From contig JAQCHP010000009.1 in the NCBI GenBank assembly GCA_027619595.1, positions 1 to 64,000 on the forward strand: 64,000 bases of DNA. The letters run 5' to 3'. The position numbers were made by a program, and so were the translations under genes. Below the pieces are notes generated by a model, which did no database searches, was not told the DNA's origin, and saw nothing but the letters and a program-made list of their open reading frames with translations. Below are positions 1 through 64,000 of this stretch, in pieces. How positions within the stretch are numbered: position 1 is the stretch's first letter; each line of letters starts with the position of its first letter. This stretch comes from Planctomycetota bacterium (GTDB lineage: Bacteria; Planctomycetota; Planctomycetia; Pirellulales; Pirellulaceae).

Positions 1-419
1 AGTCCGGATGCAATTAAATACGAAATCAAACCAAAGATCAAAAGGCTCGCCCCTTGATGTGATCCGGAGCGACCAAACAGCCACAATAGGCCACCGCCAA
101 ACACGGAAATCAATGTCACCACCCACCAGGTCCGTGCACGCGACCCGGCAAGCAATGATAGGAGTACGAATAGCGGAATCGTATTCCCAATCAGGTGTTG
201 GAAATTCCCATGGAGAAATGTCATGGTGCCAATTCCCACTAGGCCCACAAGTTTCCTTGGAACCAACCCCCAGTCACCAATCGATGTCACCTGGGACAGA
301 AAGAACGACAGCCAAATCGTGCCAACGAACAACGAACTGCCAAATAGTTCCTGCCTGATCGAGTGGATGCTACCACTCGATAGTGCGTGTTCGCGTCCGC
401 CGTCCCTATCCGATGTCAA
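1..419 (-). CDS. Rhomboid-family intramembrane serine protease, 3' end cut by window edge
   Basis: The minus strand is open from a TTG at 419 to the left edge, 139 codons. The translation shows hydrophobic segments at about residues 29-42 and 88-100, then a third. The pattern HGNFQHLIGN at about 76-85 matches the rhomboid HxxxxHxxxN motif. HQGASLLIFG near the end matches the region of the catalytic serine, although the usual GxSG reads GASL here. The catalytic histidine of the last helix would lie outside the window. Rhomboids cut membrane proteins within the bilayer. The TTG start is chosen because GAGG sits 5 nt upstream and no better start lies between it and the upstream gene, which ends 34 nt away on the same strand. 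The family assignment is good; activity cannot be judged from the visible part. Confidence 0.75.
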   Translation of the reverse strand, partial: MTSDRDGGREHALSSGSIHSIRQELFGSSLFVGTIWLSFFLSQVTSIGDWGLVPRKLVGLVGIGTMTFLHGNFQHLIGNTIPLFVLLSLLAGSRARTWWVVTLISVFGGGLLWLFGRSGSHQGASLLIFGLISYLIASG

Positions 420-453
420 GAATTCCTCACAATGCTTCGTCCACCTGAGAAGC

Positions 454-936
454 TCAATGCGAATGACCGCCGGGACCATGTACATGACCGTGCGCAAGCT
501 CTTCCGCAGTTGCTTCACGCACATCACGAATCGTAACGTCAAAACTAAGAGTCACTCCAGCCAGTGGGTGATTTCCGTCGACGGTTACCATATCATCAGA
601 AATTTCGACAACAGTAACTAGCGTTGGTCCGTCACCGGTATCAACTTCAAACTCCATGCCCAATTCTAAATCATCGATGTCACTAAATTCTTCTCTTGAG
701 ACATCATGCTGAAGGGCGTCATTCCATTCGCCGTAACCGTCTACAGGAGCAACAACCACTTGCAAGTGATCACCGACTTGCTTGCCGGATAATTCCCTTT
801 CCAGCCCAACAATCAGGCCACCTGTCCCATGTAAGTAAAATAGTGGTTCGCTGCCGTCCGACGTGTCAATAACCATGCCGTCGTCGTCCTTCAGTGTGTA
901 ATCAATGGCAACGACCGAATTCTTTGCTATTCGCAT
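454..936 (-). CDS. FKBP-type peptidyl-prolyl cis-trans isomerase, SlyD-like
   Basis: 160 residues. The N-terminus VVAIDYTLKDDDGMVIDTS and LIVGLERELSGKQVGD are the FKBP halves. They flank an insert-in-flap region at about residues 70-120 (VDGYGEWNDALQHDVSREEF), and the core closes with NHPLAGVTLSFDVTI. The tail is rich in His and Gly (HGHVHGPGGHSH), as in SlyD, where it binds nickel and other metals. Such proteins are cytoplasmic folding helpers with chaperone activity. The ATG at 936 is preferred over a start 12 codons upstream because FKBP similarity begins there. No clear ribosome-binding site is seen. A rhomboid gene follows 34 nt downstream on the same strand, so they may be cotranscribed. 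Confidence 0.88.
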   Translation of the reverse strand: MRIAKNSVVAIDYTLKDDDGMVIDTSDGSEPLFYLHGTGGLIVGLERELSGKQVGDHLQVVVAPVDGYGEWNDALQHDVSREEFSDIDDLELGMEFEVDTGDGPTLVTVVEISDDMVTVDGNHPLAGVTLSFDVTIRDVREATAEELAHGHVHGPGGHSH

Positions 937-1347
937 GACGCATTCCAATTTGCAACCTTGGGGGCCTTCCACCGGTCACGGGTGGCAACATGCGCCACTC
1001 TGAACCGCGAACGGAGCCGACCAGTGACGCGATATGAGGAGTCAGTTTCGAATTGTTCGAGGCTGACAATCTTTATCCCAAAATCGACACGCTGATCCTT
1101 CAAGATTGTACCGTACCATCCAACTATTTCCCATTGGTCCTGGATTTTTCACAATGACGCGAGAAAGAAACACCACAAGCCAAGTGTAATATCGCCATTC
1201 TTGCGATTTTGTTCCATTCACGACACACTTTGAAACGGGAATACATTGCCAAAAAAATCCAAAATGGCATCGGCGTGTTCCAGGCAGAGCTGTCGACGCC
1301 CCGCAGGTCAGGGAACTATCACAAGTTACGCACCAAAAACGCGTAGG
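937..1347. other. Gene-free stretch
   Basis: About 410 bases between the cysteine hydrolase gene and the SlyD-like gene, both on the minus strand. No open frame here looks coding and no RNA gene or strong hairpin with a T-run was recognised. It presumably holds the promoter of the SlyD-like gene and the end of the hydrolase transcript. Confidence 0.4.
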
Positions 1348-1896
1348 TTATCCCAAGCGCGATGTCCACTCATGAGTCGAAATGACGTCACTAATGAACA
1401 TCTGCTGAGAAACTAGAATGGATGCATGGAGCTGTTCCGCAGTGACCGCGCCGGCCTTGTTTTCGACGTCCAGTGTTCCGGTGGCGTCCTGCAAAAATTC
1501 GACATTGTATCCTCGATGAAATGCCTCGCGGGCTGTCGTGTCACAACACATCTGTGTCATATACCCGGCAATCGTAACGCAATCCGCACCAACACTCTTG
1601 ATCCAGTCGCCGAGTTTCGTATTCGTAAACGAACCGGGTAGCTGCTTGTCGATTAAAATGTCCCTCGGTCGCTGCTCAACTTCACGATGCAATTGCCAGG
1701 TAGCCGAATTGAGCCGAAAGATGGGCGATTCAGGGTCGGGTTGATGATGACGAATGACCGCGGTGGGTATCCGCGTCTTGGCGGCTTCATCCATGACGTG
1801 AAGTATCTGTTCAAGATGGCCCACGGGATAGATGATCGGGAACGCTCCGTCGAAATATTCACGTTGAACATCGATTACGAGCAAGGCTCTCTTCAT
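1348..1896 (-). CDS. Cysteine hydrolase of the isochorismatase family
   Basis: 182 residues, the usual size for this family. The fold starts with ALLVIDVQREYF, where Asp9 is the first catalytic residue. Lys84 lies in DKQLPGSF, and the nucleophile is most likely Cys117 in GYMTQMCCDTTAREA. Members hydrolyse amides or enol ethers (nicotinamidase, isochorismatase, ureidoacrylate hydrolase and others); the substrate cannot be told from sequence or neighbours. The ATG at 1896 is used, but an in-frame GTG lies three codons upstream and neither has a convincing ribosome-binding site. The gene stands alone between two larger intergenic gaps. Confidence 0.85.
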   Translation of the reverse strand: MKRALLVIDVQREYFDGAFPIIYPVGHLEQILHVMDEAAKTRIPTAVIRHHQPDPESPIFRLNSATWQLHREVEQRPRDILIDKQLPGSFTNTKLGDWIKSVGADCVTIAGYMTQMCCDTTAREAFHRGYNVEFLQDATGTLDVENKAGAVTAEQLHASILVSQQMFISDVISTHEWTSRLG

Positions 1897-2091
1897 GGTA
1901 TCCACTTTGGTAATTTGGAAAAAGGAAAGGGAGTTGATTGAGTGGCGGAAACTTACTTCGTCGACCGGCTATCGCACGGGCGATGTTAAGTCGGAATCAA
2001 ATTCTAGTAGAAATTAACTGAGGAGAGAAGCCTCGGGTTTACTCTCGTCCGGGGGCAATACAATACTACCGAGCCTTTAATGCCTGCCAAA

Positions 2092-4629
2092 CTACGGTTG
2101 TCGGTGATCCATCCGGAGGTAAGCAATGATGTCGGCAATCTCATGCTCGGTGAAAGTGTCAAGCAGGTTTTCCGGCATCGGGGATACCGACGCGGGGTAG
2201 GAATTTACGATCGAATCGCGACCTACCGTTTCCGTCTCGCCGGTGCCACTGTTGATTTCGAGCACAATTTCAGTTCCTGTGACCGATACGACACGTCCTG
2301 TCACCGTGCGCCCCGAGTCGAGTTCGTAGCTCGCACTTCTATATTTTGGATCGATTTGTCGTGACGGCTCGAGTATCGATTCAAGGATAGCTCGACTGTC
2401 ATAGCGTTTGCCCACGGTCGATAAATCGGGACCAACCGGCGTCCCCTGGTTGCCGATAAGGTGACACCTTAGGCACGTGGTCGCTGCAACCAATCCCTTT
2501 CCGCGGTCTTCGGATGCACTTGGCAATGCATCGGCGACGGCTGGTAGCAGCTCGGTCATCGTCCATTGCTTCACGAAGGGACGTGGAGTAGTGATCGCTT
2601 CTTTGGGAGATTCGTCCTCAATCGCCACGATCAATGCTTTGAAAGCATCTTGTTGCTCGGCAGTAAGTTGTGCCAGAAAATCGGAGCGAATACGATCCAA
2701 TGTACGCGATAACCATTTGCCACCTCGAAATCGTGATGTTTGTGCCAGCCATGCGAGCATGTCGCGCCGTGTCTGAGGAGTCCAATATCGATTCGCGCGG
2801 CTCAGGACGTCCCCGTAGTGAATTTGTTCCTCCTGCGAAATCGAGGTCCCCAGTAGTGCAACCGACTCGGCGACGACTTTGGGGGAATCGAGATAGACAA
2901 GCAGGTCGCAGAGTTCCCGATTGACACGCGAGTCATCGCGTGGATACATGGCTTCGAGATATTCACGAACCTGGCGACTTTGCGCTTCGTTGGGTTGGCC
3001 TTGACGTATAAATGTCAGCTCCAAGACTCGCATCGCTATCAATTGGAGCGACGGATCGAGCGAATGCAATTTGAGTCGATCCATCGATTGAAGGATTGAT
3101 GCAAGATCGGTGGGGGCTCCTACGCGAGCGAGGGCCATCAGTCCCATGAGGGCGGCCTGAGGTCGATTCTCCTTCAGCGCCTTTTCACGCCATTCACTCG
3201 TGGGTTGACGTTCGATCGCAATGCGAGCTGCGAACCGGATCCACACATCAGGACTATTCAAGTGGTCCCATGCGAAATCAACTGCACGAGGGTCGGCACC
3301 CTTGTGAAATTCTTCGAGCTGGTGACGCAGGCGACGGGCAGCGGTTGCCCGCTCTTCTTTTTCTTGATTCGTCGGTGTGGTGGTCGATTCAAGGGGCGTC
3401 GGTTCTCCAGTGGTGATTACGCGATAGAGTCCCGATTGAGAGCCACGTCCGCCCGTAATAAAATACAACGCTCCGTCGGGTCCAATCGCCATGTCGCAGA
3501 CATTAAGTGGAGCACCCTCTAGGAAGACCTCGTATTCACAGCGATACGACGCTCCGTCTGCCAGGGTGTGTACCAACAAGATGCGTCCATTCTGCCAGTC
3601 CGCTGCGAAGAGGGCCTTTCGGTAAGGCGCCGGAAATTGACAATGAGTCCCGAACACCATTCCGGTGGGCGACCCCAATCCGAGATCCAAATTGCTGGGC
3701 AAACTATCGGCATAATATGCGGGCCACTTGCCGGTCCCCCAGCGCCAGCCATACTCGCCCGCTGAAACCACGTGGTTGATGCGAGTTGGTCGATACCAGG
3801 GCTGTCCGACATCCCATTCCATGTCCGCGTCGTAAGTAAATATTTCGCCATCCGGAGAAAATGCCATATCGAATTGGTTTCGAAATCCTCCGGCGAATAT
3901 TTCCCATTGCGTCCCTTCCCGGTCGGTCCGTGCGATGTATCCGACACGATTATCTTGGTCGGTATCGTAAGGGCTCGGGATGACCCAATCGTTTCGCGGA
4001 TCTCGGTACGCTGAGTCTGGCGCCGACCCATCGGGAAACGAAACATCGTTGCCCACCACCACGTAGATCAGTTCATCCGGCCCCAGAACAACTTGATTCG
4101 CTCCGTGCCCAAAACGACTGCGATAGTCGAACGACTTCACGAGCCGCGGCTGCTTGAACTGGTCGTTAACTGCGTCATAATCGAGTCGATAAAATCCGTT
4201 ACTGTCCGTCGCGCAAACATACAGTCCATCGTGGGCCGCGAGGACTCCTCGGCAATGTTTTAGATTCTGTGTATGTTCGAGAAGCTCAAAGTGCGCATCA
4301 TTGCTTGGGTCTTGCGTGAGCTGACCTACAGGTGTGTCTAACTTGTCGGCTGTTGGCGGATTTTGTTCCTGGCGAAGCGTTTTTCCGCCCAATGTTATTC
4401 TTGCCAGCCCGATTTCATCCAGTCCTAAAATGATGCGTCCTTGTGGGTCGAATGTCATACTGATCCACGAACCTTCTCCTTTTTGCGCGGAACGCAAGAG
4501 TTCGACGCGGAATCCAGCATGAACGGAAATCGAGGAGCTAGGCGTAGCGTGACCACCGCTTGCCAGGGTCAGGTCCCCGCAGAGTTGCCAGGTCAGAACG
4601 AACTGAAAACACAGAATCACTCTCGACAT
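2092..4629 (-). CDS. PVC-type beta-propeller/HEAT/cytochrome c protein
   Basis: 845 residues. An N-terminal export signal (SRVILCFQFVLTWQLCGDLT) is followed by a beta-propeller of the membrane-bound dehydrogenase type at about residues 40-390 (GLYVCATDSNGFYRLDYD, GPDGALYFITGGRGSQSG). Helical HEAT-like repeats follow at about 420-690. The C-terminal haem domain has Cys719-x-x-Cys722-His723 in TTCLRCHLIGNQG, then GPDLSTVGKRY and EPSRQIDPKY, which are hallmarks of the PVC cytochrome family. Such proteins are periplasmic and thought to take part in oxidative breakdown of sugars or polysaccharides; the substrate is unknown. The ATG at 4629 has AGGA 7 nt upstream and is preferred over a TTG eight codons earlier. 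It belongs to no obvious operon. Confidence 0.85.
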   Translation of the reverse strand: MSRVILCFQFVLTWQLCGDLTLASGGHATPSSSISVHAGFRVELLRSAQKGEGSWISMTFDPQGRIILGLDEIGLARITLGGKTLRQEQNPPTADKLDTPVGQLTQDPSNDAHFELLEHTQNLKHCRGVLAAHDGLYVCATDSNGFYRLDYDAVNDQFKQPRLVKSFDYRSRFGHGANQVVLGPDELIYVVVGNDVSFPDGSAPDSAYRDPRNDWVIPSPYDTDQDNRVGYIARTDREGTQWEIFAGGFRNQFDMAFSPDGEIFTYDADMEWDVGQPWYRPTRINHVVSAGEYGWRWGTGKWPAYYADSLPSNLDLGLGSPTGMVFGTHCQFPAPYRKALFAADWQNGRILLVHTLADGASYRCEYEVFLEGAPLNVCDMAIGPDGALYFITGGRGSQSGLYRVITTGEPTPLESTTTPTNQEKEERATAARRLRHQLEEFHKGADPRAVDFAWDHLNSPDVWIRFAARIAIERQPTSEWREKALKENRPQAALMGLMALARVGAPTDLASILQSMDRLKLHSLDPSLQLIAMRVLELTFIRQGQPNEAQSRQVREYLEAMYPRDDSRVNRELCDLLVYLDSPKVVAESVALLGTSISQEEQIHYGDVLSRANRYWTPQTRRDMLAWLAQTSRFRGGKWLSRTLDRIRSDFLAQLTAEQQDAFKALIVAIEDESPKEAITTPRPFVKQWTMTELLPAVADALPSASEDRGKGLVAATTCLRCHLIGNQGTPVGPDLSTVGKRYDSRAILESILEPSRQIDPKYRSASYELDSGRTVTGRVVSVTGTEIVLEINSGTGETETVGRDSIVNSYPASVSPMPENLLDTFTEHEIADIIAYLRMDHRQP

Positions 4630-4708
4630 AAGAAATCCTGAAAAACCGTGCAATCAATTTCATCCAAAACAGCTCAAACCCAAAGCCGGATGCAATTGAA
4701 TCAGCGTA

Positions 4709-5062
4709 TCACACGAACGAATTCTCGACCACATACCAAGCAGCGCCCCATTTCACATGGAATGCATGGTGCGATTCGCTCCAATCAGACTTCCACGCGA
4801 CCGGTTCTACAACGGGCATGGCAGCAAATTCTTCGATCGCTTGTTCCGCGAAGATAATGCGGCGTAGAGTCGCGCGGTACTGGAAGGACGTCGCCGCGCC
4901 ATTACTCAGCGTTTTCGTTGCCACTAACTCAAAATGGTCACACATTCTTCGCAAAGGTTCGAGGCACGCTCCATGACTTCCTGGCGCAACCCGTAAGGTG
5001 AGCCGTGATAACGGTCGTGGATTACGAAATGCCGAAGAGGCAGCGGTATGGCTCGCAAAATA
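4709..5062 (-). pseudogene. Possible orphan C-terminal fragment of a membrane protein
   Basis: The minus strand carries an open frame whose last 100 residues read like real protein: LTLRVAPGSHGACLEPLRR, then HFELVATKTLSNGAATSFQY, then MPVVEPVAWKSDW. The pattern recalls the ferredoxin-like C-terminal domain that follows the membrane part in DUF4956/MgtC-type proteins. No membrane part is present: upstream the frame becomes non-descript and runs into the divergent DUF1501 gene. There is no plausible start codon with a ribosome-binding site. I read it as a decayed remnant, with a spurious frame as the alternative. Confidence 0.3.
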
Positions 5063-5175
5063 AATGGCACTGTTACTTCCGACACGCGGGGGAGCTGTCT
5101 CGGATCGATGACTTGGGTTCCAATTCGTCCGGTTGGAGGGTACAATGAACGCCCCGCCCTGAGGAGTGCCAATAC

Positions 5176-6603
5176 GTGTTATCAATTCTGGGTCGCCCCC
5201 GTCATACTTGCAACGGTATCTCGCGCCGCGAATTGCTCACGGCCGGAGGTGCTGGACTGTTTGGGCTGTCTTTGCCGCAGCTCATGCGTGCCGAAGCGGA
5301 ATCCCCTTCCCAGTCCCCCGGGCGGGCGAAGTCGGTGATCTTTTTGTTTCTGTTTGGCGGGCCCAGTCAGCTGGAAACGTTCGATATGAAGCCCGACGCA
5401 CCGTCGGAGATCCGCGGTCCGTTTTCTCCCATTCGCTGCCGGACGCCGGGTCTCCATATTTCCGAACACCTACCCCGGTTGGCTGACCTGTCCGACAAGT
5501 ACTGCATCGTGCGCACGATGTCGCATTCGTACAACGACCATAGTGGCGGTGCCCACTACATCCAAACTGGACGTCGATGGCACATTCCGATCGGGGGCGG
5601 ATTTAATGCAACTCCGGCCGACGCTCCATCGATTGGCTCCGTTGTTGAACTTACCAACCAAGAGTCGGCTCGCCCTCGATTACTTCCGAGCTATGCCGTG
5701 CTTCCAAATTGGCTGGGGCGACTCGAGCAGAGTGGCCAATACCGCCGACCGGGCCAATACGCAGGGTGGTTGGGACAAGCCTATAACCCGATGACTACGT
5801 CGGTCGATAAACGCGATGCGGCGGACAATCCGTACTGGCGAGATTGTTCGGATGCAGAGCTAACGTACGCGCTCGATGGTATGTCAGGAGGGGTGACGCT
5901 GGACGTTTTGAATCGTCGCGCTTCGTTGCTGGACCAATTCGAATTGTCGCGCCGGCAACTTGACTCTGTCGCGACGAACGTATTCACCGAATATCGTGAG
6001 AAAGCGCTTCACCTCGTAACGTCGCACGAAACACGCAACGCACTTGATATTCAAGCGGAATCGCCCGCCATGCGGGATCGCTACGGGCGTCATTTACTCG
6101 GTCAATCCTGTTTAATGGCGCGTCGACTTGTGGAGTCTGGTGTTCGTTTTGTTACCGTACACTACGAAACCGTGGACGGATATGGCTGGGATAGTCATCT
6201 AAATAGTGAAGACGTCAAGCATCACTTATTGCCCACGTTCGACCAGGCGTGCTCCGCGTTATTAACAGACCTTGAGGAACGAGGCTTGCTAGACGAGACA
6301 CTCGTCGTAGCGATGGGCGAAATGGGGCGCACTCCTGTAGCAACCAACCAATGGGGGCGTGGGCATTGGAGTACACTCTTTCCTGCGCTGCTGGCTGGGG
6401 CAGGTATTCGTGGCGGATCGACGTATGGACGTTCCGACAAGAAAGCCGCCTATCCCATTGAGTCTCCCGTCAGCCCCGAGGACATGGCGGCAACTCTGTT
6501 TTGGGCCTTGGGCATCGACGAGAAAACCGTCCTTTACAATGCGGAAGGACGTCCAACGCAACTGCATGATGGCGGTACTGCTTTGACGGAATTGTTTTCG
6601 TAA
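5176..6603 (+). CDS. Tat-exported DUF1501 protein (alkaline-phosphatase-like fold)
   Basis: 475 residues. A twin-arginine signal SRRELLTAGGAGLFGLSLP lies at about residues 17-35, so the protein is exported folded. The DUF1501 core starts with KSVIFLFLFGGPSQLETFD and includes SHSYNDHSGGAHYIQTG, TVHYETVDGYGWDSH and VVAMGEMGRTP. These belong to the metal-site segments of the alkaline phosphatase/sulfatase superfamily, though no sulfatase active-site signature is present. DUF1501 proteins are greatly expanded in planctomycetes and usually sit beside DUF1549/DUF1553 cytochromes; here no such partner is adjacent. The GTG start at 5176 has GAGGAG 9 nt upstream. It converges with the DUF1080 gene two bases downstream. 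Confidence 0.88.
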   Translation: MLSILGRPRHTCNGISRRELLTAGGAGLFGLSLPQLMRAEAESPSQSPGRAKSVIFLFLFGGPSQLETFDMKPDAPSEIRGPFSPIRCRTPGLHISEHLPRLADLSDKYCIVRTMSHSYNDHSGGAHYIQTGRRWHIPIGGGFNATPADAPSIGSVVELTNQESARPRLLPSYAVLPNWLGRLEQSGQYRRPGQYAGWLGQAYNPMTTSVDKRDAADNPYWRDCSDAELTYALDGMSGGVTLDVLNRRASLLDQFELSRRQLDSVATNVFTEYREKALHLVTSHETRNALDIQAESPAMRDRYGRHLLGQSCLMARRLVESGVRFVTVHYETVDGYGWDSHLNSEDVKHHLLPTFDQACSALLTDLEERGLLDETLVVAMGEMGRTPVATNQWGRGHWSTLFPALLAGAGIRGGSTYGRSDKKAAYPIESPVSPEDMAATLFWALGIDEKTVLYNAEGRPTQLHDGGTALTELFS

Positions 6604-6605
6604 GG

Positions 6606-8672
6606 TTACGTATTCAAGCGTTTGATACGCAGATTCTTGAATTCGAGTCGCATCCCTTTGTCGTGGATTTGCAATCCAATCGCGCCCTGATCGAGCCGAC
6701 CATGCTGAGAGTTGTCCGTAAACTCCGAGGCCAGCTTGCCATTGATGAAGAACTGGAAATGGTTGCCGACCGCCAGGATGCGAACTTGATTCCAATCCCT
6801 GTCACGGATGTCGGCTTCCGTAAGTGCTCCCGGAATATTGGTGGCGTGGGGCTGATCGTTTTGGTCAATCGTGAGCAGTGTTCCACGATGACACGGATGT
6901 TCTTTGCGACTTCCATCAAAATGGAAATCCCATGCGCCAAGAATCCGTGCGCCAATGCCCACGTGTCCCAGATCGGCATGATAACCGACGAATGGTCGCT
7001 GCTGCGATTTATCCGGTTGGCAACGAATTTCAATTCCAGAATTTCCTTTGTCGGGAATTCGATATTCGAGTTCCAGCTCGAAGTCGGTGATGTGCCGATC
7101 ATTCCAAACGAGGTAAGCCAATCCGTTGGTGCTCCCTTGTCCCACAATAGTACCCTTCTGTACCGACCAGTCGGACGCTCGTTCGGTCGGCACAGACTGC
7201 CATCCGTCGAGCGAACGACCGTCAAACATGGATGTGCTGACAACCGGTTTACCGTTCCGTCGGAGCCCAGGTGGAGGGGGTGCGTTTGGGGGCATAGATT
7301 CCCAGGAACTCCCCATTTCTCGTACGGATCTCCAATCGCCCGGAGTGTAGGCGAATTCGAGGTGAGGAGTGGGAATTGGCTTGCCACCCTGCGAGTTCGA
7401 GTGCATGGCCGCGTCAAGTGCTCCACCTGCTAACAATGTTCGTTCGGCCGGGTAGGGGGGAGTTCCTGTTGTGAAAAAATGCTGTACGGCATAGGCAAGC
7501 GCGGAGAACAGGGAACGGCTACCCCACGGTCCGCCATAAAACGAAGTTGCTCGATCGATGGAGTCGCCTTTCAGACGGCAGGCTGCACAGAAACCTACGC
7601 CGCCAAAGCTCAACGCCGCGCCACGCGTTCCGTCCTTGTAGTCGATCAGGATGACGCGTGGTGGCGCAGTAATCATTGCGCGCAATGACACCTTACGGTG
7701 TTCCGGATCGGCGTTGATCGCAGCTTCTGCTAGTGGAATCGACCAGCGTCCTTCGTCCGCGGCCTGCCAAACAGCGTCACCGGAAAGCTGCTGGACTCTG
7801 GAAATCCCCGTCTCGCCACCGCGTCGCCCTTCCGCCAATGATTGTAGGAGTTCGACGCCGTGGTAATCGTATCCTTCCAGGTCGCCACCATGAATGGAAA
7901 TGATTTCTGCTATCTCGGCGTCAGGTGGTAGTTCCAAGGTGGGCCTACGTTGCGCCAAGGGTACGGAACTCCCTGCCATGAGCGGAACTCCGGCCTGACG
8001 CGCCGTTTCGAACATCTGTTTCCCCCAGTCCCAGCGGTACGTGAAATTCTTATCGTTGAAAAGGGGGACCGTGCGGTTGGATTTCCGCATGACGGAGACG
8101 GCTTCCTTCAGAAATCGCCATTTGGGAAATTCGCGATCCGATAACGCGGCTACAGATCGGTAACCGTATTCGCCGATCGATAGTACGGCGTCGACCGCTA
8201 GTTGCGTGGTACCCAAGCACAAGGCGCCTTCCACGGACGAGTAAATCGGAATCCCGTAGCTGCGCGCGACATCGCGTCCGATATCGTCGGAATTCAGGCC
8301 GACACCTTGTTCGGTGCCATTGTCATCACTCTTGCTAGGAAACTTGTCGATGTAGAACGACACCACATCAAATTGGGGTGATATCATCGTACCGTTGAAG
8401 AGGTACGGCTCCAAGAACTTATCGAGAAGCAGATCGGAATGGGACCCTTCGGTAAAGTGGGTGAAAAGTGCCGCTACCTTGAGTCGTCCGGGAGGACGTT
8501 CGGCATTGGACGCTGACGTTACTGAGGAAAGCCCCAATGTGCCGAATGTCGTAGGCAGCAGAGTGGATCCAGCAATGGCCGTAGCTTGGCTTAAGAATCG
8601 ACGACGCGATCTGGATAACATGCTGAACGGATTGTCGCTGTTTCGCCGTCGCGGATGATTTGAATGTGTCAT
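6606..8672 (-). CDS. Secreted two-domain protein with C-terminal DUF1080 domain
   Basis: 688 residues. A Tat-type signal (SRSRRRFLSQATAIAGS) is followed by a large N-terminal region at about 60-430 that I do not assign (RLKVAALFTHFTEGSHSDLL, IISIHGGDLEGYDYHG). Residues from about 490 form a DUF1080 domain, the 3-keto-disaccharide hydrolase/glucanase-like jelly roll: SMFDGRSLDGWQS, DFELELEYRIPDKGNSGIE, HVGIGARILGAWDFH, WNQVRILAVGNHFQFFING. DUF1080 proteins are thought to act on oxidised sugars or glycans outside the cytoplasm. The ATG at 8672 has GGAG 8 nt upstream. It lies 22 nt downstream of a Gfo/Idh/MocA oxidoreductase gene, probably in one operon. Confidence 0.8.
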   Translation of the reverse strand: MTHSNHPRRRNSDNPFSMLSRSRRRFLSQATAIAGSTLLPTTFGTLGLSSVTSASNAERPPGRLKVAALFTHFTEGSHSDLLLDKFLEPYLFNGTMISPQFDVVSFYIDKFPSKSDDNGTEQGVGLNSDDIGRDVARSYGIPIYSSVEGALCLGTTQLAVDAVLSIGEYGYRSVAALSDREFPKWRFLKEAVSVMRKSNRTVPLFNDKNFTYRWDWGKQMFETARQAGVPLMAGSSVPLAQRRPTLELPPDAEIAEIISIHGGDLEGYDYHGVELLQSLAEGRRGGETGISRVQQLSGDAVWQAADEGRWSIPLAEAAINADPEHRKVSLRAMITAPPRVILIDYKDGTRGAALSFGGVGFCAACRLKGDSIDRATSFYGGPWGSRSLFSALAYAVQHFFTTGTPPYPAERTLLAGGALDAAMHSNSQGGKPIPTPHLEFAYTPGDWRSVREMGSSWESMPPNAPPPPGLRRNGKPVVSTSMFDGRSLDGWQSVPTERASDWSVQKGTIVGQGSTNGLAYLVWNDRHITDFELELEYRIPDKGNSGIEIRCQPDKSQQRPFVGYHADLGHVGIGARILGAWDFHFDGSRKEHPCHRGTLLTIDQNDQPHATNIPGALTEADIRDRDWNQVRILAVGNHFQFFINGKLASEFTDNSQHGRLDQGAIGLQIHDKGMRLEFKNLRIKRLNT

Positions 8673-8694
8673 TGAAAGAGCTCCAAAGTTTTGA

Positions 8695-10056
8695 CTACAA
8701 GGAAACCGGCGTTGCCCAATGATCACGGTACTCACGGCGGATGAATGCGTTGGCCTCTACGTCGCCGACTATCTGTTCCGTTGCTGGGTCAAACGTTAGG
8801 GTTCGTCCCATTCGTGTGGCGATGTTTCCCAGGTGGCACAGAGAAGTCGAAAGGTGGCCGGTCATTGCGTCGGCATTCAGCTGTGCGTTGCCTCGGATCG
8901 ATTCGCAAAAGTTCAAGACATGGGCAACATCGTCTTGCACGCCCGGTTCGATGTCGATGGGCACAGTCACGTTGCGGTCTCCACGGACCTCTATCTTTCC
9001 GCGGCGGCTCAAAAACATTTCTCCGCGATCGCCATAGAACTCCGCGCCACTGTCACAATTGTGCGGGAAGTTGCTCGACCAGAGCCGCTGTTCATAGATG
9101 AGCAGTTTGGTATTTATCGATGATGTAGCGTCGGGGTATTCAAATGTTACCTGCTGTGTGTCAGGGAACTCCGTGTCATCCTCAAAATGATATTTTCCGC
9201 CGTGGGCTGAGATACGACTCGGATGCGTTTCAACGCCGAGTCCCCAACGGGCATAGTCGAGGTCATGGACACCATCGTTGCCCATGTCGCCAGCGCCGAA
9301 ATGGTACCACATGGTCCATCGATTGTGGACGCGGTTTGTACGGTAGGGGATCATGGTGGCTGGTCCGACCCAGTTATCGTAATCGAATCCGGTTGGGGGG
9401 CTCGTATCTTCACCCGGTCCCAAGGCGCTGCGTTTTTGGACATTCCAACACTTGGCAATTTTGACTTGACCGATAATGCCATCTCGTAACCGCCGGACTG
9501 CTTCGGTCATCATGCGCGTGCTGCGGCTTTGAGTTCCGTGCTGCACAAGCATCTTGGTGCGTTGGGACGTGTCAACAAGCAGTCGTCCCTCCCGGACGTT
9601 GTGCGAAATGGGTTTTTCGACGTAGACGTGCTTTCCTGCGTCGCAGGCGAGAATCGCGGCGAGCGAATGCCAATGATCGGGCGTCGTGATGAGCACCGCA
9701 TCGACCGACTTGTCATCGAAGGCTTGACGCATGTCCTGAATGATGCCGCTCGACGGGACATTTAGCGACTTAGCAGCGGCGGCGCTACGTTCTTGATCGA
9801 CGTCGCACACATACTTGAGTTCCACATTCGGAGTACGTTGGAAAATTGCTGCGTCGTGTTTGCCACGCCCACCGCACCCGATAAGGGCAACGATAATCTT
9901 ATCGTTGGGACTTCTTGCGAGAGAAACACTTGCAGTTTGCGTGGCGGCAACGGTTGCAACGCCGGCAAGTGTCTGGGACATGAAGGTGCGACGGTCCGGA
10001 TGGTCGTTCACAGGGAATTTTCCTTCGTGGCCATTCGTCATAAGGATGGGGTTCAT
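8695..10056 (-). CDS. Secreted Gfo/Idh/MocA-family oxidoreductase
   Basis: About 453 residues. A Tat-like leader (DRRTFMSQTLAGVATVAATQ) precedes the NAD(P)-binding Rossmann fold: IIVALIGCGGRGKHDAAIF. The family motif appears as VYVEKPISHNVREG (Glu-Lys-Pro), followed by a C-terminal substrate domain with GDMGNDGVHDLDYARWGLG. Planctomycetes carry many exported members that bind NAD(P) tightly and oxidise sugars or sugar acids. The start is uncertain: ATG at 10056 is used, another ATG lies five codons downstream, and neither has a good ribosome-binding site. It precedes the DUF1080 gene by 22 nt, a pairing consistent with oxidising a sugar and then cleaving the product (inference). Confidence 0.85.
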   Translation of the reverse strand: MNPILMTNGHEGKFPVNDHPDRRTFMSQTLAGVATVAATQTASVSLARSPNDKIIVALIGCGGRGKHDAAIFQRTPNVELKYVCDVDQERSAAAAKSLNVPSSGIIQDMRQAFDDKSVDAVLITTPDHWHSLAAILACDAGKHVYVEKPISHNVREGRLLVDTSQRTKMLVQHGTQSRSTRMMTEAVRRLRDGIIGQVKIAKCWNVQKRSALGPGEDTSPPTGFDYDNWVGPATMIPYRTNRVHNRWTMWYHFGAGDMGNDGVHDLDYARWGLGVETHPSRISAHGGKYHFEDDTEFPDTQQVTFEYPDATSSINTKLLIYEQRLWSSNFPHNCDSGAEFYGDRGEMFLSRRGKIEVRGDRNVTVPIDIEPGVQDDVAHVLNFCESIRGNAQLNADAMTGHLSTSLCHLGNIATRMGRTLTFDPATEQIVGDVEANAFIRREYRDHWATPVSL

Positions 10057-10097
10057 TACGGATTGAGTGGTCAGAGCCGAAGGAGTTTTGTCGGCAG

Positions 10098-10685
10098 CTA
10101 TTTTATACCGCACGCGATGGCGCAGCTGGCGCAACCACTAGCGGTGCCACACCCTGTTGCTTCCGCTGTGCCGCATTGGGGTCCACAGCCGCTTTCGAGC
10201 AGTTCGGAAAATTGTTTCATCTGGACGGTCTGTTCATAAGCTTGGGCCAATTCCGTCGTAATGATGTCAACTTCTGGCGACATGTCTCCAAGGAAATAAA
10301 ACACGAGCGACTGGCCGTCGAAAGTTTGCTCAACTTCGATCAGGGTTACGTTGAGTCGGTGTTCGGTCAGCAGTTTCTCGCAGGACGCAATCGCCTCATT
10401 GCGCCGCTGTTGTAATCGCAGGAGCAGGAGCTGATCCTCCGAGGTCATGCGGCGGACGATCTCGCCATCAGCAACCAAGCCAGAGCCGACGGCCGCATCC
10501 TCGGGGCGATTTAGGGCGTCTTCAGGTGGGGCGAAATCGGCCGTGGAGAGAACCTCTCCCACTTCCAGGCCGCGCCGGGTTCGGCAAATGACGTCGGTTC
10601 CACGTGGGTAGGAACGTCCCTCCAGAGGGATGAAACGGCCGACGTGGCCAAAGGCTCCGACTCGGACGATACTTGAAATCTGCAT
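10098..10685 (-). CDS. PSP1-domain protein with cysteine-rich tail
   Basis: 195 residues. The PSP1 C-terminal-type domain is recognisable in YPRGTDVICRTRRGLEVGEV, RRNEAIASCEKLLTEHRL and LIEVEQTFDGQSLVFYFLGD. Bacterial members (for example YaaT of Bacillus) act in complexes affecting phosphorelay or RNA processing, but the role here is unknown. The last 30 residues hold seven cysteines (CGPQCGTAEATGCGTASGC, then CAIAC), which could bind zinc or an iron-sulfur cluster; this is inference. The ATG at 10685 is used because similarity begins with MQISSIVRVGAFG. The gene diverges from bioB, with about 130 bases of shared promoter region. Confidence 0.8.
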   Translation of the reverse strand: MQISSIVRVGAFGHVGRFIPLEGRSYPRGTDVICRTRRGLEVGEVLSTADFAPPEDALNRPEDAAVGSGLVADGEIVRRMTSEDQLLLLRLQQRRNEAIASCEKLLTEHRLNVTLIEVEQTFDGQSLVFYFLGDMSPEVDIITTELAQAYEQTVQMKQFSELLESGCGPQCGTAEATGCGTASGCASCAIACGIK

Positions 10686-10818
10686 AAACTCGCCGGCGTT
10701 TTCACGGAAGGGGAGGGGGGGCATCTGCCAATCGGGCCAAGGTAGTATTGCGATTGTGTGCCATGGATTACACTTTGCCAAGCTGGCTTACGCCAAACCG
10801 TTCTTGGGAGAATCTCTT

Positions 10819-11901
10819 GTGGTAGACAAAGTGCACGGCATGCAAACGACAAATTGGCATCAAATGGCGGAGCAAGTTCTGGCCGGGCAGCCCCTGCAGC
10901 GCGAGCAGGCACTCGCAATCCTGCGGGCCCCCGATGAAGAATTGCTCGATATACTCGCCGCATCGTTCCGCGTCCGGAGACATTTTTTCGGCATGAAGGT
11001 CCAGTTGTACTTTCTGATGAATGCCAAAAGTGGGCTTTGCCCAGAAGACTGTGGGTACTGCTCGCAGTCCAAGGTCTCGGAGGCGGAAATCCCGCGTTAC
11101 AATATCTTGCAGCGGGATCAGCTGCTGGCCGGGGCTAAAGCGGCGTTCGAGCGGAAGTCGTCTACCTACTGCATTGTCATTTCCGCCCGTGGCCCCAATG
11201 AGCGGGAAATGCGTGCTGTCACGGAAATCGTTCCGCAAATCAAGGAACAATTCGACCTTAAAATCTGTGCCTGCCTGGGACTGCTCACACCCGATCAGGC
11301 GGAGCGGCTTAAGGCGTGCGGTGTCGACCGGGTCAACCACAATCTCAATACGAGCCCCGATTACTACGCAAAAATCTGCACAACCCATACCTACCAGGAT
11401 CGAGTCGATACACTGCGTGCCGTTCGAAATGCGGGGATGGAATTGTGTAGCGGTGGCATTCTTGGCATGGGCGAAAGCTTAGAGGACATTGTTGCGATGG
11501 CCTATGAGTTGCGTGATTTAGGAGTGCATTCAATCCCTTTAAATTTCCTGCAGTCGATCGAAGGGACTCCTTTGCAAGACTCCGACCGGCTTGACCCACG
11601 ATATTGCCTGAAGGCTCTGGCGATGATTCGGATGGTCAACCCCTCTTCAGAATTGAGGATCGCTGGCGGACGTGAAGTCCATTTGCGTAGCATGCAATGT
11701 ATGGGCTTGTATCCGGCAAATTCGATCTTTGTCGGGGACTACCTCACGACAAAAGGGCAACTTCCCGAACAGGACTACCGGATGATTGAAGACATGGGCT
11801 TCACCGTGACTCGTGAAGAATTGCCTGAAGTTGCAGGAGACGAGTTTTGCGATTCGGGTCATGCCAGTGGGTCATCCGTTGCAGGGAACCGCATGGTATG
11901 A
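10819..11901 (+). CDS. bioB: Biotin synthase
   Basis: 360 residues. This radical-SAM enzyme inserts sulfur into dethiobiotin in the cytoplasm. The 4Fe-4S ligands are Cys74, Cys78 and Cys81 in GLCPEDCGYCSQS. The 2Fe-2S site residues are represented by Cys in STYCIVISARG, Cys in LKICACLGLL, Cys in ELCSGGILGMGES and Arg in RIAGGREVHL. The GTG at 10819 is chosen because GGGAG lies 8 nt upstream; an ATG seven codons later has no ribosome-binding site. It overlaps the next gene by 4 bases (ATGA), so the two are translationally coupled. No other biotin genes are in the window. Confidence 0.95.
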   Translation: MVDKVHGMQTTNWHQMAEQVLAGQPLQREQALAILRAPDEELLDILAASFRVRRHFFGMKVQLYFLMNAKSGLCPEDCGYCSQSKVSEAEIPRYNILQRDQLLAGAKAAFERKSSTYCIVISARGPNEREMRAVTEIVPQIKEQFDLKICACLGLLTPDQAERLKACGVDRVNHNLNTSPDYYAKICTTHTYQDRVDTLRAVRNAGMELCSGGILGMGESLEDIVAMAYELRDLGVHSIPLNFLQSIEGTPLQDSDRLDPRYCLKALAMIRMVNPSSELRIAGGREVHLRSMQCMGLYPANSIFVGDYLTTKGQLPEQDYRMIEDMGFTVTREELPEVAGDEFCDSGHASGSSVAGNRMV

Positions 11902-12215
11902 CATCGCGCCGTGAACGTATCGAAGAAATGTTGAAGGACGACCCTGCTGATATATTCTTACGTTACAGCCTTGCGTTGGAATGGCAAAAAGAGGGCGAGT
12001 TTGTCCTCAGCCAAGCAGGCTTGCGTGATCTCATGGGAGGTTCCCCGCCCTACGTTCCGGCGTTTTTCATGGCGGCGAAATTTTTGGCCGAGCAGTCAGA
12101 AATTGAACCTGCCCGTACGGTATTGCGACAAGGGATCGAAGCGGCCCGCAGCCAGGGTGATATGCATGCAGCGGGCGAAATGAGCGAGTTCTTGGCCACT
12201 CTTGGCAGCTTCTAA
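11898..12215 (+). CDS. Small TPR-like helical protein
   Basis: 105 residues, predicted mostly helical with TPR-like periodicity: ADIFLRYSLALEWQKEGEF, PAFFMAAKFLAEQSEIEPAR, VLRQGIEAARSQGDMHAAGE. No signal peptide or membrane segment is seen. It begins inside the bioB stop (ATGA overlap), so it is probably cotranslated with biotin synthase. A link to biotin metabolism is not otherwise supported. Such short proteins recur in planctomycetes without assigned function. Confidence that it is a real gene is high; its function is unknown. Confidence 0.75.
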   Translation: MTSRRERIEEMLKDDPADIFLRYSLALEWQKEGEFVLSQAGLRDLMGGSPPYVPAFFMAAKFLAEQSEIEPARTVLRQGIEAARSQGDMHAAGEMSEFLATLGSF

Positions 12216-12507
12216 TACCACGCACCCTGCGCGCTATCTCCTGGCCGCAACAAGACTGCCTCCCGCCACTGGAAAGTAGGGTTTACCTAAATTGTGTATT
12301 TTTCCGCAAAACAAAGACTGCCTCCGGAGACGTTGCCTCCGGATACGCTATCTTGCCTGTGTTACCAAGGCCTACAGGTACAGGGACGCGCGGTTGCCGA
12401 GGTTGACGCAATATTTAACGATTATTCGGCTTTGTTAAACTTTGCCGGTTGGATCGTCGATGAATGGTTCGCGGACTGTGGTCCTCTACCGTTCTTCGAG
12501 GTGTGAT

Positions 12508-14892
12508 ATGGCTTGGAATACGACGAATCGATGTGGTCAGTGGATCAAGTCGGTAATCCTCTCGCTGGGATACTGTGCGACAGTTTCTGCGGCGGCGCCC
12601 ACAGGTTTATCGGCAACACGGCCAGTTCCAGTAACTCTTCCCTCCGGTTGGTTTTCCAATGGGAGTGGTGGAATTCAGTTGGCGGCCAATGAGACTGCTC
12701 AATCGCCGAGTTCCCGCCGCAATGCCGTAGAACGACTGGAGCTCATTCGCAAGTCGGTGATCATCGATGGTGAAACGACTCCTGCGGACCTTCTGCCGAG
12801 TTCGGCAATTCCATCGCGAAGTGTCTCCAGCGCTCCAAACGGGTTGTCCCAGGCAGGCCAACCGCCAGTGGAGTCCAGTTTACCGGCGCCAAGTGGAATA
12901 CGATCGGTGATGACTGGGGCACGTACGCTAAGCCTACCGACGGACCCCGCTGCCAACGATTCGACTCCGGTCGGTCGTGCTGATCTCGGGCCAACAGCTT
13001 CCTTGCCACGTGCCGATTTTTCGTCGTCGGCAATACCGCTGCCGGCCAAGAAACCACAAGCCTTCGCCGACGAGTCGATGGAGGACATTACAGAGCCCCC
13101 GATCGTCGATCGCGGAACGTCGCACGGAGCGGCCACCCAGGCTGACCCGGCCATGGCGCCTCGAGGAAACCCGATGCGGACATTGGCGGCACCCGTCACT
13201 GGAAAATCCGAGGCCAATACCAATACCGCCACTCCCTTGGAGTCGCTCGAAACGGAGTCGATCCAGGAAGATTCCGTGGCCCCGTCTGTTGAGTCGCCGC
13301 TTGGCGAAAACTCTGTCGATGTGACCGAAGGCCTACCGTCCGCGGCAGATTCACAGCCCGCCGCTACCGATCCTGCCGCTTCAGCGGCAGTCGAGACCAA
13401 GCAGGAAGTTCCGGCCGACGAAGCGCTCATTTCGAGCGAAATCCCAGCACTCTCTTTTTCGACCCACGGTCCGCGTACGATCGTGGTGGGCAAACCGGCC
13501 CGTTATTTAGTTCGCATGTTGAACAGCAGCGGAGTTACCGCAGATAACATGGATGTTAAGGTTCAGTTGCCGGCGTGGGCGGACGTATTGAAGTCACACG
13601 TGACTTCTGGAGCGGCCCATCAAGAGCCGACGGAAGACGATAAATCGGTGATTCGTTGGCAGTTGGAACGCATTGAGGCTCGCCACTCAGAGACATTGGA
13701 GATAACGCTTGTGCCCAGATCGAGCCAAGCTTTTGAACTGGGGGTGGGTTGGAGCTTCGCACCGACACGAGGAATAACTCAAATTCAGGTGCAAGAGCCC
13801 CGTTTGGATTTGTCGGTGTTGGGTCCGCGCGAAGTCCTGTTCGGCGATAAAAAGGTTTATACGCTAACCGTATCGAACCCTGGTACCGGAGATGCTGAGA
13901 ATGTTACGTTGCAACTCTTGCCGATCGTGGCTACTGATCGCACAGGTGCGGTGCGAAAGTTAGGGACGCTCAAGCCAGGTGGACGCGAGATTATCGAACT
14001 GGAGTTGACTGCTCGTCAGGCGGGTGCGTTGGAAGTCAAAGCAATCGCCGCGGCGGATGGGGACCTTTCCGTTACCGCATCTCAGGAGGTCATGGTCCGC
14101 CGTGCCAATTTGGAAGTCACTCTTGAAGGACCGGCCACAAAGTATGCAGGAACCCCGACGCGATACACCATCCATGTAGAAAACAATGGTGACGCGACCG
14201 CGATGGACGTTGTTGCCGTGGTACGGATCCCCGGCGGATCACGTGATGTGACTGCAAGTCGCGGCGGGCAATGGGACGAGGCACAGGGGATGGTGCATTG
14301 GAAGATCGGACCCATGCAGGCGGGTGAAGCCAAGGAACTATCGGTGCAATGCGACTTATTGAACGCAGGCGAGAATCGATTCGAAGCGAGGGCCAATGGC
14401 GCAGGCGATCTGGCTGCGACGCAATCGCTGGTGACTACGGTCGAAGCACTGGCCGATCTCAAACTGTTCGTCAATGATCCGAAGGGGGTTGTTCCGGTCG
14501 GTGCCGACGCTGTTTACGAAGTGCGTATCATCAACCGTGGCACGCGGGCGGCGGAGGACATTCAGCTGGTCGGATATTTTTCGGAAGGGATCGAGCCCAC
14601 GTCGATTGAAGGCTGGCGTGGCCAAATTGAGGACGGTCAGGTTGTGCTGCAACCCATACGTCGGCTCCAAGCCGGCCAGGAAATGGTCGTCAAGATCACT
14701 GCTCGGGCCACCAGGGAAGCCAATCACGTTTTCCGTGCTGAACTCGATTGTGCGGATCCAGAAACGCGACTTGCTACCGAAGAATGGACTCGGTATTTCG
14801 GTGAGGTCAACTCCGAGCCAGAAAATGACGCTGATCAAAACGGAATTGCTACCGACGCGCAGCACAAGCCGGAAGTGCGAATCCGCCGATAA
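12508..14892 (+). CDS. Secreted DUF11 repeat protein
   Basis: 794 residues. A signal peptide (WIKSVILSLGYCATVSAAA) is followed by a long low-complexity region rich in Ser, Pro, Ala and Thr, to about residue 310. Then come immunoglobulin-like DUF11/CARDB repeats: GPRTIVVGKPARYLVRMLN, DLSVLGPREVLFGDKKVYTL, LEVTLEGPATKYAGTPTRYT and LKLFVNDPKGVVPVGADAVY. These start four repeats of about 110-120 residues each. Such repeats build surface or cell-wall structures in planctomycetes. The ATG at 12508 has GAGGTG about 5 nt upstream; the frame is open for 22 further codons upstream without a better start. There is no sortase or membrane anchor at the C-terminus. Confidence 0.82.
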   Translation: MAWNTTNRCGQWIKSVILSLGYCATVSAAAPTGLSATRPVPVTLPSGWFSNGSGGIQLAANETAQSPSSRRNAVERLELIRKSVIIDGETTPADLLPSSAIPSRSVSSAPNGLSQAGQPPVESSLPAPSGIRSVMTGARTLSLPTDPAANDSTPVGRADLGPTASLPRADFSSSAIPLPAKKPQAFADESMEDITEPPIVDRGTSHGAATQADPAMAPRGNPMRTLAAPVTGKSEANTNTATPLESLETESIQEDSVAPSVESPLGENSVDVTEGLPSAADSQPAATDPAASAAVETKQEVPADEALISSEIPALSFSTHGPRTIVVGKPARYLVRMLNSSGVTADNMDVKVQLPAWADVLKSHVTSGAAHQEPTEDDKSVIRWQLERIEARHSETLEITLVPRSSQAFELGVGWSFAPTRGITQIQVQEPRLDLSVLGPREVLFGDKKVYTLTVSNPGTGDAENVTLQLLPIVATDRTGAVRKLGTLKPGGREIIELELTARQAGALEVKAIAAADGDLSVTASQEVMVRRANLEVTLEGPATKYAGTPTRYTIHVENNGDATAMDVVAVVRIPGGSRDVTASRGGQWDEAQGMVHWKIGPMQAGEAKELSVQCDLLNAGENRFEARANGAGDLAATQSLVTTVEALADLKLFVNDPKGVVPVGADAVYEVRIINRGTRAAEDIQLVGYFSEGIEPTSIEGWRGQIEDGQVVLQPIRRLQAGQEMVVKITARATREANHVFRAELDCADPETRLATEEWTRYFGEVNSEPENDADQNGIATDAQHKPEVRIRR

Positions 14893-14960
14893 TTCGCAGC
14901 AATCTTGCCCGTCGCTCAGATTCTTCCGATAACGGATAGTTCCCAACCTGCCGATCGCGG

Positions 14961-16172
14961 TTAGGAACGCCAGGGGACGATCTCCAACGGTTCGTCTGAG
15001 AGTGGATCATGCACGCGGACGACCGCTTTTCCGTGCAATAAGTCGTGCAGAGTGGAACCAATGATCTTTGCGCGCCAACCCTGTGCCAAGATAGGCAAGT
15101 CACTATCAGGCCAAGCGGACGGCTCGTGCCAATAGACGAGCAGATCACGCACATCTTGCACCGTTCCTACCAAGGCCGGCGCGAGCTGTCGCGCACGGCA
15201 GAGGCTGGAAAGCGCGGTAGCAAGGAATTGGGCCGTTGCGTTGACTTGGGCCGGCAAATTGGTCCGTTCGGTACGTGGCAAGAGAGAAGCCGGCGTATCG
15301 AGTCCCCGCGCGATGGCTTGGGTCATCGCATCAATCTTGCCGCCCAGCCGCGACTGCTTGACGCCCCGAATCTCCCGTACCTTGTCGGCGTCTGCTGTGC
15401 TGCAACGGGCCAACTCCACCAGCAGGTCGTCACGCAGCAGACGTTTAGCAGGTTGATTGCGTTGTCTCGCTTCCTCTTCACGAAACTGCCACAATTCTCG
15501 CACTACGGCCAACACGCGTTGCGACATGCCACTCAGTCCGGACACTCGCCGCCATCGCTCTCGTTGTAGAGAGGCCTCTTGATCGCGTTGCCACATTCTC
15601 ATTTCATCATCCAGCCACGACAGGCGATCAAGTTCAGCGAGTTTGGTGTGCAATGATTCCCATAACGCAGGAAGGTGAATGACGTCGAGCAATGCATATT
15701 CCAACTGACGCGGGCTCAAGGGGCGCTGGCGCCAATCGGTGCGAGTCTCTCCTTTGCTCACGGTAACACCAATCTCTCGAGACAGTAGTTTGCTATACGC
15801 CGCCGGAAATTCCATGCCGCAAAGCCCGGCCGCGATTTGTGCGTCAAACCATACTTTGGGCTTCGTCCCGGCCTCCCGCAGACAAAAGTGGAATTCTTCG
15901 CGGCCTGCGTGGACGATGGTTGCATGGTCTCCTAATACCAACGCTTGCCAGAATTCACGAGTGGTTTCCACTGCGTGAGGATCGACTAAGGCCACATAGT
16001 CATCTGCCATTACCTGAATTAAACAAAGGTCAGGGAAGTACGTATCTTCCGACACGAACTCCGTGTCAAAATAGATCGACTGTGCCGACCGACAGCGGTT
16101 GGCCAACTCGCGCATTTGAGATTCGCTCTTGATGTAATCATAAGACTTAAAATTTGCTTTCTTGCCTTGCAT
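14961..16172 (-). CDS. rnd: Ribonuclease D (DEDDy 3'-5' exonuclease with HRDC domain)
   Basis: 403 residues. The DEDDy exonuclease core has Asp36 and Glu38 in SIYFDTEFVSE, the second Asp in AQIAAGLCGMEF, and the Tyr/Asp pair in QLEYALLDVIHLPAL. An HRDC domain follows (RVLAVVRELWQFREEEARQR, LLVELARCSTADADKVREI). RNase D trims tRNA and other RNA 3' ends. The ATG at 16172 is used because the family begins near there; upstream codons look non-coding. It lies 96 nt downstream of, and on the same strand as, the antiporter gene. Confidence 0.9.
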   Translation of the reverse strand: MQGKKANFKSYDYIKSESQMRELANRCRSAQSIYFDTEFVSEDTYFPDLCLIQVMADDYVALVDPHAVETTREFWQALVLGDHATIVHAGREEFHFCLREAGTKPKVWFDAQIAAGLCGMEFPAAYSKLLSREIGVTVSKGETRTDWRQRPLSPRQLEYALLDVIHLPALWESLHTKLAELDRLSWLDDEMRMWQRDQEASLQRERWRRVSGLSGMSQRVLAVVRELWQFREEEARQRNQPAKRLLRDDLLVELARCSTADADKVREIRGVKQSRLGGKIDAMTQAIARGLDTPASLLPRTERTNLPAQVNATAQFLATALSSLCRARQLAPALVGTVQDVRDLLVYWHEPSAWPDSDLPILAQGWRAKIIGSTLHDLLHGKAVVRVHDPLSDEPLEIVPWRS

Positions 16173-16268
16173 CAAGTTGTTTTCTTTTTGGTACAGCGGG
16201 AAATGGGGAGAGGATACTAATCGCCAATTCGACGTCAAACTGGCGGACGGAGATTCATGGATGGTGGT

Positions 16269-17879
16269 CTACAAATACAGCCAAGCGGTTAAGATCAACA
16301 CAGGTCCCAAGTAGGGGATGGCATAATAAAACGTATAGCCGAAGAACGAGGGCATACGAACACCCGTCTGTTCGGCAATCGCCCTGACCATAAAATTGGG
16401 GCCGTTCCCAATATATGTCATGGCGCCCATAAAGACAGCGCCTAAACTAATTCCGGCCAGCATTTCGGCGGCCCTCGTGGCCGTCTCCGTATCGGTTCGG
16501 CTAACCAATTCAGCAAATTCTGCCACCCCCCCGAACTGCGCTGCCGTTGCTCGAAAGAAAACCAGGTAGGTCGGAGCGTTATCGAGAACGGCTGACAAGA
16601 TTCCGCTGACGGCAAACAGCTTGGTGGGCGTGTCGATACCCAATCTGGGTCCCTGCACGTTCAGAATCTCGAGCGCTGGCTGCATGCACACGAAAATTCC
16701 CACGAATAGGGCTGCTACTTCCAGGATGGCAGAGAAATTGAACCGATTCGCTTGCCGCACGTGATTGGCACCCAGCAGCAGCGACGCCGCGACGAGCCCG
16801 CATAAGGCAATCTCCCGTAGGTGAGGCCAGGCATGCCAAGAAGTTCCTGGAAATGCCTTATGCGGGTCAAGTAGTGCAATACAGAGCACGACCAGCACGA
16901 GCAGCCAGGCGTTCGGCCATAGTCCATCGACACGCAAGGGTCGGATTTGCGTTGCGTCGCGTCGTAAATTCGCTGTCGACTCACTCGGCACGTAAATCCA
17001 CCTGTCCAATGCGAAATACATAGCCAACAACGTACCATTGACGACGAGCCACGGTTGCCAGAGATGCCAAAGAGTCCAGAAAAAATCGACGCCCTCCAAA
17101 TAGCCTAAAAACAATGGCGGGTCGCCAATTGGCAACAACAAACCTCCGCAATTGCACGACACAAAAATGAAAAAGACGACGGTGTGTTGTACGTGTTTCC
17201 GTTCGCGATTCGTTTCCAACAACGGACGGATCAGCAGCATGGCGGCGCCGGTGGTGCCAATGAGACTCGCCAACAACGCGCCAGTTCCCAGAAAGGCTGT
17301 GTTGGTTCCGGAGGATGCCCGCAGGTCCCCTTCAATGCGGATTCCACCGGAAATCGTGTACAGGCTGAAAAGCAACACAATAAACGGTAAGTATTCGTGG
17401 ACAATCGCATGTTCCATTGTTTCACCGACACGAGTCCACCCCCGGGCCAAAAATGCATACATCAGCAAGGTCACCACGCTACAGCCGATTGCGACAAGAA
17501 ATCGGTGGAAGTTGTTCTCCCACCAATGCGCTGTCACGTGGACCAAGGGGAAGACCGCAATACCTGCCAAGAGGAAAACGAACGGCAATACAAAAAGTAG
17601 GGGAGGCGGAACCGTTGGATCGACGCTGGATGGGGGTGCATCGGACGGCCGATTCGCCTGATCGCCGTGGGGTGTGAGCATCAATTGGGAATCTGCTGGC
17701 TCCGAGAGGGGGGCGACATGATTTCTGTCGCCGGGAACTTTGGCAGCGTGGTCGGTTGCCAGGTCGCCCGGGTCATGCAGTTGGGTCGGCCGCCAACCGA
17801 TCCCAATCGCGATTCCGTAGGCCAGTACCGTTAGCAGAAGGGCCTGAGCGACCCTGCGGTGGGGATCTTGACCGGTCAT
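16269..17879 (-). CDS. Sodium:proton antiporter/ion transporter-superfamily membrane protein
   Basis: 536 residues with about 12 predicted membrane segments. The first is residues 12-28, followed by a long hydrophilic loop of about 80 residues rich in Pro and Asp. The signature SCNCGGLLLPIGDPPLFLGY and the matching GAMTYIGNGPNFMVRAI are the paired re-entrant motifs of the NhaD/ArsB/CitM superfamily. Bacterial relatives with the GDPP motif are annotated as sodium:proton antiporters; the true ion is not proven. The ATG at 17879 is chosen although the frame is open much further upstream, because that extension is not hydrophobic and overlaps the divergent gene at 18193. Confidence 0.82.
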   Translation of the reverse strand: MTGQDPHRRVAQALLLTVLAYGIAIGIGWRPTQLHDPGDLATDHAAKVPGDRNHVAPLSEPADSQLMLTPHGDQANRPSDAPPSSVDPTVPPPLLFVLPFVFLLAGIAVFPLVHVTAHWWENNFHRFLVAIGCSVVTLLMYAFLARGWTRVGETMEHAIVHEYLPFIVLLFSLYTISGGIRIEGDLRASSGTNTAFLGTGALLASLIGTTGAAMLLIRPLLETNRERKHVQHTVVFFIFVSCNCGGLLLPIGDPPLFLGYLEGVDFFWTLWHLWQPWLVVNGTLLAMYFALDRWIYVPSESTANLRRDATQIRPLRVDGLWPNAWLLVLVVLCIALLDPHKAFPGTSWHAWPHLREIALCGLVAASLLLGANHVRQANRFNFSAILEVAALFVGIFVCMQPALEILNVQGPRLGIDTPTKLFAVSGILSAVLDNAPTYLVFFRATAAQFGGVAEFAELVSRTDTETATRAAEMLAGISLGAVFMGAMTYIGNGPNFMVRAIAEQTGVRMPSFFGYTFYYAIPYLGPVLILTAWLYL

Positions 17880-18192
17880 GACATCCGCCTGTTTTTTCGA
17901 CCGTGTAACGGCCCACGAACGTTCCTGAAGGGGCCAAGCCTGACTATCTCGCAAATCGACCACGCTGACCACCCCCCTTTTCAACGAATACGCCCTCCTG
18001 TTCAACGAGGTATGACCGACTAGGCCCCGCGATCCCCATCGTCCTCGTCGCGTCATCTGCCATCGGTTGGCGTGGATTGCTAGAATTTGAGCCACGATCG
18101 CGACGGGGAACTGGCCGCTGTCGGCCGCGCTGGCGCCTTGGAAATGGATGGACTTGATGACTTGGGCATCCCCAGGAACATCGTTACCAACG

Positions 18193-18756
18193 ATGGCAAC
18201 TCCTAAATTGCGTTTGAGTAACAATCTTCGAGCAAGTCTCTTAGGACTTGTGGTGCCCGGCTTCGCGGTCATGTTGGGCGGTCTGTTGACCTGGGGTGCG
18301 TCGGCCATGGCCGCTCGTGGCAGTTCGCTTAGTGGTTGGCTGGGAGCGTTCGCCGGACTGGTCGTGGCCGGGGGACTGTGCATGACCTGGGCTGTTGTTT
18401 ATTGGAGTTTCTTGCCGCGGCTCTCCTATGAAAATAAATGTCTCTTGTTGCAGTTAAGGCTAGGCAGGCCCGAGCGAATTCCGATCGAGGTCGTGGAGTG
18501 TTTTTTCATCGGACAAGGACCTGGCGAGGGTAATTTCGGTGGGCGAAGTCGTCCCGAGGCAGTAAATCTCGTCGTGCGATTAGCTGAATCGGCCAAAGAA
18601 TGGCACAAAGGAAATGTGCGTCCTGCGCTCGGCAGTTGGTGCGATGGGTACATAGTCTTACGAGGAATGTGGTGCGAACCTCTGGATGGTGATCGAGTTG
18701 CCGAGTTGAATCATTCCTTGATCCAAATCAAACGATCGCTGGGACTGCGTGCATGA
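18193..18756 (+). CDS. Hypothetical protein with two membrane segments
   Basis: 187 residues. Two hydrophobic segments (LLGLVVPGFAVMLGGLLTW and GAFAGLVVAGGLCMTWAVV) lie near the N-terminus. A soluble C-terminal part of about 110 residues follows, containing ECFFIGQGPGEG and WCDGYIVLRGMWCEP. I do not recognise the family, although the layout recalls small proteins with a PH-like cytoplasmic domain. The start is uncertain; an in-frame ATG exists 15 codons upstream, and neither has a ribosome-binding site. The stop overlaps the mfnB start by 4 bases (ATGA), so they are coupled. Confidence 0.65.
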   Translation: MATPKLRLSNNLRASLLGLVVPGFAVMLGGLLTWGASAMAARGSSLSGWLGAFAGLVVAGGLCMTWAVVYWSFLPRLSYENKCLLLQLRLGRPERIPIEVVECFFIGQGPGEGNFGGRSRPEAVNLVVRLAESAKEWHKGNVRPALGSWCDGYIVLRGMWCEPLDGDRVAELNHSLIQIKRSLGLRA

Positions 18757-19550
18757 AACTTCCGTCCTCGACCGACGGTTTGTGGCCCCGCAATGCGGCC
18801 GGTCCGCAGTCCGTTCCCCAATTGCTGGTCAGTGTTCGAAGCGGCAGCGAAGCGCTGGCCGCCCTGGCGGGAGGGGCTGATGTGGTCGATGTCAAAGAGC
18901 CCCTCGCCGGACCGCTGGGGCAACCTACGTTGCAGCAGGTAAGTGACGTCCTGCGGGCAGTGGATCGACAGCGTCCAGTCAGCGTTGCACTGGGGGACCT
19001 GCCCGCGGCTCATTTGATCGTCCCGGATCAGGTCGATTTCGTGAAGGTCGGGCTTGCTCAGTGTGGGGAAATGAGCGACTGGCAAGTGAGATGGGAGGCT
19101 CTCTGGCGCACGATTCCCACGCGTTGTCTACGCATTGCCGTGATTTACGCCGACTGGGAGTCTGCTGGTACACCCAGACCCCGACAAATACTTGATACCG
19201 CCCAGCAATTGGGCTGTCGTGGGTTGTTGGTTGACACCTACGAAAAGCAGCGTGGATCTCTATTCGATTTGTGTCGCCACGACGAATTGCAGGAGTGGCT
19301 CACTCAAGCACGCCAGTGGAATTGGCTCGTAGCGCTGGCAGGTTCACTCGGCCCGACCCACATGCGGGAAGCAGTTTCATGGAACCCTGATGTCATCGGA
19401 GTGAGGGGGGCTGTGTGTGCCAACGGTAGAAATTCGACCATCGACCCGCATCGCGTCACTCTGCTGAAGTCCGCCATGCGACATCTGCAATACAGCCATT
19501 ATTTCCGCGAGAACGGGGCACAAACCACTCGTCTGGGTTCGGTCGATTAG
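18753..19550 (+). CDS. mfnB: (5-formylfuran-3-yl)methyl phosphate synthase
   Basis: 265 residues. MfnB condenses two glyceraldehyde-3-phosphates into the furan precursor of methanofuran. The active-site pieces of the archaeal enzyme are visible: Asp46 and Lys48 in VVDVKEPLAGPLG, Lys98 in VDFVKVGLA, and Asp161 and Lys165 in LLVDTYEKQRGSLFD. Outside archaea this enzyme is known from bacteria using the tetrahydromethanopterin/methanofuran C1 route: methylotrophic proteobacteria and planctomycetes. No other C1-pathway genes lie in the window, and the coupled upstream gene is an uncharacterised membrane protein. The N-terminus is about 20 residues longer than in archaeal enzymes. Confidence 0.85.
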   Translation: MKLPSSTDGLWPRNAAGPQSVPQLLVSVRSGSEALAALAGGADVVDVKEPLAGPLGQPTLQQVSDVLRAVDRQRPVSVALGDLPAAHLIVPDQVDFVKVGLAQCGEMSDWQVRWEALWRTIPTRCLRIAVIYADWESAGTPRPRQILDTAQQLGCRGLLVDTYEKQRGSLFDLCRHDELQEWLTQARQWNWLVALAGSLGPTHMREAVSWNPDVIGVRGAVCANGRNSTIDPHRVTLLKSAMRHLQYSHYFRENGAQTTRLGSVD

Positions 19551-19589
19551 CCGGGGGGGCTCGCGCCTCTCCCGAATTTTCCCCAAGGC

Positions 19590-19617
19590 TTGACAGCGTC
19601 GAGCGTCGGTTTAATAC
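19590..19617 (+). promoter_or_regulatory. Sigma-70-type promoter
   Basis: TTGACA (19590-19595), a 16-base spacer and TAATAC (19612-19617). This is the best consensus match in the neighbourhood. It lies about 60 bases upstream of the small gene at 19679, which it should serve. Confidence 0.6.
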
Positions 19618-19678
19618 TGGGCGCATAGCGATGGATAATTCTCAAGTACGGCACCATGTGGTTTTGGGGGAGAGACTC

Positions 19679-20017
19679 ATGCAAGAGAGTTCCTTTCGAG
19701 TCGCTGCGCGTATGGAAAAGCGCGCTCAGAAGAGCCAACCTGCGAGATATTTTGCGTCGAATGGTATCACAAGTGATTCGATCGAATCACGTCCCTTCTC
19801 CGCGACCGATGCCGTTCCTGGTACACAAGAAAAAATACGAGTACTCGTGGAACGGATTGAGAAGGGTTTGCCGCTATGGCACCCGGCGGATCGATCGACC
19901 GACGTGCTGCCATTAGACACCAAAGTCGAGGCGAATCACAGCGATTCTACTCATCGACCTACTGGGCCTGACGCTACTGGGCCTCACGATGCGATGCCTC
20001 GCGATAAGTCGCCTTAG
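19679..20017 (+). CDS. Hypothetical small protein
   Basis: 112 residues, hydrophilic, no signal peptide or membrane segment. The segment PGTQEKIRVLVERIEKGLPL followed by WHPADR resembles a short motif I associate with small planctomycete proteins of unknown role; the rest is low-complexity. The tail has a short repeat (TGPDATGPHDA) encoded by two near-identical 15-base units. The ATG at 19679 has GGAGAG about 5 nt upstream and a consensus promoter further upstream, which support expression. An alternative ATG lies 16 codons upstream. Confidence 0.6.
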   Translation: MQESSFRVAARMEKRAQKSQPARYFASNGITSDSIESRPFSATDAVPGTQEKIRVLVERIEKGLPLWHPADRSTDVLPLDTKVEANHSDSTHRPTGPDATGPHDAMPRDKSP

Positions 20018-20116
20018 CAGTGATGGATCGAATTTGTGCGAACTGTTTGGCATCTCTGGCGAAGTCGACGAATTTTTCAACTGACCGCGTTTTTTCATGG
20101 AAGGACAACGGATAAC

Positions 20117-20422
20117 ATGCCAGAATTCAGTGCCGACGTGCCGCACACTTTGGGGCAAGCAGTTGCAGCGGAAAAGCTCAATGGTTTTGTCGATGGCGTT
20201 CGCAATCGCTACAAAGATCAAGTGAGCAGTGTTGAAGGGGAATGGCTTGACCCACATACGCTTCAATTTGGTTTGACCTCATTTGGCATTACGATTAGCG
20301 GGCGATTAGAAGTCGAAGAAGAGGTCGTGAAGATCCGCGGGCAGCTCCCGTTCTCGGCGCTCATGTTCAAAGGTAAAATCGTCACTGCCATCGAAGAGGG
20401 GCTCAAACGCGCGCTTTCCTAA
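20117..20422 (+). CDS. Polyhydroxyalkanoic acid system family protein
   Basis: 101 residues, the typical length of this small family. The fold is a short helix (HTLGQAVAAEKLNGFVDGVR) followed by beta strands ending in SGRLEVEEEVVKIRGQLPFS and a C-terminal helix. Members were named from genes in PHA granule loci but are widespread and of uncertain function; no PHA synthase lies nearby. The ATG at 20117 has AAGGA upstream; an open extension of 27 codons upstream shows no similarity. Confidence 0.75.
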   Translation: MPEFSADVPHTLGQAVAAEKLNGFVDGVRNRYKDQVSSVEGEWLDPHTLQFGLTSFGITISGRLEVEEEVVKIRGQLPFSALMFKGKIVTAIEEGLKRALS

Positions 20423-20549
20423 CGCAGGTGCCGAAAGCAGGTATTGCCCGATTCGTTGCGATCTGCACTGTTTGCGATCTGGATTGGTTGGCATCTGAAT
20501 GACTGAGGCCTACGAAAACCCAGATATCTGGCGACCGTATCGCGGACAA

Positions 20550-21707
20550 TTATTTGTCCAGAATCTGCAATTGCCGGTCGGTGATCTGCCAGCGAAAATT
20601 CGTGTCGCCGGTGGCGGCTTGGATCAGTTCGCCAAGTTTCACGCGTTGTACAGAGAAGCTGACCGGCTGGCGTCGAGATGCACTCGTCCCCCAATGTAGC
20701 TCCAAATTGGCCTGCTTTCCGATTGCCTGTAGGACATCCTCAAGCGGTAGTTGTTTTACGGTGAGTGTAAAGCGTTGCTCAGGTTCTGTCTGGGAAGAAT
20801 TTCTGGCAATTTGGCGTGGTGGGTTTAAGATTTGCCGCAACGATTCGTGAGCTTCCACGGTCCCGTCCAGGGTGATTCCGCGCGCGGTTTGGGTCCAGCG
20901 GAGGCCGGGGAAGTTGGCCTCCATTTTTTTCCAATCGATCGCCCGGTTGTTCGTGGGTGGATAAGATGCCTGCCATCGTACTTCTGCCGGGATCGGTTCC
21001 CAACGAATTCGGCGTCCGGTCGGGTCGATGCGAAATGTTAGGTCAAAATTGGCGAGTAAAAGTGTGAATGCTTGAGCGGCATCGACATGGGGCAACTGCG
21101 AGCCCCGCCAAAGATCGTGTGGAATCGTTTCGCCGGTAGGGGGGGCACAACCAAGTTGGGTGACGAGTTGGTTCACAATGTCGCGCGGTGTGTCGAGCGT
21201 TTCCCATGTGACAGTGCGAGTTTGCTGCCAAGCGGCTCGGATAGGTTCTGGAAGTGCCGATATGTCTCGTTGTCGCAGCCGTTCGAGCGTAGCAATTTTT
21301 TGTGCCGTCGTCGTCGGGCCAAAATACACCGCAGATCCAACTTGGCCAGCGTTCATTCCGTGCGTCTTGGCCCACGCATCGATGAGCTCCAGCAGCGGCC
21401 GGGGTCCGCTGGAAAAGTCGACCGTTTGAGTCGGATCGACCCTCCGGTCGAGCCAAATCGTCACATGTTGACTGGCCGCCAAATCATCAACGGCGGAACG
21501 CAGTGCAACGTCATGCCAGAATACACCGACGGGGCGGCGCAAATCTTCTTTGCTATGGACGATCTGACTGCCTGTGAAGCAGAAAAAAAACAGAACTGCG
21601 TACCCGAAAAACGGGGTGGTCGGCGCGCTATGGTAACCCAGACTGCGTAGCCCGTGCAAAACGAGGTAGTAGAACCATCGGTTTTTTCGGGCGCGGCGTG
21701 CTGGCAT
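20550..21707 (-). CDS. Exported protein with STN (secretin/TonB N-terminal) domain
   Basis: 385 residues. A single hydrophobic segment (FFGYAVLFFFCFTGSQIV) near residue 40 acts as signal or anchor. The C-terminal 75 residues match an STN domain: RFTLTVKQLPLEDVLQAIGK, ANLELHW and FSVQRVKLGELIQAATG. An earlier copy appears at about residues 55-110 (FWHDVALRSAVDDLAASQHV). STN domains occur in secretins and TonB receptors, where they contact partner proteins in the periplasm. No secretin or receptor barrel is fused here. The ATG at 21707 is the first start in the open frame. The gene has no same-strand neighbour close by. Confidence 0.7.
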   Translation of the reverse strand: MPARRARKNRWFYYLVLHGLRSLGYHSAPTTPFFGYAVLFFFCFTGSQIVHSKEDLRRPVGVFWHDVALRSAVDDLAASQHVTIWLDRRVDPTQTVDFSSGPRPLLELIDAWAKTHGMNAGQVGSAVYFGPTTTAQKIATLERLRQRDISALPEPIRAAWQQTRTVTWETLDTPRDIVNQLVTQLGCAPPTGETIPHDLWRGSQLPHVDAAQAFTLLLANFDLTFRIDPTGRRIRWEPIPAEVRWQASYPPTNNRAIDWKKMEANFPGLRWTQTARGITLDGTVEAHESLRQILNPPRQIARNSSQTEPEQRFTLTVKQLPLEDVLQAIGKQANLELHWGTSASRRQPVSFSVQRVKLGELIQAATGDTNFRWQITDRQLQILDK

Positions 21708-21849
21708 GACTTAAACCTGAACCATTTCGATGTGAATTTCACAAATTCTACCACAAGCTTGATTGTAGTCTCTATGGCCTGTGGTTAGGCTAGGAGGAAT
21801 GCGTTAATCGTTGAGTCTAGATCGCATTGCGTAACAACGGACGGTGACC

Positions 21850-22485
21850 ATGATTTCAGCCCTCGAACGGATTTACCTACAATTCCTCAGGGACGGCAAT
21901 ACAGCCAAGCTGATCGAAGATGTTGCTCGGCGGTACACGCTGAGTACGCTACATCGAGTTGCCGAGAGTGGCCGGATCTTATCGCGGCGAGCCGCAGTGT
22001 TATCGATTGGCTGGTTGGGACATTTCGAATCGAATTGCGTCTTGGGTCGGGCGCTCAGTGATCGCGACCGGGGAGTTCGGTTGACCGCCGATGCTTCGAT
22101 TCGAGAAATCTGGTTGCGAGTCGGCGATCATTTTCTGGAGGGAAAGTTGCGCACTCTAGCCCGCTGGAATTCGTGCGGTCGGTTCCTGCAGGTGCTTTCG
22201 ACGAGCGACGAGCTGTTAGTTTCGTATGGGTCTGTGGCCGAATTGTGGCATCAGCGGGCGGTCGCACAGTTTGGCTTGGCGGAATTCGAAGCTTGCGTCT
22301 CAGATTGCTCGGAAACTTTGGAACGAAATCCGTTCCATTTTTCGGCCGCGTCGACTTTGGGACGTTGTAATTTGGCATTAGATCGTGTCGATGACGCCTT
22401 GAGCGCATTTCGTCAGGCGTTGGCAATTAACCCAACGCTGGAACATCTTCGTGGCATGGTGCGGAGACTCGAACGCACGCGATAA
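21850..22485 (+). CDS. HEAT/TPR repeat protein
   Basis: 211 residues. The first half looks like HEAT repeats (GRILSRRAAVLSIGWLGHFE, SDRDRGVRLTADASIREIW). The second holds TPRs: LWHQRAVAQFGLAEFEACVS, NPFHFSAASTLGRCNLALDR and DDALSAFRQALAINPTLEHL. It is presumably a cytoplasmic scaffold; its partner is unknown. It ends 12 nt before glpK on the same strand, so it may share that transcript. The ATG at 21850 is used; a GTG two codons upstream is also possible. Confidence 0.75.
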   Translation: MISALERIYLQFLRDGNTAKLIEDVARRYTLSTLHRVAESGRILSRRAAVLSIGWLGHFESNCVLGRALSDRDRGVRLTADASIREIWLRVGDHFLEGKLRTLARWNSCGRFLQVLSTSDELLVSYGSVAELWHQRAVAQFGLAEFEACVSDCSETLERNPFHFSAASTLGRCNLALDRVDDALSAFRQALAINPTLEHLRGMVRRLERTR

Positions 22486-22497
22486 CGGACGTTCGCC

Positions 22498-24009
22498 ATG
22501 CCGACCCCTAGGTACATTCTCGCGCTCGACCAAGGTACAACGTCCAGTCGAGCCATGCTCTTCGACCACGGCGGCGGCGCCATCGGTGTTGCTCAGCAGG
22601 AATTTCGGCAATACACACGCCAACCAGGTCACGTAGAACACGATGCGGAAGAGATCTGGGCGTCGCAACAATCTGTTGCGCGCCAAGTCTTGCAACAGAC
22701 GGGAATCGCCGCCGAACAGGTTCACGCGATTGGTGTGACCAACCAGCGCGAAACGACCATCTTGTGGGATCGGCACACCGGTCAGCCGGTAGCACCGGCC
22801 ATCGTTTGGCAGAGTCGGATTACTGCTCCACTTTGCGATCGCCATCGATCGGACGGTGTTGCGGGGCTGGTCCGAGAAAAAACGGGTTTGCTCTTAGACG
22901 CGTACTTTTCTGCGACAAAGATCGAATACTTGCTCGATCAAGATCCCGATCTGCGGCGTCGCGCGGAACGAGGCGACATTTTGTTTGGCACTGTCGATTC
23001 CTTTCTGATTTGGCGATTGACTGGCGGGCAATTGCACATTACCGACTGCAGTAACGCCAGTCGCACGATGTTGTTTAATCTCCAGACTTTGGCTTGGGAT
23101 GACGAATTACTTCGTATTTTTCGTATCCCTCATAGCCTCCTTCCACAGGTGGTCGATTCCAGCGAACTATACGGGCACACAACCACCGATTTGCTCGGTC
23201 GCCCTATACCGATTGCGGGATGCGCCGGAGACCAGCAGGCTGCAACCTTCGGTCAGTGCTGTTTTCAAGCGGGAGATGCGAAGAATACCTATGGTACTGG
23301 CGGATTCTTGTTGATGAATATTGGCGCTGTCCCTCGGCAACCTCCTGAGCATTTGCTCACCACGGTCGGCTGGGTAATCGCTGGCCAACCGACCTACTGC
23401 TTTGAAGGGTCGGTGTTTGTGTGTGGGGCGGCTGTTCAGTGGTTGCGGGATGGATTGGGCATCATCAAGACGGCGCAAGAAATTGAGCGACTGGCTCGCT
23501 CCGTGGACGACGCGGGTGGTGTAGTATTTGTCCCTGCCTTGGTGGGGCTGGGGGCACCCTATTGGGATCCGGCCGCACGTGGCGGTATTTTTGGTATCAC
23601 TCGTGGAACGAATGCGGCGCACTTGGCTCGCGCCACGTTGGAGGCGATGGCCCATCAGTCCGCCGATGTGCTCGAGGCGATGCAACAACAATCGGCATCG
23701 CCCCTGACTGCCTTGCGCGTGGATGGCGGTGCAGCGGCGAACGATCTTCTGTTGCAACTGCAAGCCAACTGGCTCGATGTGCCGGTGCAACGACCTAGCG
23801 TGGTGGAAACTACCGCTTTGGGGGCCGCCTATTTGGCTGGACTGGCTACAGGATTCTGGTCAAGTCGCGAAGAACTTCGTCGCCATTGGCAAATGGAACG
23901 TGAGTTTCATCCGGCCATCGATGCCGTCTCGCGGCAAAGGAGCCGTGCACGCTGGCGCGACGCAGTTCAACGATGTCTTGGTTGGGCCACCGATTCCGAA
24001 GTCAGTTGA
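22498..24009 (+). CDS. glpK: Glycerol kinase
   Basis: 503 residues, the normal length. It phosphorylates glycerol with ATP to glycerol-3-phosphate. The FGGY kinase motifs are present: [16 protein letters not shown] at the N-terminus, [22 protein letters not shown]-like [31 protein letters not shown] and [15 protein letters not shown]. No transporter (glpF) or dehydrogenase (glpD) lies beside it. It converges with the thioredoxin-YHS gene, with only four bases between the stop codons. Confidence 0.95.
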
Positions 24010-24013
24010 GCAC

Positions 24014-25567
24014 CTACCTGACGATGCGTTCGTCGCCAGGCTTCGATCCACCCATGGCTTGCAGAACCATACCCTCGTAGCGGTCGGGATTCTGCCAGAA
24101 ACGATTGAGGTGTTCTTCGCTGGAGAACAGGAAGATTTGGTTTCGGAACACAAGTCCGTGTTCTCGTCGCCCTTCGTGTGCGACACCGTCTTCGACGTAG
24201 GCCACGGGATCAAAACCGGCCAGCATGGGACTAAAGGAGTCCGGGTCGGCCATAAACCTCTGGCGAGCCTGTTCGGATAGGAATAAATACGTTCGCCCAC
24301 GGTGGACGGCACCCCATCGTGGATCCCCCTCGGCCCAACGACGTTCGTCGGCCAGAGTCACTGGGCAGTAGCCATCCATGCAGAATGATTTTTCGGCGGC
24401 TGGCATCGAATTCGTGGGTTGCATAGCGACGTTCGTCGCCGATTCGGTTGGTGCCTCGTTGTTGGGCGGCGACGCCGCAGCTGGGTTGGGGCCATAGCCC
24501 CAGCTGGGGTTAGGTCCTGCAGTAGGAGGTGAACTGGCGTATTCGGCGGCCTGCGCGGGCATCTGCGGATATCCGGAAGGACTGGAATTGTAGCCAGGGG
24601 GATATTGCGCCGCGGGTGCGTTGGCTGGCGCCGCAGTCGCCGCAACTGACTGTCCAGCTACCGGTTGCATCCCGTGTCCGTAATAATTCCCTGCGGGAGT
24701 CGACCCCGCATGCGGACGCTGAGCACCGACCTGTGCTCGGGCATACGGATTGTCCACTACCTGCGGCTCAGCTTCCGTGGCGGCTAGCGCGTCAGCGTTG
24801 TTTGAGACTGGCTGGTCATGTCCGTACGAGTTCGGGGCATGCGGGAATGCGGGTTGCGACGGCCCTTGCTGACGGCCTTGTCCAGAGGTCGCCACATAGG
24901 GAGCTGCAGTGGTAAGGCCAGCTGCTAATGCCTGAGGACCGACGGTGGGTGGCGGTCCGTTGGTTCTCATGGCCCCCGTCGATGGAAGCAGGGGATCCTG
25001 GTACGGGGGCGGCCCGTACGACGCGCCTGGTGTTTGATGAGCGGCGGGCCAAATCTGAGCATTCACATTGGATGCGAGCTGCCCGACTGCCTGCCCAGCT
25101 TGATCGGTCGCTAATTGCTGGCCCGGTAGCTGCTGCCCCGGTAACTGTCCCAGCATTTGCATGATTCGACTCACGTAGACCTGAGGCTCCTCGGGACTCA
25201 CCGTCTTTCCCAGAATGCGACCGTCGGGAGCGAGCAGTACGTCAGTAGGCCACCGGTCAACGCCCAGCTCCTGCGCTATTTGAGGGAACTCACGCGCGTT
25301 CACCTTGAGTGGAACGCATATCTGGTGCAAGGCACTACCAACCTGGGCCTGGCTGAAAACATCGCGCTCCACGATCCGGCACGGGAGACAGTCTTCAGTC
25401 CAGAAATGGACCAAAATCGGACGTTGATGTTGGGCGGCCAACTGCCGAGCAGTCTCGATATTCGCGACCCACGGTACAGTGTCGTCAGCAGACGCTGCCC
25501 TTAGGCAGCTCGCAACGATCGTGCACGCAATGATACCCATACGGAATAGCGAAGGGGCGTTCAACAT
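24014..25567 (-). CDS. Exported thioredoxin-like/YHS-like fusion protein
   Basis: 517 residues. A signal peptide (MGIIACTIVASCLRAASA) precedes a thioredoxin-like domain at about residues 30-130 with Cys60-Leu-Pro-Cys63 in HFWTEDCLPCRIVERDVF and the cis-Pro region RWPTDVLLAP. A linker rich in Pro, Gly, Ala and Gln fills about 135-385. The C-terminal 120 residues contain two YHS-like units: CMDGYCPVTLADERRW to FLSEQARQRFMADPDSF, and LAGFDPVAYVEDGVAHEG to FLFSSEEHLNRFWQNPDRY. YHS domains are linked to metal handling, so a role in periplasmic redox or copper homeostasis is possible but inferred. The ATG has GAGG upstream. Confidence 0.75.
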   Translation of the reverse strand: MLNAPSLFRMGIIACTIVASCLRAASADDTVPWVANIETARQLAAQHQRPILVHFWTEDCLPCRIVERDVFSQAQVGSALHQICVPLKVNAREFPQIAQELGVDRWPTDVLLAPDGRILGKTVSPEEPQVYVSRIMQMLGQLPGQQLPGQQLATDQAGQAVGQLASNVNAQIWPAAHQTPGASYGPPPYQDPLLPSTGAMRTNGPPPTVGPQALAAGLTTAAPYVATSGQGRQQGPSQPAFPHAPNSYGHDQPVSNNADALAATEAEPQVVDNPYARAQVGAQRPHAGSTPAGNYYGHGMQPVAGQSVAATAAPANAPAAQYPPGYNSSPSGYPQMPAQAAEYASSPPTAGPNPSWGYGPNPAAASPPNNEAPTESATNVAMQPTNSMPAAEKSFCMDGYCPVTLADERRWAEGDPRWGAVHRGRTYLFLSEQARQRFMADPDSFSPMLAGFDPVAYVEDGVAHEGRREHGLVFRNQIFLFSSEEHLNRFWQNPDRYEGMVLQAMGGSKPGDERIVR

Positions 25568-25876
25568 GATTCTCTACCTCGATCCATCGAAAATTTGAGG
25601 GTGCTTGCGCCGCCGACCGTCATGGGCTCGGGTCATGCCCCAAGACCGAAAGTGGCTCTTGGGACTGGTATCGGACAGTCAATAAGGAGGGAAGTACCAT
25701 ATTTTCCGAATAAGTCAAGATTAACGATCAAATTGCGATAAATGACGATACCTATCTGCCCCAGATTGCCATGGTTAGGTTCTAATTTTCAGTAAAGGGT
25801 CTGCCGATACAAAGGAACGGCTCGGTACAAGCCCGAAATTTTTTGTTTTATTTCGCCACTTTGTGGTTGGAATCGC
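25568..25876. other. Gene-free stretch upstream of the thioredoxin-YHS gene
   Basis: About 310 AT-richer bases holding no convincing gene. It should contain the promoter of the minus-strand thioredoxin-YHS gene and, at its right end, leads into a plus-strand promoter. Confidence 0.4.
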
Positions 25877-25904
25877 TTGACAGAGTCGCCAGGATAGGTA
25901 ACAT
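25877..25904 (+). promoter_or_regulatory. Sigma-70-type promoter for the RNA candidate
   Basis: TTGACA (25877-25882), 16 bases, TAACAT (25899-25904). The predicted start is near 25911. No protein gene begins within 600 bases downstream, which suggests it drives a non-coding RNA or the long rho leader. Confidence 0.5.
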
Positions 25905-25910
25905 GCCCAT

Positions 25911-26110
25911 AGGTGATTTAACTCTGCCTCGCGCGTAAGCGCTGACCCCCGATGCATTCGGGGTGGTCGCCCTGGGAAGTGAAGCGGGCGTGTGGCCCGT
26001 GGTAAGGTTCCGGTGTCGACTGTGGCAATTCGTTTGCTCCCGACCTGAGCAGCGATTGCAGTTTCAACTCGCGTCAAGTCTTGGTGGCCCAGGGTCTCCG
26101 CGGGGAAGAT
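25911..26110 (+). ncRNA. Structured RNA candidate, possibly 6S RNA
   Basis: A stretch of about 190-200 bases between a consensus promoter and rho folds strongly. CCCTGGG (25970-25976) pairs perfectly with CCCAGGG (26088-26094). Inside lies CGGGC/GCCCG (25985-25999), and just upstream CCCCGA/TTCGGGG (25947-25963). The order CCCTGGGA, then GAAGCGGG, then a 3' segment GGTGGCCCAGGG recalls the open-complex-mimicking 6S RNAs of proteobacteria, which bind RNA polymerase. The length fits. Ends are estimated from the promoter, and the assignment rests on pattern memory only. The alternative is a structured rho 5' leader. Confidence 0.42.
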
Positions 26111-26539
26111 ATCGTTTGGATTTTTTCCCCCTTGACGTTCGTGCAGGCGAGCCAGAGCACGCAATAAGACTGCGTGTGTAAACATAGTTCCCGAAAAACG
26201 GGATTCGCATCGTAAGTTCGGGCAATTTGTGGATTTCTTGATTTAACCCTGGATTGCCTGTTTACTCGGAAAGACCACGGTAGGACGGTTTGTATTTCCG
26301 TGCGTGCATGTCTTCAAGAGTGCACGAAGTGTAGGACCGGAGGCAGTTCATCCTGTTTCCGGTAGCGCGTGGATGGATCGGTTGCGTGACAAATACTTTG
26401 ATGAAGTGGCTTTACTTTGAAGCAGTGGCTTTAAAGAAGTCAAAAACCAATTGGGTAAAAAGTCCTGATGAGTACTTGGTTCAGCCGCGGCGCGACCGGG
26501 GCCCAATCGTCTAGGGATCTCTAGTTTAGAGTGGAGTTT
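26111..26539 (+). other. Long leader region upstream of rho
   Basis: About 430 bases with no credible gene. It contains an imperfect hairpin GGACCGGAGG/CCTGTTTCCGGT around 26334-26364 and A/T-rich segments. Bacterial rho genes are commonly autoregulated by Rho-dependent termination in their leader, so this may be a regulatory leader (inference). Confidence 0.4.
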
Positions 26540-27895
26540 ATGGGGAAGAAACGGAAATTCGGTAGTCGTTCCGCGAATGGCCAGCATGGTCGAGGCATGG
26601 GACGTGGTCCTGGCATGGGTCCTGGCATGGGTGCTGGGGGGCCTGGCGGTGGGAATAATGGTGGCGGGGGCGGTGGTTCACGTCGACGAAGGAGACGCCC
26701 CAATGACGGTGTGCTCCCGGGGACAGGCGGCGGAATGGCCCCCGATCTCGATATTCCCAATGGTGAAGACACTCCGTTACAGCGTGGCGGAGGGCTCCTG
26801 GAGCTCCATCCGAACGGGTACGGGTTCCTGCGAAGTCCGGACAATAATTATGCTCGGGTCCGATCCGACCCATTTGTTCCCGGTACCATGATCGAAAAAT
26901 ACGGGCTGCGTGAAGGGGTCATGATCACCGGGATGGTGCAGTCCGCACGCAAGCAGCAGGGGCCGCGGCTCCGTGAGATCCTTGATGTCGATGGCATGCC
27001 ACCGGATGAATATGCAAATATCCGTCCATTTGATTCGCTGACGGCGATCAATCCCGAGTCGTGGCTCAGGTTGGAAACGGGGCCTCAACCCCTGTCGACA
27101 CGCGTCATGGATCTTTTGACGCCCCTGGGTAAGGGCCAGCGTGCTCTGATCGTTGCACCGCCTCGTACTGGCAAGACGATTCTGTTGCAGCATATCGCGC
27201 ACGGTGTCGCGACGAATTATCCCGGTGTCAAGCTGATCGTCTTATTGATTGATGAACGCCCGGAAGAAGTCACGGACATGCGCCGTAACGTCAACGGGGA
27301 AGTCATTGCCAGTAGCCTCGATCAAGATGTTGAAAGTCACGTTCGGCTTTCGCAACTGATCATCGAGCGATGTCGACGGTTGGCAGAAATGGGCCAAGAC
27401 GTGTTCTTGCTCATGGATTCGATTACTCGACTGGCGCGGGCCTTCAATAAATGGGTTGGCAACACGGGCCGCACAATGAGCGGCGGTGTGGATATTAAGG
27501 CCATGGATATCCCGAAAAAACTATTTGCCACGGCCCGAGTCTTCGAAGAAGGGGGATCTCTTACGATTGTTGGTACTGCGCTGATTGATACGGGGAGTCG
27601 CATGGATGACTTGATCTTTCAGGAGTTCAAGGGGACAGGTAACATGGAGCTCGTTTTGGACCGCAAGTTGTCCGACCGACGAGTTTGGCCTGCCATTGAC
27701 ATTTCGCAGTCGGGCACACGACGTGAGGAGCTGCTGCACGATCCCGACACCTTGCATGCAGTCACGATGCTTCGCCGCACGCTGACGAGCATGCACCATG
27801 TGGAAGCGATGGAGCAACTGACCAAACAACTGGCGAAATTCAAGTCCAATGCCGAATTCATTAAATTGATCAGTGGAGCCAAAATCCTGGATTAA
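26540..27895 (+). CDS. rho: Transcription termination factor Rho
   Basis: 451 residues. Rho is a hexameric RNA helicase that ends transcription. After a basic and Gly-rich N-terminal tail (about residues 1-65, with runs such as GPGMGPGMGAGGPGGG) comes the RNA-binding cold-shock-like domain (LLELHPNGYGFLRSPDNNYA). The RecA-type motor has the P-loop at about 206-213 (APPRTGKTILL), Walker B VLLIDERPEEVTDMRRNV, the Q-loop region RLARAFNKWVGNTGRTMSGG and an R-loop region. The classic helical Rho_N segment is missing or replaced by the tail. The ATG at 26540 has GGAG 4 nt upstream; a GTG three codons earlier is possible. Confidence 0.95.
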   Translation: MGKKRKFGSRSANGQHGRGMGRGPGMGPGMGAGGPGGGNNGGGGGGSRRRRRRPNDGVLPGTGGGMAPDLDIPNGEDTPLQRGGGLLELHPNGYGFLRSPDNNYARVRSDPFVPGTMIEKYGLREGVMITGMVQSARKQQGPRLREILDVDGMPPDEYANIRPFDSLTAINPESWLRLETGPQPLSTRVMDLLTPLGKGQRALIVAPPRTGKTILLQHIAHGVATNYPGVKLIVLLIDERPEEVTDMRRNVNGEVIASSLDQDVESHVRLSQLIIERCRRLAEMGQDVFLLMDSITRLARAFNKWVGNTGRTMSGGVDIKAMDIPKKLFATARVFEEGGSLTIVGTALIDTGSRMDDLIFQEFKGTGNMELVLDRKLSDRRVWPAIDISQSGTRREELLHDPDTLHAVTMLRRTLTSMHHVEAMEQLTKQLAKFKSNAEFIKLISGAKILD

Positions 27896-27912
27896 CCCCT
27901 GGAAATGTTCGG

Positions 27913-27933
27913 CCATCGGATTCTATCCGATGG
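27913..27933. repeat. Perfect hairpin after rho
   Basis: CCATCGGAT and ATCCGATGG form a 9-base stem with a 3-base loop, 17 bases after the rho stop. No T-run follows on either strand, so it is not a standard intrinsic terminator; it may protect or process the rho mRNA 3' end. Confidence 0.4.
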
Positions 27934-27978
27934 ATACGTGCTCGCCGGTAGGCGTGATGTCCGCCGATGAAGCACGTC

Positions 27979-28008
27979 TTTCCGTAACGCGGTCTGACCT
28001 GCTATCTT
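27979..28008 (+). promoter_or_regulatory. Probable tRNA-Ser promoter
   Basis: TTTCCG (27979-27984), 18 bases, TATCTT (28003-28008). The predicted start near 28015 is 13 bases before the tRNA. The -35 box is weak. Confidence 0.35.
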
Positions 28009-28027
28009 AGTGTCCGACCTGAGTGGA

Positions 28028-28110
28028 GGAGGGTAAGCGAATTGGCTAGCGGCCTCACTGGAACTGAGGTGCCGGGTAACCGGTTGTGGGTTCGAATCCC
28101 ATGCCCTCCG
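28028..28110 (+). tRNA. tRNA-Ser(GGA)
   Basis: The acceptor stem is GGAGGGT paired with GCCCTCC plus discriminator G. The anticodon arm CCTCA-CTGGAAC-TGAGG gives anticodon GGA. A long variable arm (GCCGG/CCGGT) is typical of serine tRNAs, and the T arm is GTGGG-TTCGAAT-CCCAT. The 3' CCA is not encoded. The gene has its own promoter-like boxes and a terminator downstream. Confidence 0.93.
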
Positions 28111-28146
28111 CTAGATTTTTACGCAATCTAGGGGAACTCGAGGAGT

Positions 28147-28185
28147 CCACGGGAAAAACTGGCTTGGTTGCCAGCGTGGCTTTTT
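28147..28185 (+). terminator. Intrinsic terminator after tRNA-Ser
   Basis: Nested stems CCACG/CGTGG and CTGGC/GCCAG around a 6-base loop are followed by CTTTTT. It lies 37 bases after the tRNA. Another small hairpin, CTAGATT/AATCTAG (28111-28131), sits directly at the tRNA 3' end and may aid processing. Confidence 0.6.
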
Positions 28186-28321
28186 GGTTGTTCCCCTTTC
28201 GATGAACGTTCCTTGCGGTGTGCAAGTTTCGAACTTCTGGCTGGCGTTGGAACCAAGGGTAGAGTAGAAATCACTTGGTTCTTCTGCTTCTTCATCGCCA
28301 CCCGAGAATGGAGTCTCCGTT

Positions 28322-29332
28322 ATGCGATTTATATTTGCAATTCTATTGCTGGCCCATTGTGCAAATAGTTCGATGGGTCAGACGACGCCTTCAGTTGCAC
28401 TTCCGACTGTCTCGGGTAAGCCAGAATCGTCAGTTGACGTGGCAGACAAGGAAAATCGATTGAACGACGAGTTGCAAAAACAACTCGCCGCGCGAGACGC
28501 TCTCACTGAGGAAATTCAGCGTCTACGCGAGCTCACCGGCCAATACGAGCAAATCCTTGTCTATGTGACCGTAGGTGAACTCTCGCTGACAAAGGTCCGA
28601 GACTCCAACGTCATTGTCAACGGCGTCGACGCCGAATTGATCAAGAGAAGCGGAATCGGAGGTGTGCTGGATGCGGCCATTCTTGATGGACTTGACGAGA
28701 CAGGAAATGCTAGGCACTCTGAAAGGGGTAGCGAGACCTTCGGGTTTCGCGTGATTGATAATAAAGATCTACTTTCGGAGATAACGACAGCACTGAAAGA
28801 GTCGGGCGCTTTCAAGGTATTGGCGGAGCCTGTCTTGGCGACTATCAGCGGCAGGCCGGCATCGTTTCATGCCGGAGGTGAGTTCCCGATACTTGTGCCG
28901 CAGTCCAACGGCGAGTCGACCACGGAGTATAAAAAATTCGGTACCCAGGTAGATTGTTTGCCCCTTGCGATTGGAAGTGGCCGAATCCGTTTAAAAGTGC
29001 GACCGCGTGTCTCCGAGATCGATGCCGATCGCAATATCGTCGTGGGCGATGTGACCGTTCCCGGATTGCGTGTCCGAATGATTGACACAGTCGTCGAAAT
29101 GAACGTTGGCCAAACCCTTGTGTTGGCCGGTTTATTGCAGGAACGAGGTTCAAAAAAGGGTGCGATTGCGTCGAAGCCGGCCCCAGAGCGGAGCGGGGAA
29201 GTTCTCGATCCATCCCACCAGACAGAAGCTGAACCCGACGTGAATCCGATCGAAGAAGTTGAGCTAGTAGTTACCCTCCGGACAGAATTCGTTGATGTTC
29301 GTAAAGTCGCTCGACGCGCCAGTGCCGAGTAA
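28322..29332 (+). CDS. Exported protein with isolated secretin (type II/III secretion) domain
   Basis: 336 residues. A signal peptide (MRFIFAILLLAHCANSSMG) is followed by a coiled-coil stretch (NDELQKQLAARDALTEEIQR). The C-terminal 190 residues resemble the secretin core: GAFKVLAEPVLATISGRPAS, then FHAGGEFPILVPQ, KFGTQVDCLPLAIGSGRIRL and MNVGQTLVLAGLLQERGS. Full secretins form outer-membrane channels with several N domains; here only the core remains, so it may be a pilotin-like or stand-alone barrel component. Planctomycetes hold many such copies. The ATG has GGAG 8 nt upstream. Its neighbours are unrelated. Confidence 0.78.
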   Translation: MRFIFAILLLAHCANSSMGQTTPSVALPTVSGKPESSVDVADKENRLNDELQKQLAARDALTEEIQRLRELTGQYEQILVYVTVGELSLTKVRDSNVIVNGVDAELIKRSGIGGVLDAAILDGLDETGNARHSERGSETFGFRVIDNKDLLSEITTALKESGAFKVLAEPVLATISGRPASFHAGGEFPILVPQSNGESTTEYKKFGTQVDCLPLAIGSGRIRLKVRPRVSEIDADRNIVVGDVTVPGLRVRMIDTVVEMNVGQTLVLAGLLQERGSKKGAIASKPAPERSGEVLDPSHQTEAEPDVNPIEEVELVVTLRTEFVDVRKVARRASAE

Positions 29333-29474
29333 TAGTTGCGGGTGATCTCGCATCGTCGACGGCGGGGTGGTTGCACGCCATTCGAGTTGACTTACGGTCG
29401 CGATGAGCGAATTTCTGGACCCATACATTTTGCAACACTTTCCATGTTGCGGTCGAGGCTCATGTTGCCGCAAG

Positions 29475-29999
29475 TCAAAGGGTAATCCAGTATCTTGATA
29501 GGTTCTCGTTGGATTCTTCGTCGTGAACGACGTCTTCAAGGACGCCACCATTACGCTCGATAACGCGCGAAGATCCAATGTTGTCGACGCGACAGGTTAT
29601 CAAGATTCGATCTAATCCAAGGGTGCGACCGAGGTCCTTCGCGTTCGCCAGCAGCATCGTTCCATATCCTTTTCGACGTTCCGAAGGGCGAACGCTATAT
29701 CCACAGTTTCCGCCGCAACGCTTCAGGCTTTCCGTCAGTTCATGACGCAAGTTATAGTTGCCGATGATCCGACCATTGTTGATAAGAAACCGAGTGGAAC
29801 TTGGAGCCCAGCCAGCCAGGTCTTCGCCTTGAGACCAAGCTGCCAGTTTTTTCACGGTCTTAGCATGCCCCCAGTCCGCTTTGCCAAAGTAGTCGTGAAT
29901 TCTACTCTCGCCTGCACTGACAAATTCTGCAACATATTCGGCGATCGCCGTCTCGTGGTGCAAACCGAGTTCAGAGAATTCCAAATCAGGTCGTTTCAT
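29475..29999 (-). CDS. GNAT-family N-acetyltransferase
   Basis: 174 residues. It is a GCN5-related acetyltransferase with the acetyl-CoA binding motif NCGYSVRPSERRKGYGTMLL (R/Q-x-x-G-x-G/A form), followed by the usual ARDLGRTLGLDRILITC-like helix-strand and NIGSSRVIERNGGVLEDVV. The closest common pattern is of predicted acetyltransferases in which a Glu/Asp-rich tail completes the fold. The substrate is unknown. The ATG at 29999 is used; a TTG 14 codons upstream is possible. It stands alone in the accessory stretch. Confidence 0.85.
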   Translation of the reverse strand: MKRPDLEFSELGLHHETAIAEYVAEFVSAGESRIHDYFGKADWGHAKTVKKLAAWSQGEDLAGWAPSSTRFLINNGRIIGNYNLRHELTESLKRCGGNCGYSVRPSERRKGYGTMLLANAKDLGRTLGLDRILITCRVDNIGSSRVIERNGGVLEDVVHDEESNENLSRYWITL

Positions 30000-30103
30000 C
30001 GCGGTGAGTACCGGAGAGGGATTAAATGCGAGTCCGGTCAAATAGACAGAGTTGGGGGAAAGAGGTTCAGCTCAACGGAATAACGTGGTTACGCTGTTTG
30101 CCT

Positions 30104-30601
30104 TCAGATGACAGTCAGACCGCTACCACGAAACACTGCCATGGCCTTGTCGAACTCAGCTTGGCCGCCATCAAGGACTCCAGGCAGGATTATGAGACGA
30201 GTGACAGATTTGGAACCTTGAAGAAACTGAACTTTGAAATAGCCACGTGTAGCGGGCGGAATCGGTTTTGTGGCCGTTATTGATTGAATTTGATCGCGAG
30301 GAATCAAAGGGGCAGCAGAATTGTTACGACTGCGGATCGCGTTTACCAGCAGAAACGCACCCATAATGATCGGGACTATCGCGTCGCCGTACTTGGCTCT
30401 TGCCAAGTACAGCACTCCGATGCCGAGAAGTGAGAGCCCCAATACGGTATAGAGTATAAGCAATCGACGGATGGATCCGGTTCCGAGTAGGGCTGCAGTA
30501 AACCGACCGCGGACACGTTTACGGGTTAGCACAATCTGTTCTAGCGTGATCGTGCAGATACCATTTTTAGTTCGAAACGTTGGATGACTTTCTTCAGTCA
30601 C
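30104..30601 (-). CDS. Hypothetical protein with two membrane segments
   Basis: 165 residues. Two adjacent hydrophobic segments (LLILYTVLGLSLLGIGVLYL and GDAIVPIIMGAFLLVNAI) sit in the middle. A soluble N-terminal part (TEESHPTFRTKNGICTITLE) and a C-terminal beta-rich part (FKVQFLQGSKSVTRLIILPG) flank them, an arrangement seen in small PH-like membrane proteins. The GTG start at 30601 is well supported by AAGGAG 7 nt upstream. The function is unknown. Confidence 0.68.
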   Translation of the reverse strand: MTEESHPTFRTKNGICTITLEQIVLTRKRVRGRFTAALLGTGSIRRLLILYTVLGLSLLGIGVLYLARAKYGDAIVPIIMGAFLLVNAIRSRNNSAAPLIPRDQIQSITATKPIPPATRGYFKVQFLQGSKSVTRLIILPGVLDGGQAEFDKAMAVFRGSGLTVI

Positions 30602-30713
30602 TTACGAACTCCTTAAGGCGTAACGGCACGCATCATCGCGGTCGCGGCGAGTGATGCTCAAGTGTCAAAACGCCCGACCCGCGACTCCGGTGCATGCGAT
30701 TGCTACCGCATTA

Positions 30714-31115
30714 TTAGTCGTGCTGGCCACCATCAGTGTCGTAGGCTTCGCGTTCAAATGGATTATCGCGGTAGAATCGCTTGCCCGCAAGATAGACATA
30801 GCACGAAGAGAGGAAGTAGGCAGGAATCATGAATGGCCCCCAACGTTCGTATTGAGCAATATGGACAGCCTCATGTTTGCGGGAAATTTCAAGAGATGCA
30901 TCCGTTTGTCCAAGCACAACGTGGCCGAGCGTAATCGCCAGCGTAAACTGGCCATCGCGTAGTTGTTGAACGAACCATTTGGTTCCACCATCATAAAACT
31001 CGATAGTAGAGCCTACGATTCGAACTCGCCCGCCGAAGAGCAGCCCAATTGAGCCGATCAACAGTCCAAGGAGAGAATAGGGTGACGCCCAAATGATTCC
31101 CGCGATCTTTAGCAA
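30714..31115 (-). CDS. Small membrane protein with HExxH motif
   Basis: 133 residues. A hydrophobic N-terminus (SLLGLLIGSIGLLFGG) is followed by a middle domain and then SRKHEAVHIAQYERWGPFMI, where His81, Glu82 and His85 form HExxH, the zinc motif of metallopeptidases. Acidic residues in NPFEREAYD (about 118-126) could supply the third ligand. A second hydrophobic stretch (FMIPAYFLSSCYVYLA) follows the motif. Whether it is an active protease is untested. The only start in frame is a TTG at 31115 with no good ribosome-binding site, so the start is uncertain. Confidence 0.6.
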   Translation of the reverse strand: MLKIAGIIWASPYSLLGLLIGSIGLLFGGRVRIVGSTIEFYDGGTKWFVQQLRDGQFTLAITLGHVVLGQTDASLEISRKHEAVHIAQYERWGPFMIPAYFLSSCYVYLAGKRFYRDNPFEREAYDTDGGQHD

Positions 31116-31809
31116 CGCGTTCAGTTCATCACCTAAAGTTGTTCATGCTTCGCGCGACGATTGTGGTCGATGCGGTAACGATTGAGCTGACCGGGCGGCG
31201 ACGGAAGTTGTTCAATTGCAAAACTGCCCAATTGCGCCGCTTCGGTTCACGGCATTGTCATCGCATCTGCGTTTGTTCACGGACGCTTGAGCCAGATGAT
31301 GTCGGCCGGCGATTCATCTTTGTAGGCGGCAAGCTTTCCGGGCAAGTATTATACCACAATTCCGTACGTCGAGGAATCAAGAAATGATTGCGCGATTTCA
31401 TGAGACACAAGTTTGCCATCAAATTGGGCTTGGTCAGCGATGATGTAAAACGAAATAGAGAACCAAAGACTCTTTCCTACTCAAGCTTCTCATTGGCCGG
31501 AAGTAGTAAACGGGAGCAGCTTCGCCACTCGTTGCGCACTCCTACTACGCATACGACGACGGGTAGGCGATCTCTGAATTCGGCGGTAGCGGCACGGGAA
31601 CGGCTGCTCTCACGCATCGCTACGTCTGGGGCCCGGCGTTTGACCGAATCCGCTGGGCATACCTTTCAAGACTTGTAGTTGCATTTAGCTGTTACTATAA
31701 ATAGGCTTTCGTTGATATCTGCCGGAGGTGACAGGCTGCACAAATGCGACCTAATGCCGAAATGGTCGAGGCACGATAAGAGCTTTTTTGGAGTCGTTAA
31801 ACGCACCCA
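31116..31809. other. Gene-free stretch in the accessory region
   Basis: About 690 bases. Two plus-strand frames of 82 and 96 codons lie back to back but show no protein-like composition or ribosome-binding site. A perfect TATAAT on the minus strand (31348-31353) lacks a matching -35 box. I see nothing further that can be supported; it may be decayed coding DNA. Confidence 0.4.
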
Positions 31810-32328
31810 ATGAACGAAGACATTCGCATACGTTTTCTGTGGACAGCCGATGAGATACTCAACGGCTTCCGGTGGCATTGGCGGCACAAATTTCGTCCCC
31901 TGTTTCGGTACGCGTTCTGGTTGATCCTTGCAGCAATGATCATTCGCGGAGCGTGCAACGTATTTCTCAGCGGTTCTTCCGTTGCTGGCCTCCTACCACT
32001 CCTCGCCGGTCTTTTCGTCTTGTTCCAGATGCGGCTACTTTCGCCTTGGCTCATTCGGCGCCAGTTCGCTAAACGCCCCGACCGTGACACAGAGATTGAG
32101 TGGCGTGTTTCGTCTGACGTGCTTTACGCTCGCGGCGCACATGGCAATTCGGAATTCACTTGGCAAGCGCTCGCCAAAGTCGTCCAAACGCCAGCAGGAT
32201 TTCTGTTCTATCCGACCGAGCAGATATTCCATTGGATCCCACGGCATGGATTTTCCAGCGACACCGACTACGACCGTCTCTCGCAAGTCGCTCAGCAAAA
32301 TGCACCCGTATTTTACCGCAACGTGTAA
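31810..32328 (+). CDS. YcxB-like membrane protein
   Basis: 172 residues. Two membrane segments (LFRYAFWLILAAMIIRG and SVAGLLPLLAGLFVLFQMRL) are followed by a beta-rich domain with DVLYARGAHGNSEFTWQALA, FLFYPTEQIFHWIPRHGF and DYDRLSQVAQQNAP. This order, ending in a W.IP...F strand, is the pattern of the YcxB-like family, whose function is unknown. The ATG at 31810 follows a 690-base gap. No ribosome-binding site is obvious. Confidence 0.75.
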   Translation: MNEDIRIRFLWTADEILNGFRWHWRHKFRPLFRYAFWLILAAMIIRGACNVFLSGSSVAGLLPLLAGLFVLFQMRLLSPWLIRRQFAKRPDRDTEIEWRVSSDVLYARGAHGNSEFTWQALAKVVQTPAGFLFYPTEQIFHWIPRHGFSSDTDYDRLSQVAQQNAPVFYRNV

Positions 32329-32606
32329 GCTTGGATGCAGTTATCAGCGGATTTTCGTGCGCCATGGCTCATCCGGAATTGTAGATCGAAATCGTCGTGG
32401 AGCCCTCACGTGCCGGGAAAGCCAGAATGCATTGCAATTACGAACGCCGTCCTGGAATTCGACAAGGGGCACTCGGTGGCTCCCATGGGGCGTTCCAAAT
32501 TTCCGGACTGCAAGCGGTCGATTCTGAACCCACGACCAAGTGTGTAAAGCACGAAATCAGACACCGGTGAAGCTTTAGTTCTCAATTGCATCCACAATCC
32601 ATACCT
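32329..32606. other. Gene-free gap
   Basis: About 280 bases between the YcxB-like and lipoprotein genes. No gene, hairpin or terminator that I can support was seen. Confidence 0.35.
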
Positions 32607-32610
32607 CTGT

Positions 32611-32637
32611 CAATTTTGAGAAAATTGGGACTATATT
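32611..32637 (+). promoter_or_regulatory. Inverted repeat and -10 box immediately before the lipoprotein gene
   Basis: CAATTTT (32611-32617) and AAAATTG (32621-32627) form a perfect 7-base inverted repeat around GAG, followed by TATATT (32632-32637). The repeat occupies the spacer of the promoter, as an operator would. The -10 box places the start at or near the ATG (32644), and there is no ribosome-binding site, so the mRNA may be leaderless. Confidence 0.4.
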
Positions 32638-32643
32638 CACGAC

Positions 32644-33126
32644 ATGCGCACTCTCCTCGCGATTCTCGTTGTCACGTTTGTGGTCGGCTGCCAATACGAC
32701 CCATATGCGCATCTGTTCACGACAGCCGAGCCCAACCAAGATGATGTTGCCGGTAGTTACTTACTCACGCAGCAAACCATCATTCCCGGCGGCCTAGGCG
32801 CCTTTTCAGGTCAGCAGTGTTTGCTGGAGTTGCGCGCTGACGGCACGTTCGGCGCCACGAACTATCCGACGTGGACCGAGGAATTTTCACCCAACGAAGT
32901 TCAGCTGGTTGCTTGCATCAGCGCAGCCGGGCGCTGGTCTTGCGATACCGTTGGCAGTGTCTCGGACGGCACCACAAGCCAAAGCGTTTGGGGCGTATGC
33001 TTTTCTAATGCGAGCACTCATCTTGATTCGCTGGCTCTCACCGGCAACTGTCTTCCTTATGGACTGATCATGACGTATGGTGATCCCGACAGCGGCTCAG
33101 TCATGATTTTCGAATGGACGAAGTGA
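32644..33126 (+). CDS. Predicted lipoprotein
   Basis: 160 residues. The N-terminus MRTLLAILVVTFVVGC is a lipoprotein signal with Cys16 as the lipid-modified residue. The mature part holds DDVAGSYLLTQQTIIPGGLG, LLELRADGTFGATNYPTW and a tail VMIFEWTK. The pattern G-x-Y...L-x-L-x-x-D-G-x-F is typical of small lipocalin-like or META-like lipoproteins that adopt a beta sheet. The function is unknown. Confidence 0.72.
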   Translation: MRTLLAILVVTFVVGCQYDPYAHLFTTAEPNQDDVAGSYLLTQQTIIPGGLGAFSGQQCLLELRADGTFGATNYPTWTEEFSPNEVQLVACISAAGRWSCDTVGSVSDGTTSQSVWGVCFSNASTHLDSLALTGNCLPYGLIMTYGDPDSGSVMIFEWTK

Positions 33127-33479
33127 ACTATGTAGTTTTGGGCTATCCAAGGGAAGAACCAAGGACGTGCTGTGGTGGTGATTCTGCGTATATGTCTGAG
33201 AGCGTGGGGTAAGGATGGCTCAATATTGGGCTGAGTGTGAGCACGAGGGTGGAAGTATCGCACGTGGGCAACCGCATCGGCGGTGGGATCAGAGGCCCTG
33301 AGATCGTCTGTGACTTCGGAGTTGTTATGTCGATCCGCCGTTAGAAAATTGAGCCCCGCGTCGTCTTACCGACATTCGCGAAAAATTCTGGAAATGCTGG
33401 ACGATCGTATGCGGATGGGGTACATTCGGTCCTGTCGTTAGCAGGCCCCTCAAACACTGTTTTTCATTCGAGCAACGCC
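33127..33479. other. Gene-free gap before the M48 peptidase gene
   Basis: About 350 bases without a credible gene or a clear terminator; presumably the promoter region of the downstream peptidase. Confidence 0.35.
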
Positions 33480-35957
33480 ATGGCGCAGTGCACTTGTAGT
33501 CAATGTCAGCGGGTCATTCGATTCAAAGATGAACTACTGGGACGCCAAGCCAAGTGTCCGGGTTGCGGAGCTGTTGTGCGGCTGGCGTCCGCCGGCGACC
33601 CGGTCGTGGCCAGTTTGCCCACCGCCGCGACCGCTGCTCAGAAAGTGCCACGCGCGGTCCAGCCTCTCCCTGCGATTGACTCCGATTCCCGGCGGGGCCC
33701 TTCGGCGATCAAGACCCCCGGCGCGCCAAAAAACGCGGACGCGGTGCGCGGCAACGAACGCGAGTCCATCGCCGCAGCGATTCAACGTTTTGATGGTCAG
33801 ATCCCCAAGGTACGTACCTCGCTCACCTACCTTTTGGGGTCTTGGATCGTATGTGCGTTTATGATCTTACTTCCGTGCGTCTACCTGGGACTGATTGGCT
33901 TGGTGATATTCGGCGTTTATTATCATCTCACACACCACATTGGGATGCTGGGAATGGTTCGCGGACGAGGCGTTCTCATCGCGATGGCTCTCTACGCTAC
34001 GCCGCTCGTGGCGGGTGTTGTCTTGGTTGGCTTTATGATCAAGCCGCTGGTGGCGCGCCCCGCGAAGCGGCCGCGGACCCGGTCACTTACGCGCGATGGC
34101 GAACCGGTTCTGTTTGCCCTGTTGGAACGGGTTTGCTGGGCCGTTGGCGCGCCGAATCCTCGCCGGGTCGACGTCACCGCCGACGTCAACGCCTCTGCGG
34201 GATTCCGACAGGGAGCGTCCAGCATGCTGGACGGACGCGATCTCGTACTCACCATCGGTATGCCATTGGCCGCCGGCCTTTCTGTTTCGGAGTTCGCCGG
34301 TGTTCTGGCCCATGAATTCGGGCACTTCAGCCAGGGATGGGGAATGCGGCTTAACTACGTTATCCGGTCCATCAATCATTGGTTCTTGCGGGTCGCGTAT
34401 GAACGGGATGGATGGGACGAAGCGCTTGACCAGGCTGCCGCCGAGGTCGACATTCGGATCGGGTTAATACTGCACACAGCGCGATTCTGTGTTTGGTTGA
34501 CGCGAAGGCTTCTCCTCCTCCTCACGCTTGTCGGGCATGCCGTTGCCGGCTATTTCTCGCGCCAAATGGAGTTTGACGCGGATCGCTATGAAATCGGTCT
34601 CGTGGGACGGCAGGCCTTCGCCGCAACCTTCCATAGAATGATGGAATTGGGGCTCGCCCAACAGCGCTCCCAGCAAGACTTGGAACAATGCTTTCGGGAA
34701 GGCACTCTCCCCGACAACATTCCGGCCCTGGTCGAGTCACATCGGTCGCAATTCACCCAGGAATTTCGCAAGTCGGTCGCCGACGCGATCGCCGAGTCTC
34801 GCACGGGCTGGTGCGCGACGCATCCGGCCGATTCGGAACGCATTGCGCGCGCCGCGCGGGTCGAGTCCGAGGGCATTCTGCACGTTGATGCGCCCGCCCG
34901 GTTCCTTTTCCAACATTTCGACGCTATTTGTCAGGGAGTTACCAAAGATTTCTACGAAGCCGCGCTAGGCAAGCGCTTTTCTGAACAGCGGCTACGTCCC
35001 GTTTCGACACTCCTTAACACCCAGAAAGAGGAAAACGGCGAGGAGAATCTGCTAGGGGAAATTTCAGGTGGGCTTTTCGATCCGTTTTGGGGGGTCGAGT
35101 TCGCGACAACGCACCTCGAAACACCGCACGACCCACGCCAAGCATTGGCGGACTTACAGGAAGCTCGAGCGACACTCGACCGCCTGAAGGATTCGCTGTC
35201 CACGCGGTCGGCGGAATATGAAACGGTGCGTCAATCCCGATGGGCCGCATACCTCTACATGGTGGCCGATCGCGCGGCGCTTCCTACCCGGAAACTATTT
35301 CCAGACGCGCAGTTCGCAAATCGAAAGGAAGCACGCGGAACCTACGACAAGTTGGCCACGCGCGCTGAGACGATCCAGCAAGACCTTCAACTTGCACGTC
35401 AAGCTCTCGGTAAACGGATGGTTAACGCGATACGGCTCCTAAAGGTACCCGCTGTGCGCCAACGGATGCCAAATCATGCCAAGCAATTTGCCGAAGGTGT
35501 TCAAGTGGTTGGGGCACTAAGTCGAATGAACGATGTCCTTCCCTACCTTCGAGAGCTTCACGAACACTTCCAAGGCATTGCGTTGCTCTGCAATCATCTC
35601 CGTGGTTCGGGAGATGGTCTTCAATCCGAGATTACAAATCTCGCTCGCAAGGCCCGCGAAAATGTCGAATCGATTCGGTCGGCACTCGGTCGGGTCCCGC
35701 TTCCGCTTGCCACCGCCCAAGAAGTGAGCATTGCGAAGTACCTCATGCCGGTCACATTCAACACATCTGATTTTGCGTCGCTTCATCAAGCGTGCTCGTC
35801 ATTACTGGAAGGCTTTCCAGGACTATACGTTCGCCTCGCCGGCAGGCTCGCCGCCATCACGCACGAGTTAGAAGTGGCGGTACGTTCCAAGACATCGGGA
35901 GTTCCCAATCCCTCAAAATCGCCGGCTAAGACGTCCGATCCCGCGCCGAAAACATAA
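33480..35957 (+). CDS. M48-family membrane metallopeptidase with N-terminal zinc ribbon
   Basis: 825 residues. The first 35 residues form a zinc ribbon with two CxxC pairs (CSQCQRVIRF and AKCPGCGAVV). After a Pro/Ala-rich linker, membrane segments follow at about 120-150 and 160-190 (VCAFMILLPCVYLGLIGLVI, MALYATPLVAGVVLVGFMI). The peptidase site is His278-Glu-Phe-Gly-His282 in VLAHEFGHFSQGWG, with the third zinc ligand Glu in MEFDADRYEIGL at about 362. A long helical C-terminal half resembles a coiled coil. HtpX-like M48 enzymes degrade membrane proteins. No partner gene is adjacent. Confidence 0.85.
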   Translation: MAQCTCSQCQRVIRFKDELLGRQAKCPGCGAVVRLASAGDPVVASLPTAATAAQKVPRAVQPLPAIDSDSRRGPSAIKTPGAPKNADAVRGNERESIAAAIQRFDGQIPKVRTSLTYLLGSWIVCAFMILLPCVYLGLIGLVIFGVYYHLTHHIGMLGMVRGRGVLIAMALYATPLVAGVVLVGFMIKPLVARPAKRPRTRSLTRDGEPVLFALLERVCWAVGAPNPRRVDVTADVNASAGFRQGASSMLDGRDLVLTIGMPLAAGLSVSEFAGVLAHEFGHFSQGWGMRLNYVIRSINHWFLRVAYERDGWDEALDQAAAEVDIRIGLILHTARFCVWLTRRLLLLLTLVGHAVAGYFSRQMEFDADRYEIGLVGRQAFAATFHRMMELGLAQQRSQQDLEQCFREGTLPDNIPALVESHRSQFTQEFRKSVADAIAESRTGWCATHPADSERIARAARVESEGILHVDAPARFLFQHFDAICQGVTKDFYEAALGKRFSEQRLRPVSTLLNTQKEENGEENLLGEISGGLFDPFWGVEFATTHLETPHDPRQALADLQEARATLDRLKDSLSTRSAEYETVRQSRWAAYLYMVADRAALPTRKLFPDAQFANRKEARGTYDKLATRAETIQQDLQLARQALGKRMVNAIRLLKVPAVRQRMPNHAKQFAEGVQVVGALSRMNDVLPYLRELHEHFQGIALLCNHLRGSGDGLQSEITNLARKARENVESIRSALGRVPLPLATAQEVSIAKYLMPVTFNTSDFASLHQACSSLLEGFPGLYVRLAGRLAAITHELEVAVRSKTSGVPNPSKSPAKTSDPAPKT

Positions 35958-36162
35958 CCGACTGATAGGAGTCTCTTTCCAGTAGCGTCATTGGGAAGGT
36001 TCGTTGATTCCTGTGTTGCGTGTGTAAAACCAGTTGGCCCGTCAACGCAGAGAATCGGGTGTCTTCCGGAGCCCACGCGCCCATTCTGCTCCAAGATCCG
36101 AGTCAATATGGGCGAGCCCACGGATTGTGTAGCCGCTCTGGCGAGTGCGGTCGAGCGACGTG

Positions 36163-36308
36163 TTAGGCCTCAGTCCGCAGCAGAGCCATTGCCAGCGTAT
36201 CATAGTACTGACCATCGCCAAGTAGCGCTTCTCGCGCGCGACCTGATCGAGCGTGGCTCGAAATGACGCGATGTGCTCGGCGGCAATGGGTGCGATGACC
36301 GTGTTCAT
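36163..36308 (-). pseudogene. Remnant of a GNAT acetyltransferase with internal deletion
   Basis: The minus strand begins at ATG 36308 with a typical acetyltransferase N-terminus (IAAEHIASFRATLDQVAREK then RYLA). After about 32 residues the similarity jumps, in another frame, to an acetyltransferase-like end (DGQYYDTLAMALLRTEA) with stop at 36163. About 100 central residues, including the acetyl-CoA motif, are gone. The product cannot be functional. The stop overlaps the sequence GCCTAAC, discussed under findings. Confidence 0.5.
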
Positions 36309-36499
36309 CAGGCCTAAACGTAAATAAGACTATGCCGACTTGGACGAAGGGATGGATCGTGCGCTGAACGTTACCACATGACAGTGCCACTTGACCGTTG
36401 CGGTGGATATGCGGAACGCTGCACACGGAGACCGAGTGTGAAGCGCAGGTCGAAGGCAAGGAGGTCTTGAGAGTTTCATCGGCGACGTTGACCCTCATG

Positions 36500-36952
36500 T
36501 CAACCGCGCGTCTCCCGTGGCGCTCTTGCGACCGACTTCCTGACGAAATAATGAAGGCGAGGAATCCCTATCGCTAGTTTTCCAACAACCAGCCAGGGCC
36601 ACGCTAAGGGAACGTAATACCACGGAGCTTTGCCCTACGATGCGATCCAAACAATCAAGGCTCCTACAGAGACTACTCCGGCGGCAGCGAAAAGCAATTC
36701 CAAGATGCTAACACGCCACACAACGAGCCGCAAATCGGGATCGACGCAGACACTACCACTCCCGAACGGCACAAGCAAATTCCCTTTCCGTACGGAGCGG
36801 AATAGGCCGCCTCTGAAATTTACTTGCCAACCTTCGACGACAATAGACGCCGCATTAACGCGCTCTAGGCAGTCGGCAAGATGCGCCGGAAGAGCCTCGA
36901 TGTCTATTTCTTCCCCAACCGTGACAGTTCCTGAAAGCCAAAACGATAACAT
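36500..36952 (-). pseudogene. Small membrane protein gene interrupted by an in-frame TAG
   Basis: The frame from ATG 36952 runs through LSFWLSGTVTVGEEIDIEAL, NFRGGLFRS and FGSGSVCVDPDLRLVVWRVS into a membrane segment (LLFAAAGVVSVGALIVWIAS). It then meets TAG at 36635-36637. The same frame continues for 44 codons with plausible protein (GKAPWYYVPLAWPWLVVGKL, then AIGIPRLHYFV) up to TGA at 36500-36502. The continued part has a second hydrophobic segment and a basic end, so the nonsense codon splits an otherwise intact gene. Start choice is uncertain (an ATG at 37003 is also in frame). Confidence 0.55.
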
Positions 36953-37146
36953 AGAAAGCAAATGGCTCGTGGCCGAACGATCGTACGCACCGTGAGGTTT
37001 CATCGCGAGTTCATTACATTATGTGGTCCATCCGCCGATCGCAACGCCTCGGCATTGAGGACGCGGACAAGGGCCCACGCTCGACAACGGTAGCCCGGTC
37101 CTGCGTGGGTTCGGGCATTCGACCGCTGGCAATGCTCGCAAAGACC

Positions 37147-37824
37147 TTAGTCGACGGTAATCGTGGCTTTTTGAATCGTGACCGGTTTCAGCGGTCGATC
37201 ATTTTTGTCGCGTTGAGCATTCACGATGAATTTGACGACGTCCATCCCTTCGACAACTTCACCAAAAGCGGTGTACTTGTTGTCTAAGAAGTCCGCATCT
37301 CCGTCACACAAAAAAAATTGGCTTCCGGCCGAGTCAGGGCGGCTGGAGCGGGCCATGGAAAGGACCCCAGCGACATGCGGGCGGGGATTGAATTCTGGTT
37401 TCAGGCAGTAGCCGGGACCGCCCGAGCCGTCTCCTTTCGGACAACCGCCTTGAATCACAAAGCCAGGGATGCACCGATGGAAAATCAGGCCGTCGTAGAA
37501 ACCTGCTTGGCACAAACCGATAAAACTGCGGCAATGATTGGGCGCGACGTCAGGCCAAAACTTGAGTTTGATGGTACCAGCATCCGTGGTGAGGGTCGCG
37601 GTGTAATTGACCGGCTTGTCGTTGTTCTCGAATTGAATCTTATTCCATGACGCTTCAACGGCCGGCTTGAAGTCGCGCATGAGTTTGCCATTGATAGATT
37701 TCTGAGGGGTGGGAGTGTCAGCTGGCCGTGTGGCGGCTGAAAAATCATTGGCGACCACAGGACTGCCGCACAGGATCGTTATGACAACGCAACCGCGTAC
37801 CGAATAAATCAACTTAGCAAACAT
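37147..37824 (-). CDS. Exported cyclophilin-type peptidyl-prolyl isomerase
   Basis: 225 residues. A signal peptide (VRGCVVITILCGSPVVAND) is followed by the cyclophilin domain: TTDAGTIKLKFWPDVAPNH, FYDGLIFHRCIPGFVIQGGC (active-site FHR), GVLSMARSSRPDSAGSQFFL (SQFF) and FLDNKYTAFGEVVEGMDVV. It catalyses proline isomerisation in the periplasm, helping exported proteins fold. The region before the domain is about 60 residues longer than in minimal cyclophilins. AAAGGA lies about 10 nt upstream of the ATG at 37824. Confidence 0.92.
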   Translation of the reverse strand: MFAKLIYSVRGCVVITILCGSPVVANDFSAATRPADTPTPQKSINGKLMRDFKPAVEASWNKIQFENNDKPVNYTATLTTDAGTIKLKFWPDVAPNHCRSFIGLCQAGFYDGLIFHRCIPGFVIQGGCPKGDGSGGPGYCLKPEFNPRPHVAGVLSMARSSRPDSAGSQFFLCDGDADFLDNKYTAFGEVVEGMDVVKFIVNAQRDKNDRPLKPVTIQKATITVD

Positions 37825-37954
37825 GAATCAGCATCCTTTCAAAAATCAAACTTACAAGAAAATCGGAACAAATGTTTCCAAAAGGGTCAAGGTTAAGAAT
37901 GCACGGTGACGTCTATTCGGCGCACGGCAGCGCCGCCCTGTACAGTCCGATCGA

Positions 37955-38302
37955 CTAGATCGCATCGCGGCCTCGTTCGCCGGTGCGGATGCGTACGCAG
38001 TCGTCCATCGGTAGGACAAAAATCTTACCGTCGCCGATTTCGCCTTTTTCGCCAGTCCGCCCTGCCTTTACGATGGCTGCGATGGTTGGCTCTACAAATT
38101 CGTCATTCACCGCGATCTGTAGTTGTACCTTCCTGAGCAGATTGATCGTGAACTCATGGCCACGATACACGGTTCTTTGTCCTTTTTGGCGGCCAAATCC
38201 TTGGCAGTCCATGACAGTAAGACGAAATACCTCGACCTCCGTTAGAGCCTCTTTGACCGCCTCAAGTCGGTTGGGCTGGACAATCGCAATGATTAGTTTC
38301 AT
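37955..38302 (-). CDS. P-II family nitrogen regulatory protein
   Basis: 115 residues, the usual length. The fold starts MKLIIAIVQPNRLEAVKEAL and has the T-loop QGFGRQKGQRTVYRGHEF and the ATP-binding segment GRTGEKGEIGDGKIFVLPM. P-II proteins sense 2-oxoglutarate and ATP/ADP and control ammonium transport and glutamine synthetase. The residue at position 51, the uridylylated Tyr in enteric GlnB, is Phe here, while Tyr46 is kept. No amtB, glnA or glnD gene is close, so it is free-standing. The ATG at 38302 is preferred because the family begins at MKL. Confidence 0.92.
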   Translation of the reverse strand: MKLIIAIVQPNRLEAVKEALTEVEVFRLTVMDCQGFGRQKGQRTVYRGHEFTINLLRKVQLQIAVNDEFVEPTIAAIVKAGRTGEKGEIGDGKIFVLPMDDCVRIRTGERGRDAI

Positions 38303-39000
38303 TCGTCGAAGACTCCGCAGGACGCTCGCGCAACCAGTCCGCATTCAATGGCGGCGGTCTACCGTTCCGCAAACGCCGAAGGCCACGATCCGGTAGGCTG
38401 AGGGATTCTAACACATGTAACGTGCGCGGGAATCGCCCGCCGGACGACGTCGGCGAGATGACGTCAGGATTTCATTCACCTCGCTCGGGGTAATCCCAGA
38501 CGGTATCAATCGATAATCGAGAAAACTAGGATCGAGAAAATACCCCGACTCGGGCGGGTGAGGCGGACACCCGTCCCGAGCCATTTGGGGTATCCTTCTG
38601 GCCCCAGGCAAGAGCCGAAGAAAACGCTGCCTTCCGGTGCGAAAATTCGTAGTCCTCCCTGACGAGAAAAAAGTGGATACCAACGTGGCATCCGGTCTCC
38701 GATTCAATCCAAGCGGCCAAGGGACCGCTGCTCGCCCCTTGAATGGCGGCTCAAGGGAGGCGACCTGAATAGAACTGCCTGCATTCACCTACCGCAACAT
38801 ACGTGCCAACCGCGTGCGAAGAGGTTTTCGATCTGCCTAAGTAATGCTGATGGAATAGTTTAAGAGATTTGTTCACTTTTCGATCAACAAGGGTTGCCGG
38901 GTTCGAAGGCAGGAGTTGCCTAACTTGAGCGCAGCTTAGAGCCAGGGTGTTGTCCGAGAGGAGTCTAGGGAGGTCGTCCGGATAAGTCGAACAGCTCGCA
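38303..39000. other. Gene-free stretch
   Basis: About 700 bases between glnB-like and gluzincin genes. Overlapping minus-strand frames between 38408 and 38788 include a phrase that looks protein-like (LRIFAPEGSVFFGSCLGPEG), but no frame carries a start, length and composition I can support. It may be a remnant. Confidence 0.35.
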
Positions 39001-39741
39001 TTATTTCGAATCTTTACGATCGATCGCAAATTCGCGGAGCTGTTTCTGAAATTGTTCACGTGATTCACGCGAATGATGCAACATGTACCGCACATGTTGG
39101 TGTGACTGCTGGTAGTGGCGTTCCGTCATACGAGCCACATCGGAAATTCTTTCGAGTTCTTGGTAACTTGCGGGATTTAGGTGGAGTATCTCTCCGCTCA
39201 ACTGAGGCTCCTCCCTACCAAACGGCTCGGCGGTGTGTTCAAAATATTCGGCCAAGCCTTCGTCGAGCCACAACGGTAAACGGTGGTATTGGAGATGCAG
39301 CAGAGCGTGGGTACATTCGTGACGAAGGTCTTGGCGCAATTCAGGCCGGCTATAGGCGAAAACCATCGGAATCCCGCGATGCTGGATAAACATGGCTGGG
39401 CGGGAGGGTGCATCAGGGATAAACCAAGCTAAGTATTGTTGGAACTCAGCTTGTTTACGGAATAGAAAAACATGAATTTCTGTTGCGGATGTCGCGGGCT
39501 GACTTAGGGGAGAAAAACCGAGCGAGTTCTGTAAATCATGCGGGAGCGATCCAAGAGCGTCAACCACGGCGCGACAGTCCAGGGGCGCGTTGGCGTGGAT
39601 CTGGAATTGGCCGATGCGTGTCTCGTAGGGCCATACGTAGCCTGGTCCGGCCGAATGTCGAGGCTCAACCCCGAACCCTAGTCCCGCCATCGCGAGGCAG
39701 GCCACCCACGAGCATGTGATTCGGAGTGTGTTGAGCCGCAT
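39001..39741 (-). CDS. Exported gluzincin-type metallopeptidase (DUF1570-like)
   Basis: 246 residues. A signal peptide (ITCSWVACLAMAGLGFGVEP) is followed by a catalytic region with His141-Glu142-Cys-Thr-His145 in RHECTHALLHLQYH. The downstream Glu161 is in LPLWLDEGLAEYFE, the HExxH...E arrangement of gluzincin zinc peptidases. The arrangement W-L-x-E-G-x-A-x-Y is typical of the DUF1570/basic-secretory group, which is common in planctomycetes. Substrate and role are unknown. The ATG at 39741 is chosen because the signal peptide begins there, although the frame is open 47 codons further. Confidence 0.8.
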   Translation of the reverse strand: MRLNTLRITCSWVACLAMAGLGFGVEPRHSAGPGYVWPYETRIGQFQIHANAPLDCRAVVDALGSLPHDLQNSLGFSPLSQPATSATEIHVFLFRKQAEFQQYLAWFIPDAPSRPAMFIQHRGIPMVFAYSRPELRQDLRHECTHALLHLQYHRLPLWLDEGLAEYFEHTAEPFGREEPQLSGEILHLNPASYQELERISDVARMTERHYQQSHQHVRYMLHHSRESREQFQKQLREFAIDRKDSK

Positions 39742-39896
39742 CGCGGAATATTTGCCTTTTTTTGACGGGTATGCAGCCGTTGCCGGCGCCCCTGAAGTGA
39801 ACCGCCCAGGGAGGTGTTTTCGGTGCGAAATGTATGGCAGCCCTGAAGCGGCGTCAAGGCGATACTTTCTCTTCGCGGTCACCTAATTTGCCTTGC

Positions 39897-39925
39897 TTGA
39901 CCCGCTGGCGGTATCCGGGTATCGT
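39897..39925 (+). promoter_or_regulatory. Promoter of the FabH-like gene
   Basis: TTGACC (39897-39902), 17 bases, TATCGT (39920-39925), about 45 bases before the GTG start at 39970. Confidence 0.5.
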
Positions 39926-39969
39926 ATCCCCTTTCCACTATAGAAGTTGCGCAAGGGTCGGATGACCAG

Positions 39970-40974
39970 GTGAATTACGCAGCCATTGGCCCTATCGTAT
40001 CGTTTTTGCCACCTCGCGTGGAAACGAATGAGCAGCTCGCTCAGGAGTTCCCAGACTGGGATGTGGACCTTATCGCGCGGAAGACTGGCATTTTGCAGCG
40101 GCACATTGCCGATCCTGATGTTTGCTCATCAGATCTGGGCGTCGCGGCGGCCCAGCGGCTCTTTCAGCGCTATGAAATCGACCCGGCAAGTATCGATTTC
40201 CTGCTATTTTGTACGCAGACCCCCGATTACCCGTTGCCAACCACGGCCTGTCTGATGCAGGAGCGACTTGGTTTACGGCGAAGCGCCGGTGCGCTCGACT
40301 TCAACCTTGGGTGTTCGGGTTTCGTCTATGGGCTAGCACTGGCCGACGGGTTGATACGCGTAGGGGTCAAGCGAATTTTATTGATTACGGCCGAGACCTA
40401 CTCTCGCTTCATCGATCGGGCCGACCGCAGCCTGCGGACAATTTTTGGTGATGGTGCGGCCGCTACGCTGATCGATGCTTCGGAGCAACAATCGCTAAGT
40501 GCCTTCCAGTTCGGCACGGATGGGACTGGGGCGGATACTTTATTGGTCACTGCGGGAGGATGCCGACCCGCTGCGGATGCCCACCAGCCACGCCATCGAA
40601 AGCGTTGGACCAGCGAACTCTATATGGACGGGCCGAGTCTGATGAATTTTACGGTTGGGGCAATCCCTCAGTTGGTCGAGAACATCTTGAAAGATGCTCG
40701 TCTTGATGTCGAGCAAATTCGTTACTTTCTCATGCATCAGGCCACCCTAAAGATGCTGGAACAGTTGCAGCAACGACTGGAAGTTCCGCAGGAAAAGATT
40801 CCAATTGTGTTAGCGGACTGTGGAAATACGGTGAGTTCGACGATTCCAATCTTGATTGAGCGAATGCGCGCGGACGAACGTCTTTACCCCGGCGTGACCA
40901 ACCTGTTGATTGGCTTCGGGGTCGGTTGGTCCTGGGCTGGGTGCGTTTGGCGTGAGACGTGGGAATCGAAATAA
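39970..40974 (+). CDS. 3-oxoacyl-ACP synthase III (FabH-like)
   Basis: 334 residues. The thiolase-fold KAS III enzyme starts fatty-acid or polyketide-type chains by condensing acyl-CoA with malonyl-ACP. The triad is Cys115 in FNLGCSGFVYGL, His256 in FLMHQATLKMLEQL and Asn286 in ADCGNTVSSTIP. HQAT replaces the usual HQAN, a variation seen in specialised KAS III homologues. No acyl carrier or other fab genes are nearby, so this may be a specialised rather than housekeeping enzyme. The start is GTG at 39970; an ATG 7 bases upstream is out of frame and stops quickly. Confidence 0.88.
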   Translation: MNYAAIGPIVSFLPPRVETNEQLAQEFPDWDVDLIARKTGILQRHIADPDVCSSDLGVAAAQRLFQRYEIDPASIDFLLFCTQTPDYPLPTTACLMQERLGLRRSAGALDFNLGCSGFVYGLALADGLIRVGVKRILLITAETYSRFIDRADRSLRTIFGDGAAATLIDASEQQSLSAFQFGTDGTGADTLLVTAGGCRPAADAHQPRHRKRWTSELYMDGPSLMNFTVGAIPQLVENILKDARLDVEQIRYFLMHQATLKMLEQLQQRLEVPQEKIPIVLADCGNTVSSTIPILIERMRADERLYPGVTNLLIGFGVGWSWAGCVWRETWESK

Positions 40975-41153
40975 CGCACATCGGCGAGATTCGTACGCTC
41001 GATTTTGGTAACCTTTCCAGCCCGGAGGGCCACTGAACGGTTACTGCTTCACTTTCTACTCACTGTCGTTGATAGCCGATTGGCGTAACCGTTCCCAGGG
41101 TTGTGCGCGAATGGGCTCCAAATTGAACTGGACTTGAGCTGGGGTTTTGTGTG

Positions 41154-41215
41154 GCAACGTCGGGCATGGCATGCTGCAACGTCGGGCATGGCATGCTGCA
41201 ACGTCGGGCATGGCA
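41154..41215 (+). repeat. Three tandem copies of a 22-base unit
   Basis: The unit GCAACGTCGGGCATGGCATG plus CT occurs at 41154-41175 and 41176-41197, with a third incomplete copy at 41198-41215. It contains the palindrome GCATGC. No spacers lie between copies, so it is not a CRISPR array. It sits upstream of a REP-type transposase gene's end. Confidence 0.9.
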
Positions 41216-41257
41216 AGTTTCTTTAAGTTGGAAGCCGAAATTTTCGATCAAATCCGA

Positions 41258-41279
41258 CCGAACAAAATCCGAACAAAAT
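41258..41279 (+). repeat. Two tandem copies of an 11-base unit
   Basis: CCGAACAAAAT occurs twice without a spacer (41258-41268 and 41269-41279), a few bases after the 22-base repeats. Confidence 0.85.
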
Positions 41280-41293
41280 CCGACTGTCACCTA

Positions 41294-41331
41294 TACAGAG
41301 ATTGGACAGTCATACAGAGATTGGACAGTCA
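41294..41331 (+). repeat. Two tandem copies of a 19-base unit
   Basis: TACAGAGATTGGACAGTCA occurs at 41294-41312 and again at 41313-41331 with no spacer. This is the third kind of tandem duplication within 180 bases. Confidence 0.9.
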
Positions 41332-41550
41332 TGTTTTGGAATAGGACAGGCTTTTTTGGAGCTGTCGGGGTGAGAATTGGTCTTATCGATTGCCAAAGTG
41401 GATTTCTGGGGCGACGAACGGACGCGGACCGCCAAATCTTAGAAAAAACGACAGAAAATTGCCGTAGATGCGCGCACGCTGAGCGCAGAAGGTGCTTCGT
41501 GGCACTTTATTATTGATAGATGGGGCAGCTTAGGAAAGTAAGGATGGCCG

Positions 41551-42660
41551 TTATCCCGAAAGTTCCTCCGAACTTGCGGCTTGCTCAATAAAGCACGTTC
41601 GGCAGGCACGAACCCCCTTCACATACTTCCGTTTCAGTCGACGGGGAATCGTCTCCATTTGGCTCGGCAAAGCCACGAAGTTGTGGAAAAGTTCCGCATA
41701 GCGATCAATCGTGTCCAGCCAAAACTTGGGGTCGATGCCTAGGCTTTGAAGCAATTCTTCAATTCGTTTCGGGACCGTTATTTCCTGTGCCCTTTGGCCG
41801 AGTCCCCGACGACAGCCAATATGTTCGGCCGTCCATTCGCTGATTTCTTGATACTCGAGCCAATGCAACGGCAAGGTCCCCTTTTCGGAACAACGGGGCG
41901 AGGGATGGAGATTGGCCTGCGCAACGAGCCTCTGCACACCGTCTTCACCTATTGTCAATTCCGCAACTTGATCGTAGGCGATGGCTCGTTCATCCAGGAA
42001 CAGCGGAGACAACCAAGCTGCGTCCCCACGATACCGGTGTGAATACGAGGAGAACGGATGGTCGTGAAGCGTGTCACCGAGTCCTGCTCGGAACGGATTG
42101 AGAGCGATATACACACTGCAGGCGAGTAAACCCCCGTCGCAATCAATTCTCTTGCAACGGAATCGTTCGGCCACAAAATGCCCCTTCTTCTCATCCCGCC
42201 GATTGAATTCCTTGGCAATCGGCTCCAAGAGACACTTTTGGAAATGGGAAAGACTACTTAGCTCGCGACGGGCATGTGCGATCAATTCGTGATCTTTCAC
42301 AGCTTTGTCAATGTCCTGCTCCGTAAGGACGTGATTTTTCTCCTTGCACGGCACCTCCGACGGATGGAGTACGAACCAGCGGCGAACCACCTCACGGTCC
42401 GACCACGCCGATACGACGTCGGGTCGATTGCGCAACAGCGTATGAATATGGTTCGATAGTAGCGCAAAATCAAGAACGTCGATGGCGAATAGTCCGGCCA
42501 GGTACTCCAGGCGAAGCACACAGAATTGCCATCTGCCAGCATTCTCTAGATTTGCCTTCTTGTCACGCCCCAGCAAGAAAAGTTGCCGAACGCAACGTGT
42601 CATGCAGTGATAAATCCCCACGACATGCGGGTCGAAAGTGTCTTTTCGCGGCGTTGCCAT
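41551..42660 (-). CDS. REP-associated tyrosine (Y1) transposase
   Basis: 369 residues. The HUH nuclease part has His71-Ile-His73 in LLSNHIHTLLRNRPDVV and the region of the catalytic Tyr in SVYIALNPFRAGLG. RAYT-type enzymes nick single-stranded DNA at palindromic REP sequences. The C-terminal region is longer than in the smallest members and is common in planctomycete copies. It is not flanked by inverted repeats typical of DDE elements, as expected for this class. The ATG at 42660 has AAGGA 8 nt upstream. Tandem repeats lie downstream. Confidence 0.85.
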   Translation of the reverse strand: MATPRKDTFDPHVVGIYHCMTRCVRQLFLLGRDKKANLENAGRWQFCVLRLEYLAGLFAIDVLDFALLSNHIHTLLRNRPDVVSAWSDREVVRRWFVLHPSEVPCKEKNHVLTEQDIDKAVKDHELIAHARRELSSLSHFQKCLLEPIAKEFNRRDEKKGHFVAERFRCKRIDCDGGLLACSVYIALNPFRAGLGDTLHDHPFSSYSHRYRGDAAWLSPLFLDERAIAYDQVAELTIGEDGVQRLVAQANLHPSPRCSEKGTLPLHWLEYQEISEWTAEHIGCRRGLGQRAQEITVPKRIEELLQSLGIDPKFWLDTIDRYAELFHNFVALPSQMETIPRRLKRKYVKGVRACRTCFIEQAASSEELSG

Positions 42661-42990
42661 AGTCCATTCCTTTCGTCACTATCAGAGGCCGATTCTCGGC
42701 GATTCGTCGGAACCGGATTCCCGCTGAACGACCAGCGCGGTGAAATGTCTCCGGTGACGACTTCGTCGGGTGAAGCGATTCCCTGCGGACCGCTCGTTCC
42801 CTGATCTCTAAGACGCCGGGCGTGGTGAAAAGCGAACACGAAAGTTCGCCAAGAATTGGGAATTTTTTTGGACGAGTGTCCTAGAAGTGGCTATTGGCGC
42901 TGGAGGGAAAGAACGGCGATTGTTGCGAACGGGAGGACGGGTTTTTTATTGATGCACGCAATTACCATTGAGGCTCAGCGAACTGCTTCG
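42661..42990. other. Upstream region of the transposase gene
   Basis: About 330 bases without a gene. The strand opposite the transposase shows a spurious 73-codon frame. Palindromic repeats might be expected near the enzyme, but I could not define a clear one here. Confidence 0.35.
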
Positions 42991-44142
42991 CTATTTTAAG
43001 TCGGTGATGCGCAGTAAGGCTCCCGCTGGAGGTGCGTCTGAGTTGATTTCTTCGTCGGCCTTTTTGGGATTGCTGCGGTCTCCGAGCACCGTAACGAAGA
43101 GCTCGCCCCCGGCTCCAAAGGCCATCGCGGTCGGACGCGCCAATGCTGTGACAGGAACTTCGACGATCGATTGACGTCCATCGACGAATTTACTGTCGAG
43201 TCGATACAGCATGCCACTGGCTTTTTCGGTAGCGGAGTCGCCCCAGTTTAGGCCATAGAGCAAATGGTTTTCGGGATGGAAGGCGAGTGCAACCAATCCC
43301 TTGATGGCCAACGAGAATTGGGACAGTTGTTTTCCCGTGCGGGTATTGTAAAAAATCAGACTGCCGGTGTCGGTCGAATTCATTGCCATGGTCCCCACGA
43401 CGAGGTGCCCTTCGGGACTTAGGGTCATGGCCGCCATTTGCTGCGAGAACTTTTCTGGCTTGAGGAAGGTCGCCAAAGGGGCATTTTTTCCGGCCCGGAA
43501 ACGTGCGAAGGCAATTCCACCGGAGCTGGCGGGCGTGTTTTCGGATCGAATTGGTTGTGAGGTCGCGTAAAGGCAGCCGTCTTCTGCAACGACGCTCCAG
43601 AAATCGCCCCAAGCAGCGACTTTGGGTTTCCCTTTGATGCTTGGCAGTTCAACCGGTCCGAGTACGCCCATGTTATCGGTTACACGCTTTGCCGGTGCAT
43701 CGGACGGTTTGTTGGTGGGGTTGTTACCGTCGCTTGGGGCATTCGACGGACGCTCCATTTCAAATATCGAGAGCACTTCTTCGTGATTATCGGCACCCGC
43801 TTGTCCCACGGCGAGATGATCGCGTGCGACAAAACACAGTCCCAAGGGTCCTACCGGTCGCTCAGGTAACCAAGCAGTTTTTGCGACTGAGAATCCGCCG
43901 ATACACTCCCGCGGTTGGCCGTTATCGATTTGCACCACACGACCGGCGCCGCTTTCGGCAACGTAGATCTGGAACCAGTCAGGGCGAATGGCAAGTCCGC
44001 AGGGAGTATCCAGTCCTGCCACGATAACCGCTGATTCCACCGCGTAGCACCGGAGTGTCACGACGCTGAGTGAGACAACGGCTGCCAGGGTCAGTCCACA
44101 CTTGAAGGCATTTCGAATCGCAGTGTCGATACGTCGCGTCAC
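42991..44142 (-). CDS. Exported NHL-type beta-propeller protein
   Basis: 383 residues. A signal peptide (LTLAAVVSLSVVTLRCYAVE) is followed by propeller blades: LDTPCGLAIRPDWFQIYVAE, GPLGLCFVARDHLAVGQAGA, TLSPEGHLVVGTMAMNST and ALAFHPENHLLYGLNWGDSA. The catalytic function is unknown. It starts with GTG one base after the leuD stop, so it is translated from the same transcript as leuC-leuD, an odd pairing of an exported protein with a leucine-synthesis operon. A short linker (residues about 130-150) is low-complexity. Confidence 0.75.
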   Translation of the reverse strand: MTRRIDTAIRNAFKCGLTLAAVVSLSVVTLRCYAVESAVIVAGLDTPCGLAIRPDWFQIYVAESGAGRVVQIDNGQPRECIGGFSVAKTAWLPERPVGPLGLCFVARDHLAVGQAGADNHEEVLSIFEMERPSNAPSDGNNPTNKPSDAPAKRVTDNMGVLGPVELPSIKGKPKVAAWGDFWSVVAEDGCLYATSQPIRSENTPASSGGIAFARFRAGKNAPLATFLKPEKFSQQMAAMTLSPEGHLVVGTMAMNSTDTGSLIFYNTRTGKQLSQFSLAIKGLVALAFHPENHLLYGLNWGDSATEKASGMLYRLDSKFVDGRQSIVEVPVTALARPTAMAFGAGGELFVTVLGDRSNPKKADEEINSDAPPAGALLRITDLK

Positions 44143-44143
44143 T

Positions 44144-44740
44144 TCATTGTCCTATCCCGCGGGCTGTTTCGTAGGCGGAGATCTTGCTTTCGAACTGCAA
44201 CGTGAGGCCAATGTCGTCGAGTCCATGCAGTAAGTTATGACGCCGCGACGACTGGATTTCGAATCCAACGTCAAAGCCATATGGGTCCTTCACGCGGCAC
44301 GATTCCAGGTCGATCGTCAGCTCGTAGCCCGGACGACTCGCCGCACGCGCAAACAGGTCGTCAATCTGCTGTTCCGTCAACTGAATCGGCAGCATACCGT
44401 TCTTGAAGCAGTTGTTGTAGAAGATGTCTGCAAAACTTGGTGCGATCACTGCTCGAAAGCCGTAATCGTCTAAGGCCCACACGGCATGTTCTCGACTGGA
44501 ACCGGAGCCAAAATTACGTTTCGCCAGCAAGATTGTCGCGCCGCGATATCTTGGCTGATTCAACTCGAACTCTGGGTTGTCCTCTCCATTGGCCAGAAGT
44601 CGCCAGTCAAAGAAAAGGAACTCGCCAAAGCCGGTCCGCTCAATGCGTTTGAGGAATTGTTTGGGAATGATTTGATCGGTATCGACATTTGCGCGATCGA
44701 GCACTGCGACGAGTCCAGTATGTTGCGTAAAGGGTTTCAT
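44144..44740 (-). CDS. leuD: 3-isopropylmalate dehydratase small subunit
   Basis: 198 residues. LeuD forms the swivel domain of isopropylmalate isomerase in leucine biosynthesis. Motifs include [40 protein letters not shown] and [19 protein letters not shown]. It lies 89 nt downstream of leuC on the same strand. The start ATG at 44740 fits the family. Confidence 0.95.
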
Positions 44741-44829
44741 ATTCGGCCAAGATCCGTAAACTGTGTTTCGGAAGAGAAATAGGAACTGTTGATTTCAATC
44801 AACACCATGGGCGAAGATCGGAGAGGGAA

Positions 44830-46236
44830 TTATTCCTTGAATTGCCATTTCCTCACGTCGACGAATCTGCCACTGACAGCTGCTGCTGCGGCCATCGCCG
44901 GGGAGACGAGATGCGTGCGGCCATCTTTCCCTTGACGACCTTCAAAATTTCGGTTACTTGTCGATGCGCACCGTTCCCGTGGCCGAAGCTGATCTGGGTT
45001 CATCCCCAAGCACATGCTGCAACCAGCTTCTCGCCAATCGAAGCCAGCCGCGCGGAACACGGCGTCGAGCCCTTCCGCTTCCGCTTCTCGTTTGACCGCA
45101 CCGCTGCCAGGTACGACCATGGCTTGCACATGCTTGGCGACGTGGTATCCGCGGAGAACTTGGGCTGCTTCCCGTAAATCTTCGATACGCGCGTTTGTGC
45201 ATGAACCGATAAAGACGCGGTCGACAAGTACTTCCGTGAGTGCTTTCCCGGCTTCAAGTCCCATGTATTCGAGAGCAAGTTCGGCAGTTCTCTTTTCCGT
45301 TTCATCGCCGAGCGTGGCCGGATTCGGTACGGGTTGATTGATGGAGATCACTTGGCCTGGGTTCGTGCCCCATGTCACCTGAGGTTCTATGTCTTCGGCC
45401 CGATAGATTTCGACTCGATCAAATTTCGCCTGCGAATCGCTAGGTAGCTCTTGCCAGAGTTTGATCGCTGAATCGATATCTTTGGGGGCGAATTCGCGAC
45501 CTCGTAGGTAATCAAATGTTGTGGCGTCCGGTGCAATCATGCCAGCGCGTGCGCCAGCTTCGATCGACATGTTGCAGACGGTCATTCGTTGTTCCATGGT
45601 CATTGCACGGATTGTGCTTCCGGTGTACTCAAACACGTACCCGTTTCCTCCCTGGGCCGAAAGTTGGCCAATCAGATAGAGCACCAGATCCTTCGCCGTA
45701 ACTCCGGCTCCTAAAGTGCCATCCACTCGCAGCTCACAAGTTTTTGAGGGGAATTGTCGGAGTGTTTGCGTGGCTAATACGTGCTCCACTTCGCTCGTGC
45801 CAATCCCAAACGCTAAAGCGCCAAACGCACCGTGCGTTGAAGTATGGCTGTCGCCGCAGACGATGGTCATGCCAGGCTGAGTCAGGCCGAGTTCGGGGCC
45901 AATAATATGGACAATTCCCTGCTGGAAATCGTTCAGGTCGTACAATCGAATGTTAAATTGTTGACAGTTGTTACGCAGGGTGTCCACTTGAGCACGCGAG
46001 ATGGGATCTGCGATCGGCAATGATCGATCGGTTGTCGGAATATTATGGTCCGGAGTTGCCACGGTCCGCTGTGGACGCCGTACCGATCGGCCGGCCAAAC
46101 GCAACCCATCAAAGGCCTGGGCACTTGTCACTTCGTGGACCAAATGCAAATCGATATACAGTATCGATGGCTCATTCGGCTGACTATGCACAATATGTTG
46201 GTCCCAAATCTTCTGAAACATCGTACGCGGCGACAT
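44830..46236 (-). CDS. leuC: 3-isopropylmalate dehydratase large subunit
   Basis: 468 residues. The enzyme interconverts 2- and 3-isopropylmalate using a 4Fe-4S cluster. The cluster ligands are Cys in [13 protein letters not shown] and the pair in [13 protein letters not shown]. The substrate region [20 protein letters not shown] is present. The ATG at 46236 is chosen because the fold starts [16 protein letters not shown]; the frame is open further upstream without similarity. It heads the operon leuC-leuD-propeller. Confidence 0.95.
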
Positions 46237-46372
46237 GGAAATCACTTTCGGGTGGACTGTGCGTTTTGGTAGGGTACGCCGTAAGTATAGACTGTGTTGG
46301 GACAAACGGACAAAGGGACGAAGGGGATGGAGGGGAGAGATTGCCACGCTATTTGCGGTCAACGGGGCCAGC

Positions 46373-46398
46373 GCGGCCTGGTAAGCCGGGCCGCTTTT
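46373..46398 (+). terminator. Plus-strand hairpin with T-run upstream of leuC
   Basis: GCGGCCTGG and CCGGGCCGC form a 9-base stem with a 4-base loop followed by TTTT on the plus strand. No plus-strand gene ends nearby, so its role is unclear; it could block antisense transcription into the methyltransferase-like gene. Confidence 0.45.
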
Positions 46399-46449
46399 CT
46401 GCTGGAAAGTCGACTCAGCACCGCGGTGGACGTGCAGTAGAGGCTTTGT

Positions 46450-47019
46450 CTAGGCGGCCCGTCGCATGGACGATCGATGCGATTCGGCCCGCTCGGCCAC
46501 CTGAGGCAGCGACTCAAACTGGTACTGCTGGCTTGACCGATTCCACAGGGCCACGACCGACTTTTCGTGTAGCATTCTCGGCCAGAAATCCCAACTCGCG
46601 GAAAGATCGGACGGATCAATCGATGGGGCGACAACGATCAAGTCGCTGTTGAGCAATCGGTTCGCCACCATCGGCAGAGTACTCACAGGATCGCCCGGAA
46701 AGAATTGCGATGTGGCTCCTAACTGATGCAGGAGTTGGTGGGCCGACTTGAGCGTGATGGTGTCCTTGGTTTGACGCGATTCAAACGGGTCAATTCCCAC
46801 GTAGTGAATGGGGCCTGCGGCAAAACGCTGAGCAATCCGTACCAGTCGTGAAGTGTTGATCGCCGACTGTAACCCTAGTTCTACAATGCGGGTAGGTCGC
46901 CAGCGAGGAATCATTCGGTACAAGGACCTAGCCGCTGAGGGTTGGGACCAGTAACGCCAATACCAGTATTGTAATTGGGTAGCCGCAGCCACAGAACGCA
47001 ATCCTTTGCGATGTAGCAC
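46450..47019 (-). CDS. Putative SAM-dependent methyltransferase-like protein
   Basis: 189 residues. A Rossmann-like start (TRIVELGLQSAINTSRLVRI) and HYVGIDPFE at the end of the second strand suggest a class I SAM fold. The later segment SDLIVVAPSIDPSDLSASWD and the tail VVALWNRSSQQY are less typical. There is no clear substrate motif, so the enzymatic function is doubtful. The gene ends 214 bases before leuC and is on the same strand, but a strong hairpin lies between. Confidence 0.5.
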   Translation of the reverse strand: MLHRKGLRSVAAATQLQYWYWRYWSQPSAARSLYRMIPRWRPTRIVELGLQSAINTSRLVRIAQRFAAGPIHYVGIDPFESRQTKDTITLKSAHQLLHQLGATSQFFPGDPVSTLPMVANRLLNSDLIVVAPSIDPSDLSASWDFWPRMLHEKSVVALWNRSSQQYQFESLPQVAERAESHRSSMRRAA

Positions 47020-47612
47020 CTAGAACGGGGGAGTCGTACGCTGACTCTATCTTCGGCAAGTTGCCTCGCAAAAATTGTCAAATTGTAACCAACGGCAGAA
47101 GCGGGGTTTCAATGGGGCAGGGTGCGTCGATCGAAGGCGACGCACCAGCGGAATGGCCAAGCCACCGAGATTGCGGGTTACGCGGATTGTACGAAAAGTT
47201 CGTGTGAGGGTGTCTAGACGGGGTGCAGGGCGTCGATGTCTGGTGGCCAATAGCCTACCGCCGACTCCAATTGCGACGCACTCGCGACTTTTTCAGTACT
47301 TTTGTCCTATCCTGGCTACTCCCATTTGCCTGCCTGCGAATTACGACGTATATACCCCTGACGGTCGAGCCTGCCTCATCTTTGCTTGACTGTCGTAAAG
47401 ACTTATCTGGTTGACGCGGCGGATCATCCGCTTATTGACAAAGCACCCTTTGATTACGACACCTTTTCGACGTTGACACCGCAGTTTCGCGGATCGACTG
47501 GTTCCCGACCCAATGGACCGGCGCATCGTGTACTGCCAGCATTGACGACGCAGTTGCTCGACGAAACGAGTTGCTGCCGCACTACCATTGATTGACACCA
47601 AGGATTAACAGC
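47020..47612. other. Gene-free region between methyltransferase-like and subtilisin genes
   Basis: About 590 bases. It contains GGTGCGTCG/CGACGCACC (47121-47146), a perfect 9-base hairpin with an 8-base loop, and nothing else I can support. Both neighbours diverge from it, so it should hold two promoters. Confidence 0.45.
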
Positions 47613-50213
47613 ATGTTTCGTCCCCAGTCACAGCGCAGCTGCGCGCGCTTATTGTGTGGTGAGTCTTTGGAGGCTCGAGCGGCATTGCGTGCGTCGAGTT
47701 TCCAAGAAGTTGGAGCGGCGTGGCAGGAATTTCCGCTAGAATGGGGTGGCCTGGAGCTGACCGTAGCGCCCCAATTGGCCGCCACGAATAACAATGACTT
47801 CAATTTTGCCCACAATGTCTTAGGCCTTAAGGGGCAAGGCCAAACGGTCGCCGTTATCGACTCGGGGGTGGCCTATGACCATCCCGCACTCGGTGGTGGA
47901 CTGGGGACTTCTTTCCGTGTCGTCGGTGGCTGGGACTTTACGGAGGAAAATGACGCAAATCCCTACGACGATGGCCCGGCGGGATTCCATGGAACGCATG
48001 TCGCAGGCATCATTGGCAGTAGCGATGTGAATCATACCGGGCTGGCGCCGGAAGTCGATGTTGTTGCCTTACGTGTCTTTAATGACCAGGGTTCAGGATC
48101 GTTCGATTGGGTCGAACGGGCCTTACGTTGGGTGCACCAAAATCGCTTCACCTACGCTAGTCCCATCACGACGGTTAATATGTCGTTGGGGACCGAATGG
48201 AACTCCAACAGCATCCCCGGATGGACGCGAATTGAGGACGAATTGGCTCAGTTGGAATCCGCCGGTATCGTCGTGGTCGCTTCGGCGGGGAATAGTTTCC
48301 GTAAATTTCAATCGCCCGGCTTGACCTATCCAGCGGTCAGTCCGCACGTAATCGCCGCTGCTAGTATCGGAGCGGACGGCAAGCTCAGCCCGTTCAGTCA
48401 GCGCGTTAACGGCGTTTTGGCAGCACCCGGGGAATCGATTGTCAGTACAGCGCCGGATTATCTATTCGATTTTAATGGCATCACCGATGACTTTACAGCC
48501 GCTTCGGGCACGAGCATGTCGGCACCCTATATTAGCGGAGCCAGTGTGTTGGTTCGTCAGGCGATGCAGATTGCTGGTTGGCAAACCATTACTCCGCTCC
48601 TTATCGAAAATCACCTGCTGCAGACGGCTGATGCCCGTATCGATTCCGTGACGGGCGTGAACTATAAAGCAATCAACTTGCGCCGTGCACTGGAGACCCT
48701 CGTACCGGCCGGCACTTCAGGCGGTGGTTCGACCAACAATCCGCCAGCTGGGGAGACCCCGCCATCAACAATTCCGCTCCAAACGCTGGGTGTCGTGACG
48801 CAACATCAATGGAGTTTGGCAACAGTAGCTGGTGGCAGCCGCTATTCATTGACGGCGTCCCATACAGGTTGGCTTACTTTGGAATGGCGAAATGGAACGT
48901 CAGCGGATGTTACGTTGCGGAATCCCCAAGGTGGGGTCATTCAACAGTTGACCCCGTCCGCGCAATCGCAACGATGGGATGTGCCCGTACAGGCAGGCCA
49001 AACGCTGGAAATCTGGTTTTCGGGGACGAACGGTCACGAAAATGTGCGTGTAACAAATCTTGTTGCGCAAACGGGGGCAGACTTTACCATTTATGGTACT
49101 GCGTCTGTCGACGCGTTTCATGTGCAAGGAGCCACTAACGAACTGGTGATCAATGATACGCGGTATGCGCTGGCCGGTTTAACCAACGTCACCATGCAGT
49201 TGTCCCAATGGCAATCCACCGATCTGGTTTTCATCCATGGGAGTGCACAGGACGAGAGCTTCCAGTTTTCGCCGACCAGCGCGAGTTGGAACGCCAGCGG
49301 CGGATCACAAACGCTGCGCGGTTATCAGTCAGCCCGTTTGCTTGGCGGCGGCGGTCGAGACGCAGTCCAGCTAATTGGAACGTCCGCCGATGAGTCTGCG
49401 ACTTTCGAGGGCAACGCGGGTCGGTTGAGCGGCCCTAACTTTGAACTTGCCGTCGAAGGCTTTGCGACGATTCATGTGCAAGGGCAGGGGGGGAACGATC
49501 GGGTCATTTGGAACGACACGGCAGGCAAGGACCTGTTTTTTAGCCAAGCAGCGGAATCGAGAATGCAAGGGCCCGGCTACCAAAACACCGCGCAAGGGTT
49601 TGCTCAGCACACGGTGCAAGCAACACGGGGTGGGGGCGATTGGGCGTACTTGACCGGTTCAGCCGCGAACGATCGTTTCGTGGCATCGTCCGACCGAGCA
49701 GTATTCTCGTCCGGTAGCCGAAACATCGCAATTACCGGATTTCAACGCGTTTATTGCCAAGCAATCGCGGGTGGCGTGGATTCGGCACTGGTGACCGAAA
49801 GCATGGCACCCGACACGTCGTGGACGAACGTCGGCGGCGCCAGTTCAAACGAGAACTCGGGACTGCTATCGATCGTTTCTGGTTTCCCTTCGATGGCGGG
49901 AGTGGGGGAGGGATGGTTTGAGGATTTAGGCCCGAGCAGATCGACAGCCGTTGGGACCACTCCCGTGTCGACCGCGTCGTCTTTTGCGAGTTATTGCGAG
50001 CCCTTGGATTCGGCGACCCTCGAATTGGTCGCCCGTGATGCCCATCTGCGTGCCAGCGACGTTTCGCTAGCAATCCCCGCGGGCGAAGCTTCCGGTCGAT
50101 TGCCGGCAGAGAATCCTACGGATGCCGCAATTGCCAACTTCGTCCTGACCGAGTTGTCCGCGCGGAAAACGACCCGCCCAAGGCAACCGTTGCGATCCAG
50201 GCCAACCTCGTGA
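47613..50213 (+). CDS. Exported subtilisin-family (S8) serine peptidase
   Basis: 866 residues. The N-terminus (SCARLLCGESLEARAAL) resembles the short leader motif with a conserved ExLExR that I associate with large exported planctomycete proteins. The S8 catalytic triad is Asp83 in VAVIDSGVAYDHP, His126 in GFHGTHVAGIIG and Ser301 in ASGTSMSAPYISG; Asn lies in VVVASAGNSF. The second half (about 380-860) is beta-rich with hemolysin-like GGxGxD patterns (RLLGGGGRDAVQL, HVQGQGGNDRVIW), which may bind calcium. AAGGA lies 8 nt upstream of the ATG at 47613. Confidence 0.88.
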   Translation: MFRPQSQRSCARLLCGESLEARAALRASSFQEVGAAWQEFPLEWGGLELTVAPQLAATNNNDFNFAHNVLGLKGQGQTVAVIDSGVAYDHPALGGGLGTSFRVVGGWDFTEENDANPYDDGPAGFHGTHVAGIIGSSDVNHTGLAPEVDVVALRVFNDQGSGSFDWVERALRWVHQNRFTYASPITTVNMSLGTEWNSNSIPGWTRIEDELAQLESAGIVVVASAGNSFRKFQSPGLTYPAVSPHVIAAASIGADGKLSPFSQRVNGVLAAPGESIVSTAPDYLFDFNGITDDFTAASGTSMSAPYISGASVLVRQAMQIAGWQTITPLLIENHLLQTADARIDSVTGVNYKAINLRRALETLVPAGTSGGGSTNNPPAGETPPSTIPLQTLGVVTQHQWSLATVAGGSRYSLTASHTGWLTLEWRNGTSADVTLRNPQGGVIQQLTPSAQSQRWDVPVQAGQTLEIWFSGTNGHENVRVTNLVAQTGADFTIYGTASVDAFHVQGATNELVINDTRYALAGLTNVTMQLSQWQSTDLVFIHGSAQDESFQFSPTSASWNASGGSQTLRGYQSARLLGGGGRDAVQLIGTSADESATFEGNAGRLSGPNFELAVEGFATIHVQGQGGNDRVIWNDTAGKDLFFSQAAESRMQGPGYQNTAQGFAQHTVQATRGGGDWAYLTGSAANDRFVASSDRAVFSSGSRNIAITGFQRVYCQAIAGGVDSALVTESMAPDTSWTNVGGASSNENSGLLSIVSGFPSMAGVGEGWFEDLGPSRSTAVGTTPVSTASSFASYCEPLDSATLELVARDAHLRASDVSLAIPAGEASGRLPAENPTDAAIANFVLTELSARKTTRPRQPLRSRPTS

Positions 50214-50377
50214 CATCACAACGGCTCTTAAGTGCTAGCACCCGAAATTTTGACTCATCCAAAAGATTGGAGTTTGCGCCGGGGGCCGATTTGTTTTAGG
50301 ATAGGCGATAGCAGGATAGGGCCAGCGGCGCCAATTTGGTAGCACTCTGCTGGCGGAGCCGGACAAGTCATACAAGG

Positions 50378-53300
50378 ATGAATGCAGTGGAAGTACGTGA
50401 CGTGCTGATTCGAGGCTGGGGACCTTGGCAGTCCATCGAATGGAAGAACCTGTCTCCGGGCTTCAATTTTCTCGAAACGACGAGCGAATCCAGCGCGGGC
50501 GAATTGGAGATCCTACTGGGGGCAGGTTTTGCTCAGAGTTCGATCCTCCCACGCGAGTACGAGCAGTCGTTGCCTACCGAGGTGCGTTTGAGGGTCGTGG
50601 ACGGATCGCTCAAGAGCACGATCAAGTCCAACGAGAAGGGGCAATGGAATCGACTTCTGACACGTAAGAAGGGCGACACGAAGGGGGAGCATGTTGACGT
50701 AGATGATGTTCGAGAATCGGTCGAGCTACCTTCAGACGCAGAGACCGTTGATCGTTTCTTTGCTCCCTACCGCCGTCGTCCTGCGGGGATTTGGCAATTT
50801 GAAGCCGAATGCGTTCGGGATTTGATTGTTAGTCGAATGGCTCGTGTGCCGCGGAAGGAACGCCCAAGTGCCAACGAAGGTGAGCCCGTCTGGTCTGTGT
50901 TGCGGGCATGGTTGGAGCAGGGGAACGACGCCCAGCAGGATATGGATCGACGTACCCAGGCGAACCTACGGCGCACCGAATCATGGCTGAAGGCGGGCGA
51001 TATGAGTTCCCACGTGAACGCGTGGCAAAACGCTTGCAAAGAACAACAACGCGTCCAGGTCGAGATCGATAAATTGGAGTCCAAGCAGCGGCGTTTGCGT
51101 GCTTTTCATCGTCTCAAACAATGGCAGCGGCGATGGCTTCAGCTACAGGCGGAAAAGCCACGCGTTGACCTCAAACAGGTGTCGGCAGTTTCTGCAGCCG
51201 TACCTCGTGTGCAGGCATTACAAAAGCAACGCGATGATTTGTCGAAGAAACACGCAAGATGGCAAACTCGACGCAAGAAATTTCAAGAACTGGCCGGCAT
51301 CGCATCCGCTCAGGCGGCAGCTCACGAAGTATCGACTGTGGAGGCGTCCGAGGCATCTCCGCAGGAACTACGCAAACTGCTAGCGCACGCGAAGTCTGCT
51401 TGGTCGGTTGAGCGGCGTTTGAAACGCCCTCAACGACTTTTCCCGACGGAGGGTTCTTTCGACAATTTTTCTGCCGACGTAACAGCAATGCCGACACCGG
51501 CACAAAGTGCACGGCGATCCGAATTGGACCGCGAGTTACAGCAAGCCCAAACGATTTTGCAAACGCTACGTGAGCAGCGGCAGGAAGCTTTGGCACGCCA
51601 TGCGAGTGTATCGCAGCTAGATCGATCGATGGAGCGTGAACCGATTGTTGCGCCCGCGGCTTGGCAAAGGGAACGACAAGAACTTCAACAAGAGTTCGAG
51701 GCGATGCGTGCCGAGTCACAGGCACTGCGGCGTCAGTGTGAGCAGACGATACAGCCTGGGTTGATGAACGATTGGCAGCGTGTTGGCGTGACAGGCCTAT
51801 TTTTGGGCGGTCTCGTCGCGATCGTATTTGGGATATTTCTCAATCTGGATGCGCCGGTTTGGCCAGTTGTGGGAGTCGGTTGTTCGGCCCTCGTCATTGG
51901 TGTCATGTTGCGGATTAGCGACGAACGTGTTTCGGCTCCGCGGATGGTAGGGCAGCGAGCCCGCTTGGACGAATTGCAATTTGATATGCACGAAAATCGC
52001 CGTCGATGGCAGCAGCTTGAGACGACGCCCGTCCCTATTGGCTCGCAAGTTATACGCGATAACGACAATGCGTTTGTTAATTCGACGATGGGGCAGGAAG
52101 TGGAATGGCTGGACGCAGAACTGGAAGCTGCGAACTCACGGGTGGACGTGTTGCGTCAGCAACTTGTTCAATTGGGGCCAGAGTCGCTCCTGGCCGTTCC
52201 CCCGGCCGCCGCATTGTCGCACGGAGCATTGGATCCAGTTAGCAGCAATCGATTGCCGTCCGCACCCGTTCCAGCCGCTCAGCGAAAACTGTTACAGCAG
52301 TGGAAACAGCGAGCCGCGCGCTGCTTGCGGGATACCGAAGTGCTGGCCGATGATTGCTCTGTCCGCCGAATCATGACTCGGTTGAGGCGCGAGAATAGCC
52401 AAGTTCGTCGGCAGTTGCAATCGCGGCAGCGTGCCCGCAAACAATACCGAAGTGCTCTTGTTCAGGAGCGTCGGTGGGAAAAGGAATTGCAAAAATGTTC
52501 GCACCGTAAGCAATCGCTTTTACGACGATTTCGTTGCGAAGATTTGGCGGCCTTAGTGCAGTTGCAGCAAGAAGGGGAGCGGGCGACGGTTTGGCGGCGC
52601 AAGTCGCAAGGGCTTGTCAACCGCGTTCGTCGCAGACTACCCACGGGAATCACCGTCCAGACTCTCGACTCGCATTTGCAACAAGAAGAACGCGAACTGG
52701 GAGAACTGGAACTCGTACCTTTGCAGGAGCGATTATCGGAATTGCATACGAAACAGCAACAGGGATTGTTGAGCTTGGCGAAGGATTTGCCACGCGAAGG
52801 TACAAGAAATTCCGACATTGCGTGGAACGAGCTAGAACAGCAGTGGAGTACCGCGAGTGAACCGGTGGCAAGCTGGACCGCGCGCGGAATGCAGTTGCTG
52901 ACTCAATTCCCCGTCCTTTCGCCAGAATCGGAACCCGCATCGAAATCGGAAGCGTTCCGACAAACGGACACGCTTCGTCTCGCTAGTGAATGGTGCGCCC
53001 AGATCCTGAAGAAGCCAGGGCTTCAATTGGGCACCCACGATGATGACGCTCGGTTGTGCGTTAAGTTCGAAGCATCGGCGATTGATCAGTCTCTTGCGTT
53101 GTTGAGCGATGAACAGATAAAACCGATTTTGTTTGCGCTGCGCTGTGCCGTGGTCGTGGGGCTCCATCGGCAGGGGACACGGTGCCCCATGGTGGTGCGC
53201 GGCTCCGATCTCTTGGCCACAGAGAATGGCTGTTTTGCTGTCCTGCAACAAGTGGCTAAAGAAGTGCAAGTGGTAGTCGTGGGTGGTTCGTTGGAACTAG

Positions 53301-53593
53301 GGAATACTCTCGTTGAACTGGGAGCCACACGGGTGGTTCCGCACGTTCAGGTTGCGCCGGTGGCTGAGGTGGTGCAGGAACCGGTCGCCAACCCTGTGCT
53401 GCCTCCAGTACCGATTGTCTCCGCGCCGGTCGCGGTTGCCGCGGCGCCAGTTCCCGCGCCACGGGAAGTTTTCATCGAGCGGGAAACCTACGAAGTCGAA
53501 GGTCCGGTCAGGTTCTCCGATCCTTCGACAGGCACGGCCTATCGTGAGCCTCCGAGCTGGCAGATTCACGAAACAGACCGCCGTTCAGCATAA
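50378..53593 (+). CDS. YhaN/SbcC-like coiled-coil protein without Walker motifs
   Basis: 1,071 residues. The start VEVRDVLIRGWGPWQSIEWK followed by LSPGFNFLE is laid out like the N-terminus of YhaN/SbcC ATPases. The place of the Walker A loop reads LETTSESSAGELEILLGAG, with no GxxGxGKS. Residues about 190-470 and 530-870 are coiled coil, and two membrane-like segments (VTGLFLGGLVAIVFGIFLNL and PVVGVGCSALVIGVML) lie between them at about 469-513. The C-terminus (EQIKPILFALRCAVVVGLH, CPMVVRGSDLLATENGC) matches the motor layout but lacks a Walker B acid pair. A Pro/Val-rich tail follows. The ATG at 50378 is used; a GTG at 50387 has AAGGA 8 nt upstream and is an alternative. Confidence 0.75.
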   Translation: MNAVEVRDVLIRGWGPWQSIEWKNLSPGFNFLETTSESSAGELEILLGAGFAQSSILPREYEQSLPTEVRLRVVDGSLKSTIKSNEKGQWNRLLTRKKGDTKGEHVDVDDVRESVELPSDAETVDRFFAPYRRRPAGIWQFEAECVRDLIVSRMARVPRKERPSANEGEPVWSVLRAWLEQGNDAQQDMDRRTQANLRRTESWLKAGDMSSHVNAWQNACKEQQRVQVEIDKLESKQRRLRAFHRLKQWQRRWLQLQAEKPRVDLKQVSAVSAAVPRVQALQKQRDDLSKKHARWQTRRKKFQELAGIASAQAAAHEVSTVEASEASPQELRKLLAHAKSAWSVERRLKRPQRLFPTEGSFDNFSADVTAMPTPAQSARRSELDRELQQAQTILQTLREQRQEALARHASVSQLDRSMEREPIVAPAAWQRERQELQQEFEAMRAESQALRRQCEQTIQPGLMNDWQRVGVTGLFLGGLVAIVFGIFLNLDAPVWPVVGVGCSALVIGVMLRISDERVSAPRMVGQRARLDELQFDMHENRRRWQQLETTPVPIGSQVIRDNDNAFVNSTMGQEVEWLDAELEAANSRVDVLRQQLVQLGPESLLAVPPAAALSHGALDPVSSNRLPSAPVPAAQRKLLQQWKQRAARCLRDTEVLADDCSVRRIMTRLRRENSQVRRQLQSRQRARKQYRSALVQERRWEKELQKCSHRKQSLLRRFRCEDLAALVQLQQEGERATVWRRKSQGLVNRVRRRLPTGITVQTLDSHLQQEERELGELELVPLQERLSELHTKQQQGLLSLAKDLPREGTRNSDIAWNELEQQWSTASEPVASWTARGMQLLTQFPVLSPESEPASKSEAFRQTDTLRLASEWCAQILKKPGLQLGTHDDDARLCVKFEASAIDQSLALLSDEQIKPILFALRCAVVVGLHRQGTRCPMVVRGSDLLATENGCFAVLQQVAKEVQVVVVGGSLELGNTLVELGATRVVPHVQVAPVAEVVQEPVANPVLPPVPIVSAPVAVAAAPVPAPREVFIERETYEVEGPVRFSDPSTGTAYREPPSWQIHETDRRSA

Positions 53594-53745
53594 TTTAATG
53601 TGCTTGTAACCCCAGTGCGTCAGCGAGGGATCGCTACGCGTTTCTGTCATCCCGCGCGTAATCGGGTACGGTTCTTCGGCAGATACCGTAAGGACATCGA
53701 TGGACGGTTTCGGAACGAGTTTGTCCATGTTCACACGATGCGCAT

Positions 53746-53774
53746 AAAAAAGGGAGGGAAAGAATTCCCTCCTC
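53746..53774 (-). terminator. Intrinsic terminator after the outer-membrane protein gene
   Basis: On the minus strand GGAGGGAA, a 4-base loop and TTCCCTCC are followed by CTTTTTT. It lies 39 bases after the stop of the barrel gene, a textbook arrangement. Confidence 0.85.
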
Positions 53775-53812
53775 TTGTCGCTTCCGCGATGGTCATTGGC
53801 ATTCCGACTGAG

Positions 53813-55063
53813 CTAACGATTAATCGTGAAACCGGCTGTAACGCCACCCGCGGTAAACGCCTCGTCGGTACCAGTTACGCCTCGGCCGACTCCATCACCA
53901 AACACCAGTAGATTCATTCCACCGCGTATTGCCACGTACTGAGTCAACTCAAAGGTCCCCTCGAGTCGTAACTCACCGCCATAGACAAACCGACTGTTCT
54001 GGTCGTAGAACGTGTCGTTGCGGAAGTCGACTACCGTGGCAGGTCTCGGTCGGACGAAGCTGTCAAGGGCTCCGTCACCGTCGAAGGTGTGGTCCACCTC
54101 TTCCGACGTCAGTTCGGCCGTGACGTTCCGTTCGCGATTTTGCCAGTTATTCATCGTGAATCCGCGTAGGTCTGTAGAGATGAGCCACCGTCCTCGACGT
54201 AAGAAACTTCTAAAGCCGAACTGGCCGCCAAACATGTCGTTATCTGTATAGACGAGTTCGCGAATATAGCCGTCCCAATCGTCGATCCCTTCAAAGCTAA
54301 CGCCGGAGGCGTCTGGGGGACCGAAGGGAAGCGGTGTAGTGAAGTCCCGTACATAGTCGGCACGATCGCTATGGTCGCGAATTCGCACGTACTTCGCGCC
54401 GAACAAGGGCTCAATGACCATACCATTGTGGAGTGGCTTAAGTCGCCAAGTGCGGCTCAAGTCAAATGAATAGAAATTGAAGGCGTTGAGCGTCAAGAAG
54501 ATGTCACCAATGGGATTGAGACGGAAGTCGGTATCTCGCACGATGAGCGTTGTGGTGGTCGTGGTGCCGTTTGGATTGAGCGTTGTCGTCCTTTCGTTGC
54601 GGCGTGTATTGTCTTCATGTCGTTGGACGTTGGGATTGTCCAGCTTCCAGGCATTGAAGAGCCAACCTTTGTCGTTCTCCTGCATGTAGCCAAGTTCGAA
54701 ACGGTTTCCGTAGGTCCAGTCGCCGCCGTAATCGGTCGAGTTTTCGGCGGTCATGATGCCTGACACGGGACCGCCTTGCCCCGGAAAATCGAACGGGCGT
54801 ATTTCGTATTGCAGATTGTCAATGGCGGAATGCTTCCGCGAAACGCTCATGTAGGCGCGGTCGTACGCAAAGAAGAATCCCGTATTCGGCTGCCGGCCGT
54901 CGTAAAAGTCTTCTTTGTACAAAGGCTTGAACCAGTCGGACTGGAAAGAAAAGTCTTCCGTATTTGTCAACGGCTGGTAGTCTTGAGCTCTTGTCGGCAA
55001 CGATCCGCCAATTACGGCGAACAAGATCGCTAACCCGGTCAGATATGAGCGAATCCAGGACAT
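53813..55063 (-). CDS. Predicted outer-membrane beta-barrel protein
   Basis: 416 residues. A signal peptide (LTGLAILFAVIGGSLPTRA) is followed by alternating polar/hydrophobic strands rich in Tyr, Phe and Trp: GFFFAYDRAYMSVSRKH, RFELGYMQENDKGWLFNAW, FNFYSFDLSRTWRLKPLHNG and FRSFLRRGRWLISTDLRGFT. The protein ends in a strand (AGGVTAGFTINR). It resembles planctomycete barrel proteins of the BBP7/porin-like type; the substrate is unknown. GGAA lies upstream of the ATG at 55063, and a good terminator follows. The gene stands alone. Confidence 0.72.
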   Translation of the reverse strand: MSWIRSYLTGLAILFAVIGGSLPTRAQDYQPLTNTEDFSFQSDWFKPLYKEDFYDGRQPNTGFFFAYDRAYMSVSRKHSAIDNLQYEIRPFDFPGQGGPVSGIMTAENSTDYGGDWTYGNRFELGYMQENDKGWLFNAWKLDNPNVQRHEDNTRRNERTTTLNPNGTTTTTTLIVRDTDFRLNPIGDIFLTLNAFNFYSFDLSRTWRLKPLHNGMVIEPLFGAKYVRIRDHSDRADYVRDFTTPLPFGPPDASGVSFEGIDDWDGYIRELVYTDNDMFGGQFGFRSFLRRGRWLISTDLRGFTMNNWQNRERNVTAELTSEEVDHTFDGDGALDSFVRPRPATVVDFRNDTFYDQNSRFVYGGELRLEGTFELTQYVAIRGGMNLLVFGDGVGRGVTGTDEAFTAGGVTAGFTINR

Positions 55064-55383
55064 GATTGGTGTTCCACTCTTGAGCCAACGGACGGAAAAC
55101 GCCGAACCAGGTCACCCCTCTTGGCACCGAGTTCTTTGTGCTTGTGACGGTAGTATCGGTTCGATCCAGCGTGCGGGTTGAGGAACAAAGGTAAACTGTG
55201 CCGAAAAGTTGGAATATTCCTCCCGCTAGCGGGACAAACCGCTAGCGCAACAACGCCTAGCTAGCGTGCGGGAAATCGCGGGATATCCGTCGGGGCTTTG
55301 AGACAAGCCGTAGCGAATTCGGTGAGAGTGCGAGCAGGGGCTCGACGTGGCCCGATTCGGACGGCCGAGAGATGAAAGGAGCG
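55064..55383. other. Intergenic region between atpC and the barrel gene
   Basis: About 320 bases without a gene. It contains the palindromic GCTAGC cluster listed separately and should contain the end of the atp transcript and the barrel-gene promoter; no T-run terminator is obvious. Confidence 0.45.
55222..55270. repeat. Cluster of GCTAGC palindromes (REP-like)
   Basis: CCCGCTAGCGGG (55222-55233) is a 12-base perfect palindrome. It is followed after five bases by CCGCTAGCG (55239-55247) and about 10 bases later by CTAGCTAGCG. The three half-related copies lie within 50 bases in the atpC 3' flank, like a small repetitive extragenic palindrome. Confidence 0.6.
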
Positions 55384-55647
55384 TTAGGAAGCGCTAAACG
55401 ATTCGGTAATCAAGCTCACAACATTGCCTTGGACTTGTACAAAGCCGCCATCGACTTGATAGCGGTTGGTGGTTCCATTGCTTTGCCGAACTCGCAGTGT
55501 CCCTTTGCCCAACCGTCCGATCAGGGGCGCGCGTCCATTTAATATGCCGAGCTCGCCGTCATACAGCGGTACCGAAACGAATTCGGCCTTTTGTTCCAAA
55601 GCCGTCTGTTCCGGTGTCACCACGATGCAGGTCAAGCTATCGGCCAT
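55384..55647 (-). CDS. atpC: ATP synthase epsilon subunit, short form
   Basis: 87 residues, against about 130-140 in most bacteria. The N-terminal beta-sandwich is intact (LTCIVVTPEQTALEQKAEFV, PLYDGELGILNGRAPLIGRL, VDGGFVQVQGNVVSLITES). The protein ends there, lacking the two C-terminal helices that can brake ATP hydrolysis. Similar short forms occur in Chlorobium. Last gene of the atp operon, 85 nt after atpD. Confidence 0.9.
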   Translation of the reverse strand: MADSLTCIVVTPEQTALEQKAEFVSVPLYDGELGILNGRAPLIGRLGKGTLRVRQSNGTTNRYQVDGGFVQVQGNVVSLITESFSAS

Positions 55648-55732
55648 GGGGTATTACTCACTCACTCTTGACGGTTCAATTCTGAATCACGAGGCATTTG
55701 CGGCAAGGGATCGGTGCATCTGCCGGCCGAAA

Positions 55733-57244
<1,512 letters not shown>

Positions 57245-58159
57245 CTATTTTTCGAGGGCCTCAACACCGCCGATGATTTCCATGATTTCACCGGTGATTT
57301 GCGACTGCCGCGAACGGTTGTATTGCATTGACAGTTGCTTAATGAGGTCACCTGCGTTTTCCGTGGCACTTTTCATGGCCACCATTCGGGCGATTTGTTC
57401 GCTGACTGCCGCGTCCAAGAAGCACTTGAACAGCTTCACCTTGAAGCTGATAGGCACAACTTCTTCTAAGATACTGTGGGCCGATGGGAGGAACTCGTAG
57501 TCGGTGCTGCTCTGGTTCTTTTGCGCGTCCTGACTCTGTTTGTTCGACGTTGACGACGTTGCGGTATCGGCGCCCTCCAGCGATCCCAACGGCAGCAGCG
57601 TTTCGACGACTGCTACTTGGCGTGACACGCTAAGGAACTTCGTGTACACGACATCGAGTCGATCGAGTTCACCAGCGATGTAAGCGTCCAGGTATCGGTT
57701 GGCAATGGCCTCCACTGCCTCGTACTTAGGCTGGTCGTCGAATTCGGTGTACATCGCGTCGACGGGAATTTTGCGAAACTTCAGCGCCGTGATTCCACGT
57801 TTTCCAGATACCTCTAATCGCCGTTGGGGTACGGACGCTGTCTCAGTAATTTTTTCCAGTGCTAGTCGTGTCACGTTACCGTTGTAACCGCCACACAGAC
57901 CGCGATTGGCCGTCAGGAGCAGGATGCCGCAACTGTTGGTATGTTCGCGTGGTTCCAGCAGAGGGTGTCGTAGTTCAAGTCCGCTGCGGGCGAGATCCCC
58001 GACCAATTGCGTAATACGCTGGGTATAAGCCGACGCGGCATTCGCGCGGTCCATGGCCTTCTTGAAGCGTGCAGTCGCAATCAGCTCCATCGTCCGCGTA
58101 ATTTTACGAATGTTGCGGATCGACTTCCGACGTTTATCTAGAGCTCGTGCTTTTGCCAT
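57245..58159 (-). CDS. atpG: ATP synthase gamma subunit
   Basis: 304 residues, the central shaft of F1. Family signatures are at both ends: KARALDKRRKSIRNIRKITR, MELIATARFKKAMDRANAAS, ILLLTANRGLCGGYNGNV, and the C-terminal MVAMKSATENAGDLIKQL. An insert of about 20 Ser/Thr/Gln-rich residues (about 200-223, GADTATSSTSNKQSQDAQKN) interrupts the middle domain. The gene lies 162 nt after atpA. Confidence 0.97.
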   Translation of the reverse strand: MAKARALDKRRKSIRNIRKITRTMELIATARFKKAMDRANAASAYTQRITQLVGDLARSGLELRHPLLEPREHTNSCGILLLTANRGLCGGYNGNVTRLALEKITETASVPQRRLEVSGKRGITALKFRKIPVDAMYTEFDDQPKYEAVEAIANRYLDAYIAGELDRLDVVYTKFLSVSRQVAVVETLLPLGSLEGADTATSSTSNKQSQDAQKNQSSTDYEFLPSAHSILEEVVPISFKVKLFKCFLDAAVSEQIARMVAMKSATENAGDLIKQLSMQYNRSRQSQITGEIMEIIGGVEALEK

Positions 58160-58321
58160 ATTTGCTGAATCCGGGCTATCTTTCCGCGCTAAAATTTACG
58201 CCAAGGGACAGTAACCTACCGCTTTGGACCTATAGGGGCTTTGGACGAAGGGCTGTGGTCTGTAACGGCGTATTAACGGGTTAAGCAGTGCTGTAGGGAG
58301 CACCTTATCATCAATTATTTA

Positions 58322-59836
58322 TTATTTTGCAGGTGCGTACTGTTTACGGAATTCGTCTAAGGCCGACTTGAGTTGACTGAGCAACGTGTCATCGAGTTCA
58401 CGGGTTGCATTGAGTTTATCCCAGAATTCTTTCTTGCGAGTATGAAAGAACTCGAGCATGCGTTTCTCGAAATCAGCTACCTGGTTGACCGGCACCTTAT
58501 CCAGATACCCGGTGGTACCGGCGTAGATACTGATCACCTGATCGGTCACATTCATCGGTTGGTACTGAGGCTGTTTGAGCAGCTCGACCATGCGATAACC
58601 GCGGTCCAGACGTTGCTGGGTGGCGGGATCCAGGTCGGTTCCAAGTTGCGCGAATGCTTCCAATTCGCGGAACGAGGCCAAGTCGAGTCGCAATCCGCCG
58701 GCCACTTTCTTCATGGCTTTCACTTGAGCGGCACCACCGACGCGTGACACCGAGATACCGGCGTTCATGGCCGGACGAATTCCGGCGAAGAACAAGTCGG
58801 GTTGCAGGTAAATCTGCCCGTCGGTGATGGAAATCACGTTCGTGGGGATATAGGCCGACACTTCCCCTTCCAGTGTTTCAATAATCGGCAACGAGGTGAG
58901 AGAACCGCCTCCCAAGGCATCGGATAGCTTCGCCGTCCGCTCCAAGAGTCGGCTATGGCAGTAGAACACGTCACCGGGGTAGGCCTCGCGACCTGGCGGA
59001 CGACGCATGAGCAACGACAGTTGTCGATAGGCTTGGGCTTGTTTCGACAAGTCGTCGTACACGATCAGCGCATGCTGTCCGTTGTACATGAAGTATTCTG
59101 CCATCGCCGTCCCGGCATAAGGGGCAATATATTGCAACGGGGCCGGAGTACTGGCTCCGGACATGATGACCGTGGTGTATTCCATGGCCCCTTCCTTGCG
59201 AAGGATTTCTACCACGCCGGCCACCGACGAGTCCTTTTGTCCAACCGCAACGTAGAAGCACTTGACGCCGGAATCTTTTTGATTGAGGATCGCGTCGATG
59301 GCAACCGCGGTTTTCCCTGTCTTTCTGTCACCAATAATCAGTTCGCGTTGGCCTCGACCGATGGGTGTCATAGCATCCACGGCCTTGATACCGGTCTGTA
59401 GCGGTTCCTTAACCGGCTTCCGCTGAGCCACACCGGGAGCAGTATCTTCCACGAAACGGCGGTGAGGCGTATTGATGGGGCCGAGGCCATCCATGGGATT
59501 ACCCAAGGGATCGACCACGCGTCCGATTACGGCTTCTCCAACCGGAACCGATAACAGTCGGCCGAGCGATTTTACTTCATCGCCTTCATTAATTTGCAGA
59601 TAGTCGCCGAGAATGATGACACCGACGCTGGCTTCCTCGAGATTAAAGGCCAGGCCGATCACGCCGCTCGGGAACTGCACCATTTCGCCGGCCATCACGC
59701 CCGACAGGCCATGGACTCGCGCGATTCCGTCCCCGACTTCAAGGACGGTACCTACTTCTCGCACGTCCACACGATCTTGGAACTGCTCAATTTCTTGTTG
59801 GATGACCGAAGCAATTTCGTCTGCGTTAAATTTCAT
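58322..59836 (-). CDS. atpA: ATP synthase alpha subunit
   Basis: 504 residues, the non-catalytic nucleotide-binding subunit of F1. The P-loop GDRKTGKT is at 169-176. Other signatures are [40 protein letters not shown] and [20 protein letters not shown]. Family length is normal. It follows atpH by 43 nt. Confidence 0.98.
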
Positions 59837-59879
59837 AGTTTATTAGCTACCTTGGGGCCACAACTGGCCACCATCTGGA

Positions 59880-60503
59880 TTAAACGACGGCAAAACGTTG
59901 GCTTGTACTTTGGATTTCTTGTCTAGCGCGACTTAGAGCGTCCTGCCGGATGCATTCGAGCCGATGTCGCACACTTCCATCAATTACTTGGTCGCCCAAT
60001 CGAACTACCAAGCCACCCAGCAGTTCTGGATCGACAGATTCTTCAAGGACTACATCTTTTTGTAAAACTTTGGCCAGGACCTCCGCGATGCGTTGTCGCA
60101 TAGGTTGGTCCAATGCTTCCGCAGTCTGCACTTGTACTCGTGCACGACCACGCAGTTCATGCACCCGTTCCCGCACAGAAATCGCGATTTCGCGGAGACA
60201 ATCAAGTCGATTGTGTTCTGCAATCGTCTTGAGAAAGTTAAGTACCATCCGAGAAACACGCTGGCCCAAAATTCGCTCGAACAACTGTTGCTTGTCACCG
60301 GATGAGGTGCTCGGCGACAGCAGGATGCGTTGAAAGTCAGGCTGCTTCTGCACGACGTCGAAGACGAGCGAATAGAACTCATCTGCTGCGCCGTCGAGCC
60401 CACCCGATTTGTCGGCGGCTGCGACAAAAGCCCGCGCGTAGACGTTGGCAAGCTGAGTTTTCGCCGCGTCAGCACGAGCTGCCTGAACTTCGCTTCCCGA
60501 CAT
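59880..60503 (-). CDS. atpH: ATP synthase delta subunit
   Basis: 207 residues, the F1 peripheral stalk cap. The N-terminal six-helix domain begins with LANVYARAFVAAADKSGGLD and RILLSPSTSSGDKQQLFERI. The C-terminus has the family motif LEESVDPELLGGLVVRLGDQ followed by VIDGSVRHRLE. The ATG at 60503 is used instead of one 11 codons upstream, because GAGAAT lies closer to it and similarity starts after it. Confidence 0.95.
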   Translation of the reverse strand: MSGSEVQAARADAAKTQLANVYARAFVAAADKSGGLDGAADEFYSLVFDVVQKQPDFQRILLSPSTSSGDKQQLFERILGQRVSRMVLNFLKTIAEHNRLDCLREIAISVRERVHELRGRARVQVQTAEALDQPMRQRIAEVLAKVLQKDVVLEESVDPELLGGLVVRLGDQVIDGSVRHRLECIRQDALSRARQEIQSTSQRFAVV

Positions 60504-60569
60504 GGATATTCTCTCGTTCCTTGTAAAGCCGTCCACTTTGGATTCGACGTGCGTAGGTTGTTTCCGTAT

Positions 60570-61310
60570 CTAGTTCTTGCCAGGGAAATTTGCCAACGCA
60601 TCTTTAACCAGATCGGCATGATCATTTCGGTTCAACTGACGTCGGACAATTTTTCCCGCCAAGCCCACCGCTGTGTCGACGCTTCTTTCGGCCAGTTCAG
60701 ACAACGCCGAATTCTTCGCTGCCTCAATGGCCTGCAAGGCACGGTTCTTGTGTCCCTGTGCAGCTTGATCCGCTTCGGCCACGACCTGTTGTCGGTGCGT
60801 TTCGGCGTCCTTGCGTGCCAGTTCCATCATCTGCCGGATTTCTTCTTGAGCCTGCGTCAGTTTTTGTTGATGATCTGTCAGTAACCTTTGCGCCTGCTCA
60901 TTGCTTTCCTTGGCCTGCTGCAATTGGCTCTCCACGAAATGTTCTCGCTTGTGCAACGATTCCATGATTGGTGCCCAGGCAAATTTGCGCAAGACAACCA
61001 GCAGTAGAGCAAAAACGACAAACGTCCAAATGGCGAGGTCCGACTTGGGCAAGGCAGCCGGATCGGCTTGATCTTTTCCAGCATTCGCATGCGTGAGGTC
61101 AAATGGGTCGTGCTCCCCGTGTCCGCCAGTGGCATGGCCGTCGGCCACTTCCGCTGCAGTAATCTCAGATCCGTGTTGCACTTCGGCATTCGCCGCTGCC
61201 CACAATTTGCTTTGAGGCGTCAACGAACCGACCGTACCGACACTGACCACAAGGCACAACCAAAACATGCCCTGCGAGAGGTCCCTCTGACAACGTCGAG
61301 CCAAATCCAC
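60570..61310 (-). CDS. atpF: ATP synthase b subunit with N-terminal extension
   Basis: 246 residues, about 90 longer than typical. A signal-like segment (FWLCLVVSVGTVGSLTPQ) is followed by a His-rich exported linker (HATGGHGEHDPFDLTHANAG). The true b membrane helix follows (LAIWTFVVFALLLVVLRKFA) with the long stalk coiled coil (ESNEQAQRLLTDHQQKLTQA). The GTG at 61310 is chosen because GGGGGG lies about 8 nt upstream; an ATG 15 codons earlier has none. The extension puts a domain on the outer side of the membrane (inference). Confidence 0.9.
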   Translation of the reverse strand: MDLARRCQRDLSQGMFWLCLVVSVGTVGSLTPQSKLWAAANAEVQHGSEITAAEVADGHATGGHGEHDPFDLTHANAGKDQADPAALPKSDLAIWTFVVFALLLVVLRKFAWAPIMESLHKREHFVESQLQQAKESNEQAQRLLTDHQQKLTQAQEEIRQMMELARKDAETHRQQVVAEADQAAQGHKNRALQAIEAAKNSALSELAERSVDTAVGLAGKIVRRQLNRNDHADLVKDALANFPGKN

Positions 61311-61465
61311 GGTAAGATCCCCCCATCTAACGAAAATCAACCACCACCAGCCCATTCAGTCGGGTGCCAATTTGATTTTGGCCGCTTCAACGACCTCTTC
61401 AATTGACGGCCCCGACTGTTTCACAAGGTACGTTTTACAACGCACGATTTGTTACCGTGAAGTGA

Positions 61466-61771
61466 TTAACCCCATGGATTTTGTTGCATGCACACGACGA
61501 GTGCGAAGAAGGTAAAACCTTCGATCAACGCCGCAGCAATAATCATGGCGGTCTGGATATTACCGGCAACTTCGGGCTGACGTGCCATGCTCTCAAGAGC
61601 ACTGGAGCCTAGTTTGCCGATACCAAACGCGGCACCGATCGTCGTAAGTCCAGCGCCCAAGGCGCCAGAGAACTCGATCAGCGATCCGCCGCCTTCAGCT
61701 GCCATGGCGGGCGATGCTACGGCGAAAAGACACAAGAACGACAAAGCTACAACGATTTTCCAACCATTCAC
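61466..61771 (-). CDS. atpE: ATP synthase c subunit with signal peptide
   Basis: 101 residues. A cleavable-looking signal (KIVVALSFLCLFAVASPAMA) precedes the two-helix c subunit: EFSGALGAGLTTIGAAFGIG and IIAAALIEGFTFFALVVCM. The ion-binding Glu lies in ALIEGFTFF. The first helix lacks the Gln, and the second the Ser/Thr and Tyr, that mark Na+ enzymes, so H+ is the likely ion. The start is GTG at 61771 with GGGAG about 9 nt upstream. Confidence 0.95.
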   Translation of the reverse strand: MNGWKIVVALSFLCLFAVASPAMAAEGGGSLIEFSGALGAGLTTIGAAFGIGKLGSSALESMARQPEVAGNIQTAMIIAAALIEGFTFFALVVCMQQNPWG

Positions 61772-61867
61772 GAATAAGGTCTCCCGTCATACAAAGGGTA
61801 CGACCGCGCGTTCACCACAGCATGCCGACAAGGTCACTTTGCACATCGCATTTTGCGATTTGTGCTT

Positions 61868-63085
61868 TTAGTGATGATGCACGGCGGCTCCGATGAAGAG
61901 TGCGGACAGAAACGTAAAAATATACGCCTGCAAAAAGGCGACAAACAGCTCTAAACAACTAAACAGCGTTGAGCCGACCACGACGACCGGCGCTGTGATC
62001 CACCAGGCAGAACTCGCTGCCCCTGAGATGCTAAACGCCAACATCATAATGCTCAACAGGACCAAGTGGCCCGCAACCATGTTTGCTAAAAGACGTACCG
62101 CCAACACTCCGTGTCGCACAAACATGCCGACGACCTCCAGCAGCCAGATCACCGGTACCAGGATGATCTTCATGACGGCCGGCAGGTCCATGTGGGGGAC
62201 CTGATTGGCCCAATAGCCTACGACGCCAAATTTCTTGGATCCCGATACGATGCCCGTTAGGAGTGTTACCGCGGCCAATGCGATGGTCGTGCCAAATGCA
62301 CCTGTGGGGGTACCAACCCAAGGGATCATGCCCATAAGGTTGCAGCCGAGAATAAACAAAAAGATTGTCCACAGTACGGGTACAAACTTGTCAGCATCGT
62401 GGCCGCCGATAGCGGGTCTCGCGACATCGTCACGCATAAACACCAAGATGGCCTCCAGGAAATTCCAAAAGCCGCCTTTCGGTGTCTTGCCGTCGCGGAT
62501 CCGCTGCGCCAATCCGATGAAGAACCAGCCGAGCAACAGGGCGACAACAACTTCGACGATCATAAATTTCGATAGACAGAATCCCGAAGCCGGTTCGTAC
62601 AGATTCTTAAGTTCACCGCCGAAGGGTTGAGGAACGAGGATGTGGCCAGACAATACTTTGTTGTAGCCGTCGACCTTTTCATCGCTCCAAGGCTCTGCTT
62701 TTGTACGATATTCGCTTAATTGGCCCCGCACGGTTTGCTGGATGTTTTCTAGTTTTGCGTGCGCGTCCGACTCTGCGGCAAACTTCTGAAACCAGTCTTG
62801 GTCGCGTACGAATTCAGCAAACGGCTTACCCGCGTTGTGACCTTCATGCAACCAATGACCGTATTCAGTCCGTAAACCATTCCACTCGGGGATCGCTCCG
62901 TTCAATTCACCGCGGAGTGCTTCATGAACCTGCTGGGCTTCCCATTCGAGATACTGTAGATCGAGTCGGACCCAGAAATCGGGGAAAGGTTTTTCACCCG
63001 TCAAGCCATCGTAATGCGAGGGCCAAAGGAATTTTGGCACCTCGAAATAGTAGCTATCCTTGATGTGCAGGATCGGGTCGGCCAT
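61868..63085 (-). CDS. atpB: ATP synthase a subunit with long N-terminal extension
   Basis: 405 residues; typical a subunits have about 240-290. About 170 hydrophilic residues (DPILHIKDSYYFEVPKFLWP, then HEGHNAGKPFAEFVRDQDWF) precede the five-helix membrane part. The essential Arg is in AVRLLANMVAGHLVLLSIMM. Other features are FVPVLWTIFLFILGCNLMGM and the C-terminal AFLQAYIFTFLSALFIGAAV. The extension is typical of planctomycete-type operons. It follows the atpI-like gene by 12 nt. Confidence 0.95.
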   Translation of the reverse strand: MADPILHIKDSYYFEVPKFLWPSHYDGLTGEKPFPDFWVRLDLQYLEWEAQQVHEALRGELNGAIPEWNGLRTEYGHWLHEGHNAGKPFAEFVRDQDWFQKFAAESDAHAKLENIQQTVRGQLSEYRTKAEPWSDEKVDGYNKVLSGHILVPQPFGGELKNLYEPASGFCLSKFMIVEVVVALLLGWFFIGLAQRIRDGKTPKGGFWNFLEAILVFMRDDVARPAIGGHDADKFVPVLWTIFLFILGCNLMGMIPWVGTPTGAFGTTIALAAVTLLTGIVSGSKKFGVVGYWANQVPHMDLPAVMKIILVPVIWLLEVVGMFVRHGVLAVRLLANMVAGHLVLLSIMMLAFSISGAASSAWWITAPVVVVGSTLFSCLELFVAFLQAYIFTFLSALFIGAAVHHH

Positions 63086-63097
63086 GCGACTTAATTC

Positions 63098-63601
63098 CTA
63101 ACGATATCCGTGATGGGGGTTCGCGGCGATGCGCGTACCCCGGTGCTGGTATTTTTTGAGCAGTACAGTTGCCAACAGGGTTTCGGCTGTCAGCGCAAGG
63201 AGATAAAACGCAAGGAACTTCCACAAAAGTCCTTGTTGCGCCAATTGCGGCTGGGAAGTCACGAGCGCCAGGCAAACCGCCATGGGGAACATGGTGCGCG
63301 CTATAATTGAACCTAACAAGGGTCCCAGGCTCCGTTGAACACCGCTCAACGCCGTCAAAAGCAACGCTGCGACGCCCGCGCTGGCACAAGAAACCGCCGG
63401 AACCACCACGCTCCACATACCAACCCAATCATTCGCCGTAAATTCAAACCACGACCACAGTACGGCGGGGCAACCAACGGCCAGAAGTAGCAGACCAATG
63501 GCTCGCAAAAGGGGCGATAACGGCCAATTCGGCTTACCATTCACCGACGGTGGGGACGAAGTCGCTTCGGATTTGTCCGGCCCGAGGGGCTCACCGATCA
63601 T
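63098..63601 (-). CDS. ATP synthase subunit I-like membrane protein
   Basis: 167 residues with four predicted membrane segments: LLRAIGLLLLAVGCPAVLW, WSVVVPAVSCASAGVAALLL, MFPMAVCLALV and LLWKFLAFYLLALTAETLLA. It lies between the atpZ-like gene and atpB, the position of the I subunit that assists c-ring assembly. Sequence similarity to AtpI is too weak to claim, so the name comes mainly from position. The ATG at 63601 has AGG directly upstream. Confidence 0.7.
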   Translation of the reverse strand: MIGEPLGPDKSEATSSPPSVNGKPNWPLSPLLRAIGLLLLAVGCPAVLWSWFEFTANDWVGMWSVVVPAVSCASAGVAALLLTALSGVQRSLGPLLGSIIARTMFPMAVCLALVTSQPQLAQQGLLWKFLAFYLLALTAETLLATVLLKKYQHRGTRIAANPHHGYR

Positions 63602-63654
63602 CCTAAAAATTGCCTTCTATTGGTCTGCCTAATTGGAGCTACTGCCAGTTGGGC

Positions 63655-63942
63655 CTATTTGTCTGCCTCGTCCGTCGGACGGGAATTCGACCTGTTTTTG
63701 ATTTTTCCTGTTGGCTTCGCACCGGCGGTCAGTATGAGCAAGTAGGTAATTCCCACAACCATCCCGCTGACCGCCAATACTGGAGTCATCCACTGCGTGC
63801 CAAACTTCTTGTCCAACCACACCCCCAAGACAACGGGTGCCACCATGGCAATTGTCATGGACATGATCCGAGATACCCACTCCATGGCCACACTCATTGG
63901 CGTGAAGTCGGGCTCTTGGTCGTCTTGAGAAGGACGGTTCAT
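63655..63942 (-). CDS. AtpZ/AtpI-family protein, first gene of the atp operon
   Basis: 95 residues. Two membrane segments form the AtpZ hairpin: SMTIAMVAPVVLGVWLDKKF (with the typical G-x-W-x-D turn and KFGT) and VLAVSGMVVGITYLLILTAG. AtpZ/AtpI proteins assist ATP synthase assembly and may carry Mg2+/Ca2+. It is the most upstream gene of the operon, 53 nt before the atpI-like gene. The remaining 58 bases to the window edge should hold its promoter, but none is clear. Confidence 0.8.
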   Translation of the reverse strand: MNRPSQDDQEPDFTPMSVAMEWVSRIMSMTIAMVAPVVLGVWLDKKFGTQWMTPVLAVSGMVVGITYLLILTAGAKPTGKIKNRSNSRPTDEADK

Positions 63943-64000
63943 CGTCTACCTAGGTCGTGTCGCCACGATACCGAAGCCGTAACCGCAGCGTACGCAGTCG

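Follow-up and report, generated by a model that had tools for sequence, protein, structure and literature searches.

We found that a protein encoded in the window, the 64,000-nucleotide stretch of Pirellulaceae DNA analysed here, appears to be a fixed pseudo-ATPase of the YhaN type. Our reading, to which we give a probability of roughly 0.7, is that this protein (P1, or P0001) descends from a YhaN-like ATPase of the DNA-repair type, related to Rad50, whose Walker A, Walker B, ABC signature, and H-loop motifs were lost in the common ancestor of one Pirellulaceae clade, and that the remaining architecture has been kept. The genome that holds the window (G000; family f1, called Pirellulaceae here) also encodes two intact YhaN-like paralogues: YhaN-A (L077), whose partner phosphoesterase is intact, and YhaN-B (L078), which bears a membrane hairpin.

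The P1 coding sequence (50378–53593; this and all P1 features below are on the forward strand) specifies 1071 residues with no internal stop, and the mechanical open reading frame begins further upstream, with a possible TTG start at 50336. By the codon usage of the window the P1 frame ranks first of six for coding, and a stop-free run of this length has a log10 probability of about −19 given the base composition. None of the three forward frames over the gene contains a G-x4-GK[S/T] P-loop or an hhhhD[D/E] Walker B, and a frameshift that conceals the P-loop is therefore ruled out. The sequence-only reading, which had reported a 3.2-kb frame intact and devoid of both Walker motifs, was thus accurate. 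Searches of Pfam, NCBIfam, and PDB sequences with P1 gave nothing significant; PF13514 and PF13476 did not reach their curated cut-offs (no match at E ≤ 1), and DUF4332 was not found in the Pfam search.

We aligned P1 with 37 intact YhaN-B proteins, which show at least 95% invariance at Walker A (G.NEAGK.T), the signature (LS.GTRE), Walker B (DDV.VN.D), and the H-loop (FTCH.H). At these four sites P1 reads TTSESSAG, LSDEQIK, VVRGSDLLA, and VVGGSLE, so that the signature and the H-loop are lost in addition to the two Walker motifs. The Walker A position falls at residues 34–41 (50477–50500; TTSESSAG against GPNEAGKT), which lies inside the segment LETTSESSAGELEILLGAG proposed earlier for the P-loop and narrows it to the aligned residues. 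The signature position is at residues 909–915 (53102–53122; LSDEQIK against LSxGTRE), the Walker B position at residues 937–946 (53186–53215; PMVVRGSDLL against LPLVLDDVLVN), and the H-loop position at residues 964–973 (53267–53296; QVVVVGGSLE against QVLVFTCHEH). Some structural landmarks are partly kept, such as the helix ALR-xA and, ahead of the head, RQ-xx-TL-xx-AS.

The order of parts in P1 is half-head, coil, two hydrophobic helices, coil, half-head. The N-terminal half-head (residues 1–155; 50378–50842) is a strand-rich lobe and is followed in the model by a first coiled coil (about residues 171–460; 50888–51757). The membrane hairpin (about residues 465–511; 51770–51910) comprises hydrophobic segments at residues 469–487 and 493–511 by hydropathy, with a short loop, NLDAPVWP, and arginines flanking them on the outside. 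A second modelled coiled coil (about residues 512–842; 51911–52903) leads to the C-terminal half-head (residues 847–989; 52916–53344) and to a low-complexity tail (53345–53590) that ends in EPPSWQIHETDRRSA. Hydropathy and the model agree here with the YhaN/SbcC-type layout, with membrane helices between the coils, that had been read from the sequence.

The same layout is found in YhaN-B, and the evidence supports P1 as a remote relative of these hairpin-bearing Pirellulaceae YhaN (AAA_27/SbcC-like) proteins. The best pairwise match of P1 is to the YhaN-B of another family genome (G020; 25% identity, E 1e-9). A YhaN-B profile from which P1 was left out gives P1 45 bits, whereas neither the reversed protein nor any of 20 local shuffles exceeds −11.8. 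By region, the C-head scores 23.8 bits, a value that no shuffle reached in sets of 1546 and 1481, and the hairpin scores 34.2 bits, above all of several thousand shuffles. The N-head alone scores a weak 8.0 bits, which 1 of 1435 shuffles reaches. As judged from sequence, common descent with YhaN-B is therefore firm for the C-head, the coil, and the hairpin, all of which score far above shuffled controls, whereas the N-head by itself is no more than suggestive of it. The two proteins differ in that YhaN-B keeps all four motifs and P1 none; moreover, the intact paralogues match Pfam YhaN/AAA_27 (PF13514) and P1 does not, and the YhaN-B gene comes after a phosphoesterase-like gene, whereas the gene upstream of P1 encodes a subtilase and not an SbcD/YhaO-like phosphoesterase.

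The AlphaFold2 model of P1, computed from an alignment with 30 YhaN-B rows, has a mean pLDDT of 62.9 and a pTM of 0.31. Its pLDDT is uneven, with hairpin blocks up to about 90 (about 80–90 over the hairpin itself), the C-head mostly at 65–87, and the N-head mostly at 35–70; the C-head modelled from the single sequence gave a pLDDT of 35. When the model was searched with Foldseek and VIA-align, Smc5/6, Rad50, condensin, cohesin, and MukB ranked first, and the top VIA-align rows were Rad50/SMC/RecF heads with Z up to 13.5. The C-lobe superimposes on 1f2u_B with an rmsd of 2.3 over 128 residues (Z 13.3). P1 is therefore predicted to have a Rad50/SMC-type ABC head formed by both termini. The absence of such a head, named beforehand as an observation that would speak against this origin, was not seen, in a model to which YhaN-B rows had been supplied. 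Since those rows carry the YhaN fold, the modelled fold agrees with descent from YhaN and is not independent proof of it; together with the C-head and hairpin scores, it supports the YhaN ancestry suggested earlier.

P1 resembles Rad50, SbcC, and SMC proteins in predicted head fold and rod layout but has no ATP motifs. The apex of the coiled coil is a zinc hook in Rad50 and a hinge in SMC, whereas in P1 it is a membrane hairpin. P1 also shares an SMC-like architecture with the archaea-specific SMC-related proteins ClsN/Sph, which like it are neither classical SMC nor Rad50 proteins; these were defined with Walker motifs present, in a study that dropped candidates that were highly diverged or without Walker motifs (PMC9389158).

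P1 is not alone in this state. A C-head search of 70 family genomes recovered YhaN-B, YhaN-A, and further paralogues, about 60 of which we read. We define class IV as proteins in which all four ABC motifs are lost, the membrane hairpin is kept, and DUF4332 is absent, a description that fits P1. Seven other genomes in six genera encode such a protein, a candidate orthologue of P1 (G084 and G004 in genus g5, G048 in g49, G064 in g65, G077 in g78, G079 in g80, and G066 in g67), and with P1 the class spans eight genomes in seven genera. The sequence-only reading had looked to homologues that lack the P-loop and keep the frame, and these are such homologues. It had also taken relatives with intact Walker motifs as a sign of a degenerate exception; such relatives are present, but they are paralogues that accompany the dead copy. 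In P1 and the six aligned class IV members none of the four motifs remains complete, although isolated acidic residues of Walker B are still present in some of these proteins. The decay is graded, in that the G004 copy reads a half-decayed VGPVEAKMKQ at the P-loop site and the g67 copy has no P-loop but keeps LPIILDDIL at Walker B. No class IV protein matches Pfam over threshold. A tryptophan motif at the C-terminus was rejected as a class marker, as it is common to class IV and YhaN-B; W or WW stands near the end of many YhaN-B tails as well.

Among the best-scoring candidates per genome, class IV is so far known only from these genera: the 29 best hits of an order-wide search, P1 apart, have Walker A in 29 of 29 and a Walker B pattern in 28 of 29. 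A scan of 84,980 species with peptides of P1 itself returned no close relative. One match of 15 bits (G179:C178) was rejected as a short chance match. A search of the open literature turned up no account of YhaN proteins without Walker motifs; as subscription papers lay mostly outside the search, this speaks only weakly for the absence of such an account.

The tree of YhaN-B, which contains the intact paralogue only and is free of the long branches of class IV, unites every genus known to bear class IV with the window genus and g67 in a single clade (SH-aLRT 88). After seeing this tree we looked for a class IV gene in g67 and found it, as predicted; class IV is present in every sampled genus of the clade that holds the window genus. 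Because the window genus and the class IV genera form one YhaN-B clade, the favoured reading of the sequences is that catalysis was lost once, long ago, and that the frame has been preserved ever since. Joint trees likewise join P1 to class IV (SH-aLRT 95–98), but on a P1 branch of about 4 changes per site, and its position with class IV may reflect long-branch attraction. P1 could alternatively have arisen as a duplicate of YhaN-B within its own lineage and have lost catalysis independently, with class IV as a parallel case. P1 does score higher against the YhaN-B profile (45 bits) than against a four-member class IV profile (16 bits), the protein that matches it best in pairwise comparison is an intact YhaN-B, and it shares no synteny with class IV; repeated P-loop loss in another group of YhaN-like proteins (class III, below) makes convergence possible. 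Such an independent decay nonetheless seems unlikely to us, given a window genus nested where each sampled genus has class IV, the placement of P1 in the trees, and a window genome in which no class IV gene other than P1 was found.

Divergence in class IV is rapid. Within genus g5 the two class IV proteins are 30% identical, against 56% for YhaN-B, so that the class evolves about twice as fast within one genus, and dS between the two genes is saturated. This speed is what one would expect if P1 were a decaying pseudogene whose frame survives by chance and whose protein has no function. Against this stand 1071 stop-free codons with coding bias, and frames that are open in all eight class IV members at only about 17–30% identity among those aligned; we regard a pseudogene as improbable. 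Because the frames are intact in eight genomes, the class probably retains a structural or regulatory job. That this job still involves nucleotide, bound through non-canonical residues, is hardly credible: the head fold is predicted to be kept, but the four nucleotide-contacting motifs are lost and the alignment of class IV holds no conserved substitute for them.

The surroundings of the gene are variable. A MazG-like gene divergently adjoins class IV in g5, g65, and g78, and in g49 the same neighbour was inferred from a reverse-strand reading (loci L200, L201, L202, L299, L300); a PEP-CTERM-type gene often lies beyond it. A PPK2-like polyphosphate kinase flanks the class IV locus in g5 and g49. 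No MazG-like gene stands beside P1 or beside the g80 and g67 copies, and that of the window genome is on another contig than P1. The subtilase (Peptidase_S8; 47592–50213, forward strand) has orthologues in 64 of 100 family genomes, and none of the 40 neighbourhoods that were read contained a P1-like protein; the subtilase has no conserved partner gene. We therefore reject a linkage between P1 and the subtilase. The barrel-like protein on the other side (53813–55063, reverse strand) has a sub-threshold BBP7 match, and its gene shares the strand of an adjoining ATP synthase gene cluster. Both neighbours look coincidental, as had been thought possible.

Catalytic loss also touches the partner of YhaN-B. 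The phosphoesterase encoded upstream of YhaN-B no longer has the Asn and His of GNHD in any of the 25 aligned loci, and in the same loci GGxH or less replaces GHxH, with the first His gone. The copy in the window genome (L078:5288–6523, reverse strand) has lost DxH too and has no Pfam match, whereas the phosphoesterase partners of YhaN-A keep GNHD and GHxH where the alignment covers them. Because the phosphoesterase motifs are lost and those of YhaN-B kept, the YhaN-B pair appears, from these alignments, to combine an ATPase that is still live with a nuclease-like (Mre11/SbcD-like) partner whose catalysis is impaired. The class III proteins have YhaN-type heads like P1, but unlike P1 they bear tandem DUF4332 repeats (PF14229) at the C-terminus. 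Their loci (L110–L128, L132–L136, and similar ones) show all stages of P-loop decay, some being wholly Walker-less, and this decay, graded or complete, spans several Pirellulaceae genera.

How might such a protein work? We envisage P1 as an antiparallel coiled-coil rod, with the two half-heads still packed together at its base, on the cytoplasmic side, and with the hairpin at its tip set in the membrane; hydrophobic segments with arginines on their outer sides would fit both coils in the cytoplasm. P1 would then act independently of nucleotide, either as a structural tether anchored in the membrane or, itself non-hydrolysing, by pairing or competing with the intact YhaN-B of its own cell. In ABC dimers each composite site requires Walker motifs from one subunit and the signature from its partner. 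As P1 lacks the ATP-contacting motifs and the signature, both composite sites of a heterodimer with YhaN-B would be incomplete, and the dimer would be non-cycling, leaving P1 as a scaffold, tether, or inhibitor. A broader and rather doubtful proposal is that the clade turned a YhaN/SbcCD-like system into a largely non-catalytic membrane-anchored assembly of dead phosphoesterase, live YhaN-B, and fully dead YhaN, in which the dead YhaN would pair with YhaN-B or replace it as a structural rod.

Proteins of the SMC/Rad50 type have so far been understood via their ATP cycle. A rod with a head fold and a membrane anchor but no catalytic motifs, fixed across several genera, would offer a natural test of the roles that such rods can play free of ATP.
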